Of a DNA stretch of 64,000 bases, positions 1 to 64,000 are shown one piece after another (the first letter of the stretch is position 1; each line of letters opens with the position of its first letter). A program made the position numbers and the translations under genes. The notes below the pieces were generated by a model, which was not told the DNA's origin, did no database searches, and saw only the letters and a list, made by a program, of their open reading frames with translations. This stretch comes from Branchiostoma floridae. Taxonomy: Eukaryota; Chordata; Leptocardii; Amphioxiformes; Branchiostomatidae. The stretch lies in NCBI RefSeq assembly GCF_000003815.2, contig NC_049993.1:14823642-14887641 (forward strand), read 5' to 3'.

Positions 1-700
1 TGAAATTTTCATCCGTGAATGTATAGATAGGATACGTATTCCTTTTCTTTGATAAGCAAGTGATAAGAAAGAAACCTCTGGAGCATCTAATCTCAAAGTC
101 CTAGTAAAATTGAGGTATTGTTTTTCATGTGTTTGTGCGTGTGTCATAGTGTTTGTGTGTAACTGTATATGTGGTTTGTGTATTAGTGGTGTGTGTGTGT
201 GAGTGTCTGTGTGTGTGTTTTTCCGGTCGTTTGCCGTCAATTTCACCTAAGAACCTTTAGATGCATTGTTATTATAATGGTGTGTGGACAGTGGCCGAAA
301 AGATAAAATCCATAGTCGATTTTGTGAACCATATGGAATAATGTTTTGTGTCCGTCATGCTGTCTCAGTGTATTCATTTTCAGCATAACTTACTTACTTT
401 TCGGTATAGACTCTGACAGGCTACCGATTCTCTCTGGAATTTCTGTACGCCGTTTGATTTTTTTTACAGCGTCAGACGGGTATTGCATTTAAATCATTTT
501 TTTAAAGAAGTAAAGCTATTGCTCTATTACCAGAAATGCAGACGCACCAGCATATCTCTTCTAATAGACACTAAGAGTAATCGCAGAAAGAAAAATGCTG
601 CATATGCGGTCAAGATATTTTAATGTAGTATTGCCCTCGTCTGTTGTGCCACCCCACCCTTATCTCAGTCTCTTTATCCGAGATATCTAATCATACAAAA
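1..700. other. Non-coding flank with GT-rich stretch
   Basis: AT-rich sequence without a convincing open frame. A degenerate GT-rich microsatellite occupies about 129-222. Nothing else recognised before the gap. Confidence 0.6.
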
Positions 701-800
701 NNNNNNNNNNNNNNNNNNNNNNNNNNNNNNNNNNNNNNNNNNNNNNNNNNNNNNNNNNNNNNNNNNNNNNNNNNNNNNNNNNNNNNNNNNNNNNNNNNNN
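701..800. other. Assembly gap (100 N)
   Basis: Exactly 100 undefined bases, the usual placeholder for a gap of unknown size. The sequence on its right edge is a direct repeat (see 801-908), so the gap may hide more repeat units. Confidence 0.99.
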
Positions 801-908
801 AATGCCGTCGAAGCCGATATTGATCACATAATTTTAATTGACAAATCATAACGCATTATGTTAGATTGCATTGAACCAAATGCCGTCGAAGCCGATATTG
901 ATCACATA
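801..908. repeat. Tandem repeat at gap edge, period 78
   Basis: A 30-base block starting aatgccgtcgaagccg occurs at 801-830 and again, identical, at 879-908. The first copy starts on the first base after the N run, consistent with a longer array cut by the gap. Confidence 0.8.
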
Positions 909-1144
909 TTTTTTTTTCAATTTGATGAAAAAAGTTTGGTGAAGCGTCAGTCTTGTCTATACTATTAGTGCTTTTGACGGCTACTTCTTTGTTTTATTAG
1001 CAAATATACGATTTTCCACAAACGTTTGCATGTGGGCATATGATCGTTTATTTATAGAATCCCTCAACTTAGGTTTTTATGGTACATGTAATGTTAAGTA
1101 TGTTACCAAATCATTGCTTGAAGAAAACGAGCATTTCCCACGCG

Positions 1145-1325
1145 CGGGTGTACATATGTGTATGTGTGTGCGCATTTATATGTTTGTGTATCTGTATGTG
1201 TATGCATGTGTTCAAGTGTACCTGTGTGTGTGTGTCTGCGTGTTTCCTTTTTGTATATTGTACATTTGCATCGTGTATGGGTGTACATTTTTGGTGTCTG
1301 TGAATGTATTTCCGTGTGTAAAAAG
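1145..1325. repeat. Degenerate GT-rich microsatellite
   Basis: An irregular (GT)n/(TGTA)n stretch. It gives rise to long but meaningless open frames on both strands (Cys/Val/Tyr-rich one way, His/Thr-rich the other), the longest being 154 codons at 1030-1494. I do not consider these genes. Confidence 0.7.
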
Positions 1326-1652
1326 GCGTATTTTCTGTTATTTTCTCTTGTGTCCCTTTAGTTTTTTGCAATTCGTCCCTTATTCTTATTCAGAAAACAA
1401 AAATCAATCGCAAATAGTATTCTCGGCGTCCAATAAAACGCCCCGTCTCTGTCAGCAGTACTTCTCTCGTCACGCAACCAACTTTCATGCCTAGTCAATT
1501 GATTCCATCCAACCTCGCACACGAGCACGTGACTCCAGCCGATAGGAACCCTCAGCACCCAGCCCTACCGACAGAGATGTTAGCGGGACAGCGAAGAGGC
1601 AAGTCGCAAACGTAGACGCTCCACAACGTATCATCCTCACCAGTCCGTTAAG

Positions 1653-4600
1653 GTAAGCTTACTTTGACAATACCATATTGGCTTCCTTGATATCTCAACG
1701 TTGTTTCAAATCGCCGGTTGCACTTTATTGTAGTGGATGTGAATCTAACGTTGCTAACAATAATTTTTTGGAAAATGTTTTAGCAGGAATAGGGACTGAG
1801 TAAGAAAAGTTACGAGCTATATGGAGATTGGAATATTGTTGATATGTACAGTGACTCGCTGGTGAGTAATAGGGCACGTATGTTTGATATGCTGGCTGTA
1901 GAAAAGTGCATTACGATGCCTTTATCGTCGTTTTGGGAGGCGCAGTGCGAACGTAAAGGTCCGGTGCGAGTCTGCGGTGTGTCCGGTAGAATCTGTGGAC
2001 ATACACGCTCGTCGACGGAATACGGAATATAGTTGCCGCAATGTAACAAAAGCTATATCAGATCCCAACACTTCTATTCTTGTAACAGCATTGCAGCTTA
2101 CGCCTCTCTAGTGAAACGGTAGCCTTTTAGCTCCACACGAATACAAGATTTTACATCATAGTCACAAGTCACGTACTTGGCGAAGTAACAAGACAGTAAT
2201 ATTGCTTGCGCCCGCATTGCCAAGTCTGTAACGTTAACGAACCGTTAAGTAGGCGTCCCTACTTGATACAAAGGGCGCACGCTGTGGTTTGCACTGAAGA
2301 TAAGATATGCCATCGGAAAAACTCTGAAAGATAGGCTGTAAGGGATGATACGAGGTGTTTTGTCCGGGGTAGGGTGACTCAATGCAATGATAGCTATCGC
2401 TACACAATGTTTTATCAACGTTGAGCTTCAGAAAGACCAGGAATGCTTTAGATGGAAATTTCACACTTCCTAGTTTACATATGAAAAAAGATTAGAAGGA
2501 TAGTGAACTACGGCTTTGAATTTGATAAGGAAATGTACATATTTTGGAGATAACAAAAATAGAAATTATTGTCACGTTTGTAGAATTTTTAAATCAAGTT
2601 GTAATTATTTCTTACGATGCGTAACTTCCTTTTTTACGAAGCGTAACACTACATTCAGTTAAATTATTAACTTTACATGTACATGTATAATTACACTACA
2701 TTTAACGATGTTAACTATACAGAAAAAAATCATTTTATAACTACGATAACAACGAAAAATCTCAGCCTTTCCTTTAGAAAAATGCACCATCACTGCTTAT
2801 ACAACTTTAAGTGGTGTTCATACTACTTTATATTAGTTTCAGCGATATCATTTCTATCATAAATCATGTCAAAACAGCTAGCAAAATCAAGCAATAATCC
2901 CTTAGCCTGCGCGCTCCAAGTTTTTCCGCCGATAAGTTTCCGTATCCCCGACGGTGTAGAGTCGGCGAGGAAGGCAGTTATTACCGCAGCTTTGCTTCCC
3001 GTCGAGAACCCTGGCAAAGTCCCAACCCGCCAATGATAAATGTCCGTCTGTGCCGCAATAAAAACCACCAGGCAATTCCTGCTATTGATTCTATGAGTTG
3101 TTAGAAGAACAACGGCAGAACGCGACAGTAAGTCAGCATACGGACACTGCAAGTAAATTCTATGGATGACATCCTATGCAGCTTGCAAAAATAATTAAGG
3201 TTAACATGATGGCAAATTTTCAAAGTAGACACCATAAATGTTGTAACAAGAATTGAAGTAACAAACTATAGCATCACAGCGATCAAGGTAAGATACTATC
3301 CATTCCTGTATTCAAGAAGTGCACTAAAGTAGTAAAGGTGATACTAGTTCGGTAGACTGGTATTACTATCCATGTTGGTTCATGGCTTCCATATTGGCGG
3401 CACTTTTAGAACTATCCAACAAGCTTTACAGTCATAGCTACCTCTCTAGTGTCGATTCTCCATTCACTTATCACGCTACAACACAACCTATTTACTCATG
3501 TTGGTCTATCTAACGATCCATGAAGAAGAGAAAAATACTGTTTTTTTTTCTGAATTGAGGTGAAAAATAATGAGCGCGCTGATGTAATCCATAAAATTTA
3601 CTTGCTGTAGCCTTACTTGAGGAGATGCCAATTGGATTTTCCAGTATTTGTTGCCTAGTAGTTATCCTCGGCATTTATATATAAGGTGTGCCGCATCCCG
3701 TAATGGTCATAACGGGCCAACAATTGGATAGTACCATTTGTGTGCAATACGAATGGTTCCCCTTGTGTTGGTGATATACCAAGGTTAATGATGTCTATAT
3801 ATTTGAAGCTATCAAACTGACATTTTGCAGCATGTCCAGTAGAGTGGGTATCTGGCGATAGAGAATTCGCAGATGTTGTGATAAAGAATTCAAAAGTGCT
3901 ACGTCGCATTTAAATTGTCATCAAGCGTTTGTCATGCGATAATTTAAACGAAGAATGAAATAAAAAAATGCGGTACATATCTGTATAGATCTGTTGGCAG
4001 AATGTAAAAGCCTGTTATTTAAAGGTCCAAACAGGGTATATGATGTTGATTTTCCATTTTGAAACATTTGATATAGTAATTCAAATATACTAATAGCTAA
4101 GGCTATGAGAATTTGAATTAAGGATGACATCTGCGAGCGCATATTTTTCAATTTGTTTTTAAAAAATACAGGTTTTGAAATAATTAATTAATTGTTGATT
4201 GAACAGAACAGCTGCAAACATTAAAACATCTGGTACATATGATTGAAAAGATTTTAAAAATCGGAAACATAGAGTATTATCATAGGATCATAAAGTACAC
4301 GGAAATGAATAAAAGAAGGCTGGAGGATCTGTTGTTCTGTATTCCATACTTTGTGTTTAGGCTATTGCTCGACAACCTTTCTGAATACTGATATTTTTCA
4401 TAGGCGCACTTTTCTTGCCAAACTTTATTTGCACGTTTGCCTCAGTTTTATGGTCACACAGTATGTCATTTATCCAATGAAATTAAGATAGCTGAAGGTG
4501 GTGAACATGCCACGATTAATGCTAAATGAACTTGCAATATGTGCTCGCTACGAAATTATCAATCCGTTATCAACGAAGCCATCAGTTCACCTTCCATTCC

Positions 4601-6100
4601 ACAAAGCACGTAACATTTTATCCTCCAAATAGTGCCCAGTGTGTCAAATATGGCAGAATCATGAGTTTGCCACAATAGCTTCTTGAGCAATTTAGAGGCA
4701 TTAGGTGGAGACGTAATCTGTTAAGGCTAGGCAATCTTAGAAAGGGCAAGGAAGGATTAAGTAGTTTCTGGCTATCATCTTCCAAGAGCCTGTAAAGAAA
4801 AAGGACTTAATCTTATAATCTTGATAGAGGCATACATTCCACGTTACGGGTGTGATTCAAGTATTCTCTACATGAATGTGTGTAATTCCTCAACGCTAGC
4901 ACCGCGGGAGTTAGTCCCCTTTCCGTGCTATGGTTGTCTGTGGTGATTTAGTTGGGAAATGGCAGCATATAGATGAAGGTATAATGGGGAAAGCTTATTG
5001 CGTGGACGCACTGATAGCGAGAGGATGCTTAACGACGTACGTAATGATCGCGTAGGAGAAACGACGCAACGTTCTACCAGTAGGGAAGCATTGACGTATT
5101 GACTCACCTTGATTTTTTAGAATTCTACGAAAGCATTGACGCGCAAGTTTTTTTATAGAATTCTACATCAGGTGTTTTCTTGAAAACATTTTTAGAACAG
5201 ATAATTTCTGTTTCTAAATTAGATTTTCACAAAATTAACTAATTTGAAAAAAATCAAACTACGATTGTCCAATGCTTTCAGGGTATTGCACGATGTGGTT
5301 AATATTAACAGTGTATTAGTTAAGAAAAAAAAAATGCAAATATGTACAATAGTGCGAATAAACAATGGTGCGGATGGAAATATATACGTAGGGTGAAAGT
5401 ATAGGTACTCAGGCAACTACGAATGAATTTAAAAAGAGTAAGACGTTTCGGGCAGTATACACGAACACTTGGATTTACCAGCATTTAAACCGAATATTAA
5501 GTGAGGTATAGGCGATTCTTGGATAGATTACCAGAAGATAAGTTCAAACGAGGAAGTATGCTATATTCAACGATGGTAACACTTTGTCATCTTACAAATA
5601 ATATTACAGATACACAATAACACAAATATAATTTTCATCCAGGCCAACTACATAGGCTACACAATTTTGACATCGCTTACGCCTCTCATCTAGCAATACA
5701 GAAATTGAAACGGCAATACTTCAAAGGTCTGAGATGCACTGAAGCAAGATGTCATATGGTTTGAAAGGGGCAGACAAGAATATTGCCGTTAGGTGAAATC
5801 ATCATCATCGGTCGACATAGAGCAGTCGATCACATGTATAGTACACGTCTGTCTATCAGCAACAGCGTGCAATATCTTCTTTGTCCTTGGGGACTGGAAC
5901 GTTAGATCAATGAGAACCATGAGGGACATGATAAACACATGTCGGATGTTTGTCGCTGATGTTTTGTAGCCGTTTCTTGGTCTAGTTCCAACGGTTGCCT
6001 TATGTTTACAAAATAGATATCATTCATAAAGTATTTTGAACGACTTACAACCACTCTGTTTCATAAACCATGAGGCTGTTTCATTTTTTAGAAGGTGTCC
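1653..6100. other. Non-coding AT-rich region
   Basis: No recognisable gene. The longest minus-strand frame (2823-3152, 109 codons) resembles nothing I know and has no neighbours. A small imperfect duplication lies at 5086-5166. Confidence 0.5.
5086..5166. repeat. Short imperfect tandem duplication
   Basis: Two units that start 'gaagcattgacg' / 'gaaagcattgacg' and end 'agaattctac' lie side by side (5086-5127 and 5128-5166). Confidence 0.4.
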
Positions 6101-6169
6101 ATAAATCATGGAAACTGTAAAAAGGCCAACACCTATAGGACAAGTCAGCTTTGTAGTCACACTTTAAGC

Positions 6170-6400
6170 CAGAGTTTCAGCACTATAAAATGCTATCAGT
6201 GCCAGGGTTGGCTGCTGACCTCCAAAAAGAGCCCCCCGAACAAGGCCTAAGTCCCTAACTTCCGGGCTTCGTGCGCTACGCGCGCGCAAAGTTGCTACTT
6301 CGGGGGAATACGCTATCCGGGATATATCCGGGTGCGGCACACAGGACATGTATATGTGTGCCGGATATATCCGGATTTGGCAGTTTAAGGGTTCAAGACC
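6170..6400. repeat. GC-rich repeat remnant with atatccgg palindromes
   Basis: Base composition jumps to GC-rich against an AT-rich background, including the run 'gctacgcgcgcgc'. At 6313-6376 the motif ggatatatccgg recurs in both orientations around a short spacer. It looks like the end of a dispersed repeat of unknown class. Confidence 0.4.
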
Positions 6401-8815
6401 ATAGGGTCTAATGTACTAGTTTTATTGTCTTAAATTACATTTGCATTATCGACCATTATCAACGCATTTCTATGTAAACCGAACGTTATACATACAGATG
6501 TTACATTGATGCCGTAATTAGTAAACCTACATGTAATGCTTTTACCCCCCACTGTCTTGCATTACGTCTGCATTTATTAAATGCTAAATATCACTTCAAT
6601 TTGAATTTGGAGTTTTCCCATTCATCTTTTAAAAGTGCAGTACACCCAGTGACTCATGTGTTCATTTATGTATTTAGATATCCATGCACTATCTTATTTA
6701 TGATAATAATAATAACCTTTATTGCACATCCATACCATGTTGGGCTTTTTACAGACATATACATACAAAGGCTGCAATATAGTACAGATGGCTTCTAAGA
6801 TCTAAAAAATGGGTTCTTAAACTAGTCCTGTAAATTTGTTCGACTTCTCGTTTCCTAGTAAACTTAAATATGAAGCTTGAGATATGTTGGTATAATGTAG
6901 TGTAATGTAGTGATCAAAACGCATAAGAAAACTGAATTTTTTAACTGGACAACTACATAAAGTGAATGAACTTTCCTATGATATATTTCTATGTAAAGAG
7001 AATATTTTTATCGTTATAACACCACAATCAGGTTACATTTTATATAGCAACATATCAAAACATGGACAGCCTCTGATAGGCAGAAGCAAAACAACATGGT
7101 AAATGGAGGCAGATGTTGAGGATATTTGCTGAGTTGCGTCTGATTGATTTGGGAGTCCGAAGTCCCACATCTGGTTAAACGTTTATCCCACACGCCTGTC
7201 CGCAGCATCTGTCCATTATGCTTACCACCTGGTTCTTTTTACCAAAGGCAGTTGGGAGCAAACTTTTAATCAATACGTTCTACAGCTGGTAAACAGAACA
7301 TACAGCAAGAAATATAAAGATAATTTTATCCATTTCAGACTAAAAAGTCACAGTTTAGCTAAAATAATATAAAGAAAGTTCAGAATGGTATATCATTGGC
7401 TCCCGATCCTTGCAAAACGTGTTCGACGTCAATATGGACAAGATGAAACCCATCTACCTCGTTCAACATTTAAAAATGCAAAAGGACAAAAGAATGGAGA
7501 TATCGTTATGCCCTGATGCCGCTTCCCCATTAGTTTAAACCGTAATATTCATGCCGTCTTGCGTTAAGTGCCAAAAAAGACCCTCACTGGTCTGAATACT
7601 CAGAATAGGGTGTATGCAAAACATGATCCTTCTTATCTTTTGCATGAATTATGATAGTGATCAAGAACTATTCACGCCTGTACATGTTAAAATATTCCTC
7701 TTAAATTGAAGATATGGTGTGTTTAGTTTGAAGAACTCTTGTCTTTAAGGTGTTAGTAATTTATTAGTCCCTCACATTGAACTACATAAATAAAGATTCA
7801 TATCATAGTTATTGTTTGTTTAGAATTTTTTTACCCAGCGTACTTCAGAACACATTAATACATTAAATTCTTCAAGTATTGTTACAGTAGTAAGTTGACC
7901 ATAAGCCAATGTTGAAAAAGACTTTTAGAAGAACGAGCAATTCAAATCTATTTGGCATTAAATCGATTCTGTTTTGCGCAAACTTTCAATGTATATGCTT
8001 GTATGTTTTTAAATTTGCCTTGCCTTGTCTGCCCAAAGCTTCTGGATCTGTTATCTGTCTCGTGATCTGTAATCCACTCAAATCACTTGTTATGGATCAA
8101 ATCGTCCACTAATCTCTACTCAACTTATAAATAGTTCAACCGCCTAGTTGAGCACTGAGGGGGTTTCGAGTCACCTGTAGTGATCCCTTGGCGCCGTCTT
8201 GATCAGTGTGTCTACGCGTCGTATCAAATGTAAGTCGAACGGTTCCATATGGTAATGGAAACGCTTTGAAGTCATTGGCAATGCTGTCAGTCATAACGTT
8301 AACCACACGAAACCGTCTTTTGTCGTCAATTTGAAATCGCATGCAAGATTTATGAACGGATAATGATGGTAAAATCGTACGCAGGAGGTCTCAAATTATG
8401 GTAAATGCCAAGGATCGCCATGTGATGTAGATGCCCGATGTGATGTCTAGAAAGGATTACTGATAGACAATGATATTAGTCATCCAACATTACTGTGTAG
8501 AAAAGTTGGCAAGTAATTGCTGGAGCTTTGTACAGAGCAAAGCTGTGGAACAAGTCAATACTATGCAGGGCACCAAAAACTTCACCATCTTATTCTTAAA
8601 TCAAAAAAATTTACTTGTGATTTCAAATTTGAAACCGTAGCAAACACAAACTATACGTACTGCTGCAGTACAAAGCTCATACAGCAAAAGGAGGTCAACA
8701 TTTGACCTTGGCCTTTGTCTACCCAACACCATTCAATGGTTATTGACACCTGTCAAATATCAATCTACAATCTACATACAGACACAGACGAAGACACCAA
8801 CACAATCACACAAAT
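6401..8815. other. Non-coding AT-rich region
   Basis: No supported gene. The only stretch with slightly coding-like composition is a minus-strand frame at 8136-8342 (68 codons), unmatched to any family I recognise. Confidence 0.5.
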
Positions 8816-8946
8816 CGAGAGAGAGGGAGAGAGAGAGAGGGGGAGAAAGAGAGAGAGACAGAGAGAGACAGACAGACAGAGACAGGGAGACAGAGAGAGA
8901 GACAGAGAGAGACAGAGAGAGGGAACAAAGAAAAAACAAAGAGAGT
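8816..8946. repeat. Purine microsatellite (GAGA/CAGA)n
   Basis: About 130 bases almost entirely of ga and caga units on the + strand. Shadow frames on both strands (Arg/Glu-rich one way, Ser/Leu-rich the other) are artefacts of the repeat. Confidence 0.9.
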
Positions 8947-8949
8947 GGT

Positions 8950-11900
8950 TTAGAGATGGTGTTTTTTTTTCATTTTTCATGAAGGTAAAAGTTACGTCTC
9001 TACCTGAGACGTTAATGGCTTGCTTATTCAACCAGCACTCATCACACCGCTCAGCCTATGCATGGCAGTAACACATATTTTCGTTGAAGTTACCATAAAT
9101 GCTTTTTGACTTGCAAAATCGCCCTGACGGCAATCGAGGAAGCCATTAACGGATCACATAGTTGTGAGAATGGCACCTTTCAGACATTTGCGTTGACCGT
9201 AAACGTGTAAATTTGCATGTCAATGATGGCGGCCCATATCATGAATTTGTAGCTACGCTGATCTCCAAGAGTGTCGTTTATGTTGATGGTGTAGGATGGA
9301 ATATGTGTACATGTTATCCGGTCATTAATTATGCGTAATGATAATATGTTCCATATGTATAGGATATCACATGGCGCCGTTGTGATTAGGTGTCTATTCT
9401 GTGTGACAGCGTACTTACCCTAACCCATATATCACGGCATGTACGGCACAAAGAAAGCCATGTTTAAACCCAGCAAAATGTTGATTCCTGTAGCCCGACT
9501 AACACCTGCCAACTCTTCTTTTGTGGTATAGTGATAACAGGATAGGAAATGGATTTTAGATCTGACATCTGGGTGGTCAAATCAAATTGCTAAACTGACT
9601 TCCTGTAATGCTCATTGCGTGATAAAATGAGACTTTAGAACAGTAGATGTACAGTAAACATATTTTTTCAACGTATTGATTTACGTTGACTTACAATGTG
9701 CGTTTAGTACTTACAATATGTTGAACATATTTCCAGTATTACATTTTTGCGTTTTTTGCCTGTTGCGTCACTTTAGGTAGCATTTGACTTGACCAGTTTG
9801 GATAGTTACTGGAAACAGAACATTTTTTTTTAAATATGGCCTTGGGTTATCGATACAAACTTCTTTAACTACTTGGCCCTGTAACGGTTACAGCCTGAAA
9901 TTTCAAAGGTAAAGGACAGGGTCATATTCACGAAACCAGATGCCGGGCAAATCTAAAAATATTGAATAAAAAAAAATATTGCTAGTCCGCGGCAAATTGA
10001 GGAAAACCATGATGATAAACTGTCCAATAGGTACATAGACACATATCGAAGCCATTAGTAATGTTGCCCTAATGCAGTATATAATTATTTTCTACACGAT
10101 TGGATAGGTACATGGTGACATGGTTCAATAACTCCATTTCGGGATGATTAGACAAAGGCAACAGCTGTTTATCTTTGCGCAACATGAAAGTTCACTAACT
10201 GGGAAAGTTACTGGTGTTATATTCTAGTTAAGTTTGCTTTGGGGATCTAACGTTCAAATCAAAGCCGTTTAAAACAAAATGCCTAGTGTATACTGCATTG
10301 TCCTCTTTGCAAAAAAAAAACAAACAAACAACAACACCATGATTACACACTAGATCTTGCTTTGTCTACCTTGCTTCGGTATACCAATTTATATGGTGTT
10401 TTTAGTTAAAAGGGAAGTCATGTTTGATTGTTTGGTTCTTTAAAAATAAAGATATTACCAAAGAAGATACAAAAATAACATATAAAATGCTAGAACGTTC
10501 TCCATTTTACACCATACTTACTCCACTCTCACAGAATGATAAAAAAGTTTTAGAAACATTTTTTGAGGGTACATAATTATAAACGTTTGTTTGGTTATTG
10601 TTATTTTTACAAGAAAAACATGTCAAACATATTTTCAATGCTAGAACGTTGTCACTTTTACACCTTACGTACTCCACTCTCAAAGAATGGGCGGGTTTCG
10701 GCATTCAATGACAGTGCGATTGACTTACTGTCATAACGCGGGTACACACTTTGACCTTCAAGTCTTCCCATCCTGCAAATTATTGGTTACACCGCGTTAC
10801 ATCCTAGTATCAGGTTACAACATATTTCCTCTCACATCATGCTACTCTATTGTATTCTAACTGCATTGAACTATTGATGGATCAATTGATTACATTGAGT
10901 CAGTCTGGATGGTTTCAGTACAAGAAGGAAAAAATATATCATTTGTAGAAACAAATTAGTCTAGAAATACATAAGATAACTTTGAGGCACAGTGCATCAG
11001 AAGCAAAACAATGGTGATATCCATTATTTGCTATAATCGCTACTGTCAATTGTCCAGGTGCCTAATTGGGCACTTGCAGAAAAAGCAATATACTATGAAT
11101 TTCAAATAGATCCTGTCAAATCTAATCATTCCCATAAGATGTGTATTGATTTATACATGATGAGTTAAATGTGGAATTATGAGCAATAAAACCGTCTTCC
11201 AACTTTTCCTCAGGGTTTACAAGAAAAATCAATGTGTCAAAATAAGCTGTAAAGTTGAATATTTATTAGTTAGGAAAAGAGGAACGCTATCATGTAAGAA
11301 TATGGTCTTATTGATTTGATTATATGGATGACCTCCACCTTCAAATCAATTTTCCTCCTTACAAAAAAGCAAAATATCAAGTTTCCGTCTATAATGTTAA
11401 TCGTACAAAGCAGCAAAATAAGCAAACATACAAAGTTTGGAAAATTGGAAATATATATATTGATGTTAATACACATAATGTGTTAAGTCATTTACAATCT
11501 TCCTGACTACAATACTTTGCTGTTACTTTCTTTCGCACGATTGCATCAGTTTAAGGTTTTAAAGATCGCTCTATATATAACGAATGAACTTGGAAAAGAA
11601 TTAAGAAAAAGAGTTAAAACGTTTGGCAATTTCAAAATGGGTGTTAGAAAAGAAATGCATATTCAAACGTAATCAAGAAATAACTTCGAATGATGCAAAT
11701 TTTATGTTGACTACTATATCATCGGAACGAATAATTTCAGACTGAGAAACACACCTTGTAAAATCAGTACGACATCCTGAATCACGACCAGCGAAATTCA
11801 CTTGTCAAAAGCACGCGTAAAAGAGCCTTCAATATTTACTGATCCCAAGGGTTGTACCATGTCTGATAGAAATAGGTCACAGCACTAAACGTTCATTACC

Positions 11901-14900
11901 ATTCATGGAAAGATGATGCCTTTGGGTATAAGGGTATCCTAAAGGGTACGTACATCTAAGCTTCTGCGCAAACTTGACAGGATTGTCTATGGAGACCACG
12001 GCGGATAAGTTCATACATTTAGAAGGTCAACAGAAAAGAAGGTCAAGGCAAATTGGAGTTGGGCAACCGCCAACGTATTCCTCTCAACTTACCTACACAG
12101 TTGTATTATTTCAAAGTTTCAAATAGTGGTAAAAGGACACATGGACATTTCTAAAATGATTATTTTTATATTCAGGAGCACAGAAGAGTGTGTTACATTC
12201 AAAGATTTCTAGAAATGTAAAACGTCAAATTTAGATGATATAAAACATAGTTGCAAACACTAAGTTGTCATTGTAGATGCCAGATTTCACAAAGCAGTAG
12301 ATATTGTTAGTACATTGAAAAAAGAGTAAATGAAAAATATAACCTAACATCATGCAAATTTGCGCACTTTTTTTAAAATTTGTAGTAGAGAAACAAAGAT
12401 TCAAAACATTGGCAAAACTTGTCAAAGTTGAAATGTTGCAACAGATACTACGATCACGGAAATTTTCATTTCTCTTCCTAATTAAAATGAACAAAATGTT
12501 CAAGATGAATGCTCCAGTCCAGATAATGAGACAATACAATCTATTTGAGAAATGCAATGTTTTGATGCTTGTTTAATGTGTGATTTACCTGTCTTAGCTA
12601 AGACCTGCCTGAGCATTACCAGATTGAAAAGCCTAAGTAAACACACTTCATTACTCCCAACTGCGTATTTAATAACTCCACATTCAAACACGTCGCTAAT
12701 TGGATTGATTCTCAATTACGTTTGCTTGACGGCCTCAGAGCAGTTCATCATCAAGAGTATTATAAAATGAATTTACATAGAGTAAAGCAATATGAAATAT
12801 GGAATTATTCATAGGAAAGACATCTTATTCCGTAAAGAATTTTCGTAATATTGAAACTCACAATTGGGACTCACAATTTAGTAGATGGTAGCAGTAATGA
12901 TAGCAAAATTATGTATAGTTACAAAATTAATATGTCCATCGAACACGCGTGCTTCCGTTTCTTATCATAAGTACTTCTGCTATTTTGTCTACTGTAAACA
13001 TATTGCAATAATCAGCATAAGTAGGACAATTTTACATTTATAAAATGTCAAGAAACTACGGCTTTACAAAGGCTGTAAAGCATGTTGCCTAAATAAGACT
13101 CTTCGTAATAAAAACTATCAATATGCTGGTACATATTGCTGTAACCATTTGTTAAGCTTCAAAATTTAAAATGATTGAACCAATTTAGCTCGTTAAAGAT
13201 ATGATCTTCAGTTAGTCTGCACACAGAAGACAAACACTATGTAGAGTTTATACCATGAGGACATGAGACCCCTTTTGAATGTTCAAATTCATTGTTTCGG
13301 CGGGGAAAATCTTCCTAGTTTTACACATGACATGAACAGTAAACCTTGGCTTAACGTCCATAAAACGTCCTACGAACATTTCAAAATTGTACAAGTCAGC
13401 TGATGATCAGCAAAGTCTGGGATTTGAACCATAACCTCTAGCCAATGACCCATAGCTGCAAACCCACATAATACGCAAGCTACACAGACTCCCTGTAGTC
13501 GCAATCTTGTAAAACTCCTCCTACAAATCCGTGACAAGAATATTCTAAGCCCGATGATCTTATCTACGGATCCACTCTTTGTTATCTGTTGTGCCAGATG
13601 TTGCACTGCTTACATGGCATCCCTAAACGTACGTGTGTGGGAGACAATTTAAATGCTGATTGATGGTCCATAGAAAAGAAACATGGCTGTGTCTTAAGTA
13701 TGGTATTGAGTATGATTTAACAAATATTGCTCGCTATATATAAAAAAAAGTTGCTTTCTCAACGTTTGCAAGCCATGAGTACTCTGTAGATGTATACATT
13801 TAGTCAGCATTTGGAAGTCTATAATAACTAAACTTCTTAAATTTGATTTTAAAGTTTTATATATCTTTTTTCTTTATCATCTACCAAAATATGAACGTTC
13901 CTCCGTTTACCAAAACTTGTAGATGATAATACACAAATTGGACACTAATTTTAAGTAACATTATTGCATGCACAAAACGTGTACAGGATACACCGTAGGC
14001 CTTCCATTGCTGACAGAAGTGAGACTTACAGTGTCTTTATGTCACAATTGAGTACTATAGCACTGTGATTGTAAAGTAAATTATATACGTTTCTAACAAG
14101 ATTTACTGTATCACCAGCGGGCTCATTTCGAATGTTTCAAAGGAATAATTGGAACAAAGGCGAACGGGTAGTTATTACCTCGAGACTTCAATAGACGTTC
14201 TATCTTGGACAAGACAAGAAGCAATTAAAATTTTCACTGAGGACTAGTTGAATTTGAAAGGGTACTCTTTTCTTAAACTTGGTACCAAAGCCAATTGAGC
14301 AAATCCTTTGAAACTCCTTCACAAATTTTAACCAAAAAAAAAAAAATGCTAAGCTACACCAGAACAGGCTACACCCGAAGCAATGTCTAACTTTAGAAAA
14401 TGGATCTACCCAATTGCAACTGACCAACTCAATTTGTTGACAAGAAACATTCTGTTGTTTTTTTTTAATATCAAAAGTTTAACAACGGGAAACTTTGTCA
14501 CTTGATGAAACTCTCATTAGCTTATTCTAAACTGTTTTCTATGGGATTCAATATTACAAAAAGACTTTAAGGCTCTGAAGTAGACGTTAGGATAGAGCTT
14601 TCAGGACAGAAATGTGTTTGCAAAATGAGAACCTGAGTGTTTTGAACAATAGCAATTCTTGCACAGAAATTAACAAAGTATTTTGTATTGTTACCAGAAA
14701 AACAAAACAATGTATTTTCGAAAAGTGCAAAATATGCTATGCTAGTTGACATCACCCGTACATTCGTAAGTTCTGAAAATGATTATGGCCTCAGTAACAT
14801 GCAGCACTAAGGTCAATTCTTTTTACCGAGAAAACACCCTTGGAAGCACTCAACAATTTAGTATTCAGCAAATGCAGACAAAGCTTTTCCCATTTGTAGC

Positions 14901-15790
14901 GGTGAAGATTAAGATTTCATGATTCTTCCCGTATCCTAAATTGCACCCTCCACGGTTAGCCTTTGTGACCTTACCGACGCCCAGAGCCCACTGGCATTAA
15001 ATTGGATTCGAGTTTTTCCTTTGGGGTATTGTATCCCAAACCTCACAATTATCTCTCTTTCTGCATGTTGCATAGTACATATAAGACGTTTTTTTGTTAT
15101 ATCCTCAAACATCATTGGTATCCGATTATATACTATCAGTAACTTATCTGTAATTAGAAAGCTGAAACTATATAAGCAATTGTTCTTTCAAATTCATGAG
15201 ATGTGATAGCTGGCTTTTGAATGCACGGATATTTTCAACTTCGTTGATACTACAAAAACTATTTTGAAGAACCAAGGAAAGTTTCCAATGTTCAGTAAAT
15301 ATCATGTATTCTTCTCATATTTTTGACAATTGGATATTACCAAGAAGGAATGCCTACGAATTAAAGCAGCACAACTGGGAAAATTATAGAAACAAAAAGC
15401 CAATATTCCTGTTGCACTGACGTTTTCGTAAAGACAGTCAGAGCAAGTATTGAAGGAACAACGGTGCAATGACCATAGTAACTTCATTACGTTGTCTGAT
15501 TGTCTTAATGTTTGTGGGGTCCGTCCTTCGGCGAAATCCAATATCTAATTTCCAGTGTGGAGAAGCCTGCTGTTCTTGATTAATCAGTCACAATGAAGTA
15601 CATACATTGCCAATAAGGCTAAACGTCTCCATGTTCGACCAGTCTCTTCTTGAAGCTGTCTAAGAGATCCGAGCTATGCGCTTCTTTCTTCAAAGCAGTG
15701 CCATTGTGCATCAGAAGTAGTTGAAGGTGGTTTGCAAGCTATATAGGTTACAGACGTTCAAAATGGGTACATGCTAAAAGAAAATCTGCA
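8950..15790. other. Non-coding AT-rich region
   Basis: No gene recognised. Contains one spaced pair of direct repeats (10486-10689) and a possible minus-strand tRNA-derived fragment near 13400-13470 (gggatttgaacc, box-B-like). Confidence 0.5.
10486..10689. repeat. Spaced direct repeat, period 151
   Basis: About 53 bases beginning aatgctagaacgtt and ending 'ctccactctcacagaatg' / 'ctccactctcaaagaatg' occur at 10486-10538 and 10637-10689. Suggests a tandem duplication with diverged middle. Confidence 0.65.
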
Positions 15791-15792
15791 TC

Positions 15793-15940
15793 TGTATCTA
15801 TATAGCCGGTGTAACCGCCATTTGGCGTAACATACCAGCTTAATAGAGACGGGGGGCGACAGAGGTTATTTGGCTTTTACGACCCTCTGCTGTAGTCGCG
15901 TGTCTCTGGCGTCATTCCGGATGCTACAGTAGCCGGGTCC
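15793..15940. repeat. Possible dispersed repeat, GC-richer island
   Basis: A 150-base island (tagccggtgtaaccgcc... through ...gctacagtagccggg) is more GC-rich than its surroundings, with 'tagccgg' near both ends. Looks like a short interspersed element; class not determined. Confidence 0.3.
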
Positions 15941-16589
15941 ATTTCGTGAACAAGGCTGACGCAGTCGTCTAAAAATTTAGGATAAATACCACTTAATTTT
16001 GGTGTTGGTTTGGTAAAAATAAGTTTAACCATAATGTCATTTACTGACACAGATGAATTTCATGCTAAAATATCATATCACGCAGATCATAACGTAGGTG
16101 ACCAAAGGCATGATACTGACGTTCATATACTAATTGCCTCGTCTCAGCATACATCTGCTTGAAAACAACTCCAGGACTCGATTGTTCCTTAAATACTGAA
16201 ACTAACAAAGTTATTGCTTTCTTGAGCAAGGCTTCTTTTGGTCACGACGTTCTAAGACAGCAATACATAGGGTAGCCATTTCGTGCTTGTGTCTGGATGG
16301 ACTGTTTAGGTATTGTCTGAAGTGATTTGTCCGACGAAAAGCGATAAAGGCTAAGGCAAAAAGAAACGGTAAATTGTGCACTTGACTGCAGGTACCAGAC
16401 AGGCAAATACCTTGACCCCTTTAATAGTATTCCGAAACGATAAAGAAAGAGTCATCGTCTAGACAACAACAATCCGTGGGTTCGTATGGCTGGCTCGAAT
16501 ATTTTCATAATAGCAGCTATCTTGTGCCCTTGGGAAAGGTGCTTAACGTGACATTCATAACTTTGCTCAGGTGAAAATGAGTATCTAGC

Positions 16590-16700
16590 TTTGGTTAGGA
16601 AAGTCCCTCAGATGGGGTGCTAAATGGAGGACCCGCATTTGAGGAGAGCCACATTTCAAGCACGTAAAAGAAACCACCCGGTGTAAGCGGATCAAATAAG
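16590..16700. repeat. Possible SINE tail
   Basis: The segment has 'gtccctcagatggggtgcta', 'ggaggacccg' and 'gcacgtaaaagaaaccaccc', patterns I associate with SINE 3' domains in marine invertebrates. Boundaries are uncertain and identity is from memory. Confidence 0.35.
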
Positions 16701-18540
16701 TATGTCAGGAAAAGTAGCTTGTACTGTTTAGTAGAAACCTGGTGCGTTACGCCATGATGCGGTTTACCAAGTATACCATACAAACGAAGAATGCGAACAA
16801 ACTAGTACGATTTCAAGAGAGAGTTTATTTTTAAGTCTGAAAGGTCACCGTGATTGACATTAATCACTGATTGCTGTAATATTTTAGAAGCATTTACTAT
16901 AGAATTATACTTGGTTGTCTAAACGTAACCCTGTTTATCATGTAATATTGACTTAGGATGCGGATTCAAAGTGTGTGTCAGTTATCTTGGAACCCCCTGT
17001 CCGTTTCTGAATGCAAATGCACGGTATTTCGTGTGAACAAGATCGATCATTTCCCATCAGGTTTTTGTTTAACATTAAGATAGACATTATATAACATGGT
17101 TCAGAGAAAAATGACTTAGAATTACTTATAAATATTAGTGTAATTAGGTACATTTTGTAAAAAAACAATTAGCCATGATTATGAAATAATTTTACAATTA
17201 CTATCATAGATTTAACAAAGGCATATTTCTTGTAAAAACGTCAATTTTAGATGTAATTTTAAACCTTTATGAAGTATCGTTCCTATCTGAAGTGTAGTTA
17301 CTGTACTTTTCATACGTACTACTTCAATGCTACCCAGACAACAAATAGCTCGCTTTGTAGGTCAAAGCTAAGGTCAGGTTCAATGTTGCACGTTGCCAAG
17401 GTCATGACATCTTGTTCCGGGATGAGTCGACATCATTGCCGACGAGACAAAAATGAATCCTTCTGTCGATATTGTCATCCTAAAGTATACATCATGTGTC
17501 GTTCAATTCCCTATACCTAATGCATACTGCGTTTTTCTTTAATGACCCGTAGCAGGCCGGTGTTCCCAATTTATTACGTATTCAGTTGCTACGTTTATGT
17601 ATGACATTCTAACTACGGAATACCAAACTTCGCAGAGCAAGTTTCTCAAAATACACCAAACACGTACTGTTAATAATTTCATTAGGAGAACGACAATGAA
17701 TAACATAAACATAATATTGGTTAAGGTAGTCTGGTACCTCTCTGTTAACCTGGGTGTTGCAAAGAATGTCAATTAATGTGTCTTTTTAAAGCGCAAAACA
17801 AAAGTGACAGAGGCCAACACCCCTAATCGTTACTCCAGAATGAAGGTATATCTGAGGCAGTGTAGGATACTGTGTGTAAGAGATTGTGAGATAGATAGTA
17901 AACAGCGTGTTCTGGTTCGATACAGTAGTGATTATTTCAGTTTGTTTTTCACAAGCTTATGTAATATTATATAAAGAAGAAGCTTTAGACATCAAGAAAT
18001 CCCCAAATCTCTACTAACATTCCGATAAAATCCACCGAAGGATATCAATCATTAACTAAATACCTTCTATGGGACGGTCAAATATGTGTGATACACAATT
18101 TAGCTACCTCGTGATTGCAAATACTTCAATCATTGTCGGCGAATTTTCTATCTGAAAATTTGGTTCATGGACGTTTCACCGCATCAAAACCAACAACCAT
18201 CCTCTTGTGACGGCACAAACAGTATAAATTTCAACTTGATGGCGGCAGGAATTGTAGCCCAAAGCAGGAGATGCCAATTGGAGCTTGAAGCCGTGTAAAC
18301 GCTATGAAGCATGCTCTACGCTACCATGCCGACTGATGCGCATCATGTGCATTCACGCTACACATGTGATTTAGGATGTAGCTCACTCGGAAAGGGATTG
18401 GATGCAAGTCTCTTAACACAGAGCTTATGGTTAGACATGGATGTGATGCATGTTTTCTGGGAGCTTCAGCCTCTTCCGGCCTTGGCATTTATTAAATCAG
18501 TAGGCCTGAAGTTCACACAAACTGGTGGACGTACCGACTC
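16700..18540. other. Non-coding AT-rich region
   Basis: No gene, repeat array or element recognised here. Confidence 0.5.
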
Positions 18541-18541
18541 A

Positions 18542-18819
18542 TACTTTAAATGCAGAAACTTTCGCGGTGGTTTAATGTTCGCGGTTTTTGCGTGTAGTCT
18601 CTTAACATTTTCTGATATCATTACGTTGAACTTAAAAGAGACTACAGCGTACACTGCTCACCCACTCACTCACGGCCCGTAGCCGCAGTGGTCGTAGGGG
18701 CTCCACGACATCCATCAGCAGTGATGCAGGTGCTACTGCGAACTTAAAACCACAGCGAAAGGTATTTTTCTCGCTACCGCGAAATCAAATTCCCCTTGAA
18801 CTTAAATGCATTTATAGTA
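18542..18819. mobile_element. MITE of the 'cgcggtgg' family, copy 1
   Basis: 278 bp with imperfect terminal inverted repeats: left TACTTTAAATGCA, right end reading TACTATAAATGCA on the other strand. Just inside lie 'ttcgcggtgg' and 'gttcgcgg' on the left and 'ccgcgaaat' on the right. The same terminal and subterminal motifs form copy 2 at 43249-43458. Non-autonomous, no coding capacity; the 123-codon frame crossing it is an artefact. Confidence 0.7.
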
Positions 18820-19340
18820 AGTATCTAATACCAGCTTAAAATGGACAAAAAACAATCATGCCTTCAATTACCAGAGTTACCAACCTAGGATTGATGTGTT
18901 CAAAAATTCCTATTTTCCCAGAACTATCGTAGAGTGGAATTTGTTGTCACCGAGCATAGTAGAGGAATCTTCTCTGGATAGTTTTGAAGAATGCTGGCAG
19001 TTAGATGTGCAAAAGTTAGGTGTGACAGGTCGTTCAGTGTGATACCTGCCACGCTGCTTCCTTGCAAATTTGATGTGTTGGGCCGAAGGGCGGTTATACC
19101 GGCAAATTTTGTATCAATGTTGAGATCTGAAAACAAGACTAAAGTCTTAATCAGTAGGTTCCTCGATTAGCAAACATAACTGAGTCAGGGAAATGCCACC
19201 ATTCGAATAGAATGTCAAACTGTTATTTCATCATATGTGTGGACTATATTAAACATACTACTAGGAGTCGTCGGTCCGGAGAAGGAGCTACAGCAAACTA
19301 GAAGGGCCAAGCGCTTTTTTAACGCCAACACCTATCTGAC

Positions 19341-19371
19341 ACCCCCCCCCCCAAAAAAAAAAAAACATGCC
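19341..19371. repeat. Poly-C / poly-A tract
   Basis: A run of C immediately followed by a run of A on the + strand; low-complexity sequence. Confidence 0.8.
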
Positions 19372-19756
19372 AGTCAAAAGGCAAAAAAGGACCTCCAGCT
19401 GCAGCACCAAGGTCGGCCACCTGGAGGCCCAAAATCGACCTTGACCATCAAATCCACAACACCTACCAACGTACCAGTCATCATCGCAATCACTTGAAAC
19501 ATTATTGAAATGATGTGCTGTACATACGGACTGGCAAAAAAAACTGTACCTCCATTTTAATGGAAGTGGTTACAATTCTATTTGCAGAGACCAGTGGATC
19601 TTTGGAGAACAATCAAAAGTTTGATTTCTGCTGTATTAAATGACATGCCTATTGCCATATCAATTCGGCTCAATGGCGCCTTCCTTTTCGAACCTCTCTG
19701 TGTCTCATTATAGTGTACCTTCGATTTCTGTTTGGGATGTCTGCAGAATAACGACG

Positions 19757-20255
19757 TTACCGACCAACCTTTTTTTTTGTAAATACAGATATTATTGGTA
19801 CTTTCCCGCCTGGCGATTGCAAGTCGGATTTCCGAAATGCCACCGTATGCTGAGTTCGATATTCCAGCAGCCGGTCTCTAGCCTTTCTAAATACCTCAAT
19901 TGATTTTCCGCTGCCGTAGCCAATAGAGAATGGTGTTGACCCGGTTAGGTGTAATAGCCACCAACGGTTGCTGCAGACAAGACGAATCACCACCTGTCTT
20001 TCGATCGATATCCTTGCGCTATTGGCAAACGCCCGAAGAATGCGCAAGACTTGCTGAATCGTAAACGAGAAATTAGAGTGGATCCTGAAATATGTCGATG
20101 GAGTTGGGCGATTCTTTGGAGTAACAGGTATTGGCATTCGGTATTATCCGTCGAGAAACGAATGAACATACGTTGTATTGGTTTTTGGCTTTGATGCGGA
20201 AAACTCTGACGCATTCGGAAAGACCCGGAGTGCAGAAATATTGACAGGTTGTCAA
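19757..20255 (-). other. Unassigned minus-strand open frames, possible decayed element
   Basis: Three overlapping minus-strand frames of 60-126 codons lie together. The longest (19757-20137) has mixed, protein-like composition with 'RWWLLHLTG' and 'GYGSGKS', a chance P-loop-like string. Base composition is more balanced than the surroundings. I recognise no family and see no splice or promoter context; a worn transposon fragment or pseudogene is possible. Confidence 0.2.
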
Positions 20256-20889
20256 GTCGCCTTTCTTCCTATAGAACCATGGGGTTATAAGTTCTTTCCC
20301 CTGATCCCCATATCTTTAACATCTGACAAAAAGGTTATGGCCTCAGTACTGATTCCTTTGTAGCTATACTCTTCATTTTATAGATCTGTTGCCACTATCT
20401 AGTGTTACCATCAGTGATACATGTAGTTTTTGACTTTGTGGTATTTTGTCCAATGTAGCTTACGTAAGGGTATTGATATGAAATTATCTACCCTAACATT
20501 ATTATTGACTATGTAATCCCTTGTAAAGGCCGATGAAATTAATGAAAAACCATCCCATGGCCAAGGTACAAGAAATTGAGGTATACTACTCCGTGCTTAT
20601 ATCAATAAGTATCTTTGGAGAGTATCGTAACGGTCCTTTTAACGGGAATGATGATGGGTTGAAGTGATTTCTGCTTTTTGTCCTTTCCTTGTAGAAGTAG
20701 AACTTGCTAATTTTCAAAAATTTAATCAAACGTTGTGGTATAAAGTGTTTAGGTTTTTCTGCTGTCTTCAGTTGATTTCAGTTTTTCTGTTAGTTTTTAG
20801 TTAATAATAATTGATCCTGTCAAGTTTTGATTGAGTAAATTTGTTGAGGGTTGATTTGGAGCTTTTTATAACAGGATTTCGGTATTTAA

Positions 20890-21828
20890 CCCTCATCCGA
20901 CCGTTACATTTTTACGACGAATCTGACCGTATGGGGTCATTTTTGACCCCATTTTGTTTTGCTCATAGCCATATTTTTACTGGCTTATTTTGTCATTTCT
21001 ATGTATTTACTGTTTCACTAACCTATGAAAAATATTTTGACAAGTTTTGGTGTCAGTAGTTATCACTCATTATCATAATTTGAGCAGAAAATGAGGAAAA
21101 ACCACATTTGCTCTGAAAATCTACCATACTCAACTTCCTTAAACAATGTTTTGTCTTATCAATTTCTAAACAATAATTGTGATGATGCAATAATACTAAT
21201 AGCATAATAATGTTATCTAACAAAAAAAAATACAATATTTGTGAAATGTAACGAATTTATTACTTAATTATGCACCATATTCCGCCATCTAAACACATAC
21301 ATACAATAACTCTTGTCTATTTTCCCGCAAAGATCTTTCTTGTAGGTTCCTTCTGCACATTCTGTCCATATATTGTTTTTTAATTAATTAGAAACATTTT
21401 CACTTCTATTAGCATAGGTAATCAGTGCTTATTATCATAATTTATGCAGAATGTTGAAAAACTGTGTTTTACACTAAAATACTAAATTTCTTTCAAAATA
21501 TTCGGTGTTTGCTCATCTAAGCAACTATAACCTGTTGCTGTAATAGCAATAATGAGGAATGCCTCTTATTTTATTGAAATGTCTTGATATTTATGTAATT
21601 AATGATTCATAATTGGCTGGGGTAATTTTTGACCCCACCGAACAAGACACAAACTTTCAAGTATAGCTTATACAATAATGGGCAAAACTCGGCGAAAAAT
21701 TGGTAGATGTTGTAAGACATGTATACAAACAAATTCATGGAAGGAATTTTTTCTCTGATGAAAAATGTTGCTATGGCAGATTAAAATACGCCTGGGGTCA
21801 AAAATGACCCCATACGGTCGGATGAGGG
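20890..21828. mobile_element. Non-autonomous piggyBac-type transposon
   Basis: 939 bp flanked on both sides by TTAA (20886-20889 and 21829-21832), the piggyBac target site. Perfect 15-bp terminal inverted repeats, CCCTCATCCGACCGT, lie at 20890-20904 and 21814-21828. An 18-bp internal repeat, GGGGTCATTTTTGACCCC or its complement, lies at 20933-20950 and 21794-21811. The spacer between terminal and internal repeats is 28 bp on the left and 2 bp on the right, the same asymmetry known for Trichoplusia ni piggyBac (31 and 3). A third near-copy of the internal repeat is at 21619-21636. The inside is AT-rich with no transposase, so it must be moved in trans. Confidence 0.9.
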
Positions 21829-21832
21829 TTAA

Positions 21833-24130
21833 TGTGACCCTTTTTTCACTAATGTTGCTACTCACAGGGACGACCTGCATTACGCTTAATACTGTTCATT
21901 ATATTGTTACAAATGTCTTACTTTAACACATTTGCGGTGTCGTTTTAGCATCACAGGCACAAGAAACATCATCATCACCATTGTTCCTCACAGGGAACAA
22001 AGAAAATTCCATCCAACAATGGACCACCGGCTGGGGGCCATGCCATCATTACCCGAGCCCATGGTCTTGCCGAGCTGATTGCACATTTGTCTAGATACAC
22101 CTTTAGCTGATATCCTATCCTTCATGTCCAAGGATAATGGATTTTATCGATATAAAGAGAGCGAAAGCATGCGGTAGCTCGGCGTGAGGTCCCCCTTTAC
22201 AGTGCAGCGGCCGATTTTGAATAATGACTTCTTCACTTAATGACTGAAAAGTAACTGCTTGTTGCGCGACGGCTACATTTCCCTTGCTTTCAATCCACTT
22301 TAATTTGGATTGATTTTTTTCTCGCAAGGATTTCGATTTTAAGTGTTGGCTCTTAGACCATGTTGGGCACTTTCTCAAAGTGTTGTTTATTGATGATAAA
22401 TAGTACATAAGTTTCAGAGGTATATCGTTATACAATTAGTATCTTATTTCTCAGATTTGGAGACGTATGACGTAAAATGATTAACTTTGATGCGTGGAAA
22501 TAAAAATAACATTATAATGGGAATATATTTTTCTAAAGGCTCTTTGCTATTAAATATATTGACAAGCATAAGTCTTTACAGTGTGTTAAGATTTCTAGTG
22601 CTAATGATTTTACGAGCGTAATCTATATACCAAAAGAGTATTTATATTAAAATACATAGATGTCGTTTTTTCCAGTGACTTACTATCCTGATGAAACTAT
22701 TTGCTGTTGTTCAACTTAAAATGCGGAGAAAGAGGAAACGATACGGTTACAAAACTTTATTGCAAGTTTAGCTGCGATAAAAATCTGTCTTAAACCATAA
22801 ACCAAAGGTAACCACTCTGACACTACAGCCAGTAATGCAACTTCACAATCCGTAACAAAATATACACTTCGAATTACTTTTATAGCTTACAGCGTTTTTG
22901 GTTGTTCGCTTGCTTACCTCCTCCCTCGGTGCTTTGAAACTTCGAACTTGAACCCTAGCGTCCTTCATCCAATAAGCTAGTATATCTTTTAAGACCTGTA
23001 AAAGCTTTATCTTGTACAATAAACAAACTCTTATTGCGTACTGCAAGGCTCTAAGCATGCTGTTTTATGGGTGCAATTCGGAGCAGGTCTGTTCCCTGGG
23101 CACTTGTTTACTTTTAGGAAAAGCCGTGCAGTAGGATGTGTATTTACGCTATAGACTTTTACTGCCCTGTAAATGGGTTGAAGCTACGTCTACGACGTAA
23201 TTCACCTTCAGAACTACCTTGCTAAGGTAACCTATGCCAAGCTTAGTCTAAACTTCCAACTGATCGATAAAGTTTTGAGCTTTTTTTTTACCTTTAGGTC
23301 AATGCATAGACATTCTTGTCATTAACAATTGTAACTAATATGACACCAATCTAACGTCTTACATCAAGTTAATCAATAGCAGTTTTAGTAGAACCTACTT
23401 TGCACTTTTTAAGTCTACAAATACATCATCTTTCTGGCTTAATACTAAAAAAATCATGAAAATCTATGCAAAAACTGACAAAACTTAAAACCTACATTTT
23501 TATGGCATAGAAAATATAGAATGGGCAATTTTAAAATAATGCATCAATCAATTACGCATTTATGGATTGCACAATACCTTTTTAATAGCATGCATTTCAG
23601 AAAAATGCGTATGGGTTGACCATTTTGAACTTCTGTTACGGAGCAGTATGAATAATGACTAACATTCCGCCATGTAATGTGGCGATAAGAGGTCGTTTTT
23701 GGGTACTCCATTTTTCATGGACCCTACAGCGAGCCTTACACATCTGTTTCAAGTGAGGGGACGCAGTGACATTTAAGTGGTTGTATGAGTGTGCTCGCCC
23801 AAAGAGATTTGTGAAGTTTACTGACATTTACTTTACGTTATCTTTTCTTACAATGTGACGTTCACGCATCCTTTATGTGCATGATGGACACCTTTGTTCT
23901 CTTATACGTATACCAAAAAATACTGTTATGATAAGTCGATGAAGGTTGGACAACCAGGTAATAAGATAAGCCTAAAAGCAATTACTCAAGTAACTGGATA
24001 TGATTTTGTAAACGGCCAGACGTTTCCGATAGCAAAAAAATTGCTTTGCCACTTGTTTGCATATTCATTCATAGTTAGGATAAAACTGTACTCAAACTAG
24101 ATCTCCTTATATATCAGTCCATAGCTAAGA
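21833..24130. other. Non-coding AT-rich region
   Basis: No gene recognised. The minus-strand frame at 22115-22435 (106 codons) shows no familiar motif. Confidence 0.5.
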
Positions 24131-24134
24131 TATA

Positions 24135-25121
24135 GGGCTTATTCACGTGACGTCATCACCCCTTGCTCCCGTGCGCCGCCATCTTGGGGTCCATGCGCTA
24201 CAGTACAGCAATGTACAGCGTGGGTCCCCAAGTGTCCGAAGAAAGTGAAGTGGGTTGCACGATGTTTGACTATACAAAGAGTCTACAACCTTAAATCTTA
24301 TTTTCACTACATAAATCGGGTGGAAATTACCCATTTTCCCATTATCAGTGAGGGAAAGTTTGACCCACTCCGGGTCCCCGCCTGTGCACGGCAACAGTGA
24401 CAGTGGAGTATCAGTTGATAGTGAATTTTGTGGGTGAGCTGTGACGTTGTTGTTCACAGACACTGTGATAGCCATTATTAACGTTAAATGTTGTACTTTT
24501 CATTTGTTTCATAGAAATTCTTCACAGAACCTGGGAATATGTTCTTCCTATCATTTGTTGGCTTCGCTGTTTGTGCGGCTCTATTTTGTCCTTCCTGCTT
24601 TAGTGGAGTGTAGCGACGGTCCATGTACATGTATTTACGTTGTGCCGGAGTAGGTACCCAGTCCACCGTCGTTGAAAGTTATCTGACCCATCGTTTACTG
24701 TCTTGTTCAGATACAAAATTTGTACTACACACATTCGTTCTGAAAATTTTACCAGTAAGATGAGCTCTACTTATGGCAGAAACCCACATTTGTTTCAGAG
24801 TCGTAGCACTAGTACATGACTTCGTTCCCGTCCCGGCTTTGCTTGTTTGTTACACGAGAAACGCGAAACAAACTTAACTGTTACCCGATGTGTGTAGGCT
24901 TTACCAGTGCTAGACCAACATCCCACCACAAGATAGCATATCCTGATTATGAACCTAAACGTTTTGAAGGGAAATTGTGCGTTGCATAAGAAATATTTTC
25001 ATTTTTTACGGAGAGTTGCATAGCGAGCCGCTGTGAGCCGCGCTCAAAGTGGACCCCAAAATGGCCGACTTCGCTCGTTGCCATGGCGTCTGGAGGGTGG
25101 ATCACGTGACTGAATAAGCCC
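24135..25121. mobile_element. Non-autonomous inverted-repeat transposon, 987 bp
   Basis: The ends are inverted copies: left GGGCTTATTCACGTGA, right reading GGGCTTATTCAGTCACGTGA on the other strand. TATA flanks both ends (24131-24134, 25122-25125), a possible target duplication. A second, internal inverted pair contains ttggggtcca (24174-24193 and 25050-25069). The interior is AT-rich and lacks a transposase; the 110-codon minus frame inside carries no recognisable motif. Superfamily not assigned. Confidence 0.8.
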
Positions 25122-25125
25122 TATA

Positions 25126-26311
25126 CAAACTCTCTTCAATAGATCTTTCCAGTGTCACTGACAAAAAGGCAATGGATTGTGCACGCAACAATTATACTAA
25201 TAATCCTCAAGACGAATAGCTGCAATTTCAGTTCTCGATTTTTCTTACTTTTGGATTGAAATGAACTTAAAAAATTATCTAAATATATGAAAGATTAGAA
25301 GCAATAGTGTCAAAAGTACATGACTGATTAATATACAAAAGAGGGAGGCAGACAACGGTTAGCAATGGGGACGGTACTTTGAAAATGGCCGCTGTCTCAC
25401 CAGAGGAAAAAAGTCCCGGATGTATTCGACACAGACACTACATCTGGTGCAAGTCCGTGACACGATAAAAGCGAGATGTCGATTGGCTCTGAATAATGTA
25501 TCTTCTGGGAGATTAAATGGAAGCAAGTGCTGTCGATGGAGGTGGTAAGACGATCTCTAACGTCAACGAAGATGAATGTATAAGTGCTAAAGTATACACA
25601 AGGGACTGAATGGCATTAGAGGCTTAGAAAAACAGACCCAGTGAAAAATCGGTAACTTCATTCCTTCACTTTGGGTTGGTCAGTTCTTAGTGATGACAAA
25701 TGACAACTGCAGGGCTGCATATTTGTATTGTCCAGTCATTTCTTAGATGGCTTCTACTATTTCGCAGAATCTGGTTATTGATAAATAGAATGCTGTAGGA
25801 AAGTTTTTAAACGTTTGTGATTGTTTTTCTTCAAACAATATGTTATATTTTGTAAATTTATTGAGCTTGAACCTCTGTTCTTAAGAAAGAATGTTCGGAA
25901 GAATAAGAAAGAAAATATAAAAGAGTGTAGAACATGCAGAGAGAAAAATAGCTATGTTTCACTAAAAGTTGTTAACATAACATATGATATATACGAAGTG
26001 CCCGAAGTGTTTGAAATGTAATTTTAGTATCATGTTTCCTGTATTGGTGACGAAGTTCCAGAATTCGTCGATATTTCTAAATAAGTGGGCTGTGAGAATC
26101 CATATCATAGCTGTATGTGGAAGACTTCCAAATTGAGTTTTGATCCTTCACGGTCTATTAACCCCTGATTTTCTAACCGTATCACCAGGTAATCCATACG
26201 GGTTCCAAATCACCATGGTAGCCCAGACGACCATCAGCTCAGTCTGTAATACCTCGTTTTTCATCCTGCAAAAATCCACTGGACCAAATCTCATCTTTAC
26301 GCACTCTCACA
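25126..26311. other. Non-coding AT-rich region
   Basis: No gene or element recognised. Confidence 0.5.
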
Positions 26312-26690
26312 TCATTGCGTAAAAGTCTTGTCCTGTCACGCTCTAGGTTTCTTCATGTCATATTTACGGATACTTAAGTTTTCCATTTATACTGACAATC
26401 CATTTATACTGTCTATACATTGTCAGTATAGTATTTTATCTTTTATTCATCTTTACGCAATCATTGTATAAAGGTCTTGTCTTGTCACGAACTAGGTTTC
26501 TTGGCGTCATATATACGGATGTTCAAATGTTTCATATTCACTGCTCATACGTTGGTCGTATAGTATTCTAACATCAAATCATTGCGTAAAGGTATTGTCT
26601 TGTTACGCTCTCTAGGTTTCTTTGTGTAATATTAACGGATGCTAAAATGTTCCTTATACACTGCCTATACATTTGTCTTATATTATTTAT
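26312..26690. repeat. Diverged tandem repeat, three units
   Basis: Units begin near 26312, 26459 and 26580, each with 'cattgcgtaaa(g)gt.ttgtc', 'ctaggtttctt', 'acggat' and 'atact' motifs in the same order. Unit lengths of about 110-148 bp differ through small indels. Confidence 0.75.
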
Positions 26691-26699
26691 AATTCCCTT

Positions 26700-27560
26700 A
26701 TTTATCTAGAACGTATTTGACCCAAATGAGTGTAAAATACTAATCCATCAATATCCGGAGTGTTTTTCTCCTCTCCCTCAAAAATTTTACCTCTTTTGTA
26801 AGCTTTAAAAGCAACCTTGGAAACTATTTTCTCATACAGTGAGATTTGGCCAAAAAATCCCTAATTTGACATAGACGGAATGGGAATCCGCCAAGCAGAC
26901 ACAAAGTCTCTGTCATGGGTGCATCTGCCTTCTGGTCAACTGGAGGATGCGCCCTTTTAGATTTACTACCACTGCAGCAGTGCCAATCAATCTAGTGGAA
27001 AAGTGTCAATTTGGAGTCCCTGGATACGCCATGGCGCCATGGATCATTGCCAGTCCACCACTTCAAGCACAAACCCCGACACTGTCTGTCTCCTTCTTTA
27101 TGACACAAAGTCAAGTGTAAAATATCCGCTTAAATTACGTCCACTGGTATCAGGGGTTCCCTTATTTAACGCGGTCACGGGGGAGAGCAAATTGTGTGGA
27201 TATAACCAGAAGGAGCAATGCGTGCTTTCAGAAAGCTATCGTAGACCTGATGTTGGTAAGTGTGCGATGGAGGTCAAGGTTAATGTCAACTTCAGACGGT
27301 TAAGGAAGACAAACGGCGGCTTGTTTGCAACCTTAAATCTCTAGCAGTGCCCACATATGGCATTTAAAAGCCATTCTGTAGATCCAGGTTATTTGTGATG
27401 GTAAATTTGACAGTCATGCTATTTTCTTCGACTTTACGAAGAAGATACGGTACAGGTACCTAATGTTACATAGTTTTCAATTGCTTTTTATACCATTTGT
27501 GGTCAGGTTGAAACTGCTGATAGTAGTTTTTCTTGTCGAATAAAAGAAAAAAGTTCATAC
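26700..27560. other. Non-coding region with one unassigned frame
   Basis: A + strand frame of 113 codons (27003-27344) has fairly even amino-acid composition and contains a donor-like ttg|gtaagtg at about 27255. I recognise no domain in it and see no partner exon. Confidence 0.3.
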
Positions 27561-27565
27561 AAATG

Positions 27566-27640
27566 ACCAAGTAGCTCAATTGGTAGCAGCTTTGCGGCTA
27601 GGATCCTGGTTTCAATCAGTTTGTACCTGTTGGAATTCGA
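27566..27640 (+). repeat. tRNA-derived SINE head
   Basis: 'tagctcaattggtagcag' matches a pol III box A and 'ggatcctggtttcaatc' a worn box B at tRNA-like spacing. The flanks do not pair as an acceptor stem, so it is a SINE remnant, not a functional tRNA. Confidence 0.5.
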
Positions 27641-30600
27641 TGAAATCCGAGGAAAAGGAAAACTACAATTTGGGTTCCGTGTTCTAGTTCGTGCCTCGAG
27701 CGCCTTGTTTCATAGATGGCCACCTACTAGCTCTGCTATAAAATGAGGTGAATAAAACAAATGTCCTTACAAGGAAAATGGTACCATAGCAGCTATATGA
27801 AGTTTTCACCCTTTCTGAATCGAATATATTCTTGCTGAGAAGTTTAACTTTTTTCACACCAAGCAATGTCAATATCATAGTTACTTTCAATTAATAGATA
27901 AATATCTACTAGACGGATGTGCCCTCTGTGCCAACTAGAGTTTTTCATATACGGAAATAATTATTAAGAAGAAATATCTTGAAGGCTATCATGTCATTTT
28001 TACTTCATAAGAATCCAGCGGGGAATCTTTTCATAAGAGTTAACTTTACCAAGTACCATACCCAGGTTTAAAAGTAGAAAGACAAAATCATAGCATTTTG
28101 ATTGATGGAAAAGAATATCGATGAAAATAAGAAAGAAAAAGGTTTCATGGATCGTGCTAAAGATATTCTCTTGGGGGTAATTTTACACTAATCATTTTGC
28201 AACTGTAAGAGATCTGTAACCATTACTTGCTCGTTACTTGACCATTTACGATTTGTACCTGCCTGTTAACGATCTCTAGTGTTGTAGAGTGCTGTAGAGG
28301 CCGTTGAACTTTAAGAAACCCAAATTCGTATATGGTGAATTGAACAGTCACAGGATGTCAATATCGTTGGCATTGTTGGTGATCTGGTTGCCTACAAAGA
28401 AGGTCTAGGTTTGACAACCCTGGCTAAAAAAATAATGTGACAGTAAAAGATTCAAAGAACTAGATAGAACTAGAATATCATAGAATAACTAACTAAATGT
28501 ATTATGGAATGTTTAATTAGCATATGTTAAATACCTACAGGAAGTGGTGATAAGATAAGACGTATACTCTGTATCATGTATATTGTGTATAAATGCTTAT
28601 GACAATATCACGATTTTGAATAATAATCTGATGGACTAATGGTTTCCTTTAACAGGTTTAGAACAGTTTAGTCATACCTTCCAGTATCAACATTCAGTTG
28701 TCAAACTTAGTTCTTTATAAGGTGTTTTCAACGTTTCCTTATGTGGAATGCCACGCAGAAATATTCCACGTTATCTGTCTAATAATGTTTGTTTCCCTTT
28801 GGACAGATGTTTAACTTTTTTTGTCAATTGAGTTTAGTAGTGCAAATACCAACAAGGACAAGCCAATATTATCATACCTCTTATATACAGAACACCTAAG
28901 ATTTTATTCTTTAAACGTTCTAATGAGTAATATTGCGAAACAAATATTGTCATCAAATAAATTCTCTGTTACACGCCATGGGAATAAAATAACGTTATTG
29001 ATATAACCATACATAGAAATTGCAAACGATTTTGTAATATAAGCATTTTTAAAGAAGTACTCATTTAGTGTCTTTAATACAGTATATGCGACTAGATAAA
29101 AATCATTCATTTGCTAAACAATGCTGATTAGAAGCTGAGTGCTTTAAAAGTGACGGATATAGCAGCCTCCAGCTTTTGTATGCCAAGACAAGATCTATGC
29201 TATTATTGTCGCTGAAATTAAAGTGCAAATTCCCATCAGATAACTTTCCAGAAGAATGCACATATAAATAAATAGATAAACTGATTACCGAAACTTCCGA
29301 CTAAAATTGCCACGGCGAGCTCTGTGACCCACTGCATTTGCACTCAACCAGATATATTATCCGACTCCGCGGCCTAAAATTCCATTTGCGCGGGTTATGA
29401 GCGAGAAATGGCATTCTTTATGGCGTAATATATTTTCTAGTGGAATACAAAAGCACAATCATTCCAATCTGGCACGTGATTATCGATCTGAGAGCCGTCG
29501 TTGCTCGGTAAGCTTCGTCATTGTCGGGAATATGGCAGCTTGGATTGCGCTCCTACGTTAACTCAACCGTAACTATAGCCGAGATAATAAAGCACATGAC
29601 TTATTTTCAGAAACAAAATGATTCATATGATAACTAATGGACAAGTATAAACCTCACTGGGATTTGAAATTGCTCGCAATACAAAGGAATTATTTCGGTT
29701 AGCTTGATATATAAGAATAAATGCAAGCATATTAACTTGAAAATTGATGTACTTCGTCACATTGGCGTTCTTTATGCTTGGTTGAGACAAATAATTTCAG
29801 CTGATGTGCACAGAATAATAATCTATACATTTCAGAGGATCAGACATCTAGGCTAACAATATATTGAGACCATGCATTGATCTCTAAAACTATACTAATT
29901 CACAGCACAGACATTTCGAGTCCATAAGCGTCTCCAAAATGAACCAGTTCAGACTCTTAAAAGACAAAAATAAAGCAAAATTACAATAATCATAAAACAA
30001 TAATCCAACCGCACACCAAAACTATTACATGTGTATCCAGGCGTATAAGACAAGTATATCACGTATCAAAAAACGACCAACACAAAATAACATGCTGAAT
30101 AGGTCATCCTGGGTCCCTACGTGTATTACAGTAAACCAATTTTGCTGCGAGTGCCATATTAAAGAGGGCTGTAGGTTCCTTTCACGACATTTGTTGGCCT
30201 CAAAAAGATCACAACCTCTTTGATATTGCTACAGAATCAATGCACTGTGAAAATAGATGGTCAAATATGCCGTTCTTGAAGTTAGAAAAGATTAGTTTTT
30301 GTAACATCAATGACCTGGCATGTCTACATTTTTGACACGTGGTTTAGCTGAACGAAAAAAGGTATGGGTAGAATTTATGATAAAATTTTACAATATCTAT
30401 AGTTTAACGATCAACCAAACATTTTGGTTTTGTGGCGTAGTCGTTTTACCTGACAGAGTCATCTTTGAAACGTCACTTGGAAAATCTTTTCCCATAGACG
30501 ATGTAAAATGAACACGAGATTTCAAAATGTTCAACAGAAATCTTTTTTTCCCAGCATTGAATAACGAGTCGTTTAGGATATCTAAATGTCCTCATCTTGA

Positions 30601-33600
30601 TACCTTCTAAATTGACCAGTGACCAACTAGATGTATCCATCAAATGTAACTAACTAGATCACATTCTTCCCCTTCTATGGCAGACGACAAAAAAGTTATC
30701 CATGCTTGTCAAAAACATCTTTGAAAAAGGCAGTTAAACTGTGAAGCATAGTCTGGTTATGCGGCAGCAGGCCAAGCGATGATTATTTTTTGATGCACAG
30801 TAGGGCATAGAAATATCTCTTGCCAAGGCCAGACAGTAACTCTACAGCCCAAGAAGGTACAGTAAAATTGAGCCCCTCAAACCCTACGATGAGAGGATGG
30901 TGGTCCGCTAGAGGCAGCCGTTTATTTACAGCTAATGCCAGACATCGCATCTTGTGCACGTCTTTTCCTTACGGGCTTCTGTGAGCGCTTGAAGTTTTTA
31001 TCAAGCATTGATTGTTAAGATTTGCCTTTGTAACCAGAAGCAAAAGACTAGGTTTATTTGTATCCAATGTTAAGATTGCTACCTCTAGGGCACTCCTCAA
31101 TTCACCAACTTAAGAGAGAGCATTGAGAAAGAAACTTTTATTACTGTGGTGAAAGACAAAAATGATGTACACTAAATGAAAAGATAAATACCAATGATGT
31201 TTATGTGTTAGTAAAATAATTGTAAGAAATCAGAGCAGTTACTAGGGAGTACCAAACAACCAACGGTTCATGATTCATTAATTGCATTACTGGAACGTAT
31301 TTTCAAATTTCTTGTCAAACATATGGTAGGGCATTTACAGTTGACATAACTCAACATGCTTAAATTCGTGACATAAACGCCGTCATAATTCTCAAGCAAC
31401 CGCAATTAAGAACTTACTGATAAAATTCTGCTATGGTGCAATACCCTCCTAAAGATTCTCAGCTTAACACTTAATCAAAATCTAAGTGGGGCGTATCGTA
31501 TGTTCACCTCCTGTGAATAGCAATAACTGACAATCAGCGATTATAAGAATTCCTTCTCATTGCAAATTATTACCATAACAATTTAACGATAAGATCTGCA
31601 GAGGATTCGCTACGAAAACACCCTGATTAGTAAGTAAATGACTGTAGTTTATTGGAGAAATCTTAAGTGACAGTTTCCGGAACGGCTATGTAATGCCTTG
31701 TAAATAACCATAAAACGTAGCTCTGCGTGGAATATTCAATCAGAAAATGACGTGATAAATGTTCCAAATTATAAAGCGTTATCTTAAGGTAACGATGCAG
31801 GGAATTGATAGCCTGAATAAACGATCCAACTGAGAATTAGTGGGGAATACATCAATGTGGCTTAAGATAAACCCCAAACAAACACCAATGGTAAATTTGG
31901 AATGAGTTTTTCAAAATTTACGTTGGAAAATTATGCAATGTTTGTGTAATTTGATAAGATGTAATTTTGGGTAATCATGTAAAGTATGACAAATAAATCA
32001 ATAATCGTGAATAAATCATAACACAAGGATAAAATAGGACTGATTGCTTTTCTTACATAATCAGCTGCGTTGGTTTAAGGTTATTTTGATATTATGATTT
32101 TATAGCATTATATACCATCACAAATGCTGTCATTGCAGTTGATCTATTTATTCAAACCTTACATTAACAGATTTGAATTAGAAAAATTAAAAAAAAATGC
32201 CAGCAATAGGTCTACAGAATTAAATTTTTTTCTACAGTTCAGCTTTATTCAATACATGTACCAACCAACTGATACAATAGTAAAAAAGTAAAAAGTAAAC
32301 TTGCCCATTAATTGTATTCATAACATAATAATTTCACCGTTTTATGTTGTTACGAAATCTTCCAAAAACTGTAGAAATGCATATATACTTACAGACAGCT
32401 ATTTTCAACCATGAAATATAGTGGTCATTCAAACAGCATATCTTTGACGAGAAAAATAGCAACAATTAACTATATTGGTATTAAGAGAATGTAAGCGTCG
32501 TTATATGTATTGATTATCATTTGAATATCCCACACTATATAACTGTCGAAGATTATATAGATTTATATGCCATTTCACTGTAAATGCCAATAATGATGCA
32601 ATAAAACGTAAAGTGTTCACCCCCGTGCGCAAGTGTTTATAGATAATCGATGAGATCCCCTATATGCCTTACAATATAAGCACAGGTTAACACGGTATTA
32701 ATGGTATGTCCTTCCGCTTATGGGTGGCTCATAACAGTTGTTAATCCGCCTCTTGTGAATCCTGTGTTCAAAAGAGATCTAGCCCTAAAAGTGCTACGCA
32801 GTGGTAGCTTAAACGCAGGTTGGTTAAAACAGCATTGGAGTTTATCTGAGTTGGTAAAGTACTGCGAAAATTAGACTTTTTCCCTAAAATCACGTCTTCA
32901 GCGCTCGGGTCGAATAGATCAAACAAACAAAGGAATTCAGTCATGAATATTGTTCAGCAAATATCTATTTGACCTTGAGAGAAATGTTTATTTTCCACAT
33001 TACGTAGGTTAAAATGTTTTCTATGTGTTCAAATTTGGGAGGCTAATTGAACCCAAAAGCTTATCAAAGCATTGGACGTCGCTTTTCTTTTCAACTTTAG
33101 TTGAGAAAAACAGTGTTTTCACATTTACTTCTGTTGGTACACATTGTTGTTATTTAAAGAAATTACCATATTGAAGTATACATAATAGAAGTATGTATAG
33201 AATACAATATATAGCAACGCCTAGTAAACAAAGCATTATTGCTAAAATCGGTGGTTCTATCGTAAACACTAAACTCGCCTAATAAATGCACCAAAGATGA
33301 TCGTGTACTAGAAGTGTGAATATTGTAGAGCTATGCTATACATGTGATGAAGATACAGCGTGCACATTCCAGTGTGTAGTAGCCCTTTCTGTTAAACTGT
33401 GAGGTAGAGTGTTCGAAGTCCAGCTGTTGTTGCCCGGGTGGCATAGGTTATATCATAAAAACAATGTGCTTGGAAGGGGGCATTAAGCCTCGGCCCACTG
33501 TTCATTGTATTTGTCAAAAAGACCTATTACTTGAAAATGGTACCATTGTCAAAACCAGAGAAAGATTTCATAATTGACTTTCGCTGAAGATTAAGATCAC

Positions 33601-34610
33601 TTCCTAAATGAAAAATTATTTTATACCAGCTAATCCAGTATTGCTTACTTACAATTCTAGAGAGAAATATGTTTAAATCAAAACATTCTACCCCTCAATT
33701 CGTCACGCCCTATATTTGTGTACATTACTTCATTGTAGGCAAGTTTATAACTTTTCGTTTCCCTAATCCATAAAACCATGTAACCGCCAGGTGTTGAAAA
33801 TTGGGGATTTACTTGGTGTTCAGTAACAACGGCATAATTAATGGAGAACTGCATGGTTTGAAGTGATAAAAGATGTGACAATGTTTAGTTTTCCGTGACA
33901 AATTAAATGACAGTCTGCAAAGAGCCCACACATTACTCACGAGAACGTGGATATATTTGTGCGTGGGTGTTATCGCAGCAATGCTCCGCAGGCGTAATGA
34001 TTTTCCAAATCTTTATTCCCGGAACTATTAGTGCAAGCTCTGAAGACAAGCAAACAAGTTTATCATGCCAATCCCAATGTTACGAAATAAACAACCTTAC
34101 TAACTCAATCTAATTAGTTACTAATAAGGGATTTGTTTGCTTAATGTTCGGTGTCTTATGGAGTACAAATGGTGTATACGGGACGTAAAGTATGTTGTTG
34201 GCAAATATCGGTTTGAGTTTTTGATTGTAGTTTCTGATGGGGTACACAAGGGCAGTCGACTGTTATTGTATTTTACATTCCAACAGCAATAACGAAGAGG
34301 AAGTTAGTGCCGTTTTCTTGGAATCAGTTGGTCATACTACAGAAACTTTTTGGAATATTGAAAGTTGTAGTTAGAGTCCATAAATCATCTAATCTCTTTC
34401 AGAGATACGCTCCTCACAATGCTTTTAAAGAATGCCTAGGGAACAAATTATCTCGAAACATTTTTTGTTGCTAACGTCCATGACGTCAGTTATGGGATCT
34501 AATATCCCTTGCCTGAGTCCGTACTTCAATGACACGTTCATTTGTCACAAAGTACTTAGCTACATATCACCCAGGCCACACCGGCGGGCTTGTCTCTGCA
34601 CGAGTCATTT
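27641..34610. other. Non-coding AT-rich region
   Basis: About 7 kb of AT-rich sequence without a supported gene. A possible tRNA-derived remnant lies at 33370-33520 (box-B-like 'gagtgttcgaagtcc'). No tandem arrays noted. Confidence 0.5.
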
Positions 34611-34620
34611 GCGTCATGTT

Positions 34621-34751
34621 CACGTGGGTGGCCACGTGATGGTAACGAAGTCGTCACGTGGACATTACGTAATGCAATTGTCTGCGCCTCCTATTATATA
34701 GTGCCATGTTCACGTGGGTGCGCACGTGATGATCACGTGGCTGAGCACGTG
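34621..34751. promoter_or_regulatory. Cluster of seven CACGTG palindromic E-boxes
   Basis: CACGTG occurs at 34621, 34633, 34655, 34711, 34723, 34734 and 34746 (first base of each). The block 'catgttcacgtgggtg' followed by a second 'cacgtgat' occurs twice, 90 bp apart, so part of the cluster arose by duplication. CACGTG is the core for bHLH and bHLH-Zip factors (MYC/MAX, USF, CLOCK/BMAL, TFE/MITF). No gene is recognised nearby, so a regulatory role is inference; it could instead be a repeat whose sequence happens to carry the motif. Confidence 0.45.
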
Positions 34752-37090
34752 ATACGCTATGAGAATTGATGCAATGAGTATTCCTGCAATACCGCAACGG
34801 TAACAATCCCGCATGTCTTTATTTTACTACAGGAAAAGATTGCTGAATACCATCATATAAGTGCTGTCTGAATTTTTTAGTAGGCTGTGACGAAAGGTGA
34901 CTACCGCCACTTTAAATACCCTGAGGTTAGTCGTTGAAACTTGCTCTCTGAACCTTGTAAAATAGACTTGGTTATGTTTGAAATAACTGTTATTACTCAA
35001 TAAATGTTATTTTATTGTGTCGTTGTATCGCGCTCATTTTCTAGAATTGCCTAGCTTTATTCCCATATATATAAAGAACATTGTAGCATTAAATGCCAGC
35101 ATTCAAATTGTTTTCTGTCCATGGCTTTATGTTTACATTTTTTTATTGTTCTTTGCATTAGATCTTGCATACAAGACTAATTTGACAATGTCTATATCGA
35201 TGTAAAATTTGCATATCATAAGATGTTTTAGTATTTGTTTTGTTTTATTCTTTGTATGATAAACCTTCCCTTGTAATTCCATTGTATGTTAACATAAGTA
35301 CGCACATTATTCTAAATTGCGCAACTCAGCGTTCTATGTGGCGTAGAAGACGCTGCAAAGTGTTCTAGTGTTTGTGGATCGAGCCAATTATATATTGTTT
35401 CATGGCTTCTATAAGCATGTAACTTCTAATACTAAAAATGCTAGTATTATTACCTTGAAAATAGCTTATAATGTTCCATTATTCCTGTAATTATAAGATC
35501 CACGCACTGTATCTAGTAACGGGTACATTGTATTTGCCCCGTGCTGAAAGGCATACCATTCTCTTCCAGACAAATCAATATTGACTACTAGGAAAAATAT
35601 TGACGTGCAGCGCAAGCACACAAAATTCAGGTTCTTCTTATCCCAACGACGTTAGAAGTGTTTTTATTGCACATTCTTTACCTTTGATGCATTTGGAACG
35701 AGTAAAGATGGCACGGGACGGAAATTGAGTCCGTCTAAAAGGTTCTTTGACCGCCCATATGGCCTTTTACAAAAGGGGTGCCCTGTCTAAAGAAGATCGA
35801 ATCTTCAATACGTTTATATGATTGAGTTGTCGTCGAAATTTGCGCACTCAAAGTCGACATAAACGAGCTATAGAAGCCCCAGGGCTCAAGAGAGGCGTAT
35901 CAAAGGTGTGATTTAGCTGAGTCTGTAATTTGAAGAGTAGTGAAATCCAATTCCATTGCAGATCAAATAACACCATAAAGCTGTGCTTGTATTTCAGGGG
36001 CGCCTTTGCACGAGACACCAAAGGGTTCGACTATTGGGATAATTCAGGTAGGTGTTTGAATTGCGCAATAAAGCGGAGTAGGGATATCAAGGAGAGCATT
36101 CTTTTTTTACATGTAACAATAGACCACCGAATTACTTTTCTTTGTTCGTTACAACAATTTCTATGTATGCCAATGCATGAATTTTTCTTTTCATAGACTG
36201 AGCGAATGAAAAATCCTTTGGAGCTATGTAAGTGACATACAGGTGTATTGAAGTCGCACATCACCAATATTAAAATGTCATTAAATTGTTTTGTTTTTCA
36301 AAAGATAGCAATGGATTGAATTCTGGAATTTTTGACAGTTTAGTATCTGTTGATTATCCAAAACAAAGCTCAAAATCTAAAAAAAAAGAAAAAAAAATGT
36401 TTCAAGGTGATATATACAATTTTATACTATCTTATAGAATTTTGTCCTTCGCAAAGTAATTCTATAGATTGCTAATAGACATTACTGTTTAACAGATAAA
36501 TGAATTTTGAAACGTTTTCCACTTTTCTTCGACATTAAGTATTTTCCAAATGCCTGCGAAAAAAGAATGTTGCTTTTACCTAGTGTCACATACAGACATG
36601 AAAAGTTACACACTGAGTGTCATACATTCACGAACAACATCAAAGATATCTCACTGCACCAGATTCCATAGCAATATGAATTCCTATTCTAACAGCCATT
36701 GCTAGCTCGCCTAATGGCCTTTCTGCATGCCATAATCTTTTTCAAAGCCTACATGATCCGCCCGTGTCCTAAACACAGAGCCCTCTACAATTTTAAACTC
36801 CCGAGAGATAATTACACAGATAGGAAACACGTAGCAACAGTTGAGTGCGACTGCTCTAGATGGTAGTTCAGATTCTCCATTTCAGAAAATCCATATCATA
36901 AAAGTTATAAATATTGGAGGGTTGCAAATGAGGGGATTGGTCCCCTACTGACCTTAGATCTGTGACTCTTTTACTAGTTGATAAATTATCCGAGCATACA
37001 AGACTACAGTAGAATAAAAATTGTGCAAAGGCTTTAAGCACGTCGTTATCATCGAACAGTGTCGTATTTTCAATGATTGCTGATTAGAAT
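34752..37090. other. Non-coding AT-rich region
   Basis: No supported gene. A 50-base segment at 35998-36047 is bounded by a good acceptor (tttcag) and donor (cag|gtaggt), but I could not tie it to any transcript. Confidence 0.45.
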
Positions 37091-37393
37091 AATCACTTTC
37101 GAGTTCTGCAGTCAATACTTTTGATATCTTTAGAGCAAAGAATATATAAAACTCTAACCATCGGTTGATCACTTTCGAGCTGTACAGTCACTTCTTTTGA
37201 TATTACAGTGCGGAAAATATGATACTCTTACCAACGGTAGGTCACATTCGAGCTGTATAGTCACTTCTTTCGATATTCTTAGAGCAAGAACTAATAAGAT
37301 ACTCTTACCATCGGTTGATCACTTTCAAACTGTATAGTCACTTCTTTTGATATTCTTAGAGCAAAAACTAATATGATACTCTCACAATCGGTG
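37091..37393. repeat. Tandem repeat, four units of about 75-79 bp
   Basis: Units start near 37091, 37168, 37241 and 37318. Each carries 'tcactttcgagctgta.agtc', 'cttcttttgatatt', 'tagagcaa' and 'gatactctta', with 'accatcggttgatc' at the junctions. The first unit is the most diverged. Confidence 0.85.
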
Positions 37394-39744
37394 GACAAAA
37401 CAGTGAGGTCGGATTTATTAAAAACGACCTTCAAAAGAATGATCCACATGTATACGTCTAAGATCCATCAATCTTTTGATATTTCTCTCTTGTGGTTTGA
37501 TTTTGGATGGAACTACTATCCCAGGCAACGATTTAATGCTAGGACTCGAGCTATTGTATTACCACTGACCGCAATGCTGGTTATTTCTTTTATTAGTTCC
37601 TATCATTCTGCATGTGGCTTCTGTGACCGTTTGAAATGTCATTGGCTTCAACTCATTTAAATCATTGGAATGCATCTTTTACTCTTTTGATTCCAAAACT
37701 TTGGTTAATGTACTAGCCATGGCGCAGATGGTTTTCCATCGATGTCCCTAAAACCTATTTATCTAGAAAATGCCAAATCATAACCTAAATCTCATTAATC
37801 AAAGCGTGCATTATTAGTCAACTTGAAGGTTACGTTTTTGCCACCATCAGTCAAGCAGTCACAAGGCACAATTTCCTTTCATCTTGTTGGTTTCCATTGG
37901 GTGATAAATCGCGTACACCCATTCATAGTGAAAATATCATGAATAGAAAGTAGGGATGAAGTCATATCACTGGAGGTATTGAAAGGAACCATGTACTTTG
38001 GTATCAGGCTTGGTATTTATCAAAGCAGCTTTCATTTCGTTGGTTATCGGTATTTTCCATACACTCATATGCACCGTTGCCGGGGGTCTCTATTGGATTA
38101 TACGGAGTAAAATATTGTATTGCTCACCACGTATAAGGCATAGCAAAAGATAAGATACGACAACATATGACCTACTGCCGCAATGTGAATGTATGGGTGA
38201 ATTTTAATGAGTGTAGCTTTTCTTTAAGCTCTATGCTCTTTAGATAAACGAAGTGTAGCAATAATGATATATATTTTAGCAATGAAACATCTTGATTAAA
38301 GGTTGAGTTGTAAGTTAAATGTGTGTGTGTGTGTGTTTGTGTTATGTGTGCATGTGTGTGTGCGTGCGCGCGCGTGTGTGTGAAAGAGTTGCTAGTTTAT
38401 TTATGATTTATATCTAGAAACTAATTTATAATCTTTTAATGCAGAAATAAAACGTGTAAATGAAATAATGACTGAAATAAGAGGAAATGACATGTTAAAG
38501 TAGTAGTCTTGGCCTTAACCCAAATTCTGGTCCACATGGGGGATACATAATGGAGCACGCTGATTGTATCTTATAATGGCATGCGTCAAAGAAGGGATGT
38601 TATCAATCTTTTGACTTTTAACAACATATTATTAATGGAGTTTGTTCAACTTTTAGTGAAAAACTTTATCAAGTTATTTTGGTGTATTATGTAAGGTGCA
38701 GAATCAAACTAGATTTCATCAACATTTTATAGTATAAATTAAAGGGTCCAGGCCGCGAAAATTAGGCGAAGAAATGATAATGCTCAGAGTTGAAAAAAAA
38801 ACGTAGTCTCCTCGGACTAAAAAACTACAATTAATAATATAACATACTCGGACTACATCTAAGATAATTCATATTTCTAAAATGGATCTAAATCATATAA
38901 GATGCTAAAATCTTAGTCATCTGAGATGTTAAAGATGTACTTTCCAATGTATATCCCATCTACTTTCTTATTCGTAAATTGTTGCGCTATTTCGATAACT
39001 CCAGACTAGCTATAAATTCTACTCACTGTCCATTATCACTTGTATTGACAATATAGTAGACATGATGTTTTGAAAACCCATATCTCTTACTCAGTCGTAG
39101 ATCTTCGTAGGAAATCTTTACTTTAAAAATGTATTATCGCTAAAAAGTCTAGATGTGCTGTTGTCAAGAGGGATTCTGAGGACATGCTCGTCCCTTGGCA
39201 AGTTATAAGCTAGATGTTAAGATCAACAACATTTACTGAGATGAAAAAGATTACAAATCAGTCATGCACCTTCGAAAGCTACGTGATAACTCTATACGGT
39301 AACAACTCACAGAAGATGTAAATCATCTTTTGGCACTGGTGATTTTTTCCAGAGATTATGTTCAAACTTTCGTACAAAGAAAGCAAGTTAAACATTAAAA
39401 GCTTTTTCTGCCAACCCCAGACGACCCATTTGAGGAATGTATCTATAAAAACATTAGTCTACAACATTGAGCTTTGATCTCTGAAGCTTACTTTCCTTAT
39501 ATCTAAACGTTGAATCTACATGTTTCAACCACTCTTCAATGTCTGCCCTTGCGGCTAAGCTTTTAGGTTCTTTTGATGTAGTCTTTCCTGGGGTCTTTTC
39601 AAATGTGACTGATAGATCAGTCTACTCATCTTGACATGCATTCTTTACAACGGTCGCTTGAAGGAGGGAAACTGTCAAAAGGACTGAGGTATCTGTCTGA
39701 CAAATTCTTTGCCTTTCCGGAATTCCCTCCCTTCTTGTGCTTCT
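37394..39744. other. Non-coding AT-rich region with GT microsatellite
   Basis: No gene recognised. Contains the (GT)n array at 38321-38382. Confidence 0.5.
38321..38382. repeat. (GT)n microsatellite
   Basis: Interrupted gt dinucleotide array with a short gc core (gcgcgcgc). Confidence 0.9.
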
Positions 39745-40121
39745 GCTATCTTAGAGCAACTCTTAAGTACACACGGTATATCTCTTTGCTTCTTTGAAGA
39801 ATATTTTTGGACTCAGACTTTAATCGGACAAACTATTTTATTCTTGTCAGAGTTTAAATGAAAAGATCAAGGTGAAGGTAGTTCCCTTAAGGTGGTATCT
39901 CACTGCACTTGGGGCACCGGTATGATATCTTAGAGCAAAAGTATGCTATCTTAGAGCAACTCTTAAGTACACGTAGCAAATCTCCCAGCTTCTTTGAAGA
40001 ATATTTTTTGGACTAAGACTTCAACTGGACAAACTATTATTTTCTTGTCAGAGTTAAGATGAAAAGATTAAGGTGAAGGTAGTTCTTTAAGTTGGTATCA
40101 CACCGCACTTGGGGCACCGGT
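39745..40121. repeat. Tandem duplication, period 200
   Basis: Copy 1 (39745-39920) and copy 2 (39945-40121) both begin 'gctatcttagagcaactctt' and end 'cacttggggcaccgg'. The duplicated block includes the left end of the MITE at 40086, so one terminal repeat has been duplicated along with its flank. Confidence 0.85.
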
Positions 40122-40340
40122 GCGGCACGGCAGGGTTCGCTCACTGCGGCACTTTTGTGTTAATTTCGCGGAGATCTTTATGCTCTAGATATTGTGTAGT
40201 GCATTTTAGTATGACTTAGAAGGCAACAAAATACATAATGCGAGAAAGTTTGCTCTTTGTCTCTGAAATTCGTTGAATAATCGTTCGTGCCCCGCGTTGC
40301 CACAGCTGTGCCCCAAGTGCAGTGAGATACTACCTTTAGT
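40086..40340. mobile_element. MITE with 'gcacttggggca' inverted ends
   Basis: The left end 'ggtatcacaccgcacttgggg' region and the right end 'ccccaagtgcagtgagatac' are inverted copies about 250 bp apart. The interior has no coding capacity. An extra, better-preserved left end lies at 39885-39920 because of the local tandem duplication. Confidence 0.65.
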
Positions 40341-40520
40341 CATTTTTGGCCATGGAGGTTGTTAGTTTTAGTTCACTATATGTAGAACACTAAATTGGAA
40401 AGCGGAACCCATCCCTCTGCTTCCATCATTTCTTTTAACTTCCCCAACCGAAGTTATGCCGGCACACATTAGTAAGAGGGTGAAGTAAAATAAACTAGAG
40501 TTCGGCGACCTCATACCTCA

Positions 40521-41567
40521 TACCTCCATGAAAATTTAGAGCTTTTGTAAATTTCATGCAAATGACTAAGACATTAACATAATTTATGCAGTGTTGTTCA
40601 TCATTGACAAACGTACACATGTCACAATTATAAAATTCCCATTATTAATCATAAAGCGGTTTTGCAATTTTTACATAAATTATGCAAATAAGTTCCTCAT
40701 TACCATATTTAGTATCTGCTTATATTCCACCTATCATAATTAACATGTGTTACATTTATTGAAGTCCAGTTATTGAAAACAATGGAATTATACAATTTCC
40801 TCATTAATTATGTAAATTAAGTCCTCCTTTCCATAACATGTATATCATTATGAACATCTTTGCCTAAGGTACCCGCATGCCTAATATGATGACAATCCGT
40901 TAATCCTTTCTGCAGTTATCCTCTTTGGAATGTCTTGACAAAAATGCCCCTGCAGTTCCTAAATTGAACGTTAGGGGGCTGAAACTTGCTCCACTTTGTC
41001 ATGACACTGTAAGCTATCTACCACCCAAATTTCAAGACCATATAACGTCCAAGACAAGAGATACATAGAAAAAACTGCTATGATTGAATGTTGTCATTAA
41101 TTATGCAAATTTGCTCCTATTTTGCATAATTAGTATTTCATCTTGTACAACATTGCCCAAGGTACCTACATACCAAAAATCATGAAAATCCGTTGTTCCC
41201 TTCTTGAGTTATCCTCGTCAGAAGTTTTTGACAAAAATGCCCCTGCTATCCCAAAACTAGCCGCTAGGGGGCCCAAACTTATGTCACTTCTTCCTGAGCA
41301 CAAGAGCTATCTAATACTCAAAAATCGTGACCATAGCATGTTCAGAACACCAAGATAGCAAAACCGGAAGTTGCGCTGCAGTACCAAGGGAAGCCGCTAG
41401 GGGGCCCAAAATCTAATCATTTTTAGCTTTCATCACACCCTACCAACACACCAAGTATCAAACCAATCCACCCAGCCGTTCTTGAGTTATCTTGTTTACA
41501 CACAGACACACAGACACACAGACAAACGCGGGGTAAAATATAACCTCCATGAAATTTCATGGAGGTA
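40521..41567. mobile_element. Dispersed repeat element with short inverted ends, 1,047 bp
   Basis: The left end TACCTCCATGAAAATT and the right end (TACCTCCATGAAATT on the other strand) are inverted copies. Inside, a block of roughly 300 bp is repeated (about 40790-40990, 41090-41290, and a partial third). It contains 'aattatgcaaat', 'cttgagttatcctc', 'gacaaaaatgcccctg' and 'gccgctagggggccc'. A (cacaga)n tract sits at 41498-41523. No transposase frame. Motifs such as 'ccgttcttgagttatc' recur in repeats of many marine invertebrates (from memory). Confidence 0.65.
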
Positions 41568-43248
41568 ACAAAGAACTTCTGCCTAGTATATTTCCAAAGG
41601 GAACTACTTCAAAAGCATTTCAGTGAATTCAAATTCCAGGATCTTTTGACTCTGAGCCAAACACAAGGTCACAATGGCATATTTTATTTTTTCAGTACTC
41701 TTATCAAGTTACAGTCAAAGTCATAACTTTGGTCAAACAATAAACTTACAACATAGGGTGGGTATTCTAATAAGACCATTAGAAATAGAAGACAATCGTT
41801 CTATAACAGTCTATTATAACATTGAATATGACCCTGTCAACAATGATTTGGAATATGAATCTTCCTGCACTGGGAACTTGTGAAGGTTTTATTCTCACAT
41901 TTTTGATGACTCATAGCCTGAAATACTGACCTTTTATCGATTTTTCTGGTCCCTCCAGTGTGCTGCAAATGTCAAAATCAATGCTTAGAAAGTCACTATG
42001 CTGCTGAAAACGCCATAATGTAATATAAAAGTAAACCGACACGGTTGAGTAGCTTTGTATACAATAACTTATATTTATAAAGTCAAACCTGTAGTTTAAC
42101 TTGCAATTCGAGACAGATTGTAATATATGTTTTTATGGTGGGTTATTAAACGACGTTGGTTATTATACTACGATAATCACATTTCAGGACGATTGGCCTG
42201 TATCGTGACTATGAATAAAACTTCCCTTATAGTTATGATGATGATAGTTACTGTATTCATGTCTACATTCATAGCAACAACATTCTTTGAAAATTCACTC
42301 TTTCCTCTTATTTATATGCAGTTATTGGATGGTAATGAAGCTCTCATGTTAGTTTCATCAAAAACATAATTGAACTCTTCTGCAGTCCGAATACATAACT
42401 TTGTCAATGACATAAATATTGAAAAAAAATAATGTACCGCAACTTTATTTCTTTACAGATACTACGTTGGGCTCAGAGTTTGAATTAAAGTTCAATGCAA
42501 CACCTCAGCCGGTTGTTTTATTTAAATTGATACAATAGAATTGATAAGCTGACTGCATTTGCTGAGGGTGACGAATAATTGACACTTACAGGAAGCACTG
42601 TATTGATTGTTTGATCCCCTTACAGAAGTGTTGACCTTACCTTAGTACGGACACAATTTCATTAGTTCTGCGCTAATTCAGCTAGATTAGATCCTGGGCT
42701 ATGTTTAGGGATGTTCATGTAGCTCAGATGGTAACAACCTCGCAGTTGTGTTCTTGGTTCCAGTTGAAAACTAGGTGACCTCGGAATAAGTTATTTTCGT
42801 GGGGGCTACACCCTTCTTTCGAATAACAGGAGGGACTGTGTTCAAGGAGATGTCCCGGGCACATCAAAGGGGAATTCTAGCAACTCATCCCTGCAAATCT
42901 GTACCATGTTTAAAACAACAATGACACTTGCTTGATTATGCACAACAACGTAACCAGCAAAGGCATTTGTTTACTCGTTACTTCTGCTTACATTTTAAAA
43001 CCGCCAAAGATGATACGAAGAGATGGATTCCTATGTTACTGCCAATAAAGCAACGTAAACACCGTTGTTGTTATGCAGAAACTTTTAGATATATGCAATA
43101 TGTAACGCTCACTGTATGATCCGTATGGTAATCCGCTCAACAAGGTTTAAAGGTGTAACCATTATCGTCTTCTCTAAAACTCAAAAGATATATTTGATGT
43201 CTTGACAGCCGTCTTCCCCAACAAAAGAACACTTCTCGCGCCCTAAAG
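41568..43248. other. Non-coding region with SINE remnant
   Basis: No supported gene. Short + frames at 41674-41883 and 42127-42369 have hydrophobic AT-driven composition only. Contains the SINE remnant at 42708. Confidence 0.5.
42708..42910 (+). repeat. tRNA-derived SINE remnant
   Basis: 'tgtagctcagatggtaacaa' resembles a box A and 'cttggttccagttga' a worn box B, followed by about 130 bp of unrelated body. A SINE is likely; boundaries are approximate. Confidence 0.45.
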
Positions 43249-43458
43249 TACTGTATATGCATTTAAGTTCGCGGGGATTTGATTTCGCGGTAGGAGGAAA
43301 ACAACTTTTCGCGGTGGTTTTAATTTCGCGGTAACACCATCGACTGCAGTCTAAAACCATAAGGAAAAATGTTCGCGGTGGTTTTAAGTTCGCGGTGAAG
43401 TGGTCGCCGCGAAAACCGCGAACATTAATCCACCGCGAACATTTCGGCATTTACAGTA
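43249..43458. mobile_element. MITE of the 'cgcggtgg' family, copy 2
   Basis: 210 bp with inverted ends TACTGTATATGC (left) and TACTGTAAATGC (right, other strand). Several 'ttcgcgg' / 'ccgcgaa' motifs inside allow a long hairpin. Related to 18542-18819: the right end of this copy matches the left end of the other, so the two lie in opposite orientation. Confidence 0.8.
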
Positions 43459-44069
43459 TACAGGAGAAACATATGGTGCTAATCGACTTCACAAAAAGCA
43501 ACGTAGCTGCTGGGTAATGCCCTTATGAGATACTTGGAGTTCAATTGAGGTGAAGAATAGCTGTAGTCCGGATCTACTGACAAAGCCTGCCTTAGCCATC
43601 CAGTACCTTGCTAACGATTAACGCCATCGAGTCGCTATCCCCGGATATTCCCAATCCCCATAGGTATGACCATTTCATGCAAGTTGCATCCACCGAAAAA
43701 TCGTTTTCACTTCCCTAATTGAAAAATGTGGTTATGGATTCTCGCGATCAATGGCGAACAATACGATTTTAATGCAAGCCACGCGCAATAAAAATCGATC
43801 TACGTCTTTTCTATAAGCTAGAGACAAGGATACGTGACTTTGTCCGCATTTTCCGCGTCCCATGCAGATTAAGAAGCTCGACGCGCACATGTCTTACCAT
43901 CAATCAACCTTTCTTTGCCATACGACACCGCGTCTTACATCAAGGCGGGACACCTACGTGCTATGGTGATTTTTATCCCGGGATAAAGTCTTTGAAAAAC
44001 GTACAAACCCCACCTCGTGATAAAGGAATATTCATGATCACATCCATGTAGCTCCTGATCAGTTAGTAG
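43459..44069. other. Non-coding region
   Basis: No gene or clear repeat seen. Somewhat more GC than the surroundings. Confidence 0.5.
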
Positions 44070-44132
44070 GAGCTTCACAGGCGAGGTTCAGGCTCCACAG
44101 TCGAGCGTCTGGCTTCACAGCCTAGCTTCTGG
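44070..44132. repeat. Short tandem repeat, three 21-bp units
   Basis: Three consecutive units of the form 'gcttcacag.cgagcttctgg', imperfect. Confidence 0.6.
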
Positions 44133-44412
44133 TTTTAATAAGTTTCTGAAAAACAAAAACAGGAAGGGTATCCTGGTTAGAGTATCTTGCTCTCGTTTTT
44201 CCAAAAGGAGGGAATTGGGTTTCCTATTTGAGGAGGTGCCTCTCGCACGTTACAATATCATAGCTCAGGCAATAATCTACAAATAAGAAATAAAAACCAA
44301 TAGACATATCAGCATTTTGCAACAATTTACAAATGTATCTTTTATGAACTGAAAACAAAGTGACTTCTATTGAAAACAGAATAACTCCCACAATTACAGT
44401 AATCCACAATAG

Positions 44413-45182
44413 TATACTTTACTTTCTTTTCATGAAGGATTTAGACAGCGAAAGTTTTGTACTGAGGAAACTATTTGCAGAATATCAGATGTATAGCTTA
44501 AGGACTCGTTGTTATCTATAAACCCAGGTGTCGGCAATAATTCTAGGGATTATTCCCGGAAGTCAATCTAGCCATCAGAGGCGTAAAGAAGCTGTTCACA
44601 ATTGCAGGAAGTATTGGACCCAAAATTTGAATTGAAAAAAAAAATGTAGTGAGGAAAATAATTGCAACATAAGAGCTTCATAGCTTAATTATCTGTTGTT
44701 CTCTTTAAAACCAGATTTCGACAATAATTCCAGACATCAGCGCCGTTAAGAAACTGTTAACAATTTCAGTATGTATAGGACCCAGCATTTTGAATATCTT
44801 TTGATATACTTTAATTTTTTTTCATGAATATAAGGACAGCAAAGGTTTTGTAATGAGGAAATATTTGCCAAATATCAGCTTTATAGCTTACGGGTCCATT
44901 GTTATCTATAAAATCAGATGTCGACAATAATTCCAGGAAGAATTCCCGAAACTCAATCTATTCATCAGAGACGTAAAGAATCTGTTCACAATTTTGAATA
45001 TACTTTACTTTCTTTTCATAAATGAATTTGACAGTGAAAGTTTCTATTGAGGAAAATATCTCCAGAATATCAGCTTTATAGCTTAAGAATCCGTTGTTAT
45101 CTGTAAAACCAGATGTCGATAATAATTCCTGGAATAATTCCCGGAAGTCTCCATAGTCATCATAGGCGTAAAGAAGCTGTTA
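44413..45182. repeat. Tandem repeat, four units of about 190-210 bp
   Basis: Each unit has 'actttcttttcat', 'gaggaaa.tatttgc', 'tatcagctttatagctta', 'gttgttatctataaa.cca', 'cgacaataattcc' and 'gcgtaaagaagctgtt' in order. Units 1, 3 and 4 are nearly complete; unit 2 lacks part of the leader. Confidence 0.85.
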
Positions 45183-45613
45183 CAGATCTGTCCCCTTACT
45201 AAACATTCTGTCGCCTCTTGTCGAAGCTCCAGTGTCGAGGCAGCGCTATCTTATGGAACTGGCTTGCCAATTGTGACGCCGAGAGCGCCACATATGGGTA
45301 GGTGATTAATCATAAAGGTTTTTATCTGTCACTAGTGCTGGTGAGCAGATGCATATGAGTGCATTCGAGGGATAAAGGAAAAAGTTAGGAACTACAGTTT
45401 GTAACATTACGACAATAACAGACATATCTTAGAAAAAAAAACTATTTCATTATTTAAAAGTAAGCTTTGTTTGAACAGTGAAATCTGTCCATAATCTTTG
45501 ACTTTCAAATTTTCATATTGCGACATGAACAATTCAATGTGGACACATAGGCAGCAAGCTGATCTCCTGACCACATACAAAATAAAAAATACAATACAAT
45601 ATTTAAAAAAAAG

Positions 45614-45639
45614 ATATATATATATATATATATATATAT
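45614..45639. repeat. (AT)n microsatellite
   Basis: Uninterrupted at dinucleotide run. Confidence 0.9.
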
Positions 45640-45830
45640 TAGTAGAATGTAGTAGTAGATACATTTAATATCAATTACAGCTGTAAATAATAATTCAGAA
45701 TGAACTCCATCCCATCAAATTAAGTGTTTTATTGTATTGGCCTTTTGGTTACCGCCTGTCACGTTTGTGGTGGGGACTCTGTCTGGGTCACTATGTACTG
45801 AAGTTAAAGGCGTCGCTGGTTGCAAATGCA

Positions 45831-46052
45831 TTCCTAAACTCTCGAACAAAAATTATACATTCCCAAACTCCTCTCAAACATAAGATGATACATTCCCAAA
45901 CTCTCCTCGAACATAAAACGATGCATTTCCAAACTCTTCTTGAACATAAAATTATGCATTCGCACAATATTCTCGAACATTAAATGATGAATTTCCAAAC
46001 TATTCTCGAACATAAATTGATGAATCCCCAAACTATTCTCGAATATAAAATG
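45831..46052. repeat. 36-bp minisatellite, about six units
   Basis: The unit reads 'attcccaaactctcctcgaa' followed by 'cataaaatgatgc' with small changes. The 36-base period is a multiple of three, so both strands stay open and encode 12-residue repeats; I treat these frames as artefacts of the array. Confidence 0.85.
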
Positions 46053-48464
46053 CTGTCATATCCCCAACGCATAGCAACATTCGTTGTTAGGGTATATATC
46101 ATTCTTCAAATCTTTATTTTACAATGTGCCTTTAATGTTTAATATTCGTCTTCCCCAAGGCTAGTCACTCAATGGTTTTTGCGATACATTTCCGCTTGTG
46201 TACCAATAAGAGCTATCGACTATCCCAAATTAATGCATTGCTTTAGAGATCAAGCTTAACACCGAATGTGCTCAAATAGTGACTTCCTCAGCGATTTTCA
46301 TCATTTTAATGAGGTAGGGGCGGCGAAGTGGAAAAGGGATTCACATTGAAGCAATGAATGTGCCCTTAAATGCCTGTGCTTTAATCCCTTACAATGTCTC
46401 ACCATTGAAAAGTCGTCAAATGTGTCTGCTTCTCTGGGACAAATCGATGGATAAAGCCATTGGAGTGATCTTTTATGTCATACACAGGGATAGAACCTGC
46501 TAGTTTGCCATTGCAGTGTAATTTGTTACAGGCTATTAGGATCATATTTTTTATGACTAGTCAATCTCCTTTGTGGATTTTTAAATTGCTTTGGATGGTA
46601 ATCTAAAAATATGCTGTTACAGCGAATTCAGAATCCGCAATTATTAAGAGAAAATAAGTTTAGTGTTTTGGATCCAAGGCCATGCTTATCAAATTATGAA
46701 TAGCGTCTTTGAGCGCATCGTTCTTAAAATGCTACCATATGGTAAATTATACAAAGCAGGTAGACAGAAAAATCAAATACATTTTATAGATTGCAAATGA
46801 CATGTAGGCCAACCGGCAATAATGTCGTAGAATGCCAAATAAATTCCAGAGTCAAAGAATAAGATGTAACAGAACAAAGATGAAGAATATGTGTGTTAAG
46901 TCATTTATTCAACCTTACCACTTAGACTTAGTAACGAAAGCAAATACTTCCCAATTTTTTTTCTCGGTAAAATCATTTTATTTTTATTTTATTTTTAGAG
47001 GATGCTATTCATACAATCAAACCACCATGGCCCATCGTGATTAAAATGTTGCTGCTTTTCTGGCATTGACTTGTAAAACTACCAGTGACATTCATCACAG
47101 TTATCTTTTGTGACTATTGCTGTTTACGTTCTTTTGCATCCAAATAGCTTTGGTGAAGTTAACATGTCTAAAATATTACATACTAATAATGGCAATATGA
47201 TTCTCCATTGACATAATCCATTCGTTTTCTTACCGTGTCTACCCGCGCTAAGATTATAATCTGTACAGCACTGCATTGGGTAGAAGGAGGCTGATCTTTC
47301 TAGAGTAAAGTCGTCCGCGAAGTTCGGGGTTACTGGAGTTGCATGTATTACCTCAATGGGGTATTGTTTTTTTGTATGTGTTTGTTGGTGTTGAAAATTC
47401 AAAAGTCATGTTTGATCTTGCCCCCTAGTATGTAAACTTTGTACTGCAGACGAAACTCCTGTTTTGTCCATCTTTTGTCCTTGACATGGTATGATCTATA
47501 CAATAATTTTATCTAGAAATTCGGCTTTTTTAATCGTAAGGGAATTTTACCATTGAAATTATTTTGACTTTAATGCGAGTCAGTTCTGAAATTGGATGTA
47601 ATTAATGCACTCATACTTAGACTAGTTAGGGTAATAAATGTTAATGCAAACAAAACTGTTTGGTATCTATCTCAAATATTTGTTTGGAAAAATATGAAGC
47701 TAACAATATAACATGAAATAAATTATATGCACTTGGCCGTATGTGGTTACCTTAGAATTAATATGACTACTTTTATAAGTTAAAGATAAGAATCTATTTA
47801 ATTTAATATTCGGTACAACTACAGTTAAAATGACATTTTAGCCATGGGGAAAACTTTTAAGTCGTCTTGAACCTCATGTTGCAAACATTTTGAAGTCAAG
47901 CTGCCATCCGCACCCACACTAAGCTTAAAGTCCATCACTTAATGATCACACCGACAACTAACTCCTGGATCCCACCAATCAAGTCGTATCTGCACCATTG
48001 CAGACGAATGCCTTTGTTGTCGACCTCTGGAACCCCTTCTTAAAAGCGGTATTCAAAACCAACAGGGACGTATGACAAGATTTATGATCTAATTACTGCG
48101 CAAAACGTCCCCCTGCCTGCGCCTTGGTATAGGTCAATTCACTCTTCGGCGACGGCAGACGCGGTTTTCGGTCACATCTGTCGGTAGATTCTCCATAGAA
48201 CCCTTTAACATTAAAGAGAGCCAGACTTCAAGGCTTACATATTCCCAGACATCGTCAATCTTAAAGTGTTGGAAATGTAGCATGTCTGCGTGCTGGAAGT
48301 ATAAGTATCGTCTTCCTATATCGTTGGTTAAGAAATGACTTCTTGTGTTTAAATTCTTGAACAATGCATCGCTTATTTCACGGCTTCAGGACAATGCTAT
48401 AACGACCCTGTCGAGATCTTCTGTTGACCCCTTTCGATCATGTGCTGTTTTTCCGTCCCTACAG
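46053..48464. other. Upstream flank of the receptor gene
   Basis: No coding exon recognised. It presumably contains the promoter and any 5' UTR exon of the gene starting at 48474, but I see no clear TATA box or CpG-rich core. Confidence 0.4.
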
Positions 48465-48552
48465 AGAGACGGGATGGCGAGTCAGCAATTTCGTGGCCCT
48501 CAGCGCTGGAGCTTTGGGTTGAGTGCTGTCATTCTGTGCGCAATGATTGCAG
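48465..48552 (+). CDS. Exon 1: start codon and signal peptide
   Basis: The start ATG is at 48474. It is followed by a basic n-region (F6 R7 G8 P9 Q10 R11) and a hydrophobic core (WSFGLSAVILCAMIA, residues 12-26), a typical signal peptide with cleavage likely near residue 26. The exon ends at 48552 before gtaaga (phase 1). The frame is open further upstream to an ATG at 48345, but a good splice acceptor (pyrimidine tract then acag, 48446-48464) sits nine bases before this ATG. I therefore prefer a separate upstream 5' UTR exon, which I could not locate with confidence. Confidence 0.75.
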
Positions 48553-51500
48553 GTAAGATAAAACGTAAAATGTTGCTAGCACTAACGTTTTCCATGACTT
48601 TAAAGGGGCATTCTAGTACTCACAAAATTAGTATTGTACCTTATGTTTAGTCTGGCATTGTCAGACACATTGTATCCATCCATAGGCTTGGTTCTGTTAG
48701 AGGGTACTTGGGGATTAAAGTAGAAGACTGAATCCTTTTTTATGCAAAAGTATCAAATATTTACTTTATCGTATGATGTAAAATTGTATGTATTTGATAC
48801 TTCCAAAATTGATACCAATAGGAAAATACCTCAAAGTTTGGCGTAGATGCCCCTTTAGTATGCTATGGATGTTAAAGTGATTTCCTTCAGCATTATGCAT
48901 AAACCAGCGCAATACACTTGTCTTGCAAAACCTAGATTTACATATTACAGGACAATTTGATTTATTTTACCAGTTATAGTGTTCTTATACATGTTAATAT
49001 AGACATTGCAAATACATATTTTTTTGTTTCATCAATGTTAGATACCATTAGACAAAGGGCGTATTTTTATTAGTTTTGAAATATTTTTTACATTTGACCA
49101 CAATTTAGCTACAAAAAGTCCTCTGAATTCTTTTTACGTTTGACGAGATTTTATTGATTTTGATAGCGTTTGTTGTTATGCGTGTATGTAACTAGATGAA
49201 CCGCAATATTTGAGAATGAAGAAATTAATTGTATTGATATGTGGTACGTGGGTAGGCAGGCCATAACATGACCTCCAAATGATTAGACTAGCGGTTGGCC
49301 ACGGTACTGGAGAGAACCTTTGAAAACCCCTTAATAGTTTCACTTCCTACAAACTATAAAATAAAAGCAGTAGCAGCTGAACTTACATTTTCTGATGGCC
49401 AACTGCACTCAAGTTAGTAACTTATATTAACAGTGCCACATACACCGTACAGATATAAGGCAATGGTGGTCGTTTCTTTTAGCTCCCCGATCGAAGTCAG
49501 GTACCCATTCTTACGTCTGGGTGAATTGAGGAAGTCCTTGTAAAGTGGCTTTCCCAAGGTCACAACGTTGGGGGCGCGACGGGTATCGAACTCGGGACCT
49601 CTAGATTCCGGGCCTAACGCTCTTGGTAACAGTTACGCCACACACGACGCCAAATCAAATTGCCAACGTATTTTCCACGTCATTCACCATTTAACTTTTA
49701 CCGGAATGCCTAAAGCAAGACGCGTTTAGCTCTTGACGCGACGAAATTGGTCACACTAAAGCTGGCCATAGCACAGATGAATGGTGACAAATGTCCTGGC
49801 AGTTGCATTGTACTTTCTGGAATAATTTCGTCAGTTTTCTGACTAAATAAGGAATGAAGTTCTTTGTGCAAACCGAGGATTCAACGCTACCGGTATACCG
49901 GCATTTATTCGCTGGGTAACCCATATTGGTTTTAAACATGGAATTCAGGTATATGGTATAACCCAATGGACGGTATTTCAAATTACTATATATTGAAACA
50001 TAGCATACTGAAAATATGAAACCACCAAATATTTCTGAATACCCTTTGAAAAAAGTCAATATAGGTTACTCCATGAATAAAGGTGAACTAGTGGTGAATA
50101 CAACAGTCGTTCGGATGAACATCTGTCCTCTTTGGTAGGAATAGTTATTGTTGCTTGATTTTAATGAAATTATAGCTTATTGACAGTGCAGATAATACAA
50201 TACATGGTAAATCCAAGGTGCCAACATATAAATGCATTTGCACTTCTCGTAGAATACACACAGCTAACTCATATGGTTAACTAAGTATATTTCTGAAAAT
50301 ACGTTTTAAACAGCATTTTTAACAGCTACACCTAGCCGCATTACAAGATGAATAACTAATTGTTTTTACGTTTAATCTTGATTATTTTTTTCTGTTTAAA
50401 CTTTTATTTATTCTTAGAAAATGATACTCTTTCAATTGGCATAATAAGGAAAGAGGTAAGAAAATGGTATTCGTCCATCTGTATCTATTTTCATTGTTGT
50501 GAATTAGGAACTTTCGGGCACATTTGAGCAATTGCTGGCGACACGTATTCGCAAGATCATGTGTTAACAAGATCACCTATCTGCAACATTCTGAAGTGAT
50601 TGATTATGAATATTGATCCTAAAGAAGGCGCTTATGGTCCTTGAAAATTTGATTCGTTTGTACTTTTGTGCTGGTAGAAAAATTAACACTGTACTACTAA
50701 CACATATGAGCTTCCACGAAGAACTTTCTCATTCTAGTACATTTGCAATGTTTCAGTCTCTCAGACGGAGAAGGCGCTGACTGTACAGGGGATGGTAGGG
50801 GACACCGTCATGCTCCCCGGGAACTATGACCCTGACCGTGACAAACCAGTCATCGCACTAACGTGGAACAAACTTGACTCCAAAGTCGAAGGTACCAATG
50901 TTAAATAGCGTATCGTATATGTTATTTCCATCGTTTCTATAGGAAAATTCCTCGTTCTATAAAATGCCGTGACTGCTTAGCGAATAAAGACACTACAGCC
51001 CCTTGAGTAAATTCCATGCATAAGGAAGAAATAAGCCCTTTCAAAGAAGTCAAAAAGCATGTGCGGCGACAGGAATTCTAGGTAATATGTCAAAGGGTAA
51101 GGCCCCGAATTAATAAACAGTCCTTATTTTGACCATTGTTCAATTTGCATAACAATGTTTAGACGAGTTTTGTTTTCAGTTCTTGGGCCTTTCCCTTTAC
51201 ATACTACCTAGAATGAGCCATTTTAATAAAGTCAAAACGCATGTGCGGCGACAGGAATGATAGGTAATATGCCCAAGGGTAAGGCCAAAAAATTGTATCA
51301 GTACTTCCTTCGACCGTTGTTTCGATTTGCAAAACAATGTCCAGACGGGTTTTGTTTCAATTTCGGGGCCTTACCGTTTTGACATCATCCTAGAATAAGC
51401 CATTTCACAGAAGTCAGAACACATGTGCGGCGACACGAACTGTTAGTAATATGTCAAAGGGTAGGGCCCACAAAAAGAATTTGTGTTGACCATTGTTTCG

Positions 51501-54500
51501 ATTTGCATAACAATATCCAGACGGGTTTTGTTTACTTTTTGTGTGCCTTACCCTTTGACATATTACCTAGAATTCCTGTCGCCGCACATGCGTACTAACT
51601 AATGTGAGAAGGCTTATTGTAAGCATGTCAAAGGGTAGGGCCCACAAAAAGTAATCAGTCCTTGTCAAGCCCACTGGAATTCTTTCGATTTGCATAACAA
51701 TATCCAGACAGGTTTCGTTTACATTCTGTGGACCTTACCCGTTGACATATTACATAGAAGTAATATTAAATGGCATATATTTTACAAATATGTTATTGCT
51801 CTATCCAATTGCTCTCCAATACAGACATCATGGATTCCTAAATACACACTACACTGTCAGCCCCCACCCCACTTGAGATGTGCTCAAGGAAGATGGTGTT
51901 TGAAAGCACAGCTTTTTGAAGCCTTATTGTTTTGTTACACCCAAAATGGCAACACGTAAAAGTCATCTAGGTACTGCGTCATTCATTTTACCCGGCCTGT
52001 CATGTTTGAAAGCATACAGATTACAAACACTGACAAGAGAAAATCGTTACCTTTTCTTGTCAGCCAAATCCAAATGCACAAATCCAACGAAGGTACTAAT
52101 TAATGTAATGCTACCATCAAATTCGACACTACACGATTCGCATTCATAAGCTGCTGCATGCCGCCGAATCTGCAGCGACTAATAATTTGCTTGTTATGAA
52201 AAGTACAAATACTGTGACCTGTGACCTCCTAATGCCGCTTAAAGAGGGCGTCAAAAGTACTTAAAAATAGATCACAAATCTCAATATCAGATTATTTCCT
52301 GAACTTGATTTCGTTTTCCCAGTGTGTTAATTTACACCGACTACCATTCTTATCGTGTCAAAGCCATAAATTCTTTGATATATAACCGTACAGCACTAGT
52401 CCTGCTAGATTTATGTTATTTCGCTTGTTGAATCTCACCCTGTAGGTACACGGCATGTTGTCTACATGTTCACGCCCAAGAACTCCATGCCGTCTGGACC
52501 TCTAAAAGACAGAGCGGTGTTCCACAGGAACGGTTCCCTTACCATCCGGGACATCAGAGAGGACGATGAAGGACAGTATGTCATGACCTTGCTGATCGAT
52601 GCAGTAGGGCAACAAGAGCATTTCGTTAACCTGAATGTTGTAGGTATGTGAAATATCTCATTTATAACTTTGCTCCGAGACGGGCGCCGATACCAACTAC
52701 AGAACCTCTTTTACCAGTTGCAAACGTCACACTTCTGGTCCGGATGTGTTACTTAGGCTTTGGGTCATTCTAACTTGATAAGGATCAGGTGAATGATCAA
52801 AAGCTTGTTGGCAAACGCTTTCTTTTGTGTATGGATATATATCGAGGTCATAAAATTGTAACATTAGGTAATATCTGCAGTGTGTGTCAACAAGATGAAT
52901 TCTGAAGAAATTTATACATTTACTATCTTTGTAGTTCTTGATTGGACCTCGAATTGATAAGGATTTGCAAACACACTCTTGTGGCTTGTTATGGTATTGC
53001 ATAGATAATTCCGTTTTCTTTTTGACGCTTTGACGTAAAAGACGTGAAAAAAACTACACCAAGTTTTTATTTTCACCCTAGAAATCATATGTGTAACCAA
53101 ACTTCCGTCAATCGTCTTTTATAACATCGTATGTGCTTGGATTGGTCAATTTCATTTGGCAAAAAGCGATATAATGATGGTCACTTTAATCTGTGGATGC
53201 TTGTAGAATAAAACAGAATACTGGATGCTTTTTATGCGCTCGGAGCTTGTGGTTTCTTCATAGCATACTGGGAAAGGGTTTTATTTTATTTCGTGGAAGT
53301 ATTATCTATTGAAACATAACTCCCCCGTCTGGAGTAGAGTGCTTCTTTTCAATAGACACAGCACATGCCATGCGTTTTACAACCGTTAACTTTATCATTC
53401 AATGTTATGCCAATGTTCTTCTTCGTGCTCTAAAACTCAGTGATAAAGATGGCCACAAGCTGTTTTACACGTGTGCGTTTCTTCTCGTTAACGGTACGGT
53501 CCGCCATCCATCCAAGACGTTAACCGCACTATCAGTTTTTATGATAAGTCTCTTGTGAGTAATCCGCTAATCTACAAGCCGGGAACGCCATAGCGTTATG
53601 GGCTGTCAACCAGGACACAGTTTTGTGGTTTCCGATGATAAAAATCATCATTCAATTAACCTTGGGTCACGCAGGTGCGAGTACGGGGGTAACTCTGTCT
53701 CATAGGATGTTACCTTTCTACGATATTGCGGACGGAATGTGAATGATGTATACGGCAGGATACATGAGTTTGAAGATATATAACGACAGATAACTTGCTC
53801 AGTGTTGCCAATTTAGAAATAATTTCTTGGCATGAGCAAAATACTGATTTTTATTACCGGAAATAAAGCGAAATTGCAACTGAACAATGGATTTTTAGAA
53901 TACATGGCCTAATAGGTACGAAGACAGTGAAGTAAATGGAGTCCTAGATTCTGAGGCGGTAGAGTTATGGTATTCGAAGGTGAAGGCCGTCCCTCTATCT
54001 ACCCTTTCAATCTCTTTTATCTATCCGACCAAAGTAGATACCCGTTTTAACACGTGGCTGGAGTGAGGAATGTCGTGTAAAGTGTCTTTCCCAAGGACAC
54101 GGGGTCTAGTCAGGAATGCAGGAAATTGAACTCGTGATCTATGGCTTGCGTATCTGGTAGCCTAGGCATTGGACCTTTTGACTCTGTTCCATGAGATATT
54201 TAATTGTACATTCTTACAATATATCTTAAAGCCACACAAATTTATAGATCCGTGCACTCATTGATTTTCGCCTGATATTTTCATTTTCTTATTCAGATCG
54301 ACCAAAATTGGTAAATAAGACGAGTTTTAGCCTTATAATTGTATTAATAATTGACACTAGATGTATAGCATTGACTGTAGTTGCAGAAGAGAAACTTGCT
54401 GGGGAACTATAAGAGTAGCAACAAAATGGAACCCACTTTCATCAGCGCAGAACGTGTTAGTATGACCAAAAAGGGATCAGGGCACTTAAGGCGTAGACAT

Positions 54501-57500
54501 ATTAGTTTTTTTTCATCGATGAAATTTCTTGAGCATCCTGTCAAATCGCTATGTCACGGTCATCAGGTTCGATTCATTACATATCGCCGATGCTCTTGTG
54601 TCCTCGGAAAAAGCACTTCGGTCGACTTTCCTCGCTCCACCCAAGTGTAAAAAAGTGTACCTAAATCCATTTGGAGGTAAAAGGTAGTGGATGGAGTGGG
54701 TTGGGCTTCGCATTCATGTACCTTGCCGTCGACAACAAACCAGCGACCTTATATGAATACAGTTACTATATGCGTGTATTTCGTATATCAAATGATATAA
54801 TAATTGAGTGCTGTGCAACAATATCTTCGTCTGACTTAACCCCATTTAGACCAAACGGTTGACATGGCAACACGCAAAATCTTAAAAATTATTCAAACCT
54901 TTTGAAATTGTTATACACTAAATTTTAAGAAATTTAACAAAAATAGTGACTATAGCGCAGGCCGTTCTGTCGTTATGCAATATGAAATTTGGCGCAGGCC
55001 TCAAAAACCCAATTCCTGTTCTGAATAGGGTTAAAGCAATTTTTTTAATGCCTAGCCCACAGCGACGCCACCAGCGAGACTTCAGTGGGAAATCCCCTTA
55101 ACGCCAATCCCTCAAGCGTAAACACCATTCCCTCTAGAAGATGTGTCATTGGTCAAACCAGTAAACTACTTAGGGAGTCAACTTCCTCTCAGCCTTCCTC
55201 TAATGGATGAATAGAGGCGAAACCCCTTGTCGACCTTACCGGAGTGGTGCGCGCTCGCCGAAGGTTACTTGTAACACATGCTGTGCCAGTCCTTGCTATA
55301 GAAGTTGGCCTCTGGCTGCATCAATCCGTCAAAAATCGTTCAGTATGCCTACAGACAGAAGATGATGACACCGAAGCCACAGAGAAAATCTACGTTATAA
55401 CTCAAAAGCTGTGGATCCAAAACACAATTCTGTGACATTTGAGAAGTTTGAGTAGCTTTAAGATTGATACACTGTGTGATGCTGAACAACGACATTCTAT
55501 GCCGTCTGTCATCTTCCTCAGGGCGTGTCATATTCGTTGTACACAACTGCTATATGAAAACGATGTTTTGGTGACCGCCTGAAACTTCCCTCAAGCAAAT
55601 TCTAGCTGGTTGCAAATTCTAACCGGTTGCAAATACTGTGCGACGGATGCACTGGAAGATGAAATGGGTTTTATATGTAACTGCTCCCATTATGAGGATG
55701 AAAGAAACAACCTTTTTGACAGAAAACAATATTTCTAACTTTTCACCAGTTGGTAGACCTCCAAAAAACTATATTCCTGTTAAAATCACAGAACCCACTA
55801 ATCATTAAAGACATGTGACTTTTCATCAGCCACTGCCTCAAAATAAGAAGCCAAACCTCCCATTGAACAATGTAAAATTATGTATATAGATAGCCGTATA
55901 GAATATACACTTTTTACTGTCTGTACCCTTGCAAGTAGCCTACGGGCATGGCTTTGCAAATAAATAAATCAATTATATTATACTGTATCTGTAGATTTCG
56001 CTGCTAACAAATGTGGTCCCGAATAGTTTGCGACCGTCTGTCCCAATTGCTCATGACAAAATTTATTTTGAACTGCAGTATACTTTACTTTGAGCTGCAG
56101 CATAGGTGTCGCTGCTTACAGATGGATATTTGAATTTAAAAAAAAGATGCGTCCCCAAACGGAAAGTATCTCCAAAACGTCAATTCAATGAAACATTTCA
56201 CTGTGTGCAAAGAATTCAACTAGTCAATGACATGCCAACCTGATGGATTTTTAATGACTTTGCCATGTTTCTCTTTTGCAGTACCACCTATTGTAGACAT
56301 GGGAGTTGAAAGCCCCTACCTCGTCTCCCTAGGAACTGATGTCGTCATCAACTGCACTGTAGACAAAAGCAACTCGATCGTAGACTCCGTTAGCTGGCTA
56401 AAAGACGGCCGTCCCCTCTCTGACACCATCCCTAAGGATTACTACCAGGGCTTGGATTTCTACAGGTCTTCCGTCGTTCTTAAGAACATGTCTAAACTTG
56501 ATATAGGAAACTACACCTGTGTGGCCAAAAACTTTGGTACTCAAGAGACGGGGAGCATCTTGCTACAAGCAAAGTGTAAGTATATTCTAGAGATTAACTT
56601 TTAAGGTTTGCTGTAAACACTATATGTCTACGTTTTTAGAATCTTAGATAGTTTAATATTACAGTTTTCTTTGGTCCACTTGAAACCTACTTTTCATGTC
56701 AACAACAAATCGATCATGACATGTACTATGATAATGATAATAAATCATGTCGTAGGAAAAAGGACTTAAATAATACCTCGGGGGTACATTGCATCTTTGA
56801 TATACTAAACAACATATAGCTGATGATGACATTGCTTATAGATAGTTTAGTGTATCACTCATCTCTTTGGTCTATTTGAAACCTTCTTTATATGGCTAAG
56901 TAACAGATCCATCACAGAGACAACTTTTATCATACCTTGGGAGCGTATTGCTTCTTTGATATCCTACACATAGTCCCAGAAGAACTTGTTATTAATGATG
57001 ATGTATACGGTTCCTGTACCTTAATTGTCTTTATGTCAAATTAGGGTACCCATTTTTCATCCATCGTCTTATTACGTCGAACTATGTTGACAGCAATATA
57101 TACCATGTGCTGCATGACAATATTTCTCTTTTGTACTGCCTGATTTTTTTTTAAATTTGAGACATAATGACAACGGACATTTCATTCTGTTAAATGATAG
57201 GAATTTTGTCACGAAGTAAATAAGACGATATTAACTGTGATATAAAAAGAATTGTATGTAATAAAATATGAAGGAAGAGAACAAAAAACAGAATGTACTA
57301 ACACTTCCAAAAACATATGGAATAGTAATGAATGACAATTACTGCGATTTTGGAAACGCTAAGACAGTTTTTTTAAACTTAAAACAATACATCCGTATGT
57401 CAAAGAATGTGTCTCTTTAATAGGTGGCGTCGTCACATTGCAAATGTAGAAAGTTAGATAAATACAATTTACCATTGAACACATTGTCATGGAGGGAAGT

Positions 57501-60500
57501 TATATAAAAAGAAACACTCTTCTCTTCGTGTGAAAAGACAATCTTGGATAGATGGCATGTTATCGATAATCAATAACCCAACAAGCATCCATATTGCAGA
57601 GCACAAAAACTACTCTTTCAAAAGAGCACCTTTTAGGTCTCGCGTCGTTACCCTTCCCTATATTTGTCTATTGAACATGTTTCACACGCACGTTCTATGT
57701 TGAAGATCAATGCATTCAAGGGTCCGAATCCGATACACCAACTCTGATTAATGACCAGGACAGTTCTTGCCAGCCCTCCGGTCATAAATCTTGTCACTTG
57801 GTTACTTTAAGATAATGAAAGTCTATACGTTGACATAAGGAACCTGATTGCAACGTCTGTTTGAGATATTTGAAGCAATCTGTTAGGGTCGATCCTTTGC
57901 CATCGAATAATTTGTCTTACGTAATTAAGGCTCCCAATTTTTACTAGACAGTGGGTTGAATTTATGTGATTCCGGACTACATGATCTGAATGCCATTAAA
58001 ATATAAAATTATAGCTGAAACGACAAGAAGACACAAAAAGCGTTAAGATATTCGATTTTCATCTATGGAATTTATTTAGGGCTTTGTCAAGTCTCTAGGT
58101 TACAAGAAGGTTACTGCCCTAGTGAAATAGGGGTGTCATTCTCAAGAAGCTTATTCACTTATAAGTGGTAGATTATATTGGTGCAAATACCTCCAAAGAA
58201 TAGGAATCTTCAGCAATATTCATTTGACATGTTAGAGATAAAACTGTAGCATTACGTATTTACCTTTAATGCTACATTAAACGTACATGTATTCGGGCAT
58301 GAGTTTACAAATAGAATTTAAATGACTAAAAATAAATCACACTTAGCCATGGTTTTGTTGTCTTTTTTTTTTTTTGCAGACCCTGCTAGGATTACCAACT
58401 CTTCGTCCGGCCTGACAACGACGATAGAATCCAGCGCGACTCTTTGGTGCACTACGGAAGGTATCCCTCCGCCGAAGATCACGTGGTACAAAGACGACCG
58501 AGAAAAGCGTCAAGGGACCATCGTTGAAGGAAATGTCACGTACATGACTATCAGGAGTGTCCGGGTGTCAGACAGTGGCAGCTACAAGTGTTCTGCCAGT
58601 AACGGCCTTGGTGAACCAGATTCCAGGACAATGGTTCTGTCGGTTAATGGACCTGAGGCCAGTGCTTCGACATCCTCATCAGGTATGTGTGCAAGTCAAT
58701 CTCTTAATTCGGTTCAGTGCTTACAAATTCATTTCTTTAGACAGTGATTGCGCTGGAACTTTGCTGAAACCTAAACTGGATCTCAGTAACCTTTTACTTT
58801 ATAATTATAATATTATGCAAAATGTAAGAATGACACATGAGTATTACAAAACACACAAAGCTTTAGAACATTCTATGAAATTTGCTCGACGTTGAGTCAC
58901 ATCTTATGTCGCCGAGGTGAGGTCACTACTATAATAGAATGGGGCTTAACGGACATCAACCTAAAGACGAAAGAACCAATTCAATGTTTTGTTAATCGTA
59001 GTTTAAGTGTTTTCGGGCTTGAAAAAATATGCTGATCTCAAAAAACTGACAGAAAGAGAAACAGAGAGAGAGAGGGAGATGCCGATATGATTTTCAAACG
59101 CCCTTTATGCCTTAAAGTAAAACCAACACCATGTAATTTAATTCACGTTCACTGTTATACTTCACAGAATGGGACAAAACAAATGAAACTTATTGCAACA
59201 TTGGAGTCGAATAGAATAGAACGATGGCATTGATTTATTGTGACTTCTTTAATGTTTTGCGTCATTGCTGTAAACCTTTTATTTCATTTCAATTTTTTAT
59301 TAAAATGCAATGGACGCAATACTCTTCTTGACACAGACAGCTATGCTGATACCTGGTGCCATGATCATATACAAAATTGTTTATCTTATCATCCTGCAGG
59401 ATCAAGCATCTCCGATAGGTGGATCGAGTTCGGTATAATAGTAGGAGGAGCAGTAGTTGGAGCTACCCTGTTGCTGACATCCCTGCTGATCGTCATAATC
59501 TTCACCAAGAGACAGAAGACTAAAAGTCACGGATGCCAGGCGTGTCACGTCGTGGCCATCAGTCACAGCCACCCGAACCTCTGTACCATCGGAGACGACG
59601 TTTGCAGAGGGGCAGAGCCTATGGTTCATATTGACCACAACAAGCACTTAACAGGTAAATGCTAGGGGCCATTATATTCAAGCACTAGAACTAATTAGTT
59701 ACCGTTATAGTTAATGATTTAGGGTTGATTTCAATTAGTTTACAAATGTGAATATCATTCACCGGAGGAGTTTATACAATACTAGTTGCGTGTTTTATTG
59801 CGAATAAGTAATCCCTATTACTCAGTTTGATAATTGATGGTCATTTCCGACTTGAGAAATTTGTGACATTTGGTGTCAATTAATTGATCAATCAGCCAAT
59901 CAATCGATCAATTAATTAATCAATATCCGATATTTCACATCAATGCGCCCTTAGTATTAGCGGCTTTCCATTGGAATACAATTAACTAGCAAGAAGAAAA
60001 AAAAATATATACATAAACTTCTAACGAAATTGATCAACAAATGCCTTATGTAATGTACAAAATGTCTAAGTCCGAATGTATGGGTCAACATTCGAAAAAC
60101 ACCTTTGTAATGAAGTTTAGAGTTTACGTAGATTGATACGTTTTGTTCATACATTGTGTTAACAAACAAAAAGTTTTGTCCACACATCGTGTTAACAAAA
60201 CCTCATTTGTAATATACGGTTCGATCTTACTCCATGCATGCATCCCAGGTCGGTACCTAGCCCGAGCCATCCAAGACTACAAACCAACAGGAGAGGGCGG
60301 TCTCACACTGGAGATCAACGACATCGTAGAGGTGCTCCACACAGGCAGAGACGGCTGGTGGTACGGGTACATGAGAGGCAACTTTGGCTTCTTCCCAGCC
60401 CGAGCTGTCACTGTGCTCACATGCAAAAGAAGAGTGTCTATTGGTACGGTCAGAACTTGATTGTTAGATCATTTACAAACAATTGTTTGCTTTTCTTGAT

Positions 60501-61900
60501 ATCTAATGCCATCTTTTTAGAGATATTGAATGATAGTAAAGTTGATTTCATATCCATGCCCCATTTGGGCTAAATGCATTACGTTTGATACAAAGGGGGT
60601 AAACAAAAAGCTCTCCACGTGCACATACCATTGTTATTTAGCTTATTTTCTCTTCATGTTTAGACAAACTTACAGACTTTTACCAGTGTATTATAGTTAG
60701 ATGATGACATAAGATACTAGAAAGTATTAAAACTTATTATAAAAAGTATATTATCTCTGTAAGCACGAATGTGCAACTGCCCCTACGGCCACTTGAGCTA
60801 CGGGACTGAGAAAGAAGAAAAAGAAGCATGATTTAGGTTTCATTTTCTGACATTTAAAATAGACGTATCTCTTTTTGTTTGTTTTTATGGTCTTATTTGT
60901 CGTAGATCGTCGTACAATGTCAAGCACAGGCGGTGATAGAACCAACCGCCGACAGAAAACTAACACAGCCTTTCCAGTAGCAAGACAGTTCAACTTTACA
61001 GGTCACATGCATGACTGCCCTAAGAAAGTCCAAAACCTGCAATCTTACAACGATTGTACTAAGGATGTCCAAAACTTGTGATCATACTGCGATCGTACTA
61101 AGAATATTCAATAATTGCATTTTACCACGATTGTAGAACAAGTGTGCAGGGCCCTTTTTTCGACTTGTCCTACAACTCTTTTCGTACCCCCAGGACAGGA
61201 GGAGAGAGCGCATGCGCAGGGAAGCAGTCGCAAAGCTAACGTCGACCTGCTAGGAACACTCCCATTGGAGACCAACAGCAAAATTACTGCATTTCAGGTC
61301 AGTTTCATTAGATCATCCCATTATATATACTTGAAATGTTTTACTTTCTTGCAATGACATGAAAAGCGATAGATTTCTCCACTGATCGTAGCAAGTCATT
61401 CATGGCATAATTTTTATAATTTGTTTAAATTTCATGCCTAACTTTGGTTTAGTTTTGATTGTGTACAATTTAAACCATCGAATCGAAGTTATTCAGTTTC
61501 TAGAGGGTTCCACAGAAAGTAAGACGAGTTTCTTGCCCCCTTGCATGTTGTTTTAGTTGTTTTGAATGTATGAAAATAAACAAGCAGACGAACTTCAAAA
61601 CAGCAAGGGTAGTTTTTTCTTAGAGAATGAAAAAAGTACGTTAGAAATTAGTACTAACGCTAATACCCGATGTCAAAATAACTTTTAAATTAGTAAACTT
61701 TGGTATTATACTGGTAGTAAAAGTTAAAATGTAGAGTGTGCTAGTTTATTTATCACGTTTTCTATCTAATCAATTCAAGAATAATCGTTGCACAGGTTGG
61801 AAAGAATGATGACGAGGCAGCATTGACGGTGAAGAGCTGTACCGGATATGACGTCAGCAGACGTGTGCAGACGACCCCTGACGACTCGGACGATGAGTGA
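48474..61900 (+). CDS. Ig-superfamily adhesion receptor with cytoplasmic SH3 domain (V-Ig-Ig-TM-SH3), 10 coding exons
   Basis: Hand-assembled CDS: join(48474..48552, 50757..50891, 52446..52643, 56282..56575, 58380..58682, 59400..59654, 60249..60443, 60906..61001, 61194..61297, 61796..61900), 1,764 nt, 587 residues plus TGA. All introns are GT-AG and splice phases match throughout (phase 1 at junctions 1-8, phase 0 at the last). Order: signal peptide 1-26; V-like Ig 27-137, without the two canonical Cys; C2/I-type Ig about 138-235 (C162, W176, C217); Ig about 236-324 (C259, W271, C306); Ser/Thr-rich stalk 325-343; transmembrane helix about 347-371 followed by KRQK; Cys/His-rich segment 380-419; SH3 about 424-478; tail to 587. 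N-glycosylation sequons lie at N100, N161, N206, N214, N242 and N287. The ectodomain, notably NGSLTIRDIREDDEGQY and SWLKDGRPL, recalls HEPACAM/GlialCAM and CEACAM-type V+C2 adhesion proteins, which have no SH3. Predicted to act at the plasma membrane in adhesion or recognition; ligand unknown. Family assignment is by eye, not by search. Least certain parts are exon 8 and the donor of exon 7. Confidence 0.85.
48553..50756 (+). other. Intron 1 of the receptor gene
   Basis: GT-AG, 2,204 bp, phase 1. Contains the SINE copy at 49481-49645. Nothing else coding. Confidence 0.75.
49481..49645 (-). repeat. tRNA-derived SINE (copy A), in intron 1
   Basis: On the minus strand it starts 'gtgtggcgtaactgttacca' (box-A-like) followed by box B 'ggtcccgagttcgatacc'. 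The body then carries the complements of 'tttcccaaggtcacaac' and 'caggtacccatt'. The same order recurs at 54011-54184. Confidence 0.7.
50757..50891 (+). CDS. Exon 2: first half of V-like Ig domain
   Basis: Acceptor tttcag at 50751-50756; donor GAAG|GTACCA after 50891. It encodes residues 27-71 and is phase 1-1. It contains the B-strand region 'GDTVMLPGNY' (41-50), with Gly48 where a Cys would be expected, and the C-strand Trp63 in 'ALTWNKL'. The V domain is split by an intron after residue 71, between the C strand and the D/E strands. Confidence 0.8.
51058..51760. repeat. Array of four palindromic units in intron 2
   Basis: Four head-to-tail units of about 165-185 bp. Each begins near 'catgtgcggcgacagga' or its remnant and has a left arm 'aatatgtcaaagggtaaggc'. 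A middle follows with 'gatttgcataacaat' and 'gacgggttttgttt', then a right arm 'gccttaccctttgacatatt' that is the reverse complement of the left. The whole array is thus an internally repeated fold-back element. The ends at 51058 and 51592 are also inverted copies of each other. Confidence 0.8.
52446..52643 (+). CDS. Exon 3: second half of V-like Ig domain
   Basis: Acceptor ctgtag at 52440-52445; donor GTAG|GTATGT after 52643. Encodes residues 72-137, phase 1-1. It contains sequon N100-G-S, the E-strand 'SLTIRDI' (102-108) and the F-strand signature 'DDEGQYVM' (111-118). The D-x-G-x-Y core is kept, but the Cys two residues after Tyr is replaced by Met118. G-strand 'FVNLNVV' closes the domain at 131-137. 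Confidence 0.85.
52644..56281 (+). other. Intron 3 of the receptor gene
   Basis: GT-AG, 3,638 bp, phase 1. Contains a SINE at 54011-54184 and a GC-richer patch (55060-55400) with coding-like texture but frequent stops, possibly retroelement debris. No exon recognised inside. Confidence 0.7.
54011..54184 (-). repeat. tRNA-derived SINE (copy B), in intron 3
   Basis: Same family and orientation as copy A: 'gtagatacccgtttta', 'gtgtctttcccaaggacac' and the box B complement 'gaaattgaactcgtg' occur in matching order. More diverged at the tRNA end. Confidence 0.65.
56282..56575 (+). CDS. Exon 4: second Ig domain (C2/I type)
   Basis: Acceptor ctcttttgcag ends at 56281; donor AAGT|GTAAGT after 56575. 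Encodes residues 138-235, phase 1-1, a whole Ig domain on one exon. It has the complete signature: 'VVINC' (Cys162), 'SWLKDGRPL' (Trp176), and 'LDIGNYTCVAKN' (Tyr215, Cys217). Sequons are N161-C-T, N206-M-S and N214-Y-T. The domain opens with VPP, a usual inter-domain linker. Confidence 0.92.
56641..56975. repeat. Imperfect tandem duplication in intron 4
   Basis: Copy 1 (about 56641-56815) and copy 2 (about 56836-56975) share 'agatagttta', 'tttggtc.a.ttgaaacc', 'taccttggg.gc..attgc' and 'tctttgatat.cta' in order. Confidence 0.6.
58380..58682 (+). CDS. Exon 5: third Ig domain and stalk
   Basis: The acceptor has an uninterrupted T tract followed by gcag (58360-58379); donor TCAG|GTATGT after 58682. 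Encodes residues 236-336, phase 1-1. The Ig signature is complete: 'ATLWC' (Cys259), 'PPPKITWYKD' (Trp271) and 'SDSGSYKCSASNGLG' (Tyr304, Cys306). Sequons lie at N242-S-S and N287-V-T. The exon ends in a Ser/Thr-rich stalk (residues 330-336), a possible O-glycosylated membrane-proximal spacer. Confidence 0.93.
59046..59080. repeat. Short purine (GA)n tract in intron 5
   Basis: 'agaaagagaaacagagagag' and similar; low complexity. Confidence 0.8.
59400..59654 (+). CDS. Exon 6: transmembrane helix and Cys/His-rich juxtamembrane segment
   Basis: Acceptor atcctgcag ends at 59399; donor ACAG|GTAAAT after 59654. Encodes residues 337-421, phase 1-1. The hydrophobic stretch F347-F371 starts 'GIIVGGAVVG' and continues with a Leu/Ile-rich half. 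G348, G352/G353 and G357 form GxxxG-type spacing of the sort that can pack helices together. A stop-transfer 'TKRQKTK' follows, fixing the type I orientation. Residues 380-419 hold four Cys (382, 385, 398, 405) and seven His (380, 386, 392, 394, 413, 416, 419). Confidence 0.92.
60249..60443 (+). CDS. Exon 7: cytoplasmic SH3 domain
   Basis: Acceptor catcccag ends at 60248; donor ATTG|GTACGG after 60443 (a weak donor). Encodes residues 422-486, phase 1-1. The SH3 fold signatures are in order: 'ARAIQDYKP' (426-434, equivalent of ALYDY), 'GLTLEINDIVEVL' (439-451), the WW pair W458-W459 in 'GRDGWWYGYM', and 'GNFGFFPARAV' (465-475). It then runs into basic 'CKRRVSI' with a PKA-like RRVS site (S485). 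If the donor is not used, the frame stops at 60460, four residues beyond the splice point, giving a form truncated just after the SH3. Confidence 0.92.
60906..61001 (+). CDS. Exon 8: basic tail segment
   Basis: Acceptor ttatttgtcgtag ends at 60905; donor ACAG|GTCACA after 61001 (weak). Encodes residues 487-518, phase 1-1, with no recognisable domain: 'DRRTMSSTGGDRTNRRQK' is Arg/Ser/Thr-rich and plausibly phosphorylated. Skipping this exon would keep the frame between exons 7 and 9, so it may be alternative. Support comes from the open frame, the matching phase and the position; both splice sites are mediocre. Confidence 0.55.
61018..61137. repeat. Tandem repeat in intron 8, period about 44
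   Basis: Units of the form 'ctaag.a.gtccaaaac.tg' followed by 'taccacgattgtac' occur two and a half times between exons 8 and 9. Confidence 0.6.
61194..61297 (+). CDS. Exon 9: tail segment
   Basis: The acceptor is a pyrimidine-rich run ending cgtacccccag at 61193; donor TTTCAG|GTCAGT after 61297. Encodes residues 519-553, entering in phase 1 and leaving in phase 0. It has no domain: a polar first half (GQEERAHAQGSSRKAN) and 'VDLLGTLPLETNSKI'. No PxxP motif is present that could serve as an internal SH3 ligand. Confidence 0.7.
61796..61900 (+). CDS. Exon 10: acidic C-terminus and stop
   Basis: The acceptor 'cgttgcacag' ends at 61795. Encodes residues 554-587 followed by TGA (61898-61900). 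The end 'TTPDDSDDE' is strongly acidic with a CK2-type site (S584-D-D-E). It is not a PDZ ligand. An AATAAA lies 35 bases past the stop. Confidence 0.7.
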   Translation, partial: VGKNDDEAALTVKSCTGYDVSRRVQTTPDDSDDE

Positions 61901-63070
61901 TGGATTTTCTGACGTCATAGTGGTATTCAAAGGCAATAAAGCAGATGGCGCAATCACAATTCGTTTGTAAGAGCGTTTGCCCTTCTTAGACGTATGCATT
62001 CATCGTCTTAAAAAAACTGTAGACGATGTTAATTCTGCATACAACTTTACTAGTATGCTTCGGAAAAATTGAAATTGAAAGTGTTACTTTCTTGGAATTA
62101 CACGATGCATAAAAAAGATTGCTCCATATTTTATCTGTAAGATTGAAACTTGTAGTCATCAGAACTCCGTCTCTGAAAACATCTCAATATATAATATAAA
62201 GAATTGTTTTTGTAGGAGGTACATCGGTGTCAAACATCCGTTTAGTTAATCCTACACTTTTAATACGTATAGTTGGTAAATAGTGCATTTTGACCAAGAA
62301 CTCTTGTAAAATTGTACCTTTAATGCACTTTGTTGCCAGGGTTGTTTGTTGTTCTTCTTCTGCAAGTATTGGTTTTCAATATTCTTTGCAAAATGTATTG
62401 CAATGGTCAATGTTTATGTAGTTCTTTTCAAATATTGTTGTTATCTTTTTTTTATACTTAATATCTAGCCAAAAGCTATTGGTGTAAGGTACACAATTGG
62501 ATACAAATGTCACACTTCAGCAAATACAAGGACAATGCGATTGAAAATACGATGTATAAATAAGACGGATAGAGTTGCTCATGAGATGCCTTAACATTTG
62601 TCGGTACGGTCCGTATTTGTAAACTAAAACATCGCCTAAAAATGTAACTTTGTGATGTTTTGTACAGAAAACATGTAGACATCAACAGTATATAACTGTA
62701 TTTGATTAATAGACGTTAACTGTGCAAACGTGTTTCGTTCTATGATCATGTGGTTGTCTGTTGGTTTCAAAAATATTCAAGTATTGTAGTAAATTTGTAG
62801 TAAAATGTAAACTCAGATTTGTGGATGTGTTGACATTGTTGAAATGACTGTTTGAAGTTACTTTTTACATATGGCTGATGCGACTTAGACAACTAATCGT
62901 ATTTTTAAACTTAAAATTGTAAGAAATTACTTGATCTGAAGCACCATGTATAGATAAGGATGATGACAAAAGCGCATGTATGTAAGAAATGTACATAATA
63001 TATATATTTTCCCCATTCCTAGCCAAGCATAAGTCTTTTTTGAAATAAAAGAATTTTACTCTTCAAAGAT
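61901..63070 (+). other. Probable 3' UTR of the SH3-Ig receptor gene
   Basis: AT-rich non-coding sequence follows the stop with no further open frame of note. Two candidate ends exist. A very short UTR would use AATAAA at 61935-61940. A 1.1-kb UTR would use AATAAA at 63044-63049; about 30 bases later comes a GT-rich stretch (63078-63109), as expected of a downstream cleavage element. I favour the longer form. The exact cleavage site cannot be read from sequence alone. Confidence 0.5.
61935..61940 (+). terminator. Proximal AATAAA hexamer
   Basis: Canonical hexamer 35 bases after the stop codon. No strong GT-rich element follows at the usual distance, so I regard it as a weak or alternative site. 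Confidence 0.3.
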
Positions 63071-63110
63071 CAAACTCAGCTGTGTGGAATGTATTGTTGT
63101 GCTTGTGGGG
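63044..63110 (+). terminator. Candidate polyadenylation signal with GT-rich downstream element
   Basis: AATAAA (63044-63049) is followed within 30-60 bases by a GT-rich stretch (tgtgtgg, ttgttgtgcttgtgggg). This is the standard arrangement of animal cleavage and polyadenylation signals. It would end the receptor transcript. Confidence 0.5.
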
Positions 63111-64000
63111 TCACTTGAGACTGATATTAAGCCAATATAACTGACACTCAAATTTGGCACATATTCAAATGCTAAACAGAGGAGTATTTGAATTTTGTAC
63201 CAACATGAATTCTCGTAATATTACACTTTTCCCTATAGCTACAATATTTTATCTTTTGAATCAGCTTTAGTGAGAATTTTCCTGTTTTCAGGCAACATAA
63301 TTAATCATTAATGGACTAGTACACGGTTTAGTATGGAAAACTACGGTTATATACACAAAGGGAAACTAATAAGAAATCGTACACACACAAGTCTTAGAAT
63401 GGAACAAAACATTTTACTCATTGAGTGATTTCTTACGTATAAAATCCTTTTAATCATGTACACATTAAATATTACACGTACAGCACTCGTTAAAAACGCG
63501 AAAGAAAAGATGCATTTTGCATGTCATTATATTATGCTTCTTATTTCAGGAAAAGATCTAACCAATGAAGACCACCTACTACATTGAATGTAAACAAACT
63601 TTGTGTAATTTACGTTGACCCTTGGGGAATTATACAATGCATATGGTTATAAGAAAATGTCGAACTGTACGATAACATTTCACTAGAAATTTAAACGTAA
63701 AATAGTCATGCCACTAACAGCTAGTCTCGGGATGTGAAATCCTCGCGTTCAGTAGTCCCACAAGTCCGCTCAAAGATAAAATCCTGAATATTTGACAAGT
63801 TTGAAACTTATGAAAGCTTGTAAGTCCTTATCCATCAGCCATCAGATACTACATATAGAAAGAATAATGAAACGAATAGTCTTGGAATACATAACACACA
63901 ACGAACGTCACTGAAGAGCAATGTAGCTGATATCACTATATCCCATACCCTCTACCGGCTATAACTGCAAATACATCCATTCAAATCTTATAAAAATCTG
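63071..64000. other. Downstream non-coding flank
   Basis: AT-rich sequence with no open frame, RNA gene or repeat that I can support. Confidence 0.5.

Follow-up and report, generated by a model that had tools for sequence, protein, structure and literature searches.

A lancelet family of putative immunoglobulin receptors with an SH3 domain in the cytoplasmic tail

The window analysed here, a stretch of 64,000 nucleotides of Branchiostoma floridae DNA, raises the question whether a cell-surface receptor of the immunoglobulin (Ig) type carries its own SH3 domain, or whether two neighbouring genes, one for an Ig receptor and one for an SH3 protein, have been fused on paper. If the first is the case, it must further be asked what such a tethered SH3 domain could do. 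Lancelets are the usual outgroup for the origins of vertebrate lymphocyte receptors and their signalling.

Gene model and protein of the window gene

The gene (48474-61900, plus strand) consists of 10 exons from ATG 48474 to TGA 61900 (Table 1). The original prediction of a single frame with agreeing splice phases was borne out: GT-AG was found at 9/9 introns, the phase is 1 at eight junctions and 0 at the final one, and the spliced open frame has 587 residues. The 45 open reading frames of at least 80 amino acids starting at positions 1-48000 of the window were inspected by eye.

Table 1. Features of the window gene
Feature	Position	Strand	Content
Exon 1	48474..48552	+	Start codon, signal peptide (residues 1-26); basis, hydrophobic LSAVILCAMIA stretch
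Exon 2	50757..50891	+	V domain, first part; best V-set stretch, residues 34-136, at 50777-52639
Exon 3	52446..52643	+	V domain, second part; zero cysteine in residues 27-137
Exon 4	56282..56575	+	Second Ig domain (Cys 162, 217)
Exon 5	58380..58682	+	Third Ig domain (Cys 259, 306)
Exon 6	59400..59654	+	Transmembrane helix (about 59435-59503), juxtamembrane tail with CQxC motif
Exon 7	60249..60443	+	SH3 in a single symmetric phase 1-1 exon, 195 nt; Pfam match about 60260-60412
Exon 8	60906..61001	+	Cytoplasmic tail
Exon 9	61194..61297	+	Cytoplasmic tail; partial conservation in adjoining paralogue L024
Exon 10	61796..61900	+	Tail end and stop codon
Polyadenylation signal AATAAA	61935..61940	+	Begins 35 bases past the stop

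The predicted domains were also recovered in the 587-residue product, in the order signal peptide, V, two Ig domains, one transmembrane (TM) helix, SH3 exon and tail. Pfam matched V-set (1e-19 over the full-length protein), Ig_3/I-set in the remaining two Ig domains, and SH3_2 at residues 426-476 (2.7e-12); KRQKTK comes after the best hydrophobic stretch, at residues about 349-371. Residues 27-349 contain six N-glycosylation sequons; one further sequon, NFT, was spotted by eye in the tail. The absence of canonical cysteines from the V domain is common to 9/9 V domains inspected in alignments A1 and A6, the window gene included. The PDB folds nearest to the modelled V domain were TIGIT, CEACAM, CRIg and nectins, and titin was the top match for the ectodomain in a plain sequence search. 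An intracellular Ig-SH3 protein like titin, kalirin, Trio or obscurin was ruled out by the TM helix and the signal-like start. Motif searches of the window gene found neither PxxP nor an ITIM pattern in the cytoplasmic tail, and no YYNM; the protein ends in PDDSDDE.

Relatives of the window gene in the genome

At 51 of 57 places with a related SH3 exon in the genome, V and then Ig2 exons were found upstream on the same strand, the limit for pairing being 80 kb. V exons lay upstream vs downstream of these 57 places at 36 vs 2 within 12 kb, 42 vs 4 within 20 kb and 51 vs 12 within 40 kb, and a second V query returned nearly the same V places. V, Ig2, TM and SH3 stood in order on one strand at 38/57 places by sequence match, which detected a TM exon at only these many places, and at 30/30 places on contig C14; by hydropathy, a TM exon was convincing in 13/21 loci scanned. 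Among the SH3 matches listed, 48/53 had a V exon at most 40 kb upstream, against 0/94 of the other SH3_1 matches. The ordered counts and this contrast place the window gene, as read from the genome, in a V-Ig-Ig-TM-SH3 family of roughly fifty lancelet genes. Its V, Ig, Ig and TM exons and its one SH3 exon follow each other on a single strand in the arrangement by which the family is recognised. A lone oddity was rejected, as related SH3 exon places recur through the genome. That the gene belongs to a family of roughly fifty had escaped the original prediction.

In the adjoining copy L024 the TM exon is 66% and the SH3 exon 78% identical to those of the window gene, and exons 8 and 10 had no match there at E 0.01. 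The C14 example L045 has V-set, Ig, I-set and SH3 matches on its exons (Pfam), each of the five offering phase-1 sites; for L044, the stretch examined held no phase-1 donor for the TM exon, and an extra exon ahead of the SH3 is possible. V/Ig2 pairing was missing at 6/57 SH3 places: two, on C9 and C13, are taken as outside the family, three are probably second SH3 exons, and one lacks only an Ig2 match. The SH3 tree, with few columns and many open forks, set three C9 SH3 exons, taken as belonging to a soluble adaptor, and the C13 one among the family rows, and did not tie the SH3 to one named adaptor. Haplotype copies counted as genes are unlikely, the SH3 exon being 78% identical in the adjoining copy and 77% on average on C14, and near-identical SH3 pairs (up to 98%) could be recent copies.

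These data bear on the possibility that the gene model is a chimera in which an Ig receptor gene was joined to an SH3 gene next to it. Gene-prediction errors have indeed been blamed for claimed lancelet domain combinations, according to the accessible part of PMC4967905. However, the join repeats in paralogues, as seen from the order at every C14 place and the contrast in upstream V exons, and on this ground the chimeric model is rejected as highly improbable. In addition, phase-1 splice sites flank the SH3 exon at both ends, and the frame runs on through exons 8-10 to a stop codon and polyadenylation signal. Both phase-1 sites were present in 53/60 SH3 rows (controls and one partial copy included), which is weak evidence because AG and GT occur often. 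For the exon 6-7 join, the best check is the recurrence of this exon order in L024 and at the 38 ordered places, and the original claim of a single Ig-TM-SH3 receptor with the SH3 on the cytoplasmic side stands. Architecture, splice phases, family and SH3-exon conservation are shown at the level of genomic sequence.

Groove residues and constraint of the SH3 exon

The SH3 exon of the window gene is predicted to adopt an ordinary SH3 fold (pLDDT 88), with a TM score of 0.85 to the beta-PIX SH3 in fold comparison. The canonical PxxP groove comprises five residues, namely both tyrosines of ALYDY, Trp, Pro and the Tyr of SNYV. The window SH3 reads QYWPA at these positions and retains three of the five, the second ALYDY Tyr, Trp and Pro; the first ALYDY Tyr is replaced by Gln and the SNYV Tyr by Ala. 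The window gene falls in the C15 group, where 12/15 SH3 exons lack both of these tyrosines. Trp, Pro and the last Tyr are kept in 37/37 C14 and C16 exons: all five residues are present in 7/7 C16 exons, and on C14 each ALYDY Tyr is kept in 28/30 and the other three residues in 30/30. Two SH3 classes, with intact and with altered groove, may be distinguished by residue content. The original prediction that the receptor would recruit PxxP partners directly fits most family members by their groove residues, and is only weakly indicated for the window gene itself, with two of five residues replaced. Its further suggestion of a wiring reversed relative to proline-tailed receptors would agree with the PxxP-less tail of the window gene.

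The replaced tyrosines, their frequent loss in the C15 group and the existence of some V-Ig-TM relatives with no SH3 match near them could mean that the window SH3 binds no peptide and persists as a relic or serves as a structural spacer. This is rather unlikely, as the second Tyr, Trp and Pro are retained and the SH3 exon has the lowest pN of six segments compared with L024 (pN 0.117, pS 0.729), a pair in which dS is saturated or near saturation, which weakens dN/dS. The altered C15 groove leads instead to the view that the window gene probably has a partner that is restricted or non-canonical, or acts in cis with family members. On C14, V identity was 37-46% (three genes) vs SH3 identity of 58-98% (30 exons). 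The pair L035-L036 ran counter to this pattern of SH3 constraint, its V segment being more conserved than its SH3.

Possible function and comparison with known systems

The explanation favoured here, with good though not full confidence, is that the product of the window gene is a type I cell-surface receptor (signal peptide, V, two Ig, TM, SH3) of a multigene family in which recognition would lead to SH3 clustering. The V domain, with its modelled fold of the TIGIT/nectin/CEACAM kind, would recognise partners on other cells or on the same membrane; engagement would cluster the receptors and concentrate the tethered SH3 modules beneath the membrane, and the SH3s of most members could there bind PxxP partners without a separate adaptor. 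In the C14 tails read, YYNM was found in 12/20, YxxM in 14/20 and YxN in 15/20. Tyrosine motifs of this length are a weak guide to function, but in many C14 members a juxtamembrane tyrosine of the YYNM type, once phosphorylated, could recruit PI3K or Grb2.

Could these proteins simply be nectin-like adhesion molecules, whose SH3 merely ties junctions to actin regulators, with no recognition or immune role? The V-Ig-Ig order and the nectin-like V model agree with this, and it is near the published reading in the accessible part of PMC7286890. Against it stand the roughly fifty copies, the loose V and tight SH3 identities on C14, and the end DDSDDE, which is unlike the PDZ-binding C-terminus ascribed to the nectin family (PMC7286890, in part); all of this is compatible with adhesion. 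Plain adhesion is regarded as possible but doubtful. The pairing of a V domain that diverges with an SH3 under constraint points to a role in recognition, be it immune, self/non-self or cell-type adhesion, more than to housekeeping junctions.

The recognition reading can be extended, tentatively and with rather low probability, to a large germline-encoded lancelet system. Its receptors, about fifty of the V-Ig-Ig kind including thirty on C14, would have nectin/TIGIT-like V domains that diverge. Its C14 tails would pair a CD28-like YxNM site with a built-in SH3 that is strongly conserved. The costimulatory receptors of vertebrates bear proline ligands and recruit SH3 proteins; with the SH3 on the receptor in place of the proline ligand, signalling would be wired in the opposite direction. 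If the family is real as read, lancelets would gain a large set of recognition receptors with a built-in adaptor, a candidate that can be cloned and that may serve to recognise self/non-self, pathogens or cell types. It also permits a direct test of receptor-proximal SH3 wiring with the module carried on the receptor, for which the intact- and altered-groove classes are an internal control.

The Ig-TM-SH3 architecture itself is already known. In a nectin survey of 2020, one protein of the Florida lancelet is given as IgV/IgC/IgC/TM/SH3, said to be confined to Branchiostoma, and an adaptor bypass is proposed for it (PMC7286890). In the accessible part of that source it is a single table entry without accession, alongside which nothing is said of a family, of the genomic arrangement, of SH3 classes or of a tail motif; it shares its domain order with the window gene. 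In an open-access literature search, mostly at title and abstract level, only that survey among the papers listed was seen to describe such a protein, and none was seen in the accessible parts of PMC10199209, PMC13428168, PMC2632668 and PMC4967905. What is provisionally new beyond the accessible part of the survey is the scale, i.e., a family of roughly fifty genes here.

Among known systems, nectins and nectin-like proteins, together with TIGIT/CD226, share the V-Ig-Ig-TM order with the window protein, which has the V-C-C ectodomain and TM helix of the nectin family, and the V folds of nectins and TIGIT/CD226 are among the nearest in the PDB to its modelled V. It differs from nectins in its cysteine-free V, the SH3 in its tail and the lack of a C-terminal PDZ-binding motif. 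CEACAM N-domains, which also are not known to have the canonical disulphide, are likewise among the nearest folds; the window tail has an SH3 instead of an ITIM pattern. The SH3s nearest to those of the family in sequence or fold include those of p47phox (NCF1), beta-PIX, CD2AP/CIN85 and Grb2, which are soluble proteins without a TM helix. An SH3 tethered to a membrane is not unique, since Fus1, Sho1 and Pex13 also sit in membranes and carry a cytosolic SH3, but they are not Ig receptors. Finally, the YYNM of the C14 tails fits the same YxxM and YxN patterns as the YMNM of CD28; the CD28 tail bears proline motifs (PMC9496564, in part), whereas the lancelet receptors, including the YYNM-free window gene, carry an SH3 domain.

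Gene model and published precedent

The window gene encodes a type I receptor and belongs to a lancelet multigene family whose members combine a V domain, two further Ig domains (Ig2 and Ig3), a transmembrane helix (TM) and an SH3 domain, and both its architecture and its family membership are established. The original prediction of a single-frame gene held when the ten proposed exons were cut anew from the sequence: 9/9 introns were GT-AG, the junctions were phase 1 in eight cases and phase 0 in the last, and the product had 587 residues. A V-set, two more Ig domains and an SH3 were detected in it by Pfam. The top hydrophobic stretch lay at about residues 349-371, followed by KRQKTK; six glycosylation sequons were found within residues 27-349, the range searched, and one more (NFT) was seen by eye in the tail. 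Cysteines were absent from the V domain and paired in each of the other two Ig domains. An AATAAA begins 35 bases past the stop codon.

According to excerpts of a 2020 survey of nectin evolution (PMC7286890), a Florida lancelet IgV/IgC/IgC/TM/SH3 protein is seemingly confined to Branchiostoma and was proposed to avoid the need for several adaptors. The idea originally put forward for the window gene is the same as that printed there, and the two proteins, compared by architecture alone, are alike in domain order. Lancelet domain combinations have been criticised as prediction errors, according to an excerpt of another paper (PMC4967905), and therefore independent support for the Ig-SH3 join was sought.

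Receptor and SH3 exons across the genome

With the window SH3 exon as query, at least 68 places were found in the same genome at E 0.01 or better, 54 of the 68 on contigs C14, C15 and C16. By eye, 57 were retained; the 11 left out were one partial duplicate and ten matches on other stretches (E 3e-5 to 8e-3), judged unrelated. One family V exon gave at least 68 places, one Ig2 exon at least 62, and a second, C15-type V query at least 61 with a nearly identical V set. All such counts are lower bounds and may include pseudogenes. The mapping took in V, Ig2, TM and SH3 exons.

When the V and Ig2 places were overlaid on the 57 SH3 places (pairing limit 80 kb), 51 were preceded by V and then Ig2 on their own strand without a further listed SH3 in the interval. 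Of the 57, 36 had a V place upstream and 2 downstream within 12 kb, 42 and 4 within 20 kb, and 51 and 12 within 40 kb. The 52 V-paired SH3 places matched 52 distinct V places; 16 of the 68 V places, fragments among them, had no SH3 partner. As a control, 147 genome matches to Pfam SH3_1 were divided into 53 on the family list, the C9 and C13 exons still included, and 94 off it; a V exon lay at most 40 kb upstream in 48/53 vs 0/94. With TM matches added, the full order was found in 38/57. Some extracted loci were too short to take in the V exon. A hydropathy scan gave a convincing TM exon in 13/21 loci, so that in some C15 and C16 members the TM exon is putative.

SH3 places with family exons upstream, by contig
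Contig	V and Ig2 upstream	V, Ig2, TM, SH3 in order
C14	30/30	30/30
C15	11/15	4/15
C16	7/7	2/7
C2	1/1	one
C7	1/1	one
C18	1/1	
C9	none	
C13	none	

Open reading frames were listed for three short C14 genes (L044-L046). Exon-by-exon Pfam comparison of L045 gave V-set, Ig, I-set and SH3, and no family above cut-off for its TM exon; phase-1 splice sites were available for its five exons. No phase-1 donor was found in the stretch examined at the L044 TM exon. The neighbouring paralogue L024 has V, Ig2, Ig3, TM and SH3 exons, the last about 4 kb away, and the CQxC juxtamembrane block of the window gene recurs in L024 and L026.

Additional features of the window gene and related loci
Feature	Position	Strand	Observation	Interpretation
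Intron 2 repeats	window 51030-51759		clustered 75-81 nt repeats, direct and inverted, spacing ~182 nt	perhaps a nested mobile-element array
L024	C15:14887700-14897600	-	tail-to-tail paralogue of the window gene, just beyond its end	
SH3 exon pair	C15:14181536 and 14178198	-	first groove altered, second intact	possible tandem-SH3 receptor
SH3 exon pair	C15:8889532 and 8890327	+	first groove altered, second intact	possible tandem-SH3 receptor
L012, L013	C15 ~16.10 and 16.14 Mb		V, Ig, TM matches; no SH3 match nearby	may be SH3 loss, or state preceding SH3 gain
L026 second SH3 copy	C15:19823723-19823800 (L026 sense 8624-8701)		partial exon just 3' of full one	
C14 locus	C14 ~15.060-15.065 Mb	-	V, Ig2, TM matches without paired SH3 exon	possible SH3-less or broken member

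SH3 domain and cytoplasmic tail

Between the window gene and L024, the SH3 exon had the lowest pN of six segments (0.117; pS 0.729) and Ig3 the highest (0.298). The SH3 pN was also lowest of the compared segments in L039-L040, L044-L046 and L044-L045. The pair L035-L036, with V pN (0.032) below SH3 pN (0.076), speaks against a simple rule that the SH3 is the most constrained segment. SH3 exon identity on C14 averaged 77% (58-98%), and V identity among three C14 genes was 37-46%. The resolved part of the SH3 tree was a supported branch (100/99) separating the C14 exons from the other rows. Both ends of the SH3 exon are in phase 1, a symmetry that exon shuffling would presumably leave.

The SH3 exons fall into two classes by five canonical residues of the peptide groove: two ALYDY tyrosines, Trp, Pro and the last Tyr. 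The latter three were retained in 37/37 exons of C14 (30) and C16 (7), and the ALYDY tyrosines in 28/30 each on C14 and 7/7 on C16. On C15, first and last Tyr were both present in 3/15 and neither in 12/15; of the three exons on C2, C7 and C18, one retained the first and two retained the last. At the five positions the window gene has Q-Y-W-P-A, in comparison with A-Y-W-P-F in the SH3 of p47phox, which nevertheless binds a proline ligand. The predicted window SH3 model (mean pLDDT 88) resembles the folds of CD2AP, beta-PIX and Grb2, and also an SH3 of Shank3 (36% identity), termed unconventional in its entry title. From the model, fold matches and groove residues, therefore, the SH3 fold of the original prediction is secure and its PxxP partner is not.

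In the window tail, PxxP, YxN, ITIM and YYNM-type motifs were sought and none was found; its sole YxxM falls within the SH3. Among the 20 of 30 C14 tails read, YYNM occurred in 12, within a conserved KKFAFYYNMG-type block, YxxM in 14 and YxN in 15; none of the three occurred in the three non-C14 tails examined alongside.

Comparison with known receptors

In the CD28 literature, as excerpted (PMC9496564), phosphorylated YMNM binds PI3K p85, and Grb2 binding is abolished when its Asn is changed. The C14 motif resembles YMNM as a pattern match, which says nothing on phosphorylation.

For the modelled V domain of one C14 gene (pLDDT 94.6), the closest PDB folds were those of TIGIT, CEACAM N domains, CRIg, nectins and CD226; VCBP3 ranked 50th. 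Matches of a profile search included JAML, Robo2, CD276, CEACAM1 and nectin-1. Several of these bind V to V. The family receptors may have a recognition role; they would cluster, and the receptor-tethered SH3 would recruit the partner. The lancelet family carries a tethered SH3 where its vertebrate relatives recruit an adaptor.
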